Source of the DNA: Galdieria sulphuraria | Taxonomy: Eukaryota; Rhodophyta; Bangiophyceae; Galdieriales; Galdieriaceae | Assembly: GCF_000341285.1 (NCBI RefSeq) | Contig: NW_005178436.1 | Span: 86,479 to 150,478 of the forward strand | Reading direction: 5' to 3' | DNA length: 64,000 bases | Part shown: one piece after another, positions 1 through 64,000 of the stretch | Position numbering within the stretch: position 1 is the first letter of the stretch | Layout of the letters: the number at the start of each line of letters is the position of its first letter | Notes under the pieces: model-generated | The model's database searches: none | Told to the model about the DNA's origin: nothing | The model's input: the letters and a program-made list of their open reading frames with translations, nothing else | Program-made: the position numbers and the translations under genes

Positions 1-174
1 TGCTCTCTTAACTGAAGAGTTTCTGGGTCGTCTTCAGCCCAACTGAAGTATAAAAAACCAAAAAACAGAAACACAACTAGAAAACTATTATTGCCCCAAA
101 AAAGGCGCACATTCATTTTTTCTTTTTAAAAATAAATTGGGTCAATTGACGTGTCTAGTTGACTTGATGTCTTC

Positions 175-827
175 ATGGTGAACTCATTTCTATCTGTAAG
201 TATCAAGCCAAAATGATATAGACAATAACCAAAAGAAATACATTGGTCATATAGAACGAAGGTGGTTGGATTATTGCTGGAGTTGCATGCCTTTTTGTAT
301 TTTTTATTGTGTTGTTTTCGAAAAGATGTCGAGAAGGTCCACCCAGAGATGTGCATATCTCAAATTCCAACAACATATCGATACCTAAACGTAGCTATCA
401 AAAGTTTCTAGTTGATTTGGATAAGATGGCACCTGAAGTTATTTACAAACAAGAAGAGAAGTGTATTCATATGGAGAGAATAGCTGGAAGCGAAACTATG
501 TCCAAAGAGAGGCAAGAGTCGATTGACTTGACTTTCAATACTTTCCATTCCTCTCATTCATATCATATTGTTACATTTGATTCAAAAATAGATACTCTTC
601 CATATCATTCCTATCCATCCAATGATACGGCGCTAATGAATATTATCAATAAGCAACCTGATTGTTCCATTTGTTTGGAAACATTTTGTATTGGTGAAAG
701 ACTAAGAGTTCTTCCTTGTATGCATTGTTTTCATAGTTGTTGTAGTATTCTATGGTTGATGAGATGCAGTCTGTGTCCTCTTTGCAAGTCGGATGTATGG
801 AAATCTGTCAATACCACAAGTTTGTGA
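175..827 (+). CDS. RING-H2 zinc finger membrane protein (putative E3 ubiquitin ligase)
   Basis: Two exons, 175..195 and 255..827, about 197 aa. The 59-nt intron has a GTAAGT donor and TAG acceptor and falls between codons. The first exon gives only seven residues (MVNSFLS). It is followed at once by a hydrophobic helix of about 17 residues (IIAGVACLFVFFIVLF) and a basic stop-transfer KRCR. A RING-H2 finger sits near residues 144-187 with order C-x2-C, 14 residues, C-M-H, C-F-H, S-C-C, 10 residues, C-x2-C. A membrane helix followed by a C-terminal RING-H2 is the plan of ATL-type ligases, which bind an E2 and ubiquitinate membrane or cytosolic targets; substrates cannot be told from sequence. 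The RING call is firm. The start codon and tiny first exon are inferred from splice signals. Confidence 0.8.
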
Positions 828-980
828 CAAGTACATTTATATTTTAAATAAATACGGTTTTCTCAATCTACTTATTAAACAGAGTTGCAAGTTATGGCTT
901 TCGCTGTCATATTCATCGAGAAAATCAAATGCTTCTCCATTTTACATCATTTCTCTGTGAACTAGTGAGTGAGTCCGATC

Positions 981-3189
981 ATGTCAGTGCATAGTCCTGT
1001 AACTGATATTGGAAAAGTTGATGAGGACTTACTACAATCCAGCTCACCAAACGACCAATATAGCACAGAATCTACCAGAATATTATTTTTTGTCAAGTCT
1101 GTTCAGTTCAACTTGGGTAAAGTCACTTTGGAACATTGTAAAATACCTGGCAATAGTGAAGCAAGTAGTTCTCAATGGTGGACAGGATTTTTGTGTTGTA
1201 TTCGTGCTATTGATTGTTCTTTTCTACTATTTAGTCCCGATGTTTACTTATCTAACCAAGTTGCTCATTACAAGTTGGAAGACTGGTTAGACTTGGAACA
1301 CACTTTAGTGGTTCGTATACAAAGTTTATTGGCTTGCATAGTCGAAGGAAATAGTTTGGAGTTTATTCTACAAGATGGCACTCGCGGTCCCATTTTTCGT
1401 TTTCGTCAAGTGAAATCGCAGAATTCTCTTTTGTGTGTATTGCAAGATGAGTTTCTGTTCTATCCTTGTGACTTTTCTGAGAGTTCTCCAGTTGGTTTGT
1501 TCATTCGTAAAGAACAGGAATGGTTGGAATGTCTACCTAACGAAGCTTCGATTGTTTCTAGTATAGCAGAGCAACAAGGTTATAATACTACGAATATTTC
1601 TAATGACAGAGAAAATGCGGAGTTTTCTGAGAGTCGAGCAAAGACTCGTTTTCTATTTCCTATGGAAATTGCAGAACGTTTAGCTAATATAGCACGAATC
1701 ACTAGAGAAGCAAGGAATGAATTGTTTGAGAAGCTTGGTCGCTCACCCAAGTCTAGAAATGATGAGTTGTCAGAGTTGAGCTTGGAAAAGTTACAAAAGT
1801 GTGCTTGGCCTTTGGATATAATGAACGAGTCTTTATTGGAAGAAGAAGAGGTAAGGAAATTTGTAAAGTGATTAACGATTTCTGAAGATATTGATATAGC
1901 AAGTATCTTATGCTGTTCGAACGTTGGATAAAGAAGAAGACTTGCCTGAATTTTTCAAAGATGAAATGAAAAGCTTTATTCCACTTCGTTTGGATACTCT
2001 ATATTCTTATCAAGATGAAGAAGGAAGAATATTTTATTCAACTCTATTGGAATATATTGTCTTTCGATCTACTTGTCATGATTGCCATGTAAGAAGACAA
2101 ATTTGGGTAAGTTTTATATACACAGCATAAGATATCATTTGGTATATTGAACTATTGATCATTTCTCTATATAGCCCTATTTATTGCAAATATTTCCATG
2201 GCATAGCAATAGTCAACAACGACAAGCCATACTTTTAGAAAAGACGAGACAATATCGATTGTTAAAGAGTCAATGGCAAAATATCATTCCAGAACAGGTA
2301 TATAATACTCTGCCTACAGTTTATAATTATTTATTTATTTATTCGAATTATCATGTTGGATAGGAATTGCAATTCCGAGCATTCCGTGAAAGGAGAGATT
2401 TGATTGAAAAGGATGTGATTCGTACGGATCGAAATATTTCCATTTATGAAGATAATAATAGTATTGCTACTCATAAGATGAAGGAAATATTATTGACTTA
2501 TTCATTTTATAACTTTGATATTGGATATTGTCAGGTATTGATTGATTTTGAAGTAATCACAAAGTTCATATGGATGGGTTTTAGGGAATGAGCGATATAT
2601 TATCTCCTATTCTATTTGTTTTTTATTCTTCTGAGGAAGAAAAAGATAAGCAAATGGAAGAAGAACAAGAAGTATATATATTCTGGTGCTTTAGTGGTCT
2701 TATGCAACGAATCCAATCCCATTTCTGTATTGACCAAAGTGGGATGTCCAATCAATTAGCAAGGCTAAAACATATTGTGCAAGTTTTTGATTCGAATTTA
2801 GCCAAATGGTTAGAGTCTAAAAGTCCAGAATATATCTTTTGCTTTCGCTGGTTACTGGTGTTGTTTAAAAGAGAATTCGTATTGGAAGATGTGTTGAAAT
2901 TGTGGGATGTAAGGAATCGTTCCAATGAAAGTTCTTTTCTAAAGTTTGAAAATAGGTTTTCTTTTGTGAAACATTCGCAAAGAGAGACCTAAACTTGTTT
3001 GTAGCAGCAGGTTTACTTGTCTTACATCGAGAAAGAATCATAAGAGAACAAATGGATTTTGATGACTTGATTCGATATATTCATGATATGTCGTTGAGAA
3101 TTGATGTTCACTTAGCAATACGAAAAGGTATCGAATTACAACAAAGATATTATACTCACCAAAAGGAAACTCTACAAGTTGATAACTAA
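981..3189 (+). CDS. TBC-domain Rab GTPase-activating protein, TBC1D15-like
   Basis: Six exons: 981..1850, 1900..2106, 2175..2297, 2364..2534, 2585..2908, 2956..3189; 642 aa, all introns at codon boundaries. The roughly 320-residue N-terminal part is poorly conserved, as in TBC1D15/17. The TBC domain begins near VRRQIWPYLLQIFPW. It carries both catalytic fingers: the arginine finger I414-x2-D417-x2-R420 in LIEKDVIRTDRN, and the glutamine finger Y455-x-Q457 in GYCQGMSD, split by an intron directly after the Gln. TBC proteins speed GTP hydrolysis by Rab GTPases at endomembranes; TBC1D15 relatives act on Rab7 (family knowledge). The start is the first ATG in the open frame; an earlier GTG is ignored. 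The last exon restores FAKRDLNLFVAAGLLVLHR, typical of the end of this domain. Confidence 0.9.
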
Positions 3190-3229
3190 CAACAGTTGTA
3201 TGGCAAGAATACGATTCCTTTTAGTGACA

Positions 3230-3278
3230 GCTCTTTCTCTCTCTCTCTGTATATATATATATATATATATTATATATG
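3230..3278. repeat. (CT)n/(AT)n simple repeat between convergent genes
   Basis: A short CT tract runs directly into about 14 AT dinucleotides. It lies between the 3' ends of the TBC gene and the frataxin gene, so it is probably untranslated or spacer sequence. Confidence 0.85.
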
Positions 3279-3292
3279 AACTGCAAGGTCTT

Positions 3293-3778
3293 TTATGATA
3301 CTTCAAGAGTAGGAATATCAATTCCTACCAATCCTTTCAATTCTTCACTCAATAACGTTCGAAGCTGTATTCCTGTTCTCGTTGCCTTCCATTCTCGTTG
3401 AGCAAAGTTCCAAGAAAACCTCCAGGGACCACTAAACGGCGACGAGAGCCATAACTGACGATTCGGCCTTTGCGTGTTTAATACATAAGTACGGTTCTCG
3501 TCCAACTTGAAAGTTAATACGCCTTGTGATAGTTCAACATCAAACTGGGCCACTTTCTCATACCCTTGTTCTGCTAAACAATCATACAGGTCTTCTAAAG
3601 TCTTTTCTGCTTGAACAATATAGTCTTGTTCGGACCAGTTCTCCGCTGTGGCATATTGTGAAGATGACAAGGTTTCTGTCGTATACTTTTGTTTTTTGAG
3701 TTGAACTATACTTGAAAGAAGAAAACTATTCAGATATTGTTCGGTAACTGAATAATAAAAGAATCGTTTAGTAAGCAT
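3293..3778 (-). CDS. FXN: Frataxin (mitochondrial iron-sulfur assembly factor)
   Basis: Single exon, 161 aa. The N-terminal 50 or so residues are rich in Ser, Lys and aromatics and look like a mitochondrial presequence. The rest is a CyaY/frataxin fold: the acidic first helix around EKTLEDLYDCLAEQ, then DVELSQGVLTFKL, then YVLNTQRPNRQLWLSSPFSG, the most conserved surface of the family. Frataxin stimulates sulfur transfer in the NFS1-ISCU complex of the mitochondrial matrix. Its ATG lies only 27 nt after the stop codon of COQ4 on the same strand, the end of a tight three-gene run. The identity is secure; the exact presequence cleavage point is not visible. Confidence 0.95.
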   Translation of the reverse strand: MLTKRFFYYSVTEQYLNSFLLSSIVQLKKQKYTTETLSSSQYATAENWSEQDYIVQAEKTLEDLYDCLAEQGYEKVAQFDVELSQGVLTFKLDENRTYVLNTQRPNRQLWLSSPFSGPWRFSWNFAQREWKATRTGIQLRTLLSEELKGLVGIDIPTLEVS

Positions 3779-3805
3779 TGCTGTTGGAGTTTTCCTAAAA
3801 TGAGA

Positions 3806-4533
3806 TCAACGACTTGAATAAGCTATCAATCTCAAATGTTTTTGTACTTTTGACAAGTCCTTATCCAATAGTTTCTCATATTCAACAGCTAACAAGTCTA
3901 CACAGTTTCTTGCAGTATGAAAAGCCCAAGGAATATCATGTTGTACGAGTGAAACTTGTTGCTTTTGAGATAATAGAAAAGGCCCACTACATCCTGCCAA
4001 AAAACAAAAAGGAAGTCCAGTATGGAAACCTTCAAACCACTTGAGTATCACTTCTCCTTGGACAGTTGGAGGAATTTCTAACAAGACATGCCAAAAGTCG
4101 TGCACTTCACGATAACGCTAAGTACAAAACGTCCATCAACACTGCAAATAGATACGATTAGGATACTTACTTGCATAATGTATGCCAATTCTTCATCCTC
4201 AATAAAGCGCACTAGTGGACGTTCTAAAGGAGAAAACTGATGGTGTGAAAGAAACTCTTCATAGCGATAGCCAAAAGTATGTGGTTCCAATAGCTTTAGT
4301 TTATCTCTACAAATACTATTTGTCGTTTCATCTATTCTTGGGCGTTGTTTTAATATTTCTTTGCCTTTAGGAGAACTTAAGAGTCGATCTCGAAGTCTTC
4401 TCAAAGCTTCTACTCCCGTCAACTCTCCTACTGTGGCTACCAAGTCTGCTCTGGTAGGGTTTCTCAGTGCCATAATGGAAGCTCCAACTGTAAGAATGGA
4501 ACGCCCTAAGAAACCAAGTCTTTGGAACGTCAT
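3806..4533 (-). CDS. COQ4: Ubiquinone biosynthesis protein COQ4
   Basis: Two exons, 4533..4171 and 4117..3806, 224 aa. A 53-nt intron at a codon boundary interrupts YIMQ/RYREVHDFWHV. The diagnostic metal site H-D-x2-H-x11-E is present (HDFWHVLLEIPPTVQGE, near residues 126-142), followed by LKWFEGFHTGLPFCFLAG. COQ4 works on the matrix face of the inner mitochondrial membrane within the coenzyme Q biosynthetic complex. The protein is shorter at the N-terminus than animal COQ4 and has no long presequence; the basic stretch before MALRNPTRADLVA may serve. It sits 21 nt downstream of the ABM-like gene and 27 nt upstream of frataxin, all on one strand. Confidence 0.95.
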
Positions 4534-4554
4534 AAGTTGACTGTACTTTATTGT

Positions 4555-5398
4555 TTATCGATAAACCATATCATCTCGTCCACCTTCACCTCCAGGTCCA
4601 TAAGGATATAAAGATGATAAGATCTTTCCATTTCTTTCTTTACTCAAGTGAACTCCCAAAGGTTCCTTCATCAAAGGTTGAAGTTGTCGAAGAAAACTTT
4701 GATAAAGATTCTCCTTTTGATATTCTACCATTGCTAGTTGTGTTTGGAATACTTCTATCAACATAAATACTCCCGGAACATCCTATGTGCATGATCATTC
4801 AGTCTATAAAGCAACTCCATGAAGAAATATGTTACTTACTGGATCTTCATGACAAGAAATGGATAACAACCGCTTAGGACAATCATTAGAACGACTCTCT
4901 TGTACAAACTTTTGAATAATTTGTCTCTATTTCTACTTTGAAACACGAGATATGCAAGTTAAGGAAGCCACTCACAGCTGAACGCAGAGATTCCGAGTTA
5001 CAAACTATCCGAGAGCATAATATCCATCTATCTTCTTCTTGTTCTTCAAAGTCTAAAGAGGTTAAGTATCCCTCATGCAAAGGCTAGACAACGCATTGAA
5101 TAACATCAACATGTGCCAAGAGACCTACCTCCACTTCTTTTCCTCTAGTTGATTTCCTTTTACCCAACAGTTCGTCTCCCAACTTGGAAAATTGCGAGAA
5201 TAGATTACCTAAAAAGTTTTGAGTCTTTTCCAAGTTGTCGTGACTTGTTGCCATTCTCCAGTTGAGTTTCCTTTGGTAAGTGTTTGACTTTTGTGGTATA
5301 CAGCGATAATAGTTTCTGTTATAGTTGAAATGATACGCAGCACAACATTTTGGTTGACATATCAAGCTACTGAATAAATGATTATGATATAGAAACAT
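4555..5398 (-). CDS. ABM-like dimeric alpha/beta-barrel protein
   Basis: Four exons: 5398..5129, 5083..4976, 4926..4840, 4782..4555; 230 aa, all introns between codons. The first 50 or so residues look like an organelle presequence (aromatic, basic, Ser/Thr, few acids). The body has the order seen in antibiotic-biosynthesis-monooxygenase-like (ABM) ferredoxin folds: a helix (LRSARQIIQKFVQES), a strand with the acidic turn CHEDPDVPGVFMLIEVF, a second helix containing EYQKENLYQSFL, then a Gly-rich tail YGPGGEGGRDDMVYR. Such proteins are often oxygenases or stress proteins; no substrate can be assigned. It is first in a tight run with COQ4 and frataxin. AATAAA lies in the 21-nt gap after its stop. 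The family call is by pattern only; the gene model is well supported. Confidence 0.7.
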
Positions 5399-5510
5399 AG
5401 CTATATGGAATAAGGATCTCCACAATCAACAATGAGAGAAAGAACAAACGTTATTCCTTTTCGGATTGATTGGCTTTTATGATTCCTTTTTTGGACTTGA
5501 TCTATTTATT

Positions 5511-7023
5511 TCATTCAACGTATTCTTCAAGTCGTTGTAAATAAGCATCCCAACAGGCTTTTCGATAAGTTGATGCTGCTTCACGTCGATTAGAAGACTG
5601 AATAATTCCCCTCCCTACAATAGCTACATCGCTTCCTTGAATAGCAATAACTGTCTTAGGATCCGTATATTGTTGACCTAAAGAGTCACCTCCTCCTTCT
5701 AACTTCACTCCAGGAGTAAAATAAAGAAAGTTTGGATCTCCAATACAACCCAATGATATAAAACCAAAAACAGCATCTTCATATTGTTGAGCAAATTCTA
5801 ATGCCTTTTGCGTATATTCTTGTACTGCCAAGTTCCCTTTGCTACTCATTTGTGCTAATAACAAAATACCGCAATGTTCAGCAGATCGACTTAGCGCTTG
5901 AATAGTTCCAGGACCAGCAATGATATGAGCATTCACTATGTCTGCCCACTGTGCAATATGAAATATACCTCCAGTCAACTGTAATTCCACAGTATTGCCA
6001 ATATCTGCAAACTTTCTGTCTTCAAATATCAAAAAGTGATGCAACTTAGCTAAATGAACGAGTTTTTCAGATACGCTTTCCGTCCAATCTTGAATAATAT
6101 CCATATGTGTCTTTAAAATGCATATTTGTGGACCCACTTCATTGGCAATGGATAATAATTCTTCACTGGTTGTTACATCCTCATAAAGAATGAGATTGAT
6201 AGAATTGAAAATGACAAAACTTACCGCTGCCACTGCAAGGTTCGACTGCTTCTTTAACATAATTTCCAATAGCCGACGGCCAACTTTGTTTCGAATCAAT
6301 GAAAGACGTTGTTCAAAGGAAAGAGGATGCACTTTATATCCACTTTGAATAGAGTTACTCAGAGGACTCGATGATACTTTGGTTGAGTGGAAATAATCAA
6401 ACAACTCGGTTACTTGTTCAACTGATAACCGACCTGAGTGTCTCAAAGTTTCCAAAATATCTGTCATTTTCAATACAGAATGAAGTCGAACGTTGTGTTT
6501 TGCCAAATTATCTTTTCCGCCTTGTTCTCTATCCAATAGAACCACCACGTCCTTTACCCGTAAACTTTCTTTGAGTAGCGGCTCCAAAGTTTCTAAAACA
6601 CTAGAACCAGAAGTAACCAGATCTTCTATAATCAGACAAGTTTGATTAGGTTGAAAGACGCCTTCGATAGCTTTCTTGGTACCATAGTCTTTTATTTCCT
6701 TTCTTCTCATCACCTAACTGCAAGTAAACCAAAGAAGGAACGAATAAATATTGAAATCAAACCATGGGAACTCCACTTTCAACACTTAATAGAGTAGCAA
6801 AAGGTAGAGCAGTGTAAGGAACACCGCATAGAATATCGTACGAAAGTGACCGACAAACGTCTTGCAAGCAGGAAACTACTTGACGTAATAAAGAGGGATA
6901 AGAGATAGTAAGACGTAAGTCTATATAGATGGGAGAAGTGATCCCAGACTTGAGTTGAAAAGAACCCACTTGGATCACCTGTTTATCATAAAGTTCGATA
7001 ATCAATGCGTCCAGTGAAGACAT
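5511..7023 (-). CDS. UMPS: UMP synthase (orotate phosphoribosyltransferase + OMP decarboxylase)
   Basis: Three exons: 7023..6763, 6713..6225, 6179..5511; 472 aa, close to animal UMPS. The N-terminal half is OPRTase, with the PRPP-binding motif LIIEDLVTSGSSVLE near residue 115 and LLDREQGGKD. The C-terminal half is OMP decarboxylase, with the catalytic FEDRKFADIGNT (Lys near 306), GPGTIQAL and VGRGII. It makes UMP from orotate in the cytosol. The second intron (6180..6224) is 45 nt and free of stops, so an unspliced reading adds 15 residues (VSFVIFNSINL...) at a point where the family reads straight from ...AA to DVTTSEELL; splicing restores the alignment. The first intron has an unusual GTTTGA donor, placed by homology (VPM/VMRRKE). 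Confidence 0.95.
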
Positions 7024-7218
7024 ATTATTCTTCAGATGAACAATCCAAAAGTACGACAAATTTAACAAGCTAACTTTATCGAAAAAAGAGAAACAACTCA
7101 CAAAACCCAACATGATCAAAAAATGTAAAGAAACTCAACCACTTTTGATTTCTTCTTCTACAGTTGCAAATGACATTTACAAGTGAATGGGAATCATTTT
7201 AGACTTACCGTTATTCAT

Positions 7219-7569
7219 TCATGAGAAGAGAGGATAGATTTGGACTGGTCCCGAATAATTGGGGAAGTAGAATCCACTGTTTTGAGTATAAGTAGAATAA
7301 CTGGAGGAATAATAAGGCGTATAAGTTGGATAAGGTTGAACTGTCGGATAAGGCTGTACTGTTGGATACACATATGGCTGCACAGTTGGATACACCGGAT
7401 AAGAATAGGAAGGATATACTGGATAGGAATAGGAAGGATAACTGGAATATGTAGAATAAGAAGGATACCATCTTTGTTTTCCCATGATGGGAGATCCCAT
7501 AGCAAGTATAACTATACATGATAGTGTCAATACTACAATCGAATAAAGTCTATGCATCATCATCATCAT
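7219..7569 (-). CDS. Secreted Tyr/Pro-rich repeat protein
   Basis: Single exon, 116 aa. It opens with five Met codons, then a signal peptide (LYSIVVLTLSCIVILAMGS). The mature part is almost only Tyr, Pro, Ser, Thr, Val and Gln in short repeats: YPSYSYPVYP twice, YPTVQPY three times, then SSSYSTYTQNSGFYF. There are no cysteines after the signal region. Such compositions occur in structural wall or matrix proteins, where tyrosines can be cross-linked oxidatively (general knowledge; role here is inference). No family is recognised. A low-complexity protein can be an artefact, but the clean start, signal peptide and stop argue for a real gene. Confidence 0.7.
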   Translation of the reverse strand: MMMMMHRLYSIVVLTLSCIVILAMGSPIMGKQRWYPSYSTYSSYPSYSYPVYPSYSYPVYPTVQPYVYPTVQPYPTVQPYPTYTPYYSSSYSTYTQNSGFYFPNYSGPVQIYPLFS

Positions 7570-7907
7570 AATAGTTGTTGTTGAGAAACAATTTTTCCAA
7601 AATAATTAAAGCACAAGTGAAATCCATTGATCAACAAAGAGAAAGTTTTTGTCCGTTTCTTGAAAAAATGCAATGGAGCATTTTTTCTTCCAATCCATTG
7701 CTTCCACGTTGTGCTTCAACTGAATTTCGAAAACTCTTTGGCAATAGAAAATGAAAACATTTGAATTGTTCTGTCAATTGCCCTCCCAATTTCAGGGGAC
7801 TTGGCTTCCGTAAGTATCTCTCTATAAGCTTTTATTCGTCAGTAATACCTGCAAAAGACAAACAACATAAGTCATATCACTCTTTTAGAATCATAACAAA
7901 CAAAACA

Positions 7908-9581
7908 CTATTTAGAAACTTCACCAGCATGCATCATCTCCTCTTCTCTTTTGGCACGATCAATAGCAAATGCCTTGTCATAAGGAGAAACAAGAGGTGT
8001 ATCTGGAACTGAAAGTCCCAATAACTTGCGCAAAGATCTCCATCCAGCACGACAATGATAAGCTGCAATGGTAAATAAACCTTCCTCAAATACTACTCTC
8101 ATCTGTTCCAAAGTGAAGCCTTTGGTTTCTGGTAAAAATAAGAATTGCATCACAATACCAAGAAAGTTGAATCCAGCATAGAACCCAAAGCCTCCTTGTG
8201 GTCCCCATGCTGCCTTCATAGATGGCCAAGAGAAGGAAAGTGCAAAGTTGAAAGCATTCACAAAGAATGTAGTAATCGTGGTACCTGCTGCACGAACATA
8301 AGTAGGAAATACTTCGGCACAAAAAGTCCAAGGAACTGGTCCTGCTCCAGGACTGTAAGCAACAATGAAGAAAACAACGCCAATAATGAAGAATGCCAAA
8401 TTCACTTTCTTATCTCCATAGAAAGAAAACAGGACCATCAATAACATGAGAAACATAACAGGGAATGTAACCAACTGCAAAGTCCTTCTTCCATATCGAT
8501 CAATAGTAAAGTATACAATCACAGTAGCTACCATATTGACAAAACCTGGAAACAGACTTACTGCAACTGAGGTTCTCGCTCCCATATTGATATTCTCCTC
8601 AAAGACTTCATCAATGTAGTTCATAAATACATTCATACCACTCATTTGTTGGAAAAGCATTTCCATGATTCCAATCAAGAGAGCTCTTCTGATATAAGGA
8701 ACACGAATTACTTCAACCAGTAGATTCTTTCCCTTTTGTAAAATTTCATCTTCCTCTACACCTTTCTTGATTCGTACAAAGTCCCTTTCTGCAGTTTCTG
8801 CTGTACGACGTAACTTGAAAAGATTCCTCTTGGCATCCTCATATCTTCTCCTCTTAATGAGCCACCTAGGCGATTCTGGCACCGTCCAAATAAGAAACAT
8901 TTCAATAACAGAAGGCACCATAGGAAAACCAATCATAATTCGCCAACCAACATTTTGATAATTGACCCAGACAAAGATAAGGTTGCAGAGATATGCAAGG
9001 AAGATACCAATGGTCACAACTTGTTGATAAAGAGAAACAATAGCTCCACGAATACTTGCAGGTGACATTTCTGCCAAGTAAACAGGTGCCGTCTCACCAA
9101 TCATGCCATAAGAAAACCCGAGAATAATACGTCCAGGAATAAAAACTTGCCATGATGGAGAAACTGCCTCCCAAATGCAGGCACCAGTGGAAATAAAAGA
9201 AGCTAGAGATATAGTAAATCTTCTTCCAAAGTATGTATTTGTAAATAGTGCAATAAAAACACCCACAAAACAACCAAAGTAAATACAGGATACCATTACT
9301 CCCTGATGATACGTTCGATTTTCCAAACCAAAGTGAGGAATATAACCAACTTGAGCACCACTTATGGCAGTTATGTCAATACCATAGAAAAGAACTGCTA
9401 CTGAGGCAACTATCACGGACCAATAAAAGGTGCGAGTTTGACGCCAAGGGTGCAGTCTTTCCTCTTCGGTAAGGTATTCATCATCCAAGTCGGTTACACC
9501 AGCTTCTTTCTGAAGTTCTGTCGAGTCGTAGTCTTCATTTTTGGGTTCCGCAGCTTGCTGGAATTCGGTTATAGCCTCCAT
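7908..9581 (-). CDS. MFS sugar porter family transporter
   Basis: Single exon, 557 aa, with twelve hydrophobic segments split by a charged central loop of about 60 residues. Family marks: GRIILGFSYGMIGETAPVYL and MSPASIRG after TM4, PESPRWLIKRRR at the end of the first half, DRYGRRTL in the loop between TM8 and TM9, AYSPGAGPVPW, FPTYVRAAG and PETKGFTLEQM at the end. These fit proton-coupled hexose or polyol transporters of the plasma membrane. Substrate cannot be told. The start is the first ATG (MEAITEF); five in-frame codons before it start with TTG. The hydrophilic N-terminus (about 55 residues) is longer than in many relatives. Large sugar porter families are known in Galdieria. Confidence 0.93.
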   Translation of the reverse strand: MEAITEFQQAAEPKNEDYDSTELQKEAGVTDLDDEYLTEEERLHPWRQTRTFYWSVIVASVAVLFYGIDITAISGAQVGYIPHFGLENRTYHQGVMVSCIYFGCFVGVFIALFTNTYFGRRFTISLASFISTGACIWEAVSPSWQVFIPGRIILGFSYGMIGETAPVYLAEMSPASIRGAIVSLYQQVVTIGIFLAYLCNLIFVWVNYQNVGWRIMIGFPMVPSVIEMFLIWTVPESPRWLIKRRRYEDAKRNLFKLRRTAETAERDFVRIKKGVEEDEILQKGKNLLVEVIRVPYIRRALLIGIMEMLFQQMSGMNVFMNYIDEVFEENINMGARTSVAVSLFPGFVNMVATVIVYFTIDRYGRRTLQLVTFPVMFLMLLMVLFSFYGDKKVNLAFFIIGVVFFIVAYSPGAGPVPWTFCAEVFPTYVRAAGTTITTFFVNAFNFALSFSWPSMKAAWGPQGGFGFYAGFNFLGIVMQFLFLPETKGFTLEQMRVVFEEGLFTIAAYHCRAGWRSLRKLLGLSVPDTPLVSPYDKAFAIDRAKREEEMMHAGEVSK

Positions 9582-10108
9582 CCTCGAAGACAACAAAAAA
9601 TGGGAAATGTTACGCCTTTAATAGACTTCAGTTCCCTCCTTTCATATTGTCCAGTTGACGATGCCGGCACGACGAGTTGTCAACTAACCAATCATTGACT
9701 GCATTGGCGTCCTTTCATGTGGACATTTTCTATAAGCCCTTCTCTCATTAATCCTACTTCTTTTAATCCACCTGTTGGCCGAATATCTAATGGACATGCG
9801 GCCAAATTAAGCAAAACGGGCGAGCGATCGTAAGGATATTTTCAATCCATCTCTCGGGTTGTTATCTGTTCGCTTCCTACAGTCGTTTTCACTAGGAAGT
9901 TCTTTTTAGGATCTCATGCATCGCTTCAACATTTTCGGCATCCTAAAAAACTGCACAAACTTGAATTACAAGGAGGCTTTCATCGAGCGGAGAAAGCCTA
10001 TTCTAAAGAAGTAGCTCTTTTTGGCAATAATGAGAACCATTCGACTGACTATCAGGTGGTAGTTCTCCTCAAGTTGGGAATGAGTCTTTTTCAAAGACAG
10101 GACTTTCC

Positions 10109-10154
<46 letters not shown>

Positions 10155-10884
10155 TTTGTTGAATAAAATACAACGTTATATCCTTGCTCTCTCCCCAAAA
10201 CTTACTTGTATTGAAGTTTCTTCTACAGGTTTATAAGAGTCTCAAAACAGACTTTTCAAATTCGATAGCAAAGGGAAACTGTGAAAGATAGTCAGTAGTT
10301 TGGGAAAACCAGATATCGGCCAGTTTTATCCAACCAAGCTATAGAAAGCCTCCAACTCTTGGAGACAAAGCTGGCTTACTATCTATTCCTCTTGGGAAGC
10401 CTACCCTGGTGATTTGTTCTCTTTATAGTTTCTTTACAAAGCACCATAATGCAGTTGATATCTAAAAGTCACATCTGTATTGTCAAGTTTCAAACTGACA
10501 CGGGCTATCTGAAGTTGCAGACAGCTCAACACTTCTCAACCAAGAATCTCTAAACTTCATAGTTATAGGCACAAGTTATTGTGAAAAAGAAACATACTGA
10601 CTTGGTTGAAGGCTATTCCTTTCATGATAAATAAGTTTTTGTATCGTCAAACGAACGTTTATCTCTCGACCTCAGTATTCCGTGAAACTTTAGACATTGA
10701 GCCAATGACAATTTTCTCAACTCGAAAAGAAATTTATAACATTAGACTTGGTCACTGTGATAAGTATCAAGTTAGAAAGAAAACATTTCTGAAAAAATAT
10801 TACTGAATAGATAATCTAGTCTTTTGCATCCGTTCCTGGAAATATGCAATGTGATGTGCTGCTGTCTTGGAGAAAGTTCAGAGC
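9582..10884. other. Long non-coding interval before the bZIP gene
   Basis: About 1.3 kb between the divergent sugar porter and bZIP genes with no convincing exon. The only sizeable open frame (near 10606-10806) lacks family features and good start context. The stretch contains (GA)20 and several Lys/Asn-poor, stop-filled frames. Compared with the usual gaps here of under 150 nt it is very long, so it may hold the bZIP promoter and a long leader, or an unrecognised non-coding RNA. Confidence 0.6.
10111..10150. repeat. (GA)20 dinucleotide repeat
   Basis: Twenty uninterrupted GA units about 730 nt upstream of the bZIP start codon. GA tracts upstream of genes can bind GAGA-type factors in some eukaryotes; here a role is only a possibility. 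Confidence 0.95.
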
Positions 10885-11548
10885 ATGAACGAAGCCTCCA
10901 GTTATTCCCATAATAGCGTGGATAGTACCTTGAAAAGTGAAGATATCAATACTTTGGACACTAGTTCTGTCACAGAAGATGTTAGTGGCAGGGAAGGACC
11001 ATCTGCTGAGGAGCTACGGAGACAGAAACGTTTGGTCAGGAACAGAATTTCAGCAGAACGTTCCAGAAGAAGAAGACTTTCCAGGATTGAAGATTTGATG
11101 GCACATAATAAGCGACTACAAGAGGAATTGGAGTCTTTGCAAGCTATGGAAGTGGAGAATGGCTATTTGAAGAGGCAAGTTGAGTTGAGAGAGAATTTAC
11201 TTCAGTTGAAGTGTGCACTGCAGCCCGAGTGTCCGATGTCTTCCAATTGTTTCAATTCGAGTCTTATTCAAGTTGCCACTATGTCTCAGCAACAGTTTGC
11301 ACAAGGCAAGTTTTATGGTGCTTTTTGTAGTGCTCGGTTATGGCTTATTTTTGTATATAGACCAAAGCTCGAAAGACGTTATATATGATGTTGAGAAGCT
11401 TTGTAGTACAGAGTCACAAAGGGAACTTTCGTCGAGTTCTTCTATTTGGAGTCTTGGATATGAAGCTCCTTGGTTGAAACAAGCTTCGGCAGCTCGTGCA
11501 GCTCTTGCTCGACAGCTATCTAACAAGTCGACTCATGAGATATCATGA
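10885..11548 (+). CDS. bZIP transcription factor
   Basis: Two exons, 10885..11305 and 11361..11548, 202 aa. The basic region contains the invariant N-x7-R (NRISAERSR, near residues 53-61), followed by heptad leucines through RIEDLMAHNKRLQEEL and YLKRQVELRENLLQL. The N-terminus is Ser/Glu-rich and acidic. The intron (55 nt) is of GC-AG type: CAAG/GCAAGT...TATATAG. Splicing it joins QQFAQ to DQSSKDVIYDV and extends the frame to a Ser-rich tail ending SNKSTHEIS; retention would give a different, shorter end (KFYGAFCSARLWL...). It binds DNA as a dimer in the nucleus; target genes are unknown. The ATG chosen is the first in frame. Confidence 0.88.
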
Positions 11549-11588
11549 AACTACTTTTTAATATTCTTTGCATGACTCTCGAAAGTAT

Positions 11589-13032
11589 TTAATCTCTTAG
11601 AGTTCTCCCTTTTCCACTAAAAGGAACAAAACTAGCAGCAGAAGGATTCGTCTTATCGTTGGTAGAATTTTCTTTGGATTGCGTTTCTTTTTCTACCTAA
11701 TTGCGATTTGATTATATAAACATGGAAGATAAAAGAGACTCATTTGAGACACCCGAACCTTGGAAGAAACAGTTCCACGTAAACTTCGGCCTTCACCCCC
11801 AAATGGAACGAATGCTTTCTTAGTTGTCGGAGAATCCTCTTCTTCCGAAGATTCAGAGTCCGAATCATGTAAAGCACGATGTCCTTGTCTTGCATTACGA
11901 AATGATTGAATAGCTGCATTTCTTCTTTCTTCGAGTTTTGCTTTGGAGTCTATTCACCGACTTGAGACAGTTGTCCTTTCAACAGGAGAATTGACTTTCT
12001 AACCTGAAATAAAATTGGTTTGTGTATCATCTTTCTTCATATTTGTACCGAAGGACTTGAACCATTGTAAACTACCTAAGCGTTATCTATATGTTCTCAA
12101 CTTACGTTTGTAGAAGGCAAACTGCTATTTGAAGAGTTGTTATTTTCATTGTATTGCTTTGTTTCCATATCTGCAGGTGGAGCAAATTCTACATTGACGT
12201 CAGCATCAATAATACTTATGGCATCTCCTGGTTGTACTTGTAGAATATCGATCCAATAAATTCTATTTAGATAGTGAATGGCTATAGTATCTCCTATACA
12301 ACATATCCTAATGACAAACAACTTCCTTTCATCTTTTAGAAATTATCTACCTTGAGTTAAGCATGAAAAGTTTCGAAGTCTGGCTTCTAAAACTGCCTTA
12401 GGATCCGATATTGCCAAAAACTCTGAACTCTGAGGTCGAAGTTTGACAAAAGTTCCTTTAGGTAAATTAGCATTGCGTATCTATATATGCATATATAAGA
12501 CTTGGCAAGTCAATTGGTTCGTCATGGCAATCACCTTTATCAGTTCACCTTCTCCAACAGCCATATTTTGCATCATCCAATAAGGCAAATAAGCAAAACC
12601 TTCCTATTCTCTCCTTTTTACTCTTTTTTTACAAAATAACAAACTTTTTTTCCTATACCTCTGCAATAAATTCCATAACTCCACAGTGGGTAACTCTTCC
12701 AGCTGAACTTTCCAACTGAAACAACATAGGATAGGAAACCTGCATTTGCGTCAAAGCATCCAAAGCACTAGGAGGAAGTACTATTTTATCTCCATTTTCT
12801 AGTTGAGGCTAAAAAGAAAAAGTTTATATTCCTCACCCATTGTGATATCCACGTTCTACTTACTTTATCAATAAAAGAGACAGGATATGCTCTCAAGTTT
12901 CGTTGAAACGACCCAGAAGGTATTGGAAAGGGACCTTTTTCAAACCATATCAAACAAAGTGAACAAAACTCAAAAAGGCATACTTTGAAAAGGAAAGCCT
13001 GGTAAAACACCACCACCTCCTAAAGGAAACAT
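11589..13032 (-). CDS. UFD1: UFD1, substrate-recruiting cofactor of Cdc48/p97
   Basis: Nine exons: 13032..12984, 12934..12864, 12808..12659, 12603..12535, 12480..12351, 12293..12106, 12055..12004, 11949..11759, 11696..11589; 335 aa, mixed intron phases. The UT3 domain is clear: LRAYPVSFIDK, KIVLPPSALDALTQMQVSYP, VTHCGVMEFIAEEG, AYLPYWMMQNM, VKLRPQSSEFLAISDPKAV, GDTIAIHYLNRIYWIDILQ. The C-terminal tail has two copies of the SHP box that docks on Cdc48: FVPFGGEGRSLR and, in the last exon, FVPFSGKGRTLR. With NPL4 and Cdc48 it extracts ubiquitinated proteins, for example in ER-associated degradation. The short first exon (MFPLGGGGVLPGFPFQ) and the exon at 12004-12055 rest on splice signals and frame only. 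Confidence 0.9.
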
Positions 13033-13218
13033 GGGAAAGACTTTGAGAATATTATCATACAAATTTTTATATGAAAAATGAATACTTGTGAAGCTAAAAT
13101 GAAATAATTGCTATTTCTGGTTTCATAATTATTCCTCTTAAGGAATTCTGTTATAGCTTTGATACTTGATCATTTCACTTTTGGATATCGGGGTCAGAAG
13201 AACTGTGTTGTACATAGT

Positions 13219-14314
13219 ATGTCAAGCAGTCTTCACAGATATGTCCATATAGGTAGTCGGACACCAACAAATACTGAAGGAATGTATGCAAGTTCTGTTT
13301 ATCGTGCTATTGGTATAGATCATAGGTAAGTATCGAATAGTTTGTTGAAAGTTGTGTTAACTCTGCTTTAGTTTGGACTTGGAAACTTTTCTTAATCAGT
13401 TGCAGTTGCGGTTGGTCAAGAACTCCGAAGAAGAGATAATATTGGAACTAGTTGGTGTAGCTGCTCCTTTGATAAATGCGTTGAGAAGAATTCTCTTTGC
13501 GGAAGTACCTACCATGGCCATAGAATATGTTCTTATCAGTGACAATACGAGTGTGATTCACGACGAAATATTGGCTCATCGTTTAGGCTTAATTCCTATT
13601 CAAGCAGACCCAGACGGCTTTCAAGACTATCGTAAAGGAGAAGAACCTCGTGAAAACAACACCATTGTATTGAAACTCCAAGTAGAGTGCAAACAGAATC
13701 CTCAAGCAAGACCTGGAGCAGAACCAGAAGAGTTGTATATCAACAGCAATGTCTATTCCAGAGACTTGGTTTGGGAACCTTTGGGTAATCAGTTGGAAAA
13801 GTTTGGAAAGAATGGAATACGTCCTGTCTCGGAGGATATATTGATTGCAAAGTTGAGACCCAAACAACGAATAGAATTGGAAGCTCGATGTATAAAAGGA
13901 ATCGGCAAAGAACACGCAAAATGGTCACCAGTTGCTACAGCCTATTATGCCATGTTGCCACAAGTAGAGTTGTTACAAGATATATTGGATGAAGATGCTC
14001 GTCGATTGATACAAAAATGTCCAATGAAAGTATTTGACTTGGAAGATATGGCTGATAAGAAACATTCTTATGTAGAACAACAACAGCCAATCTCTCATGT
14101 TATTGCTAAAGTAGTTGAACCTCGTCGATGTACATTGTGCCGTGAGTGTATCCGAGAAGAAGGTTGGGATAAGATGATCAAACTTTCCAAAGTTCGCGAC
14201 CACTTTTTCTTAAGTATAGAAGGAACTGGTGCCATTCCAACGGAGCAGTTATTTCTAAGAGCTTTAAAAGTACTTCGAAACAAATGCGATATGTTATTGA
14301 GTTTTCTTGACTAG
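13219..14314 (+). CDS. RPC40: RNA polymerase I and III subunit AC40 (RPAC1)
   Basis: Two exons, 13219..13325 and 13372..14314, 349 aa, matching the family's usual size. The alpha-like dimerisation region shows [21 protein letters not shown] and [15 protein letters not shown], the hallmark of AC40 and archaeal Rpo[21 protein letters not shown] and [20 protein letters not shown] follow, the latter resembling the Cys cluster of the ferredoxin-like insert. The end ([20 protein letters not shown]) completes the dimer interface. It pairs with AC19 to nucleate assembly of Pol I and Pol III in the nucleus. The intron is phase 2, 46 nt. Its TAG stop shares three bases with the stop of the convergent NDP kinase gene. 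Confidence 0.95.
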
Positions 14315-15037
14315 TTGAATACTTTTTCATATACCCATTCATGTAAACTAGGATTCCAATCTACCAGTTCTTCCGAATGAAACCACAATTGTATTTCTCT
14401 TTCGGCACTGGAGATACTATCACTTCCATGAATAATATTTCGACCTATAGTAATATTTGTCAATAAGAGTCTTTTGTAAAAAAATTAAATACCTATATCA
14501 ATACCAAAGTCTCCACGAATCGTTCCAGGTGCACAAGTCAAAGGATCGGTATTTCCAATCAACTTTCGAACTTGACCAATAACATCCTAAGTAACCAACT
14601 TTCACTTTAAACAATTACAAACTATTGTTATTATATACCTTTCCTTCCCAAACCATAGCACAAACAGGACCACTGGTTATAAAACTTACCAAGTCACCAA
14701 AAAAAGGCTTCGACCGAAGGGATTCATAATGACTCTCTGCCAACGTTCTAGAAGGTTTAAGCAACTTCAAGGCAACAAGTGAATATCCTTTATCTTCCAA
14801 TCTAGCAATAGTTCGTCCAATCAGACCACGGTGGACACCATCTGGTTTGATAGCCACAAAAGTTCTTTCCGTGCAGTGCATAACCCAACTTGGAAAATAG
14901 GAGGATCGTGACCTTGTATTATAGCAACGAGGCAAACAACATAATTTGTGATTTCTCTTTTCTATCCGACTAAGTTGTTGTCGACTGACAGTATTATTGG
15001 ACTTGAGAACACAAGGCTGCAAGAATGTGATCATCAT
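14311..15037 (-). CDS. NDK: Nucleoside diphosphate kinase with organelle presequence
   Basis: Three exons: 15037..14639, 14586..14493, 14444..14311; 208 aa. The core runs from [18 protein letters not shown] to the end. The phosphorylated His is in RNIIHGSDS, followed by AEREIQLWF. The enzyme transfers phosphate between NTPs and NDPs through a phospho-His. Some 50 residues precede the core, rich in Arg, Ser and Cys with almost no acids, suggesting plastid or mitochondrial import. The second intron splits the Gly codon before the active-site segment (D-I-G/RNIIHG). Both introns fit GT-AG. The stop codon overlaps the stop of the RPAC1 gene on the other strand. Confidence 0.95.
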
Positions 15038-15156
15038 CCTTCTTCTTCTTCTTCAATTAGGATATAAGATTCAAGAGACGATTATTGAAAAGACACAAAG
15101 ACTTTAGAATTGTGAAACAAAACATAAACTTCTGCTACGATATTGCCATTCAAAAC

Positions 15157-16921
15157 TTATTTTTGAATAACAAAAGAGTCCCAAACTTCACCACTAGTAT
15201 GATAAAATGTATAATTGAGAGTATTTAGGTTCACATTGACAATAGCATAACCTCCATAAGGATAATATGATGAGTTGTATCGAACTGCAGACCAATCAGG
15301 TTTAGGACCCGTATAGATATTATGACCTTCAATCACAGTACCTCCATAGCCATTCATAACTTGAACTGGATAAGGAGGTTGATGATAAACATTGTTGACT
15401 GCTTTGCATTGAGAACATACTTGACCAGTTTCCGGAATAGTTGGATCCATTCTTTCATAAGTATGCACATGTCCACAAGTATAGAGATCAGCTTTGTATT
15501 TCACAAGATAAGGCATTAAACTGGCACTCAATTGAGGAGCCAATTCGGAACAATCCGAGACATTCAAAGAACACCGAATAGGTCGATGTGCCATAACAAT
15601 CAACCACAAATTGGGATTTTGGTCTCGACGTTTAGCAAAAGCTTCCAAATCCTTTTCCAGCCATTGAACTTGATCTTGGAAAATGTAAAGTGGTTCTGCA
15701 TAAGTCTCTTCATACAACTCTCCTTTTTCATAGTCTAAATAATTTTCAAAGCTGAGAACTACAAAATGAACTGGTCCTTGATCAAATGAATACCATAATG
15801 CATCTGGACCTGCTCCACTCTCTTCTAAAGGCATACGAAAACGATTGCGAATTCCAGTAAAGTTCCAAGGACCTTCATGATTACCTGCAGCTATCATATA
15901 AGGTACATGGGCTATTATATCTTCCATATCTCTCATATATTTATCAAAAACGGCTTCACATCCATCACTATAAGATTGATCACCAATTACCATAAGAAAT
16001 TCCATTTCATCTTTATGCTTCTTCAATGCTTCTCTTGTGAGTTTACCTCCTTGAGTGCCAATATCTGCTATGGCACCAAATGTTACATGAGAAGAATTTG
16101 TTCCATATGGAGCAATAAATGAATATCTATTCGAATAAGCATTAGCAGAATAATAATATTTCTTTCCTGGAATCAATCCCGTTACTTTCACATGATGGAA
16201 ATAACCAGTATAGTTTCTACAAATAAGTGGAGGTTGACCTGAACCAATAGTAAATGTTCTTGTATCATTTGTACAAAACACTTTTCCAGTAAAAGTATTT
16301 CCAAGGCCATCGATATCATCTTCTATAGTAACACATTGTCCATAAGGTTCCGGATTGCTGAGAGTAGAATACGAAATGATTACTTCTCCTGGATTGCTTG
16401 TCAAGGCTAAATGAAACTGTTCAGGTTTGGTTGGATGTTCTGAGTCACAACATTTACAAAAGCCATCTGATTGAACATCTGTAAAACCAGCTTCTAATAG
16501 AGCCTCTCTTACATTGAAGTGATTAGGGAAATAGATGAGCCAAGCATATAACTTTCTCAAATATTTCAAAAAGTTGTATTCATTTTGGGTAATGGTCACC
16601 ATAGTATTCAGGTCCTTGTTCATATTCAATCCTGTTTGATTACTTCTTCTATTGTGTACACAAGAAGCTGAAGAAGAGACTTCTGTTATCCCATTCATAT
16701 CTGGCAAGTCATAGACTAAAACATTTTTGAATAAACAGATGTCATCAACACAAATGAAATTTTGTCTTACTTCTTTCTAATCCAGCAAAGCTTTCTATGT
16801 CATTCTTTACTTCTGCAGATTCTTTACTTAGTAAAAACTCTCTCCATTGCTTTGCATCTATCATACAAACACAATGAATGAGAAAAGCTATAGCCATAGT
16901 CATCCATATTTTACTTTTCAT
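15157..16921 (-). CDS. Secreted purple acid phosphatase-like metallophosphoesterase
   Basis: Two exons, 16921..16771 and 16715..15157, 569 aa; a 55-nt phase-1 intron. The first exon encodes a signal peptide (MKSKIWMTMAIAFLIHCVC). A fibronectin-like N-terminal domain is followed by the metallophosphatase core with all five motifs: ADIGTQGG (D-x-G), GDQSYSDG (G-D-x2-Y), AAGNHEG, VMAHRPIR and CGHVHTYER. The Tyr in motif II gives the purple Fe(III)-Tyr colour in this family. Numerous N-x-S/T sites (NYTGY, NSSHV, NFTG, NVSD, NSSYY) fit a secreted glycoprotein. Probable job: releasing phosphate from organic esters outside the cell or in the vacuole. The size matches high-molecular-weight plant-type PAPs. 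Confidence 0.93.
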
Positions 16922-17245
16922 CTTTAATGAACAGTTGACAACCTGGAATCGTCAATGGTGAATGAGCTGGATATTTCAAGCAAAGAAACCGAATCGATTG
17001 TGATGCAGATTCTTCTAATGATTCTTATTCCGTATTCCTATAAAATCTGTTGATGAATTCGTAATATTCTCCTCTACATGAGTGCTTACTTGGAAATGTC
17101 TTTTGAGCTGATAGAAAATCTGTTTTTCATCTCTTATGAAAAGTTACCAATTAAGAAATGATTGAGATGCTTAATAAACAATTATTCGTCCCTTCACTGT
17201 CTCACACATTGGCCATTTCTCCCTGTTGAAACCACAACACGAAAA
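16922..17245. promoter_or_regulatory. Shared upstream interval of the PAP and LeuD genes
   Basis: 324 nt between two divergent start codons. It must contain both promoters if the starts are right. I see no convincing motif in it. Confidence 0.4.
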
Positions 17246-18127
17246 ATGAAACCAAAACTTGGTTTCTCTGTGGCACTTGCTATTCCATTTCGAATATGTA
17301 ATAAGCAATTCATTTCGCATATATGTAAACCACTTTCAATCTCTCCATCTCAGAATATCCCTGTGTTGAAGAAAAAAACCTTTCACTCTACTAGTATCAG
17401 TTGTTCTGCCAAACAAATGGAACAAGTTTCCAAGGTGGGTAAGAAACGAAGCGGAAACCTTTTACGTGGAAAGGTATTTGTTGTTAGAGATAATATCGAT
17501 ACCGATCAGGTACTGTGACTCTACCAAAGTTGTGTAAAGTTAAAAGAAGATTCCTAGATTATTCCTGCAGAGTTTCTTACTTTGGTTCCTTCCGTTCCTG
17601 AGGAATATGAGAAACTAGGAAGTTATGCCTTGGTTGGATTACCAGAAAAGGAGTATCCTATACGCTTTATTGAAAAGAATCAACTACATACTACATATAC
17701 TATCATCATTGCTGGGAACAACTTTGGTTGCGGTTCTTCAAGAGAGCACGCACCTATAGCTTTAGGAGCTGCTGGAGCAGTTGCGGTAGTTGCCAAGTCT
17801 TATGCCAGAATATTCTTTCGCAATTGCTCTGCAACTGGTGAACTTTATCCTTGGGAGTCTAAGGAATATTTGGTGAATCATTTTCATACGGTAAGTATTC
17901 TGTTTTGGAAAGTATAGCATCCGATATATATATATAGAGATGGTCTATCCTATTGTATTATGTAGGGAGAAGAAGCAGAAATTGACTTTGGTCGAAATAT
18001 GATTCGAAACTTGTCTTCAAAGGAAGAATTTGAGTTGGAACCTTTAGGTGATGTTCTTCCTGTTATAGATGCTGGTGGTTTATTTGAATATGCTCGTCAA
18101 AGTGGAATGATTCCCAAACAGTCTTAA
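17246..18127 (+). CDS. leuD: 3-isopropylmalate dehydratase small subunit, plastid-targeted
   Basis: Three exons: 17246..17509, 17558..17890, 17966..18127; 252 aa, introns between codons. About 70 N-terminal residues are Ser/Lys/Thr-rich with few acids (a transit peptide), then [20 protein letters not shown], the cyanobacterial/plant form of Leu[21 protein letters not shown] is the swivelling-domain signature of the aconitase small subunit. With the large subunit it isomerises 2- to 3-isopropylmalate in leucine synthesis, in the plastid in algae and plants. The ATG used (MKPKLGFSV) is the first in frame. The MsrA start codon follows its stop by only 39 nt on the same strand. Confidence 0.95.
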
Positions 18128-18166
18128 ATAGAGCGTTGGCTAATTCACATTCCCAACATTCAATAA

Positions 18167-19208
18167 ATGAATCCTTCACGTTGGACTTTTGTTGGCTGCT
18201 CATTGGTAGTGTCCAAGGGTTTGTCTTTTGGCAAGAGTCGTTGTTGTTGTTGGAAACACAGCAACTATTATTATCCAGGTAGATCCTATTATCGTACATT
18301 ATCTCATTCAGTGTTTGTCAAGCAACAAACGATAACGAGAATGGGTTTATTTGACCAAGTATTCGAAAAGATAGGAAAGCGAACAGGATATGAGCCTCCT
18401 GATAGAGAAGAAGCTATTATACCTGTAAGTTGTTTGCAGTTGTTTTAAAAGCGTTGTTCTTATTTTTGTATAGTCTGAAAAACATTATGTTTTGGGAACT
18501 CCACTTTCTGCCAATTTTGAAGAGATGGGGTTTCAGTATGCTTTATTTGGACTTGGTTGCTTTTGGGGTGCTGAACGTAAATTTTGGCAAACCAAAGGTG
18601 TCTATTCTACAGCAGTTGGATATGCGTAAGTAATAGTCTTATCAGTTCCAATAGGAATCCCTCATACTCTTCTGTAGAGGAGGAAGGACCAAGAACCCTA
18701 CATATGAAGATGTTTGTACAGATCGTACTGGACATGCTGAAGTTGTTCGTGTGGTATATGATCCCAAAAAGACTTCATATGAGCAGTTATTGGATGTCTT
18801 TTGGGCCAATCACGATCCTACTCAGTTAAATAGACAAGGCAATGATAGAGGAACCCAATATCGTTCCGTTATATTTTATTATGATGATGTTCAGAAGAAT
18901 TGTGCTGAAGAAACCAAAAGACACTTTCAAGTAAGTCTTTTTTAAAGATGGTGAATAGTATCAGATAAAAACTGTCGATAGGAAGTACTTGCAAAGAAAG
19001 GTTATGGAAATATTGTCACGGAAATAGTGCCTGCCTCAGTTTTTTACTTTGCAGAAGATTATGTAAGTTTATAAATAGCCAACTGTTTCTTATATTACTC
19101 ATACTTTCTCAGCATCAACAATATTTAGCCAAGAACCCTAATGGCTATTGTGGCTTAGGAGGAACAGGTTGTTATGAACCTCGACAAGATATTAAGTTGC
19201 CTTCATAA
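18167..19208 (+). CDS. MSRA: Peptide methionine sulfoxide reductase A, plastid-type
   Basis: Five exons: 18167..18424, 18474..18625, 18678..18930, 18982..19062, 19113..19208; 279 aa. The catalytic motif GCFWGAER (Cys near residue 115) and [17 protein letters not shown] are typical, with [12 protein letters not shown] and [13 protein letters not shown] near the C-terminus, the latter holding candidate resolving cysteines. It reduces the S-epimer of Met sulfoxide in damaged proteins using thioredoxin. The first 60 residues are basic, Ser- and Tyr-rich and look like a plastid or mitochondrial presequence. The intron after VGYA is phase 2; the others lie between codons. Tandem with LeuD upstream (39 nt) and the dehydrogenase downstream (111 nt). 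Confidence 0.94.
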
Positions 19209-19319
19209 GATTGTTTCTGAGTTTTTACTTTTCTGATAAGAAAAATAAAGAAAATTGCATTGGATGAGATATGACATTTGTGCATTGGATTTGTAATTTC
19301 ATTTGAGATTCATTGAAAC

Positions 19320-20481
19320 ATGTCAAAGTCGTTATTTCGAGTGGTTGTATTCAGGTATGCATATTGAAACTGAATGAAAATGGTTAATATTTGATAGTAC
19401 CAAAAACTATGATCAAATTGGTCTGACTGAAGCTCTTGGACGTTCTTCAGATGCTGCTCCCATCTCTTTTCGCTTTCTATCTTCAAGACTGTCTGCAAGT
19501 ACTGCTGAACTGGCCAAAGACGCAGAAGCTGTTTGTGTTTTTGTGAATGATACAGTAAGTGATTATATACTTTGAGGAACTGTTGTTATGAATCTTTCCT
19601 AATTAGGTGAATAGTGAAGTTCTGAAGATTCTACATGACAAAGGAATCCAACTAATAGCTTTGCGTTGTGCAGGCTTTAATAATGTAGATCTAAAAGCAG
19701 CTTCAGAATTGGGCATTTCTGTAGTTCGAGTTCCTGCTTATTCTCCCAATGCAGTTGGAGAGTTTGTTGCTGCTCAGTTACTTACTTTGGCTAGAAAGAT
19801 TCACAAGGCATATAATAGAGTACGAGAGAACAATTTTGATTTGCAAGGATTGGTTGGAATTGAAATTCGAGGAAAGAAAGCTGGCATAGTGGGTACTGGC
19901 AAGATTGGCGTTGCAACAGCCAAGGTTTTGAAAGGACTGGGTTTGGAGTTGTTTGGTTTCGATGTATTTCATAATCAAGAGTTTATTGATTTGGGTGGTC
20001 AGTATCTTTCGTTGGATGAATTATTATCACAGTCAGATATTGTCAGTTTACATTGTCCATTGAATGAGAGTACAAAGTATCTTATCCGTTCTGAAACGAT
20101 TGCTAAAATGAAATCTGGAGCTTATCTTATCAACACAAGTAGAGGAGCCTTGTTGGATACTCAAGCAGTATTGGATGCTTTATATTCAGGACATATTGGT
20201 GCTTTGGCAATCGATGTTTATGAAGGAGAAGGAGATTTATTCTTTGAAGTAAGTGTTAGGAATCTTTTCAAATAGATATTGAGTTGGAATAGGATCGTTC
20301 GGGTGCCATTGTTCATGATCCAATATTAGCCAAACTCCAAGCCTTGCCCAATGTATTAGTAACTGGTCATCAAGCATTTCTTACGGATGTGGCTTTGAGA
20401 AATATTTGCAATATTACTATCGACAATTTATCCAATTTTTATTATCAAAGGCCTCTTAAGAATAAAGTCGATCCTAAATAA
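19320..20481 (+). CDS. ldhA: D-2-hydroxyacid dehydrogenase, D-lactate dehydrogenase type
   Basis: Four exons: 19320..19354, 19398..19554, 19607..20248, 20293..20481; 340 aa, near the usual 330. The NAD-binding loop GIVGTGKIG is in place. LRCAGFNNVDL, VVRVPAYSPNAVGEF and NTSRGALLDT (catalytic Arg) match bacterial LdhA-type enzymes rather than glycerate dehydrogenases. The catalytic Glu is probably in DVYEGEGDLFFE and the His in TGHQAFLT (near 304). It would reduce pyruvate to D-lactate or the reverse. The 35-nt first exon (MSKSLFRVVVF) rests on frame and splice signals. No presequence is apparent, so a cytosolic site is likely. Confidence 0.92.
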
Positions 20482-20573
20482 AGATGGGCTTCCAAATAAT
20501 AAATATGAAAACTTATTCCATTTTCTCCAATTGAGGTAAATAGGGTTCTCCTTTTATAGGAATCATTGCAATC

Positions 20574-22669
20574 TTACAAGATTCCATAAAACAGCAAGTA
20601 TCCTATTCCACTTCTTATGATGCCATTTCTTAATAATACAAACCAACCAACCTTTCTATTCCATTCCTTATAAAGTAATTTGGCTTTACTCAAATGAACC
20701 AAATGATGAATACTCCAACGCAATAATTCCTAATAGTATTTGTGATAAAGAAGAACAAGAAGAGGAGAAATATTTGGAGATATATGCTTACTTTGGTCGA
20801 AATCATAAAATAAAATGTATCATTCTTCAGCATATATTCTAAAGTCTTCTTGATAGACTCAAATGAACTTTGTAGTGGCTCTAACCAGTAGTTGAGAGTA
20901 TTCTGGATAGTAGAATTGGAAAAACAAAGTGAAATAGGCTCAACAATCTCCCTATAATATAACGAGTATTGTATCTTCTGCATAAAGCTACAAGTTGTCA
21001 ATGCTGAGAATCGTATTTCATAAGTTAAAGGATGAATAAATAAAGGATTCCTTTCCAAGTTTTCTTGTCGTGTTTGGCTCAACTTGTTCCATAACCATTG
21101 CTTTCTTTCTTGTTCCCATTCCAATAATAGACAACTGCTCCTATACAATTTGCTACACAACCTTATCCAACTCTCCCATAATAGTCTTAGTTGTTGACTT
21201 TTCCAACATAATGAAGAAGAAGAATGCATTATAATACCTGACCAACATTCATAAAGATAACCAAGTACAAAATAAACAGCTGAATATTCACTCGAATCAT
21301 ACAAATCACAGTCAAACCCTAATAAAAGATGTTGAATGGAAATCATATAACCCAATTCTTTTATAAACAAAGATAAGGGATTGTCTTCTTTTCCTGATAC
21401 AGATTGGGTTGTTTCCCTTTTACCAATAGACTGCGTATACAATTGTTCCACATGACTCAACAGATTGAGCAACTTCCTACGTTGTTTTCCTCGATTGAGA
21501 CATAATACATGAAATAGGTCTTGAATAAGATAATCTAATAGATGAATGGAATGATTCACTTTGGATATAGAATCCAAATTCCAATCTTTGCTACGAGACT
21601 GCCAAACTTTCCATCCCATATTCTTCAACCAAATGGTACGACTCCAAGTTGTGGTCGAAATGACACAACGACTATAAAGTAAAGAACGTGTAACAATATG
21701 ACGTTTGGAGCGATTGAAAGAGAAAATGTTACATAATAATGGAAAGATATGATTGGAGTTTTCTATTTCCAAAGTATATTTTCTAATCCAATCGATCAAT
21801 TCTTCCCACTCTGTCAATAAATGTTCAAGTTTCTGTAGCGCCATTGTAATTGTATAAGGAGTAGTACTACGAGGAATTTCATAGTTAGAGACTTGTAAAC
21901 AAACATCAAAACCAAATAAAGTCTCCTCCATCAAGTCAACATTCGATGCATCCACTGAAATATCTGCAAGTGTTTTCTTTGCAGCAATGATGTCTTGTTT
22001 CGACTTTTCAAAGGACTGATTCAAATTGGAATCCAAAATATTACAAATATAGTAAAAGAGTTGTAAAGGCTTATTCCATCTATTTGGTTCCTTCCAAGAT
22101 GACTCTAATATGGACTGTTGTGCTATTAGATAATCTGCTTCCATATCACTCCAGACTATGGACTCCAAAAGTGGTTGGCCCAACACAAAGTCTTCTTCTT
22201 CGACCACTTGTGCTTCTATAATACATTTATCAATCAACTGACAGGCTTTCACTGACATAAAAAGAAAGTTTCTCAGTTTCATATTATTCAAGGACTTTAA
22301 CTGTCGGAGATATATGCAAGAGTATACAGTTTGAAAAAAACTCTGTCCATCCAACCAACTCGTAAAATAAGCAATGAACTTATACATCAAAGAAATCAAC
22401 TGATTATCATCGAGTTTCTCACAAGGTATCCAATTTTGGTTTTCTTCACAAGTCTTTTTCACATTTGAAGCGAGTGTCTTGTCAAAGAAAGGATCACCCA
22501 CCAGAACTGCAGTGAGGGTTTTCTGTAAAGAAAAGTCTCTGGAATGTATCATTTCACCTATTTCAAGTTGATTGGCAGCTTGTATAAATTTTTCAGTAAC
22601 ATCTGTTAGACTACTTGGTTCATTGGAAAGAGAGTCGATACGAGTCATTGTATCATCATCAGTTTTCAT
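20574..22669 (-). CDS. NAA35: N-terminal acetyltransferase C auxiliary subunit NAA35/MAK10
   Basis: Two exons, 22669..20792 and 20729..20574, 677 aa. The conserved N-terminal block is visible: DVTEKFIQAANQLEIGEMIH, LTAVLVGDPFFDKTLA, then LDGQSFFQTVYSCIYL and VEEEDFVLGQP. Later parts are helical and weakly conserved, as in the family. NAA35 anchors the catalytic subunit NAA30 on ribosomes for acetylation of Met-Leu/Ile/Phe starts. The 62-nt intron near the end (GTAAGC...TATTAG) replaces an otherwise hydrophobic read-through with ELLRWSIHHLVHLSKA and 31 more residues to a TAA; this last exon is inferred. Divergent from NDUFA1, with 54 nt between start codons. Confidence 0.85.
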
Positions 22670-22723
22670 TGGGTGAATGAGAATTGAAAGAGACTTTACT
22701 TTTTGTTTGGGCGAAGAAGAAGA
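22670..22723. promoter_or_regulatory. 54-nt divergent interval, NAA35 / NDUFA1
   Basis: Only 54 nt separate the two opposing ATGs, so both leaders and the core promoters must overlap or lie inside the partner gene. No clear TATA-like element is seen. Confidence 0.4.
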
Positions 22724-22966
22724 ATGGCTTGGGTAGAAAGTCTTGTTCCTATGGGTATTATTTGTCTTTCTATTGCTTCCATCGGGTTTTTAGAAGGAGT
22801 CGTACACCGTGCCTTTCACTATGGAAGAGTAAGTTGGAAAGACTTTCTCGGAGTATGGATAAGTAATATTACTTAGAATAAACGGGTTGGAACAGACGAA
22901 TGGGATCGAACTATGGATAGTAGAGACGAACGTTTGATAGAATATTCGAGAAGAGTACAAAAGTAA
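22724..22966 (+). CDS. NDUFA1: NADH dehydrogenase (complex I) subunit MWFE
   Basis: Two exons, 22724..22828 and 22877..22966, 64 aa; the intron is 48 nt. The N-terminal helix (WVESLVPMGIICLSIASIGFLEG) followed by VVHRAFHYGR, and then a soluble tail with GTDEWDRTMDSRDERLIE, fits plant MWFE (LGIIGGML..., HDEWDVAMERRD). Length agrees with the family. MWFE is a small single-helix accessory subunit in the membrane arm of mitochondrial complex I. The gene is easily missed because neither exon is long. Confidence 0.88.
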
Positions 22967-23196
22967 AGTACATATGCGATACTTTTCGGATGAGATACTT
23001 TATCCGTGTATGCGCTTCAACTCACCACTTGTGTTCCTATTGGTCACTCATAACGACTTGAGTCCATTTCTGACTGGCAAAAGTTGTTATAGTCTTCTTC
23101 TTTATATGAAACTTGACAAAAGTGATATTAGCAGTCTTTTCTATATTTTCACAAGGGTCTATGTGCTCTCGTCTTTGTCATAGAAAATAACGTCTT

Positions 23197-24055
23197 CTAT
23201 TGGAAAATATCCGCAAGTTGTTCCAATAAGACGATGGGTTTGTTCATTCTAGAACAGAAACCACCCGAACCAATATATACAAGACGTTGAATAAAACGCT
23301 CCAAGTCAACAATAACAGAAGGATTGCTATCGATATGCATTTGAGGTTCCAATTGCCTATCCAAGTGAGTCTCGAAATACAATAGCAAGCAATTGCATAC
23401 CTCACAATGGCTGTAGTTCCTTGTAAAGTTTCACAAAATAATACCTTTGCTGGATGCAAACCAGATTGAAAGGTTCCAGTCACTTCAAGTGCGTTTCTAC
23501 AACTTACTTCTTCCTCATCACTACTTACTCTTATAATCAAAAAAACTTCAAAGAGAGATATGAGTTGTAAAAACCCTGATAACTTATCAGGATCCACTTG
23601 CAGTTGTTCTTTGACTGAACTAGAAACTCGTCGAAACAAACAACTCTTCTCTAGGTCCGTTCCTAAAGTTATTCTTGATACACCACGAAAGACATTTTTC
23701 AGTTTCCAAGAACCTAAAGAGTTCAACTATTAAACAATGGCGACAGTTACTTTTCACAATATGTCCTCCTTACTTGTGCCTCTAGCCATAGTTGCAAAAG
23801 GACCAGTTGGAACACTATCACTGGAAGATTTATTTCCTCCATATTCAATACAAGAAGATTCCGTTACATGAACTGGTCTACTTGAAGAAGAAGTTGTCGT
23901 TGGATTATTTCGACGTTTTCTATTACGAAGAGAAACAAGCAAAGCCACAGCAGCAACTGCAGCAAATATTACAGAAACTCTGTATGATTGTAATGGACTA
24001 AACTTTGGCTGTTACTACAATTCACTTACCCATTTTTATCCAATAACGAAGACAT
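23197..24055 (-). CDS. PEX22: Peroxin 22, plant type (membrane anchor of PEX4)
   Basis: Four exons: 24055..24030, 23979..23774, 23713..23401, 23356..23197; 234 aa. An N-terminal membrane helix (VSVIFAAVAAVALLVSL) is followed by a basic, Ser-rich linker and a globular domain with LHPAKVLFCETLQGTTAIVR and QLEPQMHIDSNPSVIVDLER, matching plant PEX22. It recruits the ubiquitin-conjugating enzyme PEX4 to the peroxisome membrane for PEX5 recycling. The first intron has two possible acceptors 18 nt apart; the 50-nt version fits the intron sizes here and the alternative adds PLQSYR. A tight fit of frames supports the others. Confidence 0.85.
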
Positions 24056-24291
24056 AAGACTAGAGAGCCAAGATATCAGTTTCCACAAAGAGGACCACCA
24101 CGACTTTGCCATTCATCAATGCAGATTGTTGGAAAAGGAATGAACGAGTATGAATATATATATACATACATATATATATATAGATAGATATATATATAGA
24201 TAGAATAGATAGAATAGATATGTAATATAAAACACTTTTTGGAGGAAACCAATGACACTAGTCTTATATATATCAACTTCATTGTCTTTCT
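24056..24291. repeat. AT / GATA-type simple repeats in a short spacer
   Basis: Between the PEX22 start and the 3' end of the next minus gene lies a run of TA units mixed with TAGATA and AGAATAGAT units at about 24154-24220. No gene is seen. Confidence 0.8.
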
Positions 24292-25713
24292 CTATTTTGC
24301 AGCGTAATCATTCACAAATGTTGCTACGACTCCATAATGATCAGATAATGTATTTGGCAACTGCAAAGAATACATTTTCTTCTCTTCTTGTGTGACTCGA
24401 AATGGTTCAATGAAAGTTTTCAAGGTTCCTTCTGTAGCTCCATGAAGATTTCCCTTTCTAGGATCGAACAACACATAATCAATACATTTCGTGCCATCCG
24501 TAATAGGATGTCTTCCATGATGAGAAAGACTCAACAAATCTTTCAAACAAAGGTTACGTATCGTATTATCTTGAAAATATTGTGCTCGTTTCTGTTGTAA
24601 TAAATATAATGAAGAAGGAGAGTCTTGCAATCTTTCCAACAAGTCTTGATACCAAAAACTATCCGAATCATTTTCCATCGAAGTTCTTGCATTGATATTC
24701 CAATCTCCCGTAATAACTACTGGTCCATCATCATCCACAATATTCCAATGAATAAAGTCTCTCATCTCTTCCAACTGACCAATTCGTATTCTCGCATGAT
24801 AAGACTCGTGTGGATATCCAATACGATCTCCCGCTTGCATATGTGAAGAGAAGACATGTAAATATTGAGCTCTCTCTATTCTCATCTCTTTTTTAGAATT
24901 CTTATTATAATCTTCACTACTCTTTTGGGTATAACATGTTGGAGTCAACGAGATTCGAGCATAGAGACAACCCTTTCCTACAAAACTATCCACTGTTGAA
25001 TAAACACAATGTCGATAATGAATATAGTTTGTATACAAAATGGGAAATTTGCTTAAAATGGTTACTCCTCCATCGATAATACGAGGCGGTATTCTAAAAC
25101 AATTGCGAGGTAAAAAACATTCATATTGGAAACCCAAAAGTTTGGATGCTTCAATAAAGGCTTCCCTTCTGTTACAAAAGGCATCAAACAACTCTTGAAA
25201 ACAAACAATATCCAAATATCCAATCCTTTTAAGTAATAATGAGAGCCTCTCATCCTTGAAATCTTCACCATTGTCTCCTGCAATACCTGGCGGTCTACAA
25301 AAGGCATTATAACTCATCAACCGAATAATATGAGGTCCACTGGAGACACTTGGTAATGAATTGGTTGCTTCTTCTGCCAATTTCAGATACTTTATATGGC
25401 GACTTGTTGGAAATAAAACTCGCAACCATATAAACATACAGAAGGATAAAAACAATAGAATACAACAAAGTAAATAGAAAGTACTAAAAGAATAACAAGA
25501 GAAATAACGACTAGAAGAAGTTTTCACATATCCCAACCAACGACATATCTTTGGATTATATTCCAAACTAAATACCAAAGAAGAAGGAAACAACGCAATC
25601 CATACAATAAACTTTCTAGTGCCAACACCTAGTACAGCACCTTCTTTCGTTTGAGGCATCAGAAATAACCAAAACATACTTAATAAATATAAAAATATCA
25701 ACCACTCTAACAT
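24292..25713 (-). CDS. Neutral sphingomyelinase-like membrane phosphodiesterase
   Basis: Single exon, 473 aa. Three hydrophobic segments fill the first 115 residues (WLIFLYLLSMFWLFLM, FIVWIALFPSSLVFSL, FYLLCCILLFLSFCMFIWL). An exonuclease-endonuclease-phosphatase (EEP) domain follows: MSYNAFCRPPGIAGDN, DIVCFQELFDAF with the metal-binding Glu, GGVTILSKFPI, HVFSSHMQAGD, ITGDWNINA, CIDYVLF and a final SDHYGVVA with the catalytic His. The RPPGI and HMQA blocks are those of nSMase2-type enzymes, which cleave sphingomyelin or related phospholipids at membranes. Which headgroup is used here is unknown. Unlike nSMase2, all membrane helices are at the N-terminus, in part an ER-type layout. Confidence 0.87.
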   Translation of the reverse strand: MLEWLIFLYLLSMFWLFLMPQTKEGAVLGVGTRKFIVWIALFPSSLVFSLEYNPKICRWLGYVKTSSSRYFSCYSFSTFYLLCCILLFLSFCMFIWLRVLFPTSRHIKYLKLAEEATNSLPSVSSGPHIIRLMSYNAFCRPPGIAGDNGEDFKDERLSLLLKRIGYLDIVCFQELFDAFCNRREAFIEASKLLGFQYECFLPRNCFRIPPRIIDGGVTILSKFPILYTNYIHYRHCVYSTVDSFVGKGCLYARISLTPTCYTQKSSEDYNKNSKKEMRIERAQYLHVFSSHMQAGDRIGYPHESYHARIRIGQLEEMRDFIHWNIVDDDGPVVITGDWNINARTSMENDSDSFWYQDLLERLQDSPSSLYLLQQKRAQYFQDNTIRNLCLKDLLSLSHHGRHPITDGTKCIDYVLFDPRKGNLHGATEGTLKTFIEPFRVTQEEKKMYSLQLPNTLSDHYGVVATFVNDYAAK

Positions 25714-25752
25714 TCTTAGGATTTACTTTCATAAAACATTTTTATACAACTT

Positions 25753-27162
25753 TTAACCAAAAGTTTTAGAAATGCCAAACTGAATTCCAGAATGAATGCG
25801 ATCGCCTTGTGTTCTCCGTAAGACATGACAATAGTTGACTTCCAAACGTCCCAACTGAGTATCAGCAACTACACCTAATCCTACTGATATTCTTGTTGTT
25901 TCAAACAAGTTCTTCCAGGGAAGTTGTCTAGTAAAAACTTGACCAAGTAGAGATTGGGAGTCCTTCACAGAAGAGATGTCTCCAATAGTGGCAAAAATAT
26001 GAGCTTTGGGTCTAAATAAGTTTCCTAAAACTCCTTTTACCGGGAGTGGAATACTTAAAGAGCTGAATATGGTATAGAAAAGTTCTCCTCCCAAAGGATC
26101 ATCCTTTTCATAGGGTCCTACTCCTCGAGTTTGAAAGCCTCGAAAACTGTTAGGTCCTCCCAAGTAAAATCGATCCAAAACTGTTGATAAATAACTCTTT
26201 GGAGTATATAAGTAACCCAATCTACAGGCAATTCCATAAGAAGCTTCAGTATCTCCAATTGGAATATGTAGTTGAGACTCCAGTTGTTGCCGAATATATC
26301 GAACACTGCCACCTAATCCAGCCAATTCTGTATGAACGTTGAAACACTTTCCTTCAATAGGTGCTTGAGGATTATCTCTTGAGTCTATCTCATAAGTATG
26401 TTTGATGGAAGACTTGAATGAGAATCCAGCTTCTTCTCGAATGGTTGAAGAAGCTGAGGGTTCGGTAACGCTGATTTCTCTCCACGCACCCTCATATGAG
26501 AATATTCCTAATGATTGTGGAAATCCAAATGAAGTCACAAAACCGCGACTCACTTCATTATGAGATCGCTGTTTTTCATTGAAATATTGTCGATTGAGAT
26601 AAGCAGAAAAGAAAGTATCGCATCCAAAAGCATGCGGTTTATAAAATTCAGCCACTCCATATCCTCGAGCTAGATCTGTTCCTTCTGTTCCAGCCTCGAA
26701 TCGTAGTCTCTCCGCTTTGCCAAAAATATTTCTCAAAGTTGCGCAAGTTTCTAAACCCGTTTCGAATCCTTCTCTTTCTACAGTAGTTCCCAATCGAAGT
26801 TGTAAACGTCCCTTTTCTGAAACAGTCACCAAAACATCCGTCTGATCAGGTACCGAAGACTCGTCCAAAAATACGTCCACTCCTTTGAATATATCCAACT
26901 CACGAAGACGTTCTATGGCAATCGACAGATTCTCAATGACCTAAAACAGTTTATTTCGAATGAATTTTAAAGTCTCTGGTTTAACAACCTCTCGAAAGTT
27001 CTCACCACCTAAGGAAGGTGCAACTAAGGAGTGTAAAAATGAAGGATTGGTTCTTCGATATCCTCTTATTTTCAATGATCCAATCTTTAGTTTAGATTGA
27101 AATAACTCTTCTAGTTTACTTTCTTCTGTACTAGTAGGAGAGTCTTCAAAAGAAGACGACAT
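25753..27162 (-). CDS. SAM50: SAM50, Omp85-family outer-membrane assembly protein
   Basis: Two exons, 27162..26989 and 26940..25753, 453 aa. After a Ser/Glu-rich N-terminus comes one POTRA domain (LKIGSLKIRGYRRTNPSFL ... LRELDIFKGVDVFLDESS) and a 16-strand barrel. The Omp85 lid motif is present: RFYLGGPNSFRGFQTRGVGP. The end (RIHSGIQFGISKTFG) has the terminal aromatic beta-signal. One POTRA and total length fit SAM50 better than TOC75 (three POTRA) or plastid OEP80. It inserts beta-barrels into the mitochondrial outer membrane. The intron (48 nt, weak GTTGTT donor) spans a stop and is placed by homology at NFRE/VIENL. Confidence 0.92.
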
Positions 27163-27231
27163 ATTTATTTAGGTAAGCCAACTCCAACGTCCAAAATTGG
27201 ACATGGATTGGAATTGTTGTGTTGGATTATG
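27163..27231. promoter_or_regulatory. 69-nt divergent interval, SAM50 / NAE1
   Basis: The two start codons face away from each other over 69 nt. A shared core promoter is the simplest reading; no motif is obvious. Confidence 0.4.
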
Positions 27232-29043
27232 ATGGCTGAAAGATATGATCGTCAAATAAGGCAAGTTGTTTTGGTACAAGTTGTTTTGATAGCTTAACTT
27301 ATTTTTACAGGTTTTGGGGTGAACACGGCCAAGCAGCTCTAAAAGACTGCTCTATTTAGTTATTGGAGGCTTCAGCAACAGGAACAGAAACTTTGAAGAA
27401 CTTGATCCTTCCTGGAGTAGGAAGCTTTTTAGTAGTCGATGACAAGGAAACGAGTTGGAGAGACCTGGGAAGAAACTTTTTTGTCGATGAAGATGCAGTA
27501 TTCAATCATAGGTTTCGTGCAGATACAACTCAACGTTTGTTACAAGAGCTGAACGATGAAGTGGTGGGATACAGTCAAACAGTTTCCATAGATCGTTTCT
27601 TAAAAGAATATTCATCAGAAGATAGATTGCTTCCAATATTTGTTTGTTGCAGTCTTGACGAACAAATTTTATTGAAAACTTCCGAGTTTTGTTGGCGTCA
27701 CCAAATTCCTTTTGTATATGCAGTTTCTTATGGACTATTGGGTTTAGTAAGAATAGCTATTCCAGAACATTGTGTATGGGACGCAAGAGAAGAGATGGTT
27801 GCCCAAGAGTTGCGATTATCGGAACCTTTTGAAGAACTCGAGCAATATTGTAATAATTTTCCTTTGGAGAGTTTGGATGATGCCAACCATTCCCTCGTTC
27901 CTTATGCAGTTATTCTTGTTAAAGCCTTCAAAGCCTTTATGGATTCACATCAAGGTCGTCGACCGGAAACTCGAGAAGATCAGGAAGCTATTCGTTTGTT
28001 GTTAAGGAGTTGGATGAGAACCCCAACTGAAGAAAACTTTATGGAAGCTTTGAAGCATTGCCATTTCATTTGGATGAAGTCTTTGGCAGAACCCAATGAG
28101 TCTCTTCAGAGTATTTTGAAGGACTATAAAACTGAAATGGAAGGCATTCAGCTACAAGTGGATAGAAAGGATCGTAACTTGAAATTTTGGATTCTTGTTG
28201 CTGCTGTCAAACATTTTGTTATAGAAGACGGACAAGGAAAGTTACCTTTGAAAGGGTAAGTTTAGACATATTTTTGTCTTTTCCTTGGAGGAATAGGTAT
28301 TGAGTGAGTTATCTAGTTCAGTACCTGATATGATATCTGATACAGAATCCTTTATTGGACTACAAAGAGTATATAAGAAACGAGCAGAAAAGGAACATCG
28401 TATCATTTATCAACGTGCTCAATATATATGCAAACAAGTTGGTTTAGAGGAAAACTTTCTCTCTCCTTTGGAAGTTTTCGAGTTTTGTCGAAATATTAGG
28501 TCTATTGCGGTATGTATTTTGTTATTACTGTAAAATATAGTGATAAGGAATATCTGCTCTTAGGTGATGAGATATTGTTCTCTACAAGATGAATTTCAAA
28601 ATAATACAGTTTTGAAAGATGCCTTGAAGAGTTGTTTGGATAGAAATGAAGAAGACGCTTACTTTTATATTGCCTTTCGTGCTTGTCTACAATTTCATCA
28701 TCAACAGGGACATTTTCCAGGGCAAGTAATGAATGGTAGTTTGAGTTCTAAGGAACCATCTCTATTGGATTATGAGCAAGATTATATTCAACTTGCTCAT
28801 TTAGCTGAAAAGTGGTGTAAAAGTTGCGATATTGTAAAGAATGAAAAACTGGATGCAACCCTAAGAGAAATGTGTCGCTATGGAGGTTCAGAGTTGCATA
28901 GTATTGCAGCTTTGACTGGTGGAGTTGCTGCACAAGAAATTGTCAAACTGGTGACCAAACAATTTAGGCCACTTAGTGGTTGGTTTATATTCAATGGTGC
29001 CCAATCAACTTCAGCTACTGTTTCTTTGTGTACACATATATAG
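27232..29043 (+). CDS. NAE1: NEDD8-activating enzyme E1 regulatory subunit, with an in-frame TAG
   Basis: Four exons: 27232..27260, 27311..28255, 28317..28509, 28564..29043; 548 codons. The family is certain: YDRQIR/FWGEHGQAAL, ATGTETLKNLILPGVGSF, LPLKG/SVPDMISDTESF, YFYIAFRACLQFHHQQG, CRYGGSELHSIAALTGG and AAQEIVKLVTKQF. It pairs with UBA3 to activate NEDD8 for cullin neddylation. Two oddities: the first intron is GC-AG (ATAAG/GCAAGT...ACAG), and codon 26 (27357..27359) is TAG, within CSI-stop-LLEASATG, where plant AXR1 has Cys. No splice choice keeping the frame removes it. It may be a sequencing error, a recent null mutation, editing or read-through. The rest of the frame is intact. Confidence 0.88.
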
Positions 29044-29559
29044 AAAGAGGACTCCATAAGGAAAGTCCCTTGATTATCCAATGGTTTTAGTAAAATGACA
29101 AAATATATTTCTTTATTGTACCAAATATAGGATGAAGTTGATGCCACATATTTACAATGAAATGGACATTTCTTCATAGAGTTTAGTTATTAGCTCTAGG
29201 AAAACTGGGCTGAAAAGGAAGGACATGTCATCCTGAAAGATTTCATTTTGCTTTCTGATTCTTAAAAAGAATTCGCTAAACAAAGTAAGGATAGCGATAG
29301 GATATCTCTTTCACTTGTAGTACATCGAACATGTAGTCAAGCGCATGAACCACAAAGATAAACTTAGGTTCCTATCTCTGGGGATTGTAACTGACATATT
29401 TCTTTATGGTCATTTGACGATATATAAGAAATGTAGAGTTCTTATATATATATATATATATATATATAGACAAATGACCAATAAGAAGAATTTCAAACAC
29501 TTTTAAAACCATATTCTCTATAATATATCATTTGTCTTTAACGGAATAAAAGACTCCTG
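29044..29559. other. Intergenic interval between convergent NAE1 and ccmA genes
   Basis: 516 nt with no coding signal. It holds a long imperfect inverted repeat with an AT-rich stem at 29407..29480, listed separately. The rest should be the two 3' untranslated regions. Confidence 0.7.
29407..29480. repeat. Long hairpin: inverted repeat with AT-repeat arm
   Basis: The left arm starts TGGTCATTTG and ends TATATAAGAA; the right arm starts TTCTTATATA and ends CAAATGACCA. The outer ten bases are perfectly complementary, and the inner stem is AT-rich with an extra run of TA units on the right side. The loop is about 8 nt. It sits where two convergent transcription units end, so it could affect termination, or be a small inverted-repeat element. 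Neither is shown. Confidence 0.85.
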
Positions 29560-30177
29560 TTATAAAGTATCCAAGTCTCCTAAGCGTATCCGAGTAGAAT
29601 CAGGTATATCAATATGTGTATGAGTAGCTGCAACGACACATCCTCCTTGCATACGATGGAAATGAATTATCTGTTCCAAAATAGTCAAAGAATTGGTATC
29701 CAAAGCTAACGTTGGCTCATCCAATAGCCATAAAGCACGAGGAACTACAAGCAACTTAGCCAAAGAAGCTCGTTTCCTTTGACCTTGTGAAAGAAGAGAA
29801 TACTTTTGATCGTGGACGTGACTAAGATTGACTGCTCGTAAAGCCCAAGATACTTCTTGATAGGGCATACCAGCTTTGCGACAAAATAACTTCAAACAAC
29901 CATAGAGAGTTAGATCTTGTCGAAAACTGTCCTTATCATTTTCTCCTAAATAATGAATAGTACTGTTCCTCTGTAGCCAACCACTGACGTGGTCACCCAG
30001 ATTTAAGAGATCACGTAGAAAGGTCGACTTACCAGAGGCATTGGCACCTTGAATAATACAAGCACTACCGGGTGAAAGCGATATATGAAGTCTGTCAATG
30101 AGAAGATCTCGTTGAGCAGGAGAATAACAAAGCGCCCTGCCGTGGACAACTAGAGGTGTATAGAAAGAACCTCTCAT
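29560..30177 (-). CDS. ccmA: CcmA-like ABC ATPase (cytochrome c maturation / haem export)
   Basis: Single exon, 205 aa, the size of CcmA/ABCI1 half-size ATPases. Walker A is GANASGKST (residues 44-52), the signature is LSQGQRKRASLAKLL and Walker B is LWLLDEPTLALD followed by the H-loop THTH. The YLGENDKD segment and early LYGCLKLF order fit CcmA rather than other ABC groups. With CcmB it drives haem handling in system I cytochrome c maturation of mitochondria. In many algae and protists ccm genes are mitochondrial; this copy is nuclear, as in land plants. No obvious presequence is seen; the short N-terminus (MRGSFYTPLVVHGR) is the only candidate. Alternative: another small soluble ABC ATPase. 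Confidence 0.85.
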   Translation of the reverse strand: MRGSFYTPLVVHGRALCYSPAQRDLLIDRLHISLSPGSACIIQGANASGKSTFLRDLLNLGDHVSGWLQRNSTIHYLGENDKDSFRQDLTLYGCLKLFCRKAGMPYQEVSWALRAVNLSHVHDQKYSLLSQGQRKRASLAKLLVVPRALWLLDEPTLALDTNSLTILEQIIHFHRMQGGCVVAATHTHIDIPDSTRIRLGDLDTL

Positions 30178-30304
30178 AACTCTTTGACTCTTATTGTATT
30201 ACTAGTATGACTATGTGTGCAGTTTGTATAAACACAACTCGATATTCATCCGTCTCTCATACCCAAAAAGTCTCAAATCACTTTGGGCGGGTTAATTTGG
30301 TTTG

Positions 30305-31580
30305 ATGACTTTAGAAAGCGTTGACGTTTTTGCCAACCATAAAGGTGGCTGTGGAAAGGTAACTTGAAGCCTATTTGCAATTGATTGGATAATCAGTTGA
30401 CTTGTTATTATAAAGACTGTTCTCCTGTTCCATACTGCTTGTCAATATGCAAAGCAGCATCCTCAGCAAAAGGTGTGTGTAATGGATATGACCGTCATTG
30501 GCGACATATCTCGACTTTTATTGGGCGGTGATGTTTACGAAAGCAAAAACTTGAACGGCTTGGATGAAGTTGCGGAAAAATATTCGACAACTTTTCTTTT
30601 AGAAGCAGCAGCACAAGGTGTGGGCAAACCTTTGTCGACAACCAATTCCAAGAAACGCGAGTCTAGCTTTTATTTACACTCTCCTCCACCTAAAGGAAAT
30701 AATTCAAGTAGTGGAAACATTGAAGTGGGAAACTATATGTTGCAAGTATCCGAAATCAACAGCCACATTCCTTCCAATCTTTTCTTAACTGTGGGTGGAG
30801 GATCTAAAGAGCAAATTGTGTTTGACGAAGATAAAAAAGAAAGGATAATAGGGACTTTAAAAGAGTCGCTTCATAAAGACTCTGATTCTTGGAAGGTAAC
30901 TTTTGAAAGTTTTCATGGAAGTTTCTTTAACTGTTCTTTCTTAAAAGGTATTCTTAGATACAGACGGAGACCTGACCTTCAGTTGTTATACCCAAATTGC
31001 CCTTTGTTTTGCTGATAAAGTAGTTATTCCATTGATGCCTTCGTATATAGACTTTCGCAGAGTATCAAGCTTTTTAGAAGAGTTTTATGCCTTGCAAGAA
31101 TCAAAAAATGGGAATGCAAAGATATTAGGTATTGTCTGGAATAATGTTGATTCTCAAAAGAATGAGCCTTGGAAACCCTTTTCAAATGTCTTTACTCCTA
31201 CGAATGCAGTGAAGAGTGTGATTAAAGACTTGAACACTCATCTTGCCAGGGTATGTTATACAAGTATTCCGTTGATATAGATAGATATCTCTTATTTTTG
31301 ATATTTCTAGGTTGCACAGCATTTCAGTCAAATATTCTATCATCCACTACCTGACGATACACAGGACGAAGACAAATTATGTGAAATGTTTTCACAATCG
31401 TCGTCTTTATTGATGCGCAACTTTGGTGTCACTGGCATGGCTTCTACTGACTGTGGCATTCCATTTTGTTCGATGACGAAAGGTGAACTGCTGGGAAGTA
31501 GAATGAAATATCAAATGAATGATGAATCCATTAAGAACATGTGTTTAAACATTCAAGAGTTGCTTGATAAATTGTCCTAA
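30305..31580 (+). CDS. ParA/MinD-like P-loop ATPase
   Basis: Four exons: 30305..30358, 30416..30895, 30948..31250, 31311..31580; 368 aa, introns between codons. The deviant Walker A of the ParA/MinD/SIMIBI class is clear (NHKGGCGKT, residues 11-19), split by the first intron directly before its Thr. VCVMDMTVIGDISRLLLGG fits the A' motif, and VFLDTDGDLTF is the likely switch II region, followed by FADKVVIPLMPS and a helical end. About 90 residues between these motifs are a Ser/Lys-rich insertion unusual for ParA. Bacterial relatives partition DNA or position proteins; a eukaryotic role is unknown. Not NUBP1/2 or GET3 by motif content. An origin by transfer from bacteria is possible but not shown. 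Confidence 0.75.
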
Positions 31581-31780
31581 TGACTATTGAATTCTTGTAG
31601 TGATTGTTTTCGGAATGATATATAGAACCATGTTGAGAGTGAATGTGGAAACCTACGAAATTGCCACTCTAATAAAGTCATTGGAATGAATTGTTACGAA
31701 GTCAAGTTGCACGAACAAATTTTATTCACTCAAACGAACACACATCCATTGATATATGTTCTTTGCAAGTAGAGAGTTAT

Positions 31781-32306
31781 TTAGGAACTCCATGCAGCGT
31801 AACATTGTTTGCCTGAAAAAAGGAAGATGTCAAACTTTGTAACCATTGCCTAAAGTCTTTACTCACAGTCTGTACAGCATTCAATAGGCACCAGAATGCA
31901 TTGACTTGTTGGGGCATAACCTCCTCTGTTGACAAGTTGATTTTCTTCTGCATTCAAAAGGCGATAGCTGGATGAGCCATAAGAAGAAGATGATTGTCCG
32001 TAGGATGGAGGTTGAGAATAGGATGGAGGTTGAGCATAAGTTGGGGCTTGGCTATAAGTTGGTTGAGAAATAGGGCAAAGTTCAGCATATTGACCTAGTT
32101 TACATAACCTTGTAAGCTAAATTGGATGATACTCTCTTTTTTTTATACATACAAGTAGTCATACAGCATTCCTTGGAGGAAGAAGAAGAAGAAGAAGAAG
32201 AGTAACCTCCTCTCAAGAATTCATTGGATGCCATTTCTGATACAACTGCTGCATATGATGCAACTACAAAGCTTAAGAAGATTACAGCAATTCCAAAAGA
32301 CTTCAT
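31781..32306 (-). CDS. Secreted Cys-rich RGGY protein, paralogue A
   Basis: Three exons: 32306..32153, 32094..31867, 31812..31781; 137 aa. A signal peptide (MKSFGIAVIFLSFVVASYA) is followed by FLRGGY, a serine run of nine, CC-x3-CQY-x3-C, a repeat region of PTYSQ/PPSYSQ units, a second RGGY, and C-x2-VP-x2-CC-x2-C-x2-CY near the C-terminus. Both introns are phase 1 and each splits a Cys codon (T/GT and T/GC). The same spacing, repeats of motifs and intron positions occur in the gene at 37822..38405. Nine cysteines in a conserved pattern suggest disulfide-bonded extracellular domains. No known family is recognised. Function unknown; wall or surface protein is a guess. Confidence 0.8.
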
Positions 32307-33485
32307 ATTTAGCTTCACTAGATACTTGGTTAAGTTTCAAAATATTCTATGAATAAACGAATTATAATGAAATTCATGAAATGTTTTGCTCTTTTAAAGC
32401 TCTTTCTATGGAAACTGGCACGTCATTTTGCAAGAAATGTTTGGTTGAGAGCGATCCAAAGAAATGTCCAATCCAATCTCGTTTGAATGTGTTGGCAAAC
32501 AGTAAATGAATGGTAGGTTGCTTCGTTATTTGAAAATTTACCGTCCTTTCACTCTCAGTAGAGTCGTTTTCGTTCCAATACAATTTGAGGGAGACTTTCT
32601 GGAGATATTTTGACCATACGAAGTTTACCTCTTGTGTTATAACTCATATATCTTGTAACTATGGTGATCAGTCCTTTGAACATTTTGATAAAAGATAATC
32701 TTTTAGCCAAGAAAGTAATAGAAATATAAAAATATTTTTTATGCTTTTCTTTTACAAATTTCAGTATAAGCCTATCCGTCTTACTTGTACTTTGTCAGAA
32801 TTGGCTTTTGTTTGACTCGCACTAAAAGTAACTAACCTAATATTCTTCGAACAAGTGTGGCTACTTTATGCATAGCTTTGTGACTCCTTGAATTAATTTT
32901 CAAGGCCAAGCTAGAAAGTTATTTTGAATATTTGAAATGTCTATACGAAGTACTCTTAGACGGGAAATAACTAATTTCCCATTCTAGTGTTGCACGAATT
33001 GATAAACCAAACAGAATGATCTAGAATCATTTTTGTTTGCTTATGGAATGAAAACCTAAAAGCGCTATTCTTCTGCAGTCTTTTCTTATTCTAATCCATG
33101 CAGACAAATAGTAGAGTTTGATGTTCTCAGCGAATACTTTGCTAACTCAACGAACATTCTCAACTACGTGATTTAAATAATTTCTACCAAATCCATGAAT
33201 ACTTTTTTTACTTGTTATCTTGCATCTGCATACTTCCAAGTTTCATTACTTTCTATATGATGATTTGTGACAGTAGCATTTTTGAAATCTGGAGGCAAAT
33301 TTCGGATATTGCACTCATTGAATTGCTCGACGCTTTGCGGGGTATTGTTATTATTATTATCACCGCGACAACCAAAAAGAGAAGGTTATCCGATATTTTT
33401 TCAAATTTATTGCCTTTTTGATTAGTGAAATAGAACACACCTCTAGTCTACTTTATTTTTCAAACCAATCACAAGTAGAAGAGAC
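32307..33485. other. 1.2-kb interval with one doubtful minus-strand open frame
   Basis: Upstream of the divergent secreted-protein and importin genes. An open frame without an ATG at about 32374-32650 on the minus strand reads VWSKYLQKVSLKLYWNEND and ends RALKEQNIS. It looks protein-like, but I could not connect it to a start exon with good splice sites; an ATG at 32679 opens a different frame. Possibly a small unrecognised gene. The rest (32700-33480) shows no coding signal. Confidence 0.4.
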
Positions 33486-36400
33486 ATGGACGTGACTCAA
33501 CTTTTGCTCCATGCTCAGTCAGCGGACTTTAAATTGAGATATGAAGCAGAGCAAAGCTTGAAGCAACTTGAAGAAACCAACTTCCCCACTTTTGCAGCTA
33601 GTTTAGCAACAGAATTAGCGGACCAGAGTAAACCTCCCTCTGTAAGACAGTTAGCTGGTCTTGTCTTGAAAAACAAATTTGATGCACGTTCCAGCGTAAG
33701 AAGAGAAGAACTTGCCAAGAGATGGGCTGCAGTAGAAGATACTGAATCCAGACATAAAGTAAAGGCTTTGTTGTTGCAAACTCTTTCCTCTGAGGTGCAA
33801 GAGGCAAGACATACAGCCGCACAAGTGGTTGCTGCTTTGGCAGTCATTGAGCTGCCATTGGGTTTGTGGAATGAGCTTATTGAAATATTATTGGGCTATG
33901 TAGTCAATCAGAATTCGAGCGACGAACTTAGAGAATCGAGCATCATGACGCTGGGTTATATGTGTGAAACTGCTTCACAAAATGGAGAAGTTGATATTTT
34001 AAGTCAAAGAAGTAGTCAAATTTTAACTGCAGTAGTAAGAGGAATAGAAGAACCAGAAGAAAAGTTCAATATACGCTTTGCCGCGATATCTGCTTTATTG
34101 AATGCTATCGACTTTGCAAAGGCTAACTTTGAAAGTGAAACGGAAAGGACATATATCATGAATACAGTTTGTAAAGTTGCATCGGGTTCAGATGAGCGCA
34201 TAAGGATAGTTGCATTTGAATGTTTTGTAAAAGTAAGTGCTCCAACTCAACTTGTGTTCATAAACTTAACTTGTAAAAGATTGCAGAGTACTATTATTCA
34301 CATTTGGATGCTTACATGAACATGTTGTTCCAATTAACTGTGAATGCTATTACTAATGATGTTGAAAGTGTAGCTCTACAAGCCATTGAATTTTGGACGA
34401 CCATTTCAGAGGAAGAAATTTATCGAAATCAGGAAGCCGAAGAATTGAATAAAAAGAGTTCCTCAATGGTACGTTGCTTTATTTCATTCTTTAGTATTTC
34501 ATGAACTGTACTATCTTCACTTTAGAACTATATCGTTCAGGCATTGCCATATTTGTGTCCAGTCTTATTGCGTTGTCTTTTATTGCAAGAAGAAGATCAA
34601 GACGAAGATAGTTGGAATAGAGCTACTGCTTCAGGCACATGTCTTACGCTCGTTGCTCAAGCGAGTAAAGATGCTGTCGTTCCCTTTGTGATTCAGTTTG
34701 TACAAGAACATATTGGAAATGATACTGATTGGCGTTCGAGAGAAGCTGCAACATTGGTAGGTATTTATTTTTCAAAGAAAGAGAATGTTTGGCACTTATG
34801 AGGAAAAGGCGTTTGGTTGTATTTTGGAGCCAGATGGACCTTCTGCACAAGGATTGGAACCTCTTGTTACGGAAGCCGTTCCGATTTTGCTCAATCTATT
34901 GACAAGAGACTCAAATGTGGTGGTTCGTGACACTTCTGCTTGGACTCTTGGAAGAGTTTGTTCTTTAAGTAAAGAAGCAACGAAACGATATCTTCAACCA
35001 TTAACGGAAGCGGCATTCAACGTAAGAGATGAACATTTGGTTCATTTTCAGACTTTTTGAGGGAATGATGATATTTAGGCTTTGGAACGAGATGAACCAC
35101 GAGTAGCATCCAATGCAGCTTGGATCTTTTTGAATATTGCAGAGTCTTTTGAAGAGGACCATGACAAATTAAATAATGAGTTGGATATATATGTTGAGAA
35201 AATAATGTCTAGTCTCTTCTATGCTGCTGCAAGAGAAGATGCAGCGGAACATCATCTTCAAGTTTCGAGTTATGAAGCATTTGCGCCACTGGTACATTGC
35301 GTTTCTGTTAGTTGTCAGAATTTTATATTTCAGGCATGTGTCGGTCTCATTAAGAATTTTTGGTCAATGACAAGTTGTGAATTGTTTAGAGTATACCTCT
35401 ACTCTTAAGTAGATTGGAGGCAACCTTTCAAATGGAAGTGAATGGAACCGAAGCAAGAAACGAACAAGCAGAAACTCAAGGCCTTATATGTGCTTCACTA
35501 CAAGCAATCATACAACGCCTTCGACATGACGTTGTAGAATATAGTGATCGAATGATGCAGGCATTTTTATTTGTTTTATCTTCTGGATCTTCTTCTTCTG
35601 AACATGAAGATGCTTTGTTAGCTATAGGAAGCTTAGCAGATGCTATAGGAGAAGATTTCAACAAGTATATGTCTCACTTTGCTCCGTTTTTGAGTGTTTC
35701 TCTTCGAAATTGGGATCAGGTAAATAGATTTTGTTATGTATAATGATACAAACGATTTTCTAACAATTTACAAGGTGGACCTTTGTAAAGTGGCTGTAGG
35801 TGTAGTCAGTGATATCTGTCGCTCATTGGAACTTGGAATTCTTCCGTATGCTGATGATATTGTTATGTATTTATTAAGTGCCTTGAGTAGTCCAGAATTG
35901 GACCGAACAGTAAAACCTCCCATTATCACATGTTTTGGTGATATTGCATTAGCGATAAGTGGAAAGTTTGAGCGTTATTTCTCTCATGTTATGCCAATAT
36001 TACAACAAGTATGTATTATTCAATATTTTTTGCCAGCAACTTAATTTGCATTGACTAGGCAGCTCAAGCTTCATTGGCTGTGCATGTATCTGAGGATGAC
36101 TTTGATACTCAAGATTGGGTTATTGAACTTCGAGAAAGCATTTTACAAACATGTACTTCCATTATTCAGGGCTTGAAAACGGATAATAGGTTTGCAATGA
36201 TCCAAATTTTATTTTTGATAGATTACAAAACTCAATTTGCTGGTCTTAGGCAAGAGTTGATTATTTCTGGAAGACATTCAGAATGGATACTTCAGTTCTG
36301 TGAACGTGTTATTCAAGAAAAATTGTGTTGCACCGAAAAGTTGATTGCTGCTGTTGTTGGTGTGGTTGGAGATATTGCGTCTGCTCTGGAAAGTTTGCGT

Positions 36401-36511
36401 CCCACTTTGAAACAGATGCCGTGGATTCAGCAGATGATCGATCAGTGTTCAAAGAGTCCTGATAAAGATATCCAAAATGTGGCAATGTGGGCAAAAGGAA
36501 TCGTATATTAA
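33486..36511 (+). CDS. KPNB1: Importin subunit beta-1
   Basis: Nine exons: 33486..34232, 34280..34468, 34526..34756, 34809..35021, 35079..35339, 35390..35719, 35775..36008, 36059..36189, 36250..36511; 865 aa, against about 876 in animals. HEAT repeats run throughout; recognisable blocks are LAGLVLKNKFDAR, ALQAIEFWTTISEEE, EAATLAFGCILE, VVVRDTSAWTLGRVC, EPRVASNAAWIFLNIAE, EDALLAIGSLADAIGEDF, VKPPIITCFGDIALAI and LRESILQTCTSIIQGLK. It carries importin-alpha cargo through the nuclear pore and binds Ran. The last intron (36190..36249, 60 nt) has no stop and a multiple-of-three length; splicing gives NRQELIISG and matches family length. Donors at 35340 and 36190 are weak and placed by homology. 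Confidence 0.92.
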
Positions 36512-36633
36512 AAGAGTTGAAGATTGAACTTGATATCGTTTGCCTTGCGAGCAATAAAAAACAATACAATCGTTCACATTTATTTTTTTCTAAGAACACA
36601 CTTTGGTATTCATGTAAGAGTAACCGCTTTCAT

Positions 36634-37283
36634 TTATGGTATTATCGCTGACGTCGGAGCGGCAGTAGCAACAGAAGTCGGAACAGCAGAAGCAGCAGCC
36701 GTCGGAACAGCAGTTGTTGTTGGTGGTGCTGGAGGAACTAATAGAAACTCCAGAAACTGAACTACAGAGTTCCCAGCAGCAACGTCAGGAGAAATAACTG
36801 GGTCACCTTCGACAGAGTCTCCTACGATAACACTGTTAGTGATACTTTTTATTCATATAAGCTTCTCATACCAGTCGAATTTTTCGTAAAGTTAAGAGGC
36901 AGTCCTATCAAGGAAACAACGCCTGTTGTACCACTAGAAAGGGAACTAAACTCCACTGTTGTATTCACTGTACTAGCTACCAGTAAACGACCTAAAAAGT
37001 CTATTGCTCCAGTTACGTTTTGCTTGGCTGCACTTAGTGCACCAGTGGCGTTGGCTGATGAATTCTCCCAGGCAGTGTCATTTGAAGCAAGGAAAGTATA
37101 GTTCAGAAAGGTGTTGTTGTATATGCTTGTCAGATTGGTCAGTTCCATACTTTGTACGGTAAACGTATAGTCTTTTTGACTCTGTAGCAACGAATATATT
37201 GTTGTAGCATTAGAAGCCGCCAAAGTAACTCCTAACAAAACTGAAAGCCATATGAAACTAAGGTATATTTTCGTGAATGTCAT
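36634..37283 (-). CDS. Secreted fasciclin-like (FAS1) protein with Thr/Pro/Ala tail
   Basis: Two exons, 37283..36872 and 36821..36634, 199 aa; 50-nt phase-1 intron. A signal peptide (YLSFIWLSVLLGVTLAAS) leads into one FAS1-like domain. The H1-type block is NYTFLASNDTAWEN and the H2-type block VVQFLEFLLVPP, with eleven or so N-x-S/T sites in between. The last 40 residues are PAPPTTTAVPTAAASAVPTS-like, typical of O-glycosylated or wall-anchored tails. FAS1 proteins mediate adhesion at the cell surface or wall. Similarity is by pattern and moderate. Its place beside two secreted Cys-rich genes suggests an extracellular-protein neighbourhood. Confidence 0.72.
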
Positions 37284-37821
37284 TGTCTACACTGTAGTAG
37301 CAAGAACTTCAAAGGCACAATCACCTTATAAGGAATGAAATCATTTATTACCACGTCAGAGTAAACAAATGACTTTCTTCATGTGTCGATTCAGAATCGA
37401 AAAGTCATCATATAAAAGAAGATTAGGGGGCCACTTTGAGTTTTTCCAATGAATGATAAATCCTTCCGTTTCAAGTTATCAAGAGAGTGTAGGCTTGTAT
37501 AAGTTTTATATAAATGAAATAAACTATAAATACACTCCAAAGTCTGGTCCTTCGTTCTTCTTCCACTCATTTGTCTCAAAGAAAATGAATGAAGCGACAC
37601 TAATTTTTGACCGATTGGTACAGGAAAAGACAAATTTGGCCGAGTCTGCAAAGGACAAGGATTTCGACTCCACTTGTTCAATCCACAGGCAGACACCACT
37701 GCAGAATGGAGGACGAGCTTCCACGTTTCACCGGATCTTCCACAGACTATAGCTTTTTAAAGAAGCCAATTTTTCTTGATGCCCTACATAGAATTTGGTA
37801 ATTTGTGAAATAAGTATCAAT
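37284..37821. other. Divergent upstream interval with a doubtful small open frame
   Basis: 538 nt between the FAS1 gene and paralogue B. TATA-like TATAAATA occurs near 37525. A 56-codon frame at 37585..37752 (MNEATLIFDRLVQEKTN...) starts with ATG, but two other frames are also open here and no family or splice support is seen. It could be leader sequence of paralogue B or a small gene. Confidence 0.4.
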
Positions 37822-38405
37822 ATGAAATCTGCAATCTTCGCTTTCCTTGTTGTAGCACTTTGCACTGTCGCTATCCAAGCTTCTCCTCTTGAAGACACTT
37901 TAGATGCTTTTATGCGAGGTGGTTACCAAGCACCTAGCCACGCACCAAGTCCCGGCTGTTGCAAATTGAGCTGTAAGTATGCAGAAGTCGTCAAGGGGCA
38001 CTGCTGAACATCGACTAGGTCAATACACTCAGATTTGTGAACAAGTGGTCCAGACTCAGCAAGTTATTCAGACTCAACAAGTTATTCAGACCCAACAAGT
38101 TATTCAGACTCAACAGGTTGTCCAAAGTCAACAAGTTTCATCAGCATACGGACGAAATGAGGTTTCAAGAGGTGGATATTCTTCCCAATCGGTAGCTCCT
38201 GCTCCAGCACCTTCTTGTGTTTCTGTCCCAGTAAAATGCTGTATCGAATGTAAGTGTATACGTCTAACAATCTTGTTGCCTTGTAACTTTGTAAATAGGC
38301 TCCTCTTGCTACCAGCAAGTATCTCCAATTTCTACTCCCGTACAAGTTTCTCCTTCACAGCAAGTCTATCAAACACAACAAGTTTCATCGCAATCAGCAT
38401 ATTAA
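37822..38405 (+). CDS. Secreted Cys-rich RGGY protein, paralogue B
   Basis: Three exons: 37822..37972, 38019..38249, 38299..38405; 162 aa. Signal peptide MKSAIFAFLVVALCTVAIQA, then FMRGGY, CC-x3-CQY-x3-C, a tandem QTQQVI repeat (about five units), SRGGY, and C-x2-VP-x2-CC-x2-C-x2-CY, with a QQV-rich tail. It matches the gene at 31781..32306 in every one of these landmarks and in two phase-1 introns that split Cys codons; exons 1+2 total 382 nt in both. Only the low-complexity linkers differ (Pro/Ser/Tyr in A, Gln/Val in B). Together they define a two-member family not known to me. Probable extracellular structural or adhesive protein (inference). Confidence 0.82.
38049..38139 (+). repeat. 18-bp tandem repeat coding QTQQVI
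   Basis: About five near-identical 18-bp units of CAGACTCAACAAGTTATT with a few substitutions, inside exon 2 of paralogue B. Unit number may vary between strains. Confidence 0.9.
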
Positions 38406-38602
38406 GCGAGATGTAAAGGGATATGGGCCAATGTGCCCAATACTTACAAAGAAATAAATGTGTCTTTTGTAGCAATCACTCATGGAACTTTTGTTCTTAA
38501 ATGATGCCTAGTTACATTCATAAAACGAAAGTTTCACTACATCTTCATTCATCCATGCTGAAAAAAGTAAGTACCATATGGATATGAATAGCATACACTA
38601 TA

Positions 38603-40214
38603 TCACATGTTATCAAAAAGTTCCTCCAACACTTTTCTAGAAGTATCTACAGAGGGCTTCACAGAGTAAAGACTTCCAGGCGCATTCCTTAAATGTGCTG
38701 CTAGATATTTCCAGTTATGTGGTTTGTATATCGACTTGGACTGCGAAGAGGGAAGAAATGAATATGGTAAACTGAGAAGTTGCTCTTGTTTCTGGAGCGA
38801 ATGCTGTTCTGCAAGTGTCTGATACAAGTCTTCCTTATAAGCATGAGCATTGCTTGTATTACTTGCTTCTACTACCAACGAGCTATGGCGGTTCAGTCTT
38901 TGCAGTAATGGGAGAGATGGATCCTTTCATATTTGTTGAATGGTCATTTGACACCTAATAAAGGCTTTGCGTCTTACCTCTTGAATCTGCTTAGTAATGG
39001 AATGTTCATTGATTCCATAACCACTTTGATAAGCTTTGTCATCAAGAAACAGGTTGATTTCATTTTCTACATCTTTCAAGATTTCCTTTTTGTCCTTTAC
39101 AACCTTTCCTTTCTGTACTTGGGCCTCAAAAGGAGTAAAAATATCATCTTTCTCTGATCCAGTTATCAATATACAAATGAGACTGAAATAACAGCAGCAA
39201 ACGAGACACTTACCTGATTTCTTTCCTTGACATATATAACGACTTTGAAAGTATTGCGTCCAGAATGCTTGTTCCGACATTTTAGCAGGTACATAACTCT
39301 GAAAGGCAAGATGGACGGCTGGATCTTCTAGAAATATCTTATGAATGATATCCTGAGTTAAACGGTATTTCACAGTTTTCCCTTTCTCTTCCACTGGATT
39401 GATTTCCGAAAGTATCTCCGAAGATATTCCTCGAGTCTGCTTTACGGAGGCTTGTTCTTCCTCTTACGAAAAATGAGTAACACAACATGATATCAACACT
39501 ACAATATTACGCACCTTTATTCAGTAATTCTTGTTCCGACTGGTGTAGTCTGTACCAAACGCCATTCCAGAAATGCGTATCAGAAATTAGTCCTCCTCCT
39601 ACCAGACTCATATGTAGTTTTTGCAGTTCTGGACGTTTTCTCAATACTTCCAGCCTTCTTTTCGCTTCTTCAGATGAGACACCAGATTTAGTACTTTCCG
39701 ATTCTTTTTGTGGTTGTTCTGTTGTGCCACTATACAAAACATATTTCACTCAAAGGTAACTTCACACGAGATATCACTTCATACCTTTTCTCCTTTGAAG
39801 CCTTCAGTTTTGCCAATTGCCTCGATATGAAGTCTTTTATTTCGTCTCTAGAAACAAAGTCCGGCTTGGCAGCTCGAACAAATTCAAATACATAACTTTC
39901 CGAACTGTTCAAGGTTGTAAGCTTCAACAGTGCCTATAGTATGCTGAGACTAGATCCTGCACTATTCTCTCACTGCCATCTCACCTGTTTGCTTCCTTGT
40001 GCGGAGACCATCTGACTCTTTACATCCAACAACGACAACGAAACCGAATGGGGAAACTATAAGACCGGTTATGTCCGAATAAAGATGCAAAGAATACTGA
40101 GACCTCAGCTTGTGAAGGAGTCCAGCCAACACTGTTGTCGAGAACCTTCAAAGTTCCTGGACGTTTATGATAAGAGGCTGACCTTTCTATCAACGGAGTT
40201 GCCTCTTGTTTCAT
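38603..40214 (-). CDS. TFB1: TFIIH core subunit p62 (TFB1), short form
   Basis: Seven exons: 40214..40104, 40056..39985, 39933..39768, 39718..39515, 39462..39214, 39153..38978, 38923..38603; 371 aa. N-terminal PH domain (YHKRPGTLKVLDNSVGWTPS ... VFEFVRAAKPDFVSRD), then two BSD domains: DTHFWNGVWYRLHQ and YRLTQDIIHKIFLEDPAVH with EQAFWTQYFQSRYICQGKK. LQRLNRHSSLVVEAS matches the block after the BSDs in animals. p62 is a scaffold of TFIIH in transcription and nucleotide excision repair. It lacks some 170 C-terminal residues of animal p62. The intron 39154..39213 is 60 nt without stops and would read through as CLVCCCYFS. The 39719-39767 intron borders are uncertain. Confidence 0.85.
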
Positions 40215-40387
40215 ATCTATTTTTCAAAAGACAATTTCAAGTTTTAGTCATTTCTACTATACAAAAACTTTAAAATAAATTTGCATGATCAACTTATGAC
40301 TCTTCGAAAAGATTTCTCAAGTTTCAGTTTTTACTTGAAATTGATATCTTTTCAATAAAAGAAAGTGAGATATAGACAATCCATTGG

Positions 40388-41614
40388 ATGGGCATTGAAA
40401 GTTCCAAGTTTACAGAAAGTGAAGTCGACAGTGACGAACTAGAAGGTCACTATGGATACCGTATTATGAAAGTAAGTTGTAGTTCACTTGTAGAAAAAGA
40501 GTAAACCTATGTGATAGTTATTGGAGAATGGGTCGGGTATGAGAGCTGGACTGAGAGTTTATGAAGATTTCATCGTTGCCGTTGACGACTTGATTGTTGA
40601 AGAAGAGGAAGAAAGAATTCCAGAATATTTAAAGGAAAAGACAGGACAGCAAGTCAAGTTGGTGGTTTGGAACTGTCTTGACGAAGAGGAGCGAGAGGTA
40701 CTCTGAAAGCTTTGTGTGTTCTTCATATTTCCTTTCAACTTGCTCTGTTATTCCAAAGGTTGTGTTGGTTGTAAATAAGCCAACAAAAGATATGGGCTAT
40801 CTTGGAGTGATTGTGAGATACGAGTCACTGTTCCAAGCAGCCGAATACTCTTGGCATGTGATTAGTGTTGTACCCAATAGTCCTGCTGATGAAGTGGGTA
40901 GGTTGATCGATGGTCTTTCCTTTATTGACTTGTAACATATTCTAAGGTCTTATGCCACAATCGGATTATATCGTAGGTACACCCAGTGTGGCTTTCCGTA
41001 GTTATGATACTCTTCCACAACTGGTAAGCTTATGTCAAGGTTTCAAGTGTTCCTAACAACTTGAGAAGGTTTATGATGCTGCACATTTACAGAATCCTCT
41101 CGATCTGATGGTTTGGTCAAAAGCCACTGGGAAAGTGGTAAGTCAACCTTTCAAACATGAGTTTATTCAGGCACTGATGAAACAAACTACAGAGACTAAT
41201 TTCTGTGGAACCTGAAATAACTGAGGAAGGAACACCTTTATTAGGTACAAATATCTGACCAATCAACAATTCAATAATTAATACAGTTTAGGTTGCGAAT
41301 TAGCGAAAGGTCTCCTTCATCAACTACCCAGGAGAAATACTTCCAAGACGCTCACACGATATATTAAACAGGCAGAAACGACTGAAACACCGAATACTCT
41401 TGATAGTGAAGAAAGTAACGAAAGCAGTACAAAGGATACGACATATTCCAACAGCATAGATACGACAAATGAAGAGTTTTATGATACTCGTTCACCGTCT
41501 TCTTTTGAGGCACGTAACCTGGAACAGGTTTCTGATATTGTAGAACCAAGCAGACAAAGTTTCGACAGTCAGAGGACTAAGTCAGGCTCGACGACCTTCA
41601 ACAAGAATACTTGA
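40388..41614 (+). CDS. GRASP: GRASP55/65-type Golgi stacking protein
   Basis: Seven exons: 40388..40471, 40518..40697, 40759..40897, 40947..41023, 41069..41137, 41193..41244, 41292..41614; 307 aa. MGIESS carries the myristoylation Gly2. Two GRASP-type PDZ domains follow: GYRIMKLLENGSGMRAGLRV with DFIVAVDD, and LGVIVRYESLFQAAEYSWHV with SPADEVGLMPQSDYIVGTP. The CELAKGLLHQLP segment closes PDZ2, and a Ser/Thr/Glu-rich tail follows. GRASPs tether Golgi cisternae and take part in unconventional secretion. The final exon ends in coding sequence shared, on the opposite strand, with the last exon of PIN4. Confidence 0.9.
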
Positions 41615-42052
41615 AGACGCATCACTTTCTGTAGTTCGAATACGAAACAAGAAAATACTTACATATGCCAACCGTTGGCTCCTTTAAAAGGTTGACTAAC
41701 TTTGCCTTGAGGAGTACTGAAGGCTACAGATTGAAAAGTGGGCTCCATTTTTCCACGAGGGAACCATCCAAGGTCGCCACCTTTCTTTGCAGAACTGCAC
41801 TCACTATACTGCAATGCCAGCTCACCGAATCGAGTCGGTGGTACATTCTTATCCAGTTGAAGATATTCTGTGTCAATCATATTCCAAACTTGCATAATTT
41901 TTCCCTGTTTTTCACATAATATATGACGTGCCTTGAAACAAAGTGTGAACAGACACTTTCCAATTGAAAGTGGCAAGACCAACCTTTACAAAGTTGCAAG
42001 TCTTCAGTTCTTTGTCTTTGTTTTCCGTTTTGTTGGACTTTTTATTTCCCAT
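41582..42052 (-). CDS. PIN4: Parvulin-type peptidyl-prolyl isomerase PIN4
   Basis: Three exons: 42052..41984, 41931..41663, 41609..41582; 121 aa against about 131 in animals. A Lys-rich N-terminus (MGNKKSNKTENKDKELK) leads to the parvulin domain: VKARHILCEKQGKI, FGELALQYSECSSAKKGGDLG, WFPRGKMEPTFQSVAF and the end GWHIILVEGRRA, which matches GYHIIMVEGRK of PIN4. This end is only reached by splicing a 53-nt intron into a 28-nt last exon that lies antisense within the GRASP coding sequence. Shorter acceptors give inferior ends. Parvulins isomerise X-Pro bonds; PIN4 relatives act in ribosome biogenesis or mitochondria. Confidence 0.88.
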
Positions 42053-42280
42053 TACTCCAAGAGAATAGTCTTTCGATCGAAAGAATAAAAAAATAATAAA
42101 AATTATGGAATAGTTCCATACTCTATTTGTTGATTTAGATTGACATTCGACGACGCCCTCACACAACTGAAGTTGGAATAGTCAAGGGCAGGTAAGACAA
42201 GTTATTTTCACAGTTTATGGGCACAAATTTTGAAGGTTTTTTTTGTACTCAGTACTTTCTGTGGCAACTGAAGCGCAACT

Positions 42281-42358
42281 ATGCGTGCAAAGTGGAAAAA
42301 GAAGAGAACACGACGTTTGAAGCGAAAGAGAAGAAAGATGAGACAACGTTCCAAGTAG
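42281..42358 (+). CDS. RPL41: Ribosomal protein eL41
   Basis: Single exon of 26 codons, giving 25 residues: MRAKWKKKRTRRLKRKRRKM and then RQRSK. This is the canonical eL41, the smallest eukaryotic ribosomal protein, almost pure Arg and Lys, which sits at the subunit interface. It is too short for most gene finders. Divergent from PIN4, 228 nt away. Identity is essentially certain from the complete match of length and pattern. Confidence 0.95.
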   Translation: MRAKWKKKRTRRLKRKRRKMRQRSK

Positions 42359-42725
42359 TGGAAGCGATTCCTCGGAGGACGGAGCTAAAATAGCTTTCTC
42401 AAGCAGTGGAAGTTATTTATGCTACTCAACTGCTGTGAAGTATCTATTTCTTGTTTGGAGGTTCACAGTGTTTCCAAGGGTTCGCAGAAGCTTTGATAAA
42501 GAACTTGGTTTTGTTTCAAACCTGGTACACTAGTTGTTATGTCTATAACAGTCGAAAAACTACATCAGTCCCAAATTACATTTACTCGACATTTGTTTCG
42601 AAAACACGTAGATTGGAATATGCGAATATTGTTACTATCCACAGTACACAGACTGTTATTACTTGACAGCTCAGTTAGATAACACCAAACAAGTTCTTTT
42701 CCTTTGAATGATATTCTTCATTTAC
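42359..42725. other. 3' interval after eL41
   Basis: 367 nt between convergent eL41 and zinc-motif genes. An open stretch at 42451-42666 has no ATG near its beginning and no recognisable content; most likely untranslated sequence. Confidence 0.5.
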
Positions 42726-43790
42726 TCAACGACGATACCACTTTCTTGAAGCAAATTCTCGGTCACCTTGTTCAGCTGCTTTTTCCAATGTTGTAAAAGG
42801 AGGCAGTCTCCATTGTCCACCATGTAAACTAATAGAAGAACTGCTTTCAAATGACTCTGTTGGATTATTTAAAAGAATCTGCACGGAAAAGTCGCCATGT
42901 TCTTGTACCATTCTCATCGTTGGCTCTTCATAGGAACTTGTGGGGGAAAAACTAGTGGTTAAAGGAATTTCATTCCACTCAGGGACTTTTGAATGACACA
43001 AGTTACCACCAGAAGCATCCTTTTCAAGCATTTGAGATTCATCTATTACAACTGAATCACTGTCTGTTCCTCGTTGCAAGTGATCCACAAAATAGCAGTT
43101 TCTTTGTTGCTCCAATAACCAAAGTTGATACTTGTAAAGTCTTTTTTTGAGCTTCGTCTTTACTTCAGGCTGTGAGTCGTCTTCCGTAGCTAACAATTTC
43201 TTTTCATTCTCTGCTAAAAGACACAACCTACGCAACGGATCACTACTCTTCACTATTTTAGAATCTTCCGATGTTTTCCTCAAGTCACTAGCTTTTCTTT
43301 CTGTATTGGGCAAGCTCCAATATTGATATTCTTCCTTTGAATGAGTATTATTTGCTTTCACCATATTCCATTTACATCTTGCACCCACTCCCTTTGCACA
43401 GTGTTTACTACAGAACCTACCACTGCCATAAAGACCGTCGTGAGCTGCACCGCAAGATTCACAAATATTTATAAACCAAGAGGTTCCATAGTTGGGAGGT
43501 CCATTGACCATAACTGTATTTGCTTCTTCAAGAATATTGGAAGGTGTTTCTACGTCCACAAGGGTTGCTTGTCTTTTTCTCTCTGAGTTGTATGCAAGTG
43601 TGCAACTTGAATCTGATTTTGGGTTATTCTTGTTAGGATAAGGACTAGATTCAAGCAACGCGGGAGAAGGCTCCCTAGGTAACCTGCCTTCTGAAATAGC
43701 AGTGTAGTTCTGGTCAGAGTCCCCTTGGTTCTTCTTCTTCTGTAGAGTTGCAAGTTTATATACTAGAGAAGAGACAGAAGCATCTGGCAT
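42726..43790 (-). CDS. Zinc-motif nuclear-type protein of unknown function
   Basis: Single exon, 354 aa, mostly disordered and Ser/Glu/Lys-rich. One compact Cys motif near residues 109-140: C-E-S-C-G, then GLYGSGRFCSKHCAKG. The GSGRFCS-x2-CA core recurs in fungal and plant proteins next to C-x2-C and probably binds one zinc. A coiled Lys/Leu segment (KTKLKKRLYKYQLWLLEQQ) follows. No enzymatic motif. The likely site is the nucleus, given basic clusters, but nothing more can be said. The start is an ATG in an AT-rich leader. Confidence 0.75.
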   Translation of the reverse strand: MPDASVSSLVYKLATLQKKKNQGDSDQNYTAISEGRLPREPSPALLESSPYPNKNNPKSDSSCTLAYNSERKRQATLVDVETPSNILEEANTVMVNGPPNYGTSWFINICESCGAAHDGLYGSGRFCSKHCAKGVGARCKWNMVKANNTHSKEEYQYWSLPNTERKASDLRKTSEDSKIVKSSDPLRRLCLLAENEKKLLATEDDSQPEVKTKLKKRLYKYQLWLLEQQRNCYFVDHLQRGTDSDSVVIDESQMLEKDASGGNLCHSKVPEWNEIPLTTSFSPTSSYEEPTMRMVQEHGDFSVQILLNNPTESFESSSSISLHGGQWRLPPFTTLEKAAEQGDREFASRKWYRR

Positions 43791-44156
43791 AGTGACTTGA
43801 ATGTCTGGTTTCCCAAATAAACAGCCTATTCGAAGTTATGAACCGTCACACTTTTTGTCTAATCCTTGTCAACAAAAGCAAAATCGGAGACACGCGTATG
43901 AAAATGCACCACAAATTCAGTGCTGACCAAAACGGATTTCAATTTGAGAATGTCTTTTTCAGAGAAATAGACGAGGAGAAGATATTTCTCAGATATATAT
44001 ATATTAATATATATATATACAATGAAATTCAATCACTTGTACACAGACCATTCACACACAGAACTCAATAATATTTCTCTATTTATGTCATAATATATAA
44101 TCCATATCATTATATATATATATATATATATACTTTTGGTTATTCTTGTATCGATT

Positions 44157-44192
<36 letters not shown>

Positions 44193-44227
44193 TATAGTCA
44201 CAACAACATTCCAATGATGTATGAGAT
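43791..44227. repeat. AT-repeat-rich divergent upstream interval
   Basis: 437 nt between the zinc-motif gene and the SART3-like gene. Three AT tracts occur near 43996-44022, 44112-44132 and 44160-44190. It must hold both promoters; no separate gene is seen. Confidence 0.75.
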
Positions 44228-46291
44228 ATGACTGGGAATTTCGTAGATCAGGGGAGTGATAACCTGGAGACTTTGGAAACTTACCAAGACTGGTTAGATA
44301 TTTTAGAACAACTGAGGAACGAAAATGACCTGAATGCTTTGAACCAAGCCTATGAAAACTTTGCACTAGTTTACTTTCTTCCTCCAGAGATATGGTTACA
44401 GTGGGTAAACGACGAGAGGCATCGTTTGATGGAGCACGACCGTGAACTTGCAAATACACGTGGTTTAGAAATTGTGGAACGAGCACTCAACGAAACTTTG
44501 TATTCTGTGGAACTATGGTTGTTATATTTGGACCTTTCGGTACAACTCTGTGAGCAAAGCAAATTGTCAGAGAACGTTGTACGTGAAAGATTCGAACAGG
44601 CAGTCACTCAAGTTGCACTTGATTTTCGACATGGCTGGAAAGTATTCGAAAAATATTGGGAGTTCGAAGACAAATATGGGAACAAAGACAACGTAGACAA
44701 GTTGAAGATGCGTTGTGCTTCTTTACCCTTCTCAAGATATCCCGAAGTGTTGTTGGAAACAAAGGACGAAGATATACTCCAAAGAATGGGAAGAAATCAA
44801 ACAAAGAGAGAAGAGAGGAACAAATATGAAAATCTGATATTTAGCCTTGATATATCTAAAGCAACTGAGCAAGTAATAGAAATGGAAAAGATGGTGGAAG
44901 CCTGGAAGTCATATGCCGAGTTCGAAACTAGCGTAGATTTGCTGCGAGCCAAAATGATATATGAACGGGGTTTGAGAAATTGTTATTTTGTACCCGACTT
45001 GTGGTTGTTCTATTTGGGTTTCTTGACTGATCACTTCCCCTTATCCGACTTGAATACTCAAGCGACAACAAAAAAGGCATTCTCCTGTGTACCCAATTCT
45101 GTAGAGATTGCAAAATATGCAATGAGAGCTCAGGAAAGAAGTGATAATGGTTTCCATGAGTTATCGAATATATTTTGGAAAGCGTGGTCTGTTATGTCAA
45201 TGTTTCCTGAGCATTTGGTACAACTGTCTCTTAGCTACTTGCACTGTTTGAGACGACTTTGCACTGATGAAAGGCTTGACAAGAAATATTTTTCCGAAAT
45301 TCTGAGCGATTTTCAAAAGACTTTTGATAATGATGCTTTAGCTTCAGCTGACCCATCCTGTCAAATTTTAAGGTTCATTGCTGGTTGCTTTGAAGTTGTT
45401 CTTAGGGGAAGTGTGGAAAATATTCGAAATGTTTGGGAACAAATGCTCCGAAAACACGGAAAACTCGCAAATACTTGGTTAAGATATATTCACTGGGAAA
45501 TACATCAACAAAACTACGAAAACGCAAGAAGGTTATTTAGAAGAGGTATTCATACTGTTGTAGAAGAAGTCGAGATTTTAGCACAAGAATGGATAGGATT
45601 TGAAGGTCTTTATGGCGATAATTCTCAATACGAAAAGGCACTCAAAGTCACAAATGAGCGAAAGACTTTTTGCGAAAGAATTTCTACGCAACCCTCACGA
45701 AATTCGAATGCAAAACCTTCATTTTCGCAAAAAGAAGATTACCGAAGCAAACCGAAAAGAATGAAAACGAAGAAAGATGATTCGGAACATCAAAACAATA
45801 TGTTGTCATTAAATTCATTGCAGAGTACTTCTATCGGAGATAGGAAATGGCACAAGGATCTTCATACTATATTCGTTAGCAATTTACCAAAGACAACAAC
45901 AGAAGAAGATTTCCAGTCGCTATTTCAATCTGTAGATGGCTTTTTAGAAGCTCGACTTGTCAAGGACAGGGAAGGGATACCCAAAGGTTTTGGTTATGTT
46001 GAATTTCAGAATAACATAGGTGTTAGGGAAGCTTTGAAGGCAGATCAGTCGATGTTCTTGGGACAAAAGATCATTGTCAAACGTTCAAAGCCTCCCAGGT
46101 TTCAAATGTCTTCTACTCCAAGTCGTAGGATAGGAATAAGAGTTGGTACTAGAAGTGATAAAACGAAAGTCTTACAAGAAACTGAGGAGGAAGTGGATGA
46201 TGTTGAGGAATCTTCATCGCAAACGACAACTAAAGCATCATGGACGCAGGACGACTTTCGAAAATGGATACGAGAATCTTCCTTTCAATGA
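44228..46291 (+). CDS. SART3: SART3/Prp24-like HAT-repeat and RRM protein (U4/U6 recycling)
   Basis: Single exon, 687 aa. Residues 1-480 are HAT repeats (paired helices with W and E: IWLQWVNDERHRL, WKSYAEFETSVDLLRAKMIYE, TWLRYIHWEIHQQNYENARRL, AQEWIGFEGLYG). A basic linker (KPKRMKTKKDD) follows, then one RRM: TIFVSNLPKTTTEEDF (RNP2) and KGFGYVEFQN (RNP1), and a C-terminal tail with DDFRKWI, like the Lsm-binding tail of SART3/Prp24. SART3 promotes U4/U6 reannealing after splicing. Animal SART3 has two RRMs; only one is seen here. CstF77 and Prp39 also have HAT repeats but lack this RRM arrangement. Confidence 0.87.
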   Translation: MTGNFVDQGSDNLETLETYQDWLDILEQLRNENDLNALNQAYENFALVYFLPPEIWLQWVNDERHRLMEHDRELANTRGLEIVERALNETLYSVELWLLYLDLSVQLCEQSKLSENVVRERFEQAVTQVALDFRHGWKVFEKYWEFEDKYGNKDNVDKLKMRCASLPFSRYPEVLLETKDEDILQRMGRNQTKREERNKYENLIFSLDISKATEQVIEMEKMVEAWKSYAEFETSVDLLRAKMIYERGLRNCYFVPDLWLFYLGFLTDHFPLSDLNTQATTKKAFSCVPNSVEIAKYAMRAQERSDNGFHELSNIFWKAWSVMSMFPEHLVQLSLSYLHCLRRLCTDERLDKKYFSEILSDFQKTFDNDALASADPSCQILRFIAGCFEVVLRGSVENIRNVWEQMLRKHGKLANTWLRYIHWEIHQQNYENARRLFRRGIHTVVEEVEILAQEWIGFEGLYGDNSQYEKALKVTNERKTFCERISTQPSRNSNAKPSFSQKEDYRSKPKRMKTKKDDSEHQNNMLSLNSLQSTSIGDRKWHKDLHTIFVSNLPKTTTEEDFQSLFQSVDGFLEARLVKDREGIPKGFGYVEFQNNIGVREALKADQSMFLGQKIIVKRSKPPRFQMSSTPSRRIGIRVGTRSDKTKVLQETEEEVDDVEESSSQTTTKASWTQDDFRKWIRESSFQ

Positions 46292-46612
46292 GATAAATTA
46301 GCCATGAAGATGTGATGGACTTTGAAGAGTCCTTTGTAGAAAATTTTTTTATAAAAAGACTCTATCTCAGAACTTGTTTTCATGCTTTAAGGACAAGTCG
46401 ATTGGAAACAACGAAACATTAGTTGACTGTAATAGTAACCTTGATAGGATATTCTCACTAACTTGTGTCAACAATATCTATTCATCTCATTAGATATGAA
46501 AATTTAAGATGATGAGACAGACAAGACACGGTGATTGGCCAAAATAGAAAAAGACCGGGTTGGGAATTTTTTGAAACAGGAAAAGCGTTAAAGCTTACGA
46601 TTCTCATCATAT
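46292..46612. other. Intergenic interval, SART3-like to GT61-like
   Basis: 321 nt between tandem genes. Nothing beyond untranslated or promoter sequence is visible. Confidence 0.5.
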
Positions 46613-48157
46613 ATGTATAGAATGATTCATTCGGACCCAAAGCACTTTCGTCTTTCAACGAAAAATACCAAAAAGGTATACTTCCTTATTGGAGTGAGAA
46701 TTATTTGTATATTGTATTTAAGTTTATATCCTTTCCTTGACATAAATACTTTGAAAGGAACAAAGAAAAAAGTAGACCCTTCTTACTGGAACGTCTATCA
46801 CAGTGTAGAACAACTCGCCTCGAAATTGGAGGTTTGGGAGCACAAAAACTTGAAAAATTTTCCTATTTGTCGTTTAGAAAGGGTTTGTAAAACTGATAAA
46901 GGTCAATGGATACTTCCAAAATGGTTAAATAACTATCATTTCTGGTTAGAAAAATGTGGTCTCAACCAATCCTTAGTTTGGTATGCAGATATTCAGGATC
47001 CTATCCATTTGCATAATAGTTCATTCCAAGGTGATCTTATCGGTACTCAAGTCTTACGTTGGCAGCTTCCTCATCTCATTGCCGACACAATATGGATCTT
47101 GCTCTGGAGGCATTTTATTTATTACTCTGAAAATACAAAGTCATGGTCATTCACATGTGTGAGTTCAGCTTCCAGACCATGTATTACAACTCTCTTTTGG
47201 AGTGCCTTGGAACCAGTTTTACTTAACTATCAAAGACCTAAAGAAGAAGATTGGACGTCGCAATACTTACAACAAGTATTATTGAGTACCATACCAACAC
47301 AATGGAAAACCATTTCTCCCGAATCTCAAGGTTGCTTTCGGTCAGTCACTTTTAGTAGACTTCGACCCGCTCATATTCCAAAACATGTGTTATCTCAAGA
47401 AGACATATTTTTCTTAGAAAATGGAATCTTAAGGGAAGACCGTTTAAAAAGTTCCTTTCAGAATGCTAAAGACACTGGGAAGTGCATGATCACCATTGCA
47501 TTAAAGAATAATAGTGTTGGATATTCAAGCAATCGTTTGAACTCTTTTCATGAAAATCTATTTGAACAAGTTGCCAATCTGATTCCTAGACTTGCATTGG
47601 AGTCTACTACCGAAACTTATCGACAGGACATAAATATTCGTTTGGTAGATTTTCATACTAATGATCTTGATGATTGGATAAGTGCAAAAGAGAAACTTCA
47701 AGCAGTAGATGTTGTAGTCACTGATCATTCCATTGCTAACAGCCAGTTCCTATTGCTACGTCCCAATACTACTGTCATTGAAGTGCTTCCATTTTCATAT
47801 TCGGCAGTTATGTTTAAAGAACTTGCATTGAGCTTGGGATTGGATTATCATTCTGTATCTTCCAATCCAGATGAAGAAACATTCCTTGATTGTCTATTTC
47901 GATATGAACAGGACCAACATTCTCTTTCCCAACTAGTTCAAGCATATCGTCAAGAGGCAGAAAACTGGCATCGTGGCATATATCAACAAACGCTTCATTT
48001 GGATGATCTGGAGACTACTGATAAGGTTCGAATGAGTCGACATTGTGCTCGACAACAACGGATTTCAGCAAATGCATCGGAAATAGCTCACTTTGTTATC
48101 CAAAGAGCATTGACTCCATGTCTAACTGGGCTTTGGTATCATCAACATAATATGTAG
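46613..48157 (+). CDS. Type II membrane glycosyltransferase, GT61-like
   Basis: Single exon, 514 aa. A short basic N-terminus and one hydrophobic helix (VYFLIGVRIICILYLSLYPF) give a Golgi type II layout. The C-terminal part resembles GT61 (DUF563): LQAVDVVVTDHSIANSQFLL, where relatives have VLIGVHGAALTN, followed by LRPNTTVIEVLPFSY, and KELALSLGLDYHSVSS. GT61 enzymes add xylose, arabinose or GlcNAc to glycans or wall polymers. Here the GVHGAxLTN motif is changed to TDHSIANSQ, so activity and specificity are open. The assignment is by pattern and moderate. Confidence 0.65.
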   Translation: MYRMIHSDPKHFRLSTKNTKKVYFLIGVRIICILYLSLYPFLDINTLKGTKKKVDPSYWNVYHSVEQLASKLEVWEHKNLKNFPICRLERVCKTDKGQWILPKWLNNYHFWLEKCGLNQSLVWYADIQDPIHLHNSSFQGDLIGTQVLRWQLPHLIADTIWILLWRHFIYYSENTKSWSFTCVSSASRPCITTLFWSALEPVLLNYQRPKEEDWTSQYLQQVLLSTIPTQWKTISPESQGCFRSVTFSRLRPAHIPKHVLSQEDIFFLENGILREDRLKSSFQNAKDTGKCMITIALKNNSVGYSSNRLNSFHENLFEQVANLIPRLALESTTETYRQDINIRLVDFHTNDLDDWISAKEKLQAVDVVVTDHSIANSQFLLLRPNTTVIEVLPFSYSAVMFKELALSLGLDYHSVSSNPDEETFLDCLFRYEQDQHSLSQLVQAYRQEAENWHRGIYQQTLHLDDLETTDKVRMSRHCARQQRISANASEIAHFVIQRALTPCLTGLWYHQHNM

Positions 48158-48329
48158 AAAGGATTCCCATAGAAATATCGTTTATAAAGGTCATGACGCA
48201 TATGGAAGACAAATATGTCAACTATACCCAAGAATATCAAATAACTGTTCTCAATTCCTCCTCCCTTATTCAACCATATAAGCCACCAGTTAGTAAGTCA
48301 AATTGCTTCATGAAAGCTCATCAAAACTT

Positions 48330-49574
48330 CTAATCATAAACAGGCTCCACGTCGACATCCATCTCTCTGGGAATCACCATTCCTGCCAACTTACCGCGAA
48401 CCTGCAACTCTAATTGTGAAACAAAGTCAGAATGAGCCTTCATATACTCCACACAAGCATCCTTTCCTTGTGCAATATTGTTTCCACCATAACTATACCA
48501 AGAACCTTTTCGAATCACCAAACCAAGTTCTTCTGCTGCATCCAACAGACAGCCATAAGTATCAATTCCTTTACCAAATAAAATATTCAACTCAACTACA
48601 CGAAACGGAGGAGCAATCTTATTTTTGGCAATTTTGACTTTACATCGTATGCCGACATTATCCTTGAGCGTGTCTTTGCGTCGTATATCTAATCTCACCG
48701 ATGAATAATACTTTAATGCCATTCCGCCTGAAGTTACTTCTGGACTACCAAATAGAACGCCTATTTTTTGTCGCAACTGATTCAAAAATATAACTGTACA
48801 CTGACTACGACTCATGGAACCAGTAATCTTCCTCAAAGCTTTGGACATAAGTCGTGCTTGAGCACCCATTTGTTGATCATTCATATCTCCTTCTATCTCA
48901 GAACGAGGAACCAAGGCTGCTACAGAGTCAATAACGACAATATCTACTGCAGCGGAACGAACGAGTTGATCCACAATTTCCAACGCCATTTCTCCCGTGT
49001 CTGGTTGCGAAACCAACAAGGACTGAATATCCACTCCTAGTGCAGAACCGTAAGCTGGATCCAAGGCATGTTCCGCATCCACTGTAAGAAAAAAAAGATT
49101 GAGAAAGAAAACGAGTTATCAAAGTTGAATCATACCAAAAGCGGCAACTCCTCCCGATTTCTGAACCTCCGCTATAGCGTGCAAAGCTAAGGTCGTCTTA
49201 CCACTACTTTCTGGACCAAATATTTCAACAAGTCGTCCTCGTGGATAACCGCCACCTAAAGCAGCATCCAGTGTAACGCTTCCACTGGGAGTGGTTTCTA
49301 CTTTCATACTTTCGATCTCACCCAGACGCATTATCGACCCACGACCGTAAGTTTTTTCTATTTGTTGTAGGACTCCTTCTAAAGCTCGTTGTTTTGCATC
49401 TTTCTGTGTCAATCCCTCTCCGTTGGAAGGTTGTATATTTTTGGGCAATGCCATTGCGAAATACCCTTTGGAGTATGGAAAGTCTCCTCGTCTACTACAG
49501 CTAGATTTGGATTTGCTTAATATTCTTGAGCTGGAGGTAATCCATACAGAAGGAATATCCAGAAAACTGACCAT
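48330..49574 (-). CDS. RECA: Organelle RecA (plastid-type)
   Basis: Two exons, 49574..49136 and 49081..48330, 396 aa; 54-nt phase-1 intron. A presequence of about 45 residues (Ser/Lys-rich) precedes a bacterial-type RecA: Walker [10 protein letters not shown] (near 120-127), [54 protein letters not shown] and [18 protein letters not shown]. The [20 protein letters not shown] block is closest to cyanobacterial and plant plastid RecA. It repairs organelle DNA by strand exchange. An internal ATG (MALPKNIQP) is a possible second start; the upstream one gives the targeting sequence. Confidence 0.95.
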
Positions 49575-50129
49575 TCAGAAGATTGTGACGACCAACAACT
49601 GGAAAAAATGGGTAAAGATTTTTCATTAGTGGAGGAGGATTATTTGTGATTGAATGATGTTAAATGTCATAACCGACTCCATTTTCTTTCAGGTTTCCTT
49701 TGACAAGTTGAAGTTTTCAATCGTTACAACTCAAGTTGCTGCCTAAAAACGGAATGGCCTAGAACATATTCACTATTCTTCTTTGGACACTGAGAACTCC
49801 CTGCCTGAATATTGTGAATTAGATGGAAAGCCTTGGTGTTTCCTCAAGCTATTTTTGATGGTCATATTCGACAACTTGACTTGCATCGTTTCCATAAATT
49901 TTTCCGTATGTTTGAATCTAAAAGGTGAATTTATTCGCGTCTTGTATTTGTGACTGAATAGGAAATAAAGCTTTAGGAGAAGAAATATTCCAGATTCATT
50001 TCCATGTTTCAAAAAAACGTATCAAGACTTTATAGAATTTGTTTGGCTCGTAAAGTTGCTTACGATTTTCCAGAAGGAGGATTGGAGGACTCCAATTTCA
50101 GTTTGGTATACCAGAAAACACCTATCTCT
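49575..50129. other. Interval with two doubtful short open frames
   Basis: 555 nt upstream of RecA. A plus-strand frame at 50003..50152 starts with ATG (MFQKNVSRLYRICLARKVAYDF...) and runs 49 codons into the 3' end of the transporter gene; a minus frame at 49773..50012 also exists. Neither has family support. A small gene is possible. Confidence 0.35.
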
Positions 50130-51288
50130 TCAGTAAGTAGAGCATTTTAAAGCTATCAAAGCAACCAACAAACCCCATAGTGTTAAAATGATACCACTAA
50201 AATTCAACCAAGAAAACTGTTGCTTGAAAAAGAGAAAGCCAATAAGGAATATCGAACATGTTTTGGAATGTCCAAGAACATTGTAAGTAATTGCGGAAGT
50301 CTTTCCAATAACCATGAATATCGAAATGTTTACACAGAAAGCAATCAGAGAAGACAGCAAAATCATAGACTGCAGCGATAAAATTAAACTTCTCTATTGA
50401 ATGCCAAACTTACCACACTCTTCACAGTAAAATCGAACTGAAAAATACTAAAAGGCGAAGATGGTTTGTAGTCTTCTAAAATGGGCAATAAAGGAGCTAA
50501 AAATAGAGCAGCTAAAGGAGCAATATAGTATTGAAGTTGCAAGGGATTCGCTTCCAATGACCTATTTCAGTTCAATAAGCAAACCTAACTATAACATGTC
50601 TTTCATACTTTTGCAAGGTCCCACACCAAACTTGATAAAGTGAAGTAACAACTACACCAGTCAAACCAAAGAAAATGCCGAGAAAATTCAACTCTAGGTC
50701 AGTTAGGGTAGCAACGGTTACACCAACACAAACTAAAGTCAAAGGAACATAAAACTTTCTTTCCAAATATATTTTGTAAAATACAGCTTCTATAAATACA
50801 ATAACGGGTGTAGTCAAGTGCTTCAAAACTTGATAGCAGCCAACTGAGTTATACCGAAGAGAAAGATTAGTCAAAACTACAAATCCCATATTTCCCAAAG
50901 CTAAACGAGACGCTGCAAAAATATCTAGTTTCTTAGGTTTGAATAAACCCAAATAAGAACAAAGAACCAAACCCAAAAAGGTGACAATAAAATGGATGCA
51001 GGTAAGAGTACACACTACCCAGAAAAAGTTAAAGACGAAACGAGCTGATAACAAATATAACATCTTACTGAAACGAAAACCCAATTGGGTTACATACTTG
51101 TTGACCGAGACAATGCTCACGCTGGAAGTAAAGTTGAACACCATAACAAGCGCTACCACAGGGTCGACTGCTTTCAAATATTCTTCAATAACAATTGGTG
51201 ATATAAGACTATGGTGAAAGTAGCGTATATTATCTCCATTTTTCTCAGTTTCATCATTTTCCAACTTCACAAATGGTTGTCTATTCAT
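50130..51288 (-). CDS. Nucleotide-sugar/triose-phosphate translocator family, SLC35E3-like
   Basis: Four exons: 51288..51069, 51014..50609, 50561..50414, 50369..50130; 337 aa, ten membrane helices. Family blocks: SVNKYVTQLGFRF, CIHFIVTFLGLVLCS, GNMGFVVLTNLSLRYNSVG, YQVLKHLTTPVIVFIE, VATLTDLELNFLG, TSLYQVWCGTLQK/SLEANPLQLQYY and AITYNVLGHSKTCSIF. The first intron (51015..51068) is 54 nt with no stop, so it can be read through as SKMLYLLSARFVF, but splicing gives FRFMCTLTCIHF as in SLC35E3. It probably sits in Golgi or ER membranes; substrate is unknown. Divergent from the acetyltransferase gene, 86 nt away. Confidence 0.9.
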
Positions 51289-51374
51289 GAACCAAAAAAA
51301 CTCAACAGTTCCAAATTACCAAATATGCAAAAATACTCAATTTCAAAAATGGGACGATTGATTTTCAACAAGCC
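51289..51374. promoter_or_regulatory. 86-nt divergent interval, SLC35E3-like / GNA1
   Basis: Two opposing start codons over 86 nt of A-rich sequence. The partners both fit sugar-nucleotide metabolism, so co-regulation is plausible but unproven. Confidence 0.4.
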
Positions 51375-51830
51375 ATGTCTTCTCAAGAGAATATTATTTG
51401 GCGAACCCTTTCTAGTAGCGACTTTGATAAAGGATATACAAATCTATTAAGCGAACTTAGTACTGTGGGAAGCGTGGAAAAGAGTGAATTTTTAAGTCGT
51501 CTCCATCAAATACAGAGTTATCCAGATTACTACATTTTAGTGGCAGAAGATGTGACTCAGTCACAGGTGATTGCAAGTGGTACTTTACTTGTAGAACTTA
51601 AGTTTCTTCACAATTGTAAGTCCGTCGGCCATATAGAAGATATTGTTGTGTCCAAGTTGTATAGAGGCCTTGGTCTAGGGAAAATACTTGTAGATAAATT
51701 AGTACAAGAAGCAAAAAGTCGGAATTGTTACAAAGTCATACTCAGCTGTTCACCTGGAAACGTTGCCTTTTATGAAAAGTGTAACTTTGTTCAAAGAGAG
51801 CTTCAAATGGTTTGTTATTTTAATGAGTAA
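51375..51830 (+). CDS. GNA1: Glucosamine-6-phosphate N-acetyltransferase
   Basis: Single exon, 151 aa, the usual size. GNAT fold with GHIEDIVVSKLYRGLGLGKI (the acetyl-CoA pyrophosphate loop) and NCYKVILSCSPGNVAFYEKC, then FVQRELQMVCYF, the GNA1 pattern (YKxxLDCxxxNxxFYEKxGF). It makes N-acetylglucosamine-6-phosphate in the UDP-GlcNAc pathway, needed for glycosylation and GPI anchors. The product end may vary by splicing at AATGA/GTAATA, but the plain stop is the simplest reading. Confidence 0.93.
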   Translation: MSSQENIIWRTLSSSDFDKGYTNLLSELSTVGSVEKSEFLSRLHQIQSYPDYYILVAEDVTQSQVIASGTLLVELKFLHNCKSVGHIEDIVVSKLYRGLGLGKILVDKLVQEAKSRNCYKVILSCSPGNVAFYEKCNFVQRELQMVCYFNE

Positions 51831-52348
51831 TATTTCGCTCTTTTTGCTGTTCACTCATTTCAGTTGGCTGTGATCCTTTCGAAGACTGGTTTTGGCACAC
51901 CAAGAAATTTATTAGGAATAACTTTATTATTCTTTTTGAATTTAATATGCAGTGAATTCAATGTTTCATTTGAAGTGATGACAAAACACAAAATAAATCC
52001 ATTTGCTTCAGATATGATTCTGTCACGAGCACTTTTGCTCTGTATGAATGTGTAATTATTGTTTTCAAAAAATTATACTTTTGACACTTTGTCCATTCTG
52101 CTATTTGAAGTGTTCAAAGATTAATATTGACTCTAGTTTCCACAAACTTTGCCGATAGTATTTGGACGCTTGACACAATTTTCATAAGAATTATTTTCTG
52201 TTTACCTAACTGTGATATGGATGGTTCAAGTGAAGCCTGTAAATAGCATTCCAAAGTAAGTCAAAGACCGTTTATAACTCCAAAAACAATAATCGTATTC
52301 TAAAAGCTATCACACAAATGAAAGAAACAAAAAAATGTTAGCAATATT
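51831..52348. other. Intergenic interval after GNA1
   Basis: 518 nt between convergent genes. One weak open frame (51864-52055) begins right after a splice-acceptor-like CATTTCAG but has no family support. Nothing else is seen. Confidence 0.5.
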
Positions 52349-53509
52349 CTAATCTTTGCTTGCTAAAATGACACTAATGATCCCTTTAGTATTTTCATAT
52401 CCAAGATAATTCCAACCTCCAGCGACGAGCATGTTCTTCCATTCTTCTTCTGTACGTTCTTTACCGTTGTTTACAATTCCCATGTGAAGATCAAAGAGCT
52501 TTCCACTGGATGTGATATTAGAACCTGGAACAACATATTCCAAAAGCATTAACTTTGCATGCGAAGGACTACATTCCTTCACAGTCTTTAAAATTTGTAT
52601 TCCCTTATTATCATCCCAATCATGTAAGACATGCTTCATTATATAAAGATCATGATTGCGAGGAACACCTTGGAAGAAATCACATGGCTCCTTGCTACAT
52701 TTGTCTTATAAACATTCATCAATGAATACGGCTTGTTCTATGACTTGAGGCAAATCTGCAATAACACCTCGAATTTGTGGATGCTTCTTTAAAATAGCTT
52801 TCAAAAGTGTTCCTGGACCTGCTCCAACATCACAGATGCTTTGGAACTTGGAAAAGTCAAAAGTATTAAGGACTGCATTGGTGTCAAAGTTGCTCAATGA
52901 AGCCATACCAGACTCAAATCTCTTTAATATTTCAGTACTTTCAGGATCAGAACGAGTAATAAACTCAAAAAATTCACAACCAAAACCTGACTATTTTCAG
53001 AAAATCGAGCATATAAAAAAGAGGTACTGAGTACTTACATGTCACCTGTAACCTTCTTTCCGGTTTTTACAGCTTTTTCTAATTCGAGCCAAATATGACA
53101 CAGCTCTTTGCTTCCTTCCCATAATATCAAACCTCGAGCAGAGTCTTCGCGGTCTTTCAAAAGTAGGCTTCCTAGTCGAGTAACAGTAAAAGAGTATTGT
53201 GGATAATCGTGTTCTTTCACTAGGCTCAGTGTTGAGGCAGCTCGCAATAGCCTATACGTAAAGTCTTTGTCAGTATGGCATAAGGAAGCCACCTAAAATA
53301 ACTGATTTAAACTCTATACAACGACGAATTTTGAGTAGAGGAACCTCAGAAGCCAGCACAGGGCCTTTAGTTTCTGTTGCTTTGGCTTCAATTATATCGA
53401 TAAAGCCAAGAGAAACAAGTGTCCTCAAGATGGCAGTTTTCCAATGGCCACTGCAAATGTTAAAGATAGTATGGAAGTCTTCAAAATATTCTTCATAATA
53501 ACCTGGCAT
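52349..53509 (-). CDS. O-methyltransferase, plant COMT/bacterial type, with an in-frame TAA
   Basis: Three exons: 53509..53345, 53292..53046, 52986..52349; 349 codons, the normal family size. A dimerisation domain (HWKTAILRTLVSLGFIDII, YRLLRAASTLSL) precedes the SAM-binding fold: ICDVGAGPGTLLKAIL (motif I), IADLPQVIEQA, FFQGVPRNHDLYIMKHVLHDW with the catalytic His-Asp, and LLEYVVPG. A TAA stands at 52706..52708 between QAVFIDECL and DKCSKEPCDFF in one open frame. It could be avoided only by a 39- or 42-nt intron starting at GTATTC, shorter than the others here. So it is either a decaying gene or has an unusually small intron. Second exon junction (GTGACA donor) is uncertain. Substrate is unknown. 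Confidence 0.75.
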
Positions 53510-55139
53510 ATTTCTCGGGCGAACAAAGAGAAAAAACCGTCAATCGAAATATACTTGTCATACAACAGAGCAGCCGTTGTTCTGTTGTCTTTCCCTGCTT
53601 CATGAGGGTCCGAAAATCGGCCAGCACGGCAGAAAGTAGAAATGGATGAGAGTTGCCAAAGTTCTGCATTATGGAGATTGTTGTGAATAGAAACACAATT
53701 TGAGGACTGTTTCTTGTAATCATGGCATTTTATTTATTGCAAATCAAAACGCAGGACATGGTCGAGAGTTTTGTTGATGCTATACAGAATGTATCAAAAG
53801 TTTGAATAGGACTTGGAAAGGATTTGTATTCTTGTCATCCTCTTTATCTATTGATTGCTTCATGAATATGTATTTGTTGTTTTCAACAATGCATCCATTT
53901 ACATGGACTGTCTTTTCTTTTGGAAACTTAAGTCTCTTCATGGTTGTCATTGTAGAAACATTATTCACGCGTAGCCTCATGCCGGATTATTCACTTTTTG
54001 TTTTTGTAAATGGCTTGTTTAGCTATTTATAGTTACTCATGTTTGCACTTTTGACAAGTCAATGCATTGAAATTATGGCTGCACAAGGTCTGGTTCTAGG
54101 AAAGCATTCTTTCGTCCTTTTTCCTTTGAGATTCATAACTCGATAATTTGTAGGCTTGGTATACTAACAAATGTATCGATTTTAAGTTGAAAACATTTAC
54201 AATTTTGGACTTTTAAGAACGCATCTTGGTGTTGTAATACTGCTGAAGGAACTATCACACAAGTCAAGAACAATAATGGGTATAGGTAACGAGAACTTTT
54301 GCTCTTTGTCCTAATTAAATTATACGCTACAAAGGCTAGCTTCTGATCAAGCTAACTCTGTTCTTTGGCATCAGTGTCGATATTCTTTCAACATTACCGA
54401 TCTGTTAATGCATAGACTTTTGAGTCTACAGTTTTGGCAACACCATTCATTGACCCTTCATTGAATTCGAGTAAACCTTGAAAGATTTTCTCCAAAAACT
54501 ATCCGTTCGCTGTAAAAGAAACGACAAGCCTATAAAAAGGCAAAGTATTGAGGAAGTTAGTATACATTTCTTGTCCTTTTTTTAAAATGGCTTGGACTGG
54601 TCTATTCAGACTCTTCAAGCTCTTCAAAAGTCGTCTTCGATCGTTTTAGTTCAGCAAAACTACCTCCCAGTCATACAAGTTATTAAAGATGGAGGTTGTT
54701 TTGCAAAGTGTATTTTGAAAGACTGTAGGAAGAAAAAGTACTCCACTGATTGAGTGTTCTTCTTGAGCCAATCCAAGAAACCATGAAAAACGGAAAGCCA
54801 AGTATATTAACAAGTACTCTGTGCTGTTACTTTTCAGTAGTAGAGTGGATCTTATAAAAGTGGCCACTATGGCATCTTTTGGATATCCTGACTAGGCTTC
54901 ATCGCTTGATTTCCCAACTCGTTACCTCGGTGAAGTTCCCCTTCTTTTCACTCAGTGCTTCTATCGCTATTATGCAACTCAAGCCGTTGTATTGACTTTT
55001 TCTATATTTTTTAAGTTATTTATGTATCTGACTATTCGTTTTAGAATCTCAAGGTCTCTCGACTTGTGTCCTTAAACCCGATCTTCGTCGAGAAAGTTGC
55101 GTCAAGATTGAATTCTGAGGCTTTTAAAACTCTATATTG
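53510..55139. other. 1.6-kb gene-poor interval
   Basis: Weak frames only: a plus frame at 53802-54032 and a minus frame at 54646-54870 that has no ATG but reads protein-like (AFRFSWFLGLAQEEHS...). No family, no consistent splice structure. It could hold worn remnants of genes. Confidence 0.5.
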
Positions 55140-55529
55140 TCATTGAAACTTTCTAAAGCTTTCCGCATATCCTCCATTCCGAGAGAATTTTCTTGAGTGT
55201 TGTACCATAACTTTTAACAGATAAAACACAAAAGTGCAGTAAGATTGTTTATACCCAGAATCTAGAATTTCCTCCAAAATAACATATTTTATTGTGTCTA
55301 GTGTTTGTATTTTCTTCAACTGCATAAATGAATACAATTCCTTCGATGGTAAAAGAAATGCATAAATGTCTTTGAGCTTTAGAATACTCATTTCTGTCTT
55401 CAAATTGTCGACCACACATGAAGTAATATCATGACAACAATGTCCAAGATTCGTTTTACAAAATGGTTTGTAGAATTGGCAATCAACTTGAGATGTAAAG
55501 AATAGCCATGGTCGTTCACTAAAGCCCAT
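55140..55529 (-). CDS. Hypothetical protein
   Basis: Single open frame from an ATG, 129 aa. The N-terminal part is Cys/His-rich (CQFYKPFCKTNLGHCCHD); the rest looks helical (SILKLKDIYAFLLPSKELYS). No signal peptide, membrane helix or known motif. It lies in a gene-poor part of the window beside a transporter remnant, so it may be a chance or decaying frame. I do not recognise it. Confidence 0.35.
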   Translation of the reverse strand: MGFSERPWLFFTSQVDCQFYKPFCKTNLGHCCHDITSCVVDNLKTEMSILKLKDIYAFLLPSKELYSFMQLKKIQTLDTIKYVILEEILDSGYKQSYCTFVFYLLKVMVQHSRKFSRNGGYAESFRKFQ

Positions 55530-55846
55530 CTTCAGTTGTTTAAGGTTCCAATGTTGTTCAACATCTCAACTTTCTCTCTGAACAAGAAACTTTCATACTT
55601 CAATTAGGAAATAACGATCAGTAACAATCTCGAAAACGAATGAAAAGTTTCTCTTGATACCGAACAGAAATGTTGACATTTGTTGGACTACTTTTACAAC
55701 AATATCAGCTACGTTGGACTAAAATTGTATATGAAAAAGGGATGAAGATATTTTCTGTAACAAAATGAAAGTCTACAAATCAATCATATAGTTTTACATG
55801 TCTAGGTCACTCCTCTGCATCAAATCGTAATACTTTCTATCCTCAT
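55530..55846. other. Intergenic interval
   Basis: 317 nt without coding or structural signal that I can see. Confidence 0.5.
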
Positions 55847-56362
55847 CTACCAAAGAGCATCCATTCTCTCCGGAATAAGAACCAACGCTATTCTCAAACC
55901 CAATAAAGATAAACCACCGTTGAGATATTGAATGGCTCTAAACCCGGAAGTTCCATCTCCAAAGCTTTTTTTCAAGCGAATGTAAGCTTCAGTACCGGCT
56001 ATCCCGCCGGTATTGCCAAATGCAGTGATCATACCAGTCATTCTACCCCGAATAATTGTGGGAAATATTTCAGTGGGTATCACATATAGTGGATTGAAAA
56101 TAAAGTATTCGACAAAGAGAGGGATAGTTGCAACGATCGCAAAGGCTGCTGTATGTTTCGACAAGTCCGTGTAGAATCCACCACGAAGAAAGCTGGACAA
56201 GGACAAGAGACATCAACCCCAGGTTAAAACTTTCTTTCTTCCCAGATAGTCCAAACACCATGCAGCAATGATAGGAGCAGGAAAAGTACAGGCATTCTGA
56301 ACAATAGAGACCCAAGCAGTTTTCAACACGTTCGAACCTGTAATCTCGCTAAATATGACTCC
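55847..56362 (-). pseudogene. MFS transporter remnant (C-terminal helices, in-frame TGA)
   Basis: One frame codes the last five or so membrane helices of a major facilitator protein: VSIVQNACTFPAPIIAAWCL, DYLGRKKVLTWG, then a TGA, then CLLSLSSFLRGGFYTD, YVIPTEIFPTIIRGRM, AFGNTGGIAGTEAY and GLRIALVLIPE. DYLGRKK and the EIFPTIIRGRM block are MFS hallmarks. The first seven helices are absent from the sequence upstream (a TAA precedes the frame), so the gene is truncated as well as interrupted. It differs from the intact sugar porter at 7.9 kb and looks closer to phosphate or SV2-like members, though this is a guess. Confidence 0.75.
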
Positions 56363-59300
56363 TTAATAAGCTAATTGTCTATTATTTATCTATCTGATTC
56401 TTTTGCAGAGTCAATCTTAAATTGTATTGTGGTTGTGATTATCCAAACTGTTAAAGGTCTTGTTCTCTTAAATATACTGAATAAATTTCGTCTACTAGTA
56501 AAAAAAAAGAATATATATAAATGTAGAAATAATGGAAAAATAAGAAGCTTTCATCTCCTCTTGGCAAAGTAATAACGAAAGGTGAATTTTGAAATATATG
56601 TGCAAGGAGAAGCAAAATCACCACCACCTTTACTCTTATACCAGTCAAAACTCTTTAGAAGTTCTTTATGCAGAGATCAAACCTAGACCCTTGTAACGTT
56701 TAAGGTTCGATCCTCCTTGACGTAAATAGTTTATGTATTTGTACATAGACAAAAGAATTCAAACCTTTGGTCGGTTTTTTGTTGTAGCCTTGTTCTCTGT
56801 ATACTTTCCAATTCTACTGTTGAATATATGATTTATTCTTTATTACAACTCGTAATCGAACAAAGATTGCTCCTTGAGCGTATTTGCATAGAAGGAAAGG
56901 TTATAGTTCTCACGTTGCAAGCCAAACAGAGTTAATGTCATTGAGATTAGAAAATGACCATTTTACATCTTTAAGGAGTTTTCCTTAATTTTGAACGACC
57001 AACAAAGAAAGGTTCTCAGATCGAGAACGAGTCAAAAACTGGTTGTAGCAAAACCCGTTCTTGATTTGTTATCAAAATAGGGTCACAAGTAGTCAAAAAT
57101 TTACCTTGCAGAGACGAGATTGAACAAACTCAACTCTGTTAAAAGGCTACACTGTCGCTAGGGAGTTGCGAGGACCTTTGTTACGACACTGTTCTTCTCT
57201 TTTCACAACAATACTGAGATGTGAAATTGATTGTATCTAGCACACTTATTGTTCCAGAAACTTTTTACATATCTCCAAGTGAAATATTTTCTTTCATAAA
57301 ACTCACTAGTCACTCAAAATAATATATCTCCAGTGAAAGGAGACAATACAAAGCGATCCTTCTCAGAACAATCCAATTAGAAATTCAACACAATGGTTTG
57401 ATTGTTGGATGGAAAGGAAGTTTCAGTGAGTGTTGTCAAGGCTGTGGACCTGCTTCAAGTTTGCTAGTGAAACTTTTCAGACTTTAATTTCTAAAGCGAA
57501 TTCGTCGTTTGTTTTAGTTGGACAAGTGAATTTCTATTATCTACGTTTCTTTTTTAAGCCCTGCAAATGTTTCTTTTAGAACAATCCATCGAGTCCTGAG
57601 CTCTGAGTTCCATGTAGACTGTAGTTTCTTTTTAGTATGTACAACTTTTATTATCTCTTTGGAGTTTATATCCTTTATGCAACACTTGTTGTTATTTCAC
57701 TTCTGGTCTTGTATGGAAATTTGAGATTACCGTTGTCGAGAAGAGAGCAAAGACAAAGGAATTCAAGCTGTGGTTGAGTGTTGGTACTTTGGTCAATTAG
57801 TTGTCTCGCAAGTCCATTTTGTTTTACTGAAAATTGTTTCAGAGCAGTTTTGCGTATTTATTAGCAGTTGAAAGTCCTGTAGTCTGTTGTTGAGATTCTG
57901 AGAATCAGGCTTGGGGCTATTATTTCAAAGATATTCTACAAGAACAAGAAACCAGTCAGACACTCAGTTGAGTCTTTTAGTCAGTACACAGAATTATATT
58001 CCGTATAGTAGTTTTCCTTGTCTTCTATATGACTCTTTTCAAGATGGAGAAATCGGTCTGTAACTCTGCAACAGGCATTTCTCAGAATAGCATAGGAAAG
58101 TCTTGAGTCCATCATTGCTTATTTTCAATGGTTGTTTGTATTGTTGTGCTTTTATATCAATTCTCTATTGATTCGAGTATGGAAAACGACACCCATAAGG
58201 TTTGACAGTTTGTGAAAACGAAAGCTGAATAAACTTGCTTTTTGAAAGCAAGGGAAAAGTTTTCAGTTCAAAGTATACTCACCTTGTTGGGAACCGTGAA
58301 ATAAAGCAAGCAAAAGGACACTGTTGAAAGTCATGGTTGTGTTCACCTGGGTAAAATGTTTTGACGATGGCGACTGTAGCTATTAGTCCGTTTTGAGAAA
58401 CGCCTTTGTTTTTTTGAATTACTGGGTTTACCAAAAGTTAAGTTTTGTCTAAAGAATGTGTGAGTCGTAAGAGTGATAGTGTTGAAGCCAGTATTGCTGC
58501 TGTTTCTGAAAGGCATCTATTGCAAATCGTCTTTGGTCCTTATATAGTTGAAGAGGAGGGTAACATTAGTAGTACGGTGTGAATGGGAAACAAGGCGACT
58601 TGTGTATAACAGTATTTGCCTTTTCAAGAGTGCTTCTGATCTGTTTTTTTTCCAACACACTGAAAGTCATGCTGTTGAAAGTAGTGGTAGTTGTAGCTGG
58701 CAAAAAGTGAAAAAGAAACTTCACATTTTGTGCAAACAGCTTGCGTTTGGATAGTATACAAAGTAGCTCTGAAAGAAACTCATGGAAGATTGGGTGAACT
58801 TCTACAAGGTTACACGAGTGCTCACGTTGATGTCATCGTTTCCGACTAGAGTTTTTGGTTTGACTCTGAAGATAAAGTCCAACTTTTGGTAAATAATTCC
58901 TAGAAAGCATACGCAGACGAACAGAGTGGTTTGCACATTGACACGAACCTAAAACATTTTTCTATTATCGCAGCAAAATCAAACCACTCGCCACTACTTG
59001 AAATTCAACCAGAACAGCAACAACAACAAATATGAGCCCAAGGCTAGTAAATTATGGCTTAGTCATCAAGTCTATAAAGAGAATGATTGGCGCTTCTATC
59101 TTTTACTGTTTTCTTCGTTGTTGGCATGAGTGGAGAATTGCAATTGTTTTATTTACTTGGATTTGTAAAATGACAGCAACGACAACAACAAACAAGAGAA
59201 AGTCATAGTGTATTGGTTAGTAGTACATGGAATATCAATAATAGCTTTTGTCATAAAAGTACGAATTTGACCTATTTTTTACCATAAAGGAAAATTGTAT

Positions 59301-59515
59301 TGTTGACTTTACAGAAGAAGAGGGCATTATTTGCACACTTACGACTATTCCTGCACCTTACTATCAGTAGAACTACATACGGTTCTGATTTTGAACAACA
59401 AATAGGGTATCGAGTTGTTTACTGGTCGATTTTCTATTTTGCTTGTACCTGTTTGAGACTAATCTTTATCTTTTGACTCTTACAACGAACTTATTTGTTA
59501 TCTCATGATAGTGTG
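56363..59515. other. 3.1-kb stretch with no recognisable gene
   Basis: No open frame of note on either strand apart from one of 68 codons at 58548-58754 without family features. Short CAA/CAACGA runs appear near 59010-59190. No tRNA or rRNA was recognised; a GGTTCGATCC string at 56704 lacks a pairing T-stem. It could be intergenic, subtelomeric or an eroded element. Confidence 0.6.
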
Positions 59516-59812
59516 ATGAAGCAATTAGTCGTCATTTCTTTTCCGAAAACGTCGACGTACAACCTTTCAGAAGCTTTTTTCATTGGAAATCCCGATCACA
59601 TAGAATCTCTTTGTCCCTTGATAGTTGTGTTGCATTTGGAGGGGTGGGCAATTGATAGTCCAAATGATCAATTCAAGACAATTTCGTCAGTTGAAACAAG
59701 TAATCTTTCACAAGTGAATTTGCAGTATTATGGACGTGTACAACATACTGTTTTCCGTGATCTAGAATTTACTACTGATTTATCTAAACATATTGCAATG
59801 CTCTTATGTTGA
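59516..59812 (+). CDS. Hypothetical protein or exon
   Basis: Open frame of 98 codons from an ATG (MKQLVVISFPKTSTYNLSEA ...) ending MLLC. Mixed hydrophobic/polar composition with LCPLIVVLHLEGWAID looks protein-like, but there are no motifs. It may belong with the exon-like segment near 60.6 kb. I do not recognise it. Confidence 0.3.
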   Translation: MKQLVVISFPKTSTYNLSEAFFIGNPDHIESLCPLIVVLHLEGWAIDSPNDQFKTISSVETSNLSQVNLQYYGRVQHTVFRDLEFTTDLSKHIAMLLC

Positions 59813-60583
59813 AACCATCATATGATTATTTGTGCTCCAGAATATTTCCATCTTACATGTTCGACCCTAAAACCAGCGTGATATGAAGTTTGTCATCTAG
59901 TCGATAAGGATAGGGAAATATCTTTATTTCGTCTTTTCTCTTCTTTATCGGCGTAATTGTAGAATGGTGAAAATCATGTTTTTTAGAGTTGTACTATATT
60001 CTTACAAGAAAAGGGATGAATATGATAAAAAGTAGCATTTGAAGACTGCGAGATGATGTAAATTCAAAGAAGAAGCAACAAGATTGCAGTCAAAGTTCTA
60101 TATAAACGATCTATTGGGAATAGAAATTGAACTTGTCCTAGTATGACCTACTGATTGTTTTCCCTTATTCATATGAATTGTTATAAAAGACAAAAATTTA
60201 TGTTTTACATTGTATATACTTTTCGATTGAATAATATAGAAAGGTCATTCGAAAAAAATTCAAGGAAAAGAAGTAAATGAATGCTTCCCTGGCTTCACGG
60301 GATTAAAATATCAGACCCATGTTTTACAGATTTTGAGGTTGATTTTCACAAAAAGCAGAATCAATTCTGAGATTTTTACACAAGTAGCAGCAAAACACAA
60401 ACTTATTATCCTGTTCTAATTTCAGGATCTTTTTGTATATCCTTTGATGCTCGAACCTTTTCGCAACCTTTGGTGGTAATCTTGGACTATTACCACAATT
60501 GATTCAAGTGATAAATAACAATGTATTTATGCCGTACCAATACCTTGTTTCTATTGATGAGTTGAGTTTGAATCTTATTTCAG

Positions 60584-60828
60584 AGTGATACCCGAAACAA
60601 TTCTGGTTATAGCTGTATTGAAGTAAGCAGTAATCATTTGCTTGAGAGTACTACTCTGAATCTTACCACTTCCAGTGAAATCTCAACAGGATATGGCACA
60701 GTTATTCTAGTAGATACGGAAGAAAAGGTCTATTTGATTTCTTCCTTCTCAACGTATCTAGAAACTGGTTACTGTTTTATATTACTTGAATTGTATACTG
60801 AATTCAATGATTTACTGTTCAATGGAAA
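60584..60828 (+). other. Exon-like open segment with good splice signals
   Basis: An open frame is bounded by a TTATTTCAG acceptor and an AAA/GTAAGA donor. It reads SDTRNNSGYSCIEVSSNHLL ... TGYGTVILVDTEEKVYLISS and ends FNGKK. No family is recognised. After the next TAG acceptor (ending at 60879) the frame closes within a few codons (ELVIC). It could be part of a fast-evolving or decaying gene. Confidence 0.35.
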
Positions 60829-63466
60829 GAAAGTAAGATATTTCTTGATACTGCTCATCTAAGATGACTTTTTGTGTAGGAGTTGGTCATTTGTTGACAA
60901 CTAGTCAAATATCTCATCAAGAAGAAATTCTGTTCCATAAGTAAATGAAATGTCCTCTATAGTTGATTCAACTTTTGAATTCTTAGAGATCATACTGAAT
61001 TTATCGAACTCGTTTAGTCCTTATCCAGAGAAAAACGATTTTCCATATAGTATTAATAGTAGCATTATTAGTAAGGATAAAGAGGCTTGGCCAAATAATA
61101 CTTGGTTTGAAAAAAACTTGGTAGTAGCAGAATGCCGAATTATTCCTCTCATTGCTTGCACTTTCTTTGCGATACTGGATACATTTTTCTTAATCGTTTC
61201 ATCCTAGATAGCTTCATGAACCGACTCAAACGATGAATTATAATGCATCTTTGCAGTGCCACGAATCTGTTATTACTAGTTTATATATTTTGATATTAAC
61301 TAGTTGTTTGTTCAGATATAAATATGTCAAACTGTATTTGATTCAATTCATAACTACTTGTTTTGAAGTACCTTCAGTTATATCATTTCGTTCCAACCAT
61401 GCATTACTGAGTAAGATATAGTCATTTCCCAGACAAGAATCTAATATCAGATTTCAATCTTTTTTCAAGTATTCACATCTAAATGCGTTGATTGTTAAAA
61501 CCGTTCAAAGTTGGCTATTGAAATATAGCCCTAGTAATGAATGGAGTCAATGTGTTAGAGTAGATAATGGCACAGCTCGATGCACAAAAAGTTGAATCAA
61601 CGTTTCCATTCAAAGCCAATTAGTTGATCGTAAGACTAATATACGTTGCTATCTTTTTAGGGGTATCTAAGAGAGAGTTGGTTGAATTGTCATTATGTAG
61701 ACATTGGGTTATCCAATAGAGTTTCTGTCATATAGTGTTTTTATAGGATGGCTTCTTTAAGGTAGAATTGATACTTTATTGACTCCTAGTTGTCGAGTTG
61801 ATAAAGACTTTGTACCTTTGCACTTGAAATATTGCTTTTGTATGTACGGAGTCTTTATATCCGAAGCAGTGTTTTATGTGGCCTTTAGGTTCCCTGTATG
61901 CTTGATTCAGCGTCGAATTGTCCAAGATTATTTTGAATTGTCTAAAATATTCTAGTCCTTATTCTACAAGGATGATTTACAGACTATTATTTGGATTACT
62001 TAGAATCAAGTCGAAGATGAATTCATTCGAGAATCACTAGGTGAGAATCCAAATTGCAGCAAAGCATCAATTCTCCCTTGATATTTGTATGCCGTATGCA
62101 ATATTAGGGTAAGCCGTTGTCCATAATTCAATTTAGGTACAGTTGTGGATTGACTTTCATATTGAATGACAATGTGTTTCTAGAATATTGAGAACATGTT
62201 ACTATTGATGAGCATAGATCAATCAGCATCCACCATTCTTGTATCTGTACGGAATTCAATTGAACTTTGTTTGAATCCAATTGTTCCTATCAATATTGGT
62301 GGAGCACGTTCTCTTTTTGCTGTCTTGGTACTAAGCTGAACTTGCGTCATAGAATCATCACTTTTTTGATAAAGGTATTGTGCAAAAAGTCTATTTCTTG
62401 TTTCTATTGACTGGTCGGAGAGTGGTCATCATCTTGTTATCTTATCTTTTCAAAAAAGTTGCAATTACTGAACACTAAAAACTGAACTTTAATTAAAATA
62501 AAGTATGACAGCGATAAACTACGCCATTCATATACTATAGAATCATTTGATTTAGACGAAGATTCAACTAGGTTGTAGACGATTGGTCACAAACGAGCTG
62601 CGAAAAGACGCAACGTAACCTTTTGATACAAGCTATTGAATCTTCCTTTTTCATGTTTATATGTTATGTAGTACAAGATGAAGAAAATGATTCCTTTTAT
62701 TTCAACTTTTATAAACTCGCTGAACCAGAGAATACACCAATTTGCTTTGGAAGAAAATGTATGATGAAAGATATAAAGTGAAAAAAGAAAGAAATGGCTT
62801 TCTAGTTTAATAGACTACAGAGATAGTGTTATGAGCCAAAAGTCTTGACTTTGATTCTCACCAGAAACATCAACGATACTCTTGTCGTCATTAGTAGAAA
62901 AAATATTCCCTACTATTACCTCATATTGGTAACAGTAGAACGTTTATGGTACTTTGTTTTTGTTTATCCATTCTACTGATGTGCATGACCTGTATTTGAA
63001 CACCATAAAGTAAGAAGTAGGCTGTTGAAACAAAATGGTTATTTATTTCAAGGCATCCCTATAATCCTTACAAATTATCCAAAGCTTAAGTGAACGTAGT
63101 ACTTTAGGCATTCTTTATCTTTTCCACACAGTCCTTATTCTTCTTCCTCTTTTTTTCTTATTGAAAATGAATATCATACAATTCTCACTGATAAAAGACA
63201 ATCAAATTTCTTTTCAAAACGGTAAAGTGTAGAAAAAAACAAGGAATATAAAATCTTACTTGCAGAATCGTTATTTTTATCTCTGTAGATATTATTCTCT
63301 ATATATAACTGTAACTCTCTTTACTGGTTTGGAAAATTATGATAACAACATATAGGAAGAACAATATCAAGTTTATGATTCGACTCGATCTCGACACTAA
63401 TATTCGATGAAGTAGGATGAGTCCTCATCATACTCGACCGGTGGTCTTTGGATTCGAACTAATCAA
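60829..63466. other. Gene-poor interval with short open fragments
   Basis: Several open pieces of 60-85 codons on the plus strand (60950-61207, 61233-61421) and stop-interrupted protein-like stretches around 61.5-62.4 kb. None carries a family motif or joins cleanly by GT-AG introns. A GATGAG-TC-CTCATC hairpin lies at about 63406-63420. No confident gene. Confidence 0.5.
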
Positions 63467-63778
63467 TCAATCTTTTTCAATCAACAACTTCACCGCAAGG
63501 AAGTTGCTTGTATTTATTTCATTGCAAAAATCATTGAGGTCTTGGTATGAATTGGCAGAAATGATTACAAAAGCAGAATTTACTATCTGATTTGCACATT
63601 TGACGACAACAATAACAGCAACTCTTAGAAGAGATAGGACAACACTTCTCACTACAGCATTGTTCTCGAAGAGTCGTGAACATAGTATTTCCTCTATAGT
63701 TCCTCTTTTATTTAGAATAATGTTTGGTGTTTTACGACCACTCTTCTCTTCCCTATATTGTAAATTCCACACATCCCT
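63467..63778 (-). other. Open frame without ATG near the window end
   Basis: About 104 codons open on the minus strand, no ATG at its beginning but preceded by a CAATTGAG acceptor-like string. It reads ...GTIEEILCSRLFENNAVVRS... and ends LAVKLLIEKD. It could be a last exon of a gene whose start is elsewhere; no family recognised. Confidence 0.3.
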
Positions 63779-64000
63779 CAATTGTGGAACAGATTAGCTA
63801 GTGTCCAGGAATCAGTTTGAATTCAACTGATTTTAAAAGATCATAGTTTTGGCTATGTTGAACCGAGTTTAAACTGTATTGAGTGGAGAAATAAGCGACT
63901 TTGCAAAACAGGGCAATCAACTATGAAACTAGTGAATAGACCAAGTCCTTTGCTTGATAAAATCAGATCAAAGTTGTTGAATGAAGAATAGTCAATTGTT

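Follow-up and report, generated by a model that had tools for sequence, protein, structure and literature searches.

Two paralogous genes for predicted secreted RGGY/Cys proteins, candidate components of an algal cell wall

Two genes with a common exon and cysteine frame

Two genes in the 64-kb window (the whole stretch of DNA that was analyzed), here called gene A and gene B, share a frame of RGGY motifs, conserved Cys residues, and Cys-splitting introns, and their small products are interpreted, with about even confidence, as being secreted and serving a structural role in the cell wall, in a walled cell that is probably one of Galdieria. Gene A (positions 31781 to 32306, minus strand) and gene B (37822 to 38405, plus strand) were each resolved by in silico splicing into three exons with an intact reading frame, encoding proteins of 137 and 162 amino acids, respectively. 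The splice sites were chosen by hand, and the introns are predictions from the sequence. In gene A, exon 1 (32153 to 32306) encodes the signal sequence, an acidic stretch, the first RGGY, and CC-x3-C, with the codon of Cys 52 split; exon 2 (31867 to 32094; 228 nt) encodes QY-x3-C, a linker of the [SAG]Q[AP]P[ST]Y type, the second RGGY, and C-x2-VP-x2-CC-x2 followed by the split codon of Cys 128; and exon 3 (31781 to 31812) encodes x2-CY, the C terminus, and the stop. Gene B follows the same plan, with exon 1 (37822 to 37972) encoding the signal sequence, acidic stretch, first RGGY, and CC-x3-C up to the split codon of Cys 51, exon 2 (38019 to 38249; 231 nt) encoding QY-x3-C, a QTQQVI linker, the second RGGY, and C-x2-VP-x2-CC-x2 with the codon of Cys 128 again split, and exon 3 (38299 to 38405) encoding x2-CY and an additional Q/V/S-rich tail before the stop. 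The motifs read CCMTTCQYAELC and CILVPIECCTDCKQCY in gene A and CCKLSCQYTQIC and CVSVPVKCCIECSSCY in gene B.

The common layout is a signal sequence, an acidic stretch, RGGY, CC-x3-C, the first intron, QY-x3-C, a repeat linker, RGGY, C-x2-VP-x2-CC-x2-C, the second intron, and x2-CY, the signal sequences being judged by an in-house hydropathy scan. Splicing of both loci reproduced the motifs and their order as given in an earlier sequence-only reading of this DNA, which had proposed a signal peptide and an RGGY/Cys frame shared by the two genes. That reading had also placed two phase-1 introns in the same Cys codons of both genes, and all four predicted introns (58 and 54 nt in gene A, 46 and 49 nt in gene B) run from GT to AG, and each interrupts a Cys codon in phase 1 (T/GT, then T/GC). 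Its sum of 382 nt for exons 1 and 2 was obtained again on recounting, as 154 + 228 nt in gene A and 151 + 231 nt in gene B; exon 1 is 3 nt longer in gene A and exon 2 is 3 nt longer in gene B, and the equality reflects the near-equal linkers and may be a coincidence.

The exact tetrapeptide RGGY occurs at four places in the six-frame translation of the 64-kb window and C-x2-3-[VIL]P-x1-3-CC at two, all of them within genes A and B. A search of the 64-kb window with a profile of A and B found no third copy, the best match outside the two genes having an E value of 0.099. Both genes fit a family definition (a signal sequence, two RGGY motifs, nine ordered mature Cys residues, and two phase-1 introns in Cys codons) that was drawn from these same two genes.

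Relationship and age of the two genes

Comparison of the two proteins supports the view that A and B are paralogues. BLASTP gave an E value of 2e-11 in a single comparison, and with the first 20 residues removed the local alignment score was 148, whereas 2,000 shuffled sequences averaged 39.5 and reached 78 at most. All nine mature Cys residues, both RGGY motifs, CQY, VP, and CY are kept between the two proteins, and the linkers are unlike in sequence, so that the earlier picture of paralogues with a conserved Cys frame and a variable linker holds. The DNA similarity between A and B was not above that of shuffled sequences (score of 24 versus a mean of 24.5 and a maximum of 37; 200 shuffles). 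Codons differ at 20 of the 34 identical core residues that have degenerate codons, where 17.6 differences are expected at saturation under an independent codon draw, and the synonymous sites of the pair look saturated. Because the protein score exceeds the shuffles while the DNA similarity stays at shuffle level and the codon differences are at saturation, the split between A and B is old, with the Cys/RGGY frame held by selection and the linkers replaced.

Splice sites picked by hand and predicted from the sequence could create a common pattern as an artifact of splicing choice, behind which the gene models might be wrong or the copies nonfunctional. This explanation is considered extremely unlikely, because two loci without DNA similarity yield the same frame with GT-AG introns of 46 to 58 nt, and their codon differences are at saturation. 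The adjacent gene for an importin-beta-type karyopherin (33486 to 36511, plus strand), a bystander that served as a control for local intron style, points in the same direction: its 849-amino-acid model, in which exon 1 matches Pfam IBN_N, has eight introns of 47 to 98 nt, all of them GT..AG (seven in phase 0 and one in phase 2).

Exon 2 and internal likeness of the modules

Exon 2 of both genes starts and ends in phase 1 and, because of this symmetry, could be skipped or duplicated without a frameshift. In silico skipping of exon 2 leaves RGGY...CC-x3-C-x2-CY, which is a single module. When the halves of the proteins (A1 and A2; B1 and B2) were compared with each other, the scores were reached by 53 (A1/A2), 7 (B1/B2), 2 (A1/B2), and 167 (B1/A2) of 5,000 shuffles. 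With RGGY deleted, this likeness was not significant (1,132, 286, 2,407, and 1,640 of 5,000 shuffles, in the same order), while the A1/B1 and A2/B2 scores were still reached by none of 5,000. What is left of the internal likeness without the RGGY sequence is the order of RGGY, CC, and the split Cys, together with the same intron phase; the chance of a phase-1 intron landing in some Cys codon is about 2 to 3%. Since the sequence support came from RGGY and was lost on its removal, a duplication of the module inside the gene is kept as a hint.

Linkers and composition of the mature proteins

The linkers of both genes contain 18-nt (6-amino-acid) tandem units, which are of a Pro/Ser/Thr/Tyr/Gln type in A and QTQQVI units in B, where the array spans 38040 to 38137 within exon 2. 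Despite the unlike linker sequences, the distance from Cys 4 to Cys 5 is 59 residues in A and 60 residues in B. The mature proteins contain nine Cys residues each, all conserved, and because this number is odd, at least one Cys per mature protein must be free or bound to another molecule. Charged residues account for 11.0% of the mature chain in A and 7.7% in B, if cleavage is assumed to follow residue 19 or 20. The corresponding share is 22.7% over the 18 stop-to-stop open reading frames (ORFs) of at least 200 amino acids in the window, the lowest of which has 14.6%. A similarly small share (8.5%) is seen in a neighboring predicted fasciclin (FAS1) protein, described below, so that few charges may be a general trait of secreted proteins in this alga. 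Tyr accounts for 10 of 118 mature residues in A (8.5%) and 7 of 142 in B (4.9%), the gene B protein being only modestly Tyr-rich. The maximum mean hydropathy over 19 residues of the mature chain is 0.75 in A and 1.13 in B, with no later stretch of membrane-spanning grade, and neither protein has an N-glycosylation sequon. Both lack a GPI-like hydrophobic C-terminal tail, and retention in a wall would thus need cross-linking or binding.

These features also bear on the alternative that A and B are processed precursors, in which cleavage at the Arg of each RGGY would release two Cys-rich peptides starting with GGY, for signaling or defense, and the linker would be a spacer or be discarded. In both proteins the acidic stretch after the signal sequence ends in F-[LM]-R before GGY, V-[NS] precedes the second RGGY, and just three Arg residues are present in the mature chain, two of them within RGGY; the unconserved linker sequence would fit as well. 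However, each site offers a single Arg rather than a dibasic site, and Gly-Gly-Tyr is fully kept, beyond what a cleavage site needs. The first cluster has four Cys residues and the second has five, which would leave one product with an odd Cys, and the near-equal linker length would have no explanation. Processing into peptides is therefore judged quite improbable.

Searches for known families

Neither protein scored above any curated cutoff in Pfam-A. The sole Pfam match of gene A, to DUF3446 (12.7 bits versus a cutoff of 25; E value of 0.15), was below threshold, and gene B had no Pfam match at an E value of ≤1. In NCBIfam, a library that serves prokaryotes, neither of the two proteins had a match at an E value of ≤1. 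For gene B, the PHROGs matches to phrog_6342 (E value of 0.042) and phrog_114 (E value of 0.35) were weak and were taken as chance; no PHROGs match was listed for gene A. The PDB gave no match at an E value of ≤10 for gene B and none for the A+B profile, and phage records gave none at an E value of ≤1 with gene B as the query. With the A+B profile, 50 pattern stretches were retrieved from IMG/VR and 97 from prokaryote genomes, none of which was confirmed. When importin-beta exon 1 was used as the query for stray algal contigs, 13 stretches from IMG/VR and 34 from prokaryote genomes were likewise all unconfirmed. A literature search found no paper joining Galdieria with RGGY, and a search by title and the start of the abstract found none on a family of secreted Cys-rich proteins in Galdieria.

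The predicted A/B family thus matches no family above threshold in Pfam, NCBIfam, PHROGs, PDB, IMG/VR, prokaryote genomes, or (for B) phages, libraries that are poor in red algal proteins and form a weak test of novelty. The proposal of a new family stands to the extent of these libraries; a match to a known domain family, which the sequence-only reading had named as evidence against it, was found above cutoff in none of them. Proteins A and B may be present in public algal annotations as hypothetical proteins.

The nine Cys residues with their CC pairs would also suit secreted metal- or thiol-buffering proteins, which would bind soft metals through their CC-x2/3-C clusters where the water is acidic and rich in metals. 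However, the Cys share of 6 to 8% in A and B is far below the density found in metallothioneins, and Pfam and NCBIfam gave no family match. Galdieria surfaces do adsorb gold and palladium, but in the part of the published work drawn on here the primary site for both metals is nitrogen and not sulfur, with sulfur oxidation suggested to promote gold reduction (PMC10815428). Metal buffering is accordingly rated as very unlikely.

Neighboring genes

The sequence-only reading had placed the two genes around importin-beta, and this arrangement was recovered with one addition, a predicted secreted FAS1 gene between importin-beta and gene B, so that the order is A (minus), importin-beta (plus), FAS1 (minus), and B (plus). 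Exon 1 of the FAS1 gene (36872 to 37283, minus strand) encodes a signal sequence and most of the FAS1 domain, and exon 2 (36634 to 36821, minus strand), joined across a phase-1 intron, encodes the end of the domain and a Pro/Ala/Thr-rich tail. The spliced protein of 199 amino acids narrowly passed the cutoff for PF02469 (23.7 bits versus 22), and its best PDB match was to the FAS1 domains of TGF-beta-induced protein (E value of 4e-4). Exon 1 alone gave no Pfam Fasciclin match and a poor single-sequence structure model (mean pLDDT of 55). The protein has 11 N-glycosylation sequons and no mature Cys.

When the window was scanned by hydropathy for signal sequences, six rows came out, four of which were judged credible, namely, those of A, B, FAS1, and a putative Tyr/Pro/Ser-rich secreted ORF (7219 to 7569, minus strand). 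The other two were an internal Met of a sugar transporter and a weak row at 53723. The Tyr-rich ORF is a single exon of 116 amino acids, and the 92 residues past its signal sequence include 22 Tyr and 17 Pro but no Cys. It is possibly a functional companion of A and B, of a similar chemical kind. The linker of A matched it weakly in unfiltered tblastn (E values of 0.044 and 0.19), which was taken to reflect shared low complexity.

The closeness of FAS1 to A and B could be due to chance. In the 500-bp upstream regions, A and B have 7 common 8-mers in the same sense and 11 in the other, and A and FAS1 have 11 and 7, respectively, against a mean of 8.2 and a 95th percentile of 15 for random pieces of the window. 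The count of 19 for B and FAS1 is above the 95th percentile, but most of the sequence compared is the same intergenic DNA, taken once in each direction, which makes the comparison unfair. With the counts for the A pairs within the null and the B/FAS1 comparison unfair, a promoter motif shared among A, B, and FAS1 is not supported.

The DNA of the window, with a G+C content of 32 to 41%, looks eukaryotic nuclear, given the intron-bearing importin-beta gene and matches to PRP39 and NAA35. A bacterial-type RecA is also encoded in the window, which is expected for a plastid-bearing cell. Cyanidiophytes other than Galdieria generally have few introns. Galdieria is the most natural candidate for the source of this DNA: Galdieria partita is described as intron-rich, with 16,347 introns in 7,832 genes (PMC13353863).

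Proposed role in the cell wall

As secreted wall structural proteins, A and B become candidate building blocks of the unusual protein-rich wall of the alga. The features behind this reading are the N-terminal signal sequence with no later membrane-spanning stretch, the nine conserved Cys residues, the few charges, and the linkers of 6-amino-acid repeats, near equal in length and unlike in sequence. Both proteins would be secreted, and their two modules of RGGY plus a Cys cluster would fold as compact disulfide knots with the linker as a flexible spacer. The Cys left over from the odd number of nine could then form an intermolecular bond, by which the proteins would polymerize into an acid-stable network. 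Less surely, Tyr residues of A and B might be further joined by secreted class III peroxidases, and the FAS1 protein encoded nearby may belong to the same wall, as may the Tyr-rich protein (7219 to 7569).

Published data on related algae, as presented in sections of one study, give this proposal its setting. Cellulose synthase genes have been lost in Cyanidiophyceae, whose wall is thought to be unique (PMC13353863), and a protein content of 50 to 55% was reported for the wall of a Cyanidium (PMC13353863; also PMC6508830). LOX is described from cyanidiophytes except Galdieria (PMC13353863). G. partita carries 11 FAS1 copies, and its FAS1 genes are expressed exclusively in the walled diploid cells (PMC13353863). 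Its four class III peroxidase genes are all diploid dominant, and the other three genera in that account yielded none (PMC13353863). Where both cellulose and lysyl oxidase are missing, a wall must be held together in another way, and A and B would supply disulfides and, less certainly, peroxidase-made Tyr links. The secreted wall-related proteins discussed in the sections used here are of the FAS1, LOX, Hog, and trefoil types, none of which resembles A or B (PMC13353863).

Of the roles offered by the sequence-only reading, the extracellular structural one gains context from the FAS1 gene, the Tyr-rich ORF, and the published association, in the same sections, of walled diploid Galdieria cells with FAS1 proteins and class III peroxidases (PMC13353863), and it is still inferred; the adhesive one found no specific support. 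Secretion and a Cys frame cannot by themselves separate the wall from the medium, and free linker change would also be compatible with another extracellular role than wall structure, such as adhesion to rock or to other cells or nutrient binding. Such a role is regarded as unlikely, since the low charge, the repeats, and the odd number of conserved Cys residues are more in keeping with polymeric structural proteins and the FAS1 neighbor speaks for the wall.

If A and B are taken as wall proteins, a more speculative extension, somewhat doubtful as it stands, is that they represent a modular wall protein family peculiar to Galdieria or its class. The phase 1-1 exon would carry the linker and one RGGY-Cys module, and exon duplication with linker replacement would have produced an interlocking set, polymerized by disulfides and peroxidase-made Tyr links, that replaces cellulose and lysyl oxidase cross-linking in an acid-proof wall. 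Should A and B be wall proteins, wall proteomics and a comparison of expression in haploid and diploid cells would offer a direct test of the composition of the Galdieria wall, and the proteins would represent natural acid-stable polymers.

Comparison with known systems

Plant extensins and other peroxidase-linked Tyr/Pro-rich wall proteins are secreted, repeat-rich, and Tyr-bearing; an extensin block is defined here as a Ser followed by three or more Pro residues. A and B resemble them in being repeat-rich, Tyr-bearing, and predicted to be secreted, and the linker of A has Pro-[ST]-Tyr units. Unlike extensins, A and B have a nine-Cys frame and no Pfam match above cutoff, and neither mature protein contains an SPP or SPPP block. 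The class III peroxidases that such linkage would need have a counterpart in those described from G. partita (PMC13353863).

The FAS1 wall proteins of Cyanidiophyceae (PMC13353863) are like A and B in being secreted and low in charge, and one such gene lies between importin-beta and gene B. They belong to a different protein family, and the FAS1 protein found here has no mature Cys and 11 sequons, whereas A and B have nine Cys residues and no sequon. The TFF-like (trefoil) proteins of Cyanidium, Cyanidiococcus, and Cyanidioschyzon are also secreted, with a function presumed to lie mostly in diploid, walled cells; in the same sections they are given as absent from G. partita (PMC13353863). Unlike these proteins, A and B have no Pfam trefoil match at an E value of ≤1.

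The coccidian oocyst wall offers a further parallel: secreted proteins make up this protective wall, in which an oxidase and peroxidases link the Tyr-rich members by dityrosine and Cys-rich members are also present (PMC7389338). The parallel with A and B is one of analogy and not of sequence. The RGGY frame and the 6-amino-acid linkers are not known from oocyst wall proteins. A and B represent a sequence family without a match above threshold in the libraries searched, and they probably serve the part that Cys- and Tyr-rich proteins play in the walls of other organisms.

Secreted-protein genes

The FAS1 (fasciclin) gene, which lies between the importin-beta gene and the RGGY/Cys gene B, spans positions 36634 to 37283 on the minus strand, contains one phase-1 intron, and encodes a secreted product with 11 N-glycosylation sequons. 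It is transcribed divergently from gene B (plus strand), and the 538-bp intergenic region contains a plus-strand ORF of 55 amino acids (37585 to 37752; start MNEATLIFDRL), preceded by a TATA-like stretch, which could be a small gene of its own or an upstream reading frame.

A single-exon ORF on the minus strand (7219 to 7569) encodes a Tyr-rich secreted protein with SYPVYP and PTVQPY repeats, whose 92 mature residues include 22 Tyr, 17 Pro, and no Cys. Its Pfam search (E value, 0.01) returned no matches, and the product is a candidate Tyr-rich protein of the cell wall.

Other ORFs

A bacterial-type RecA, probably an organelle protein, is encoded in two exons or pieces on the minus strand (48330 to 49574), with a Pfam match from a search of 48330 to 49115 and the remainder assigned by eye. 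Two stop-to-stop ORFs, of 369 amino acids (42726 to 43835, minus strand) and 521 amino acids (46592 to 48157, plus strand), each had no Pfam match at an E value of 0.01. Judged by eye, the latter resembles a GT61-type glycosyltransferase.
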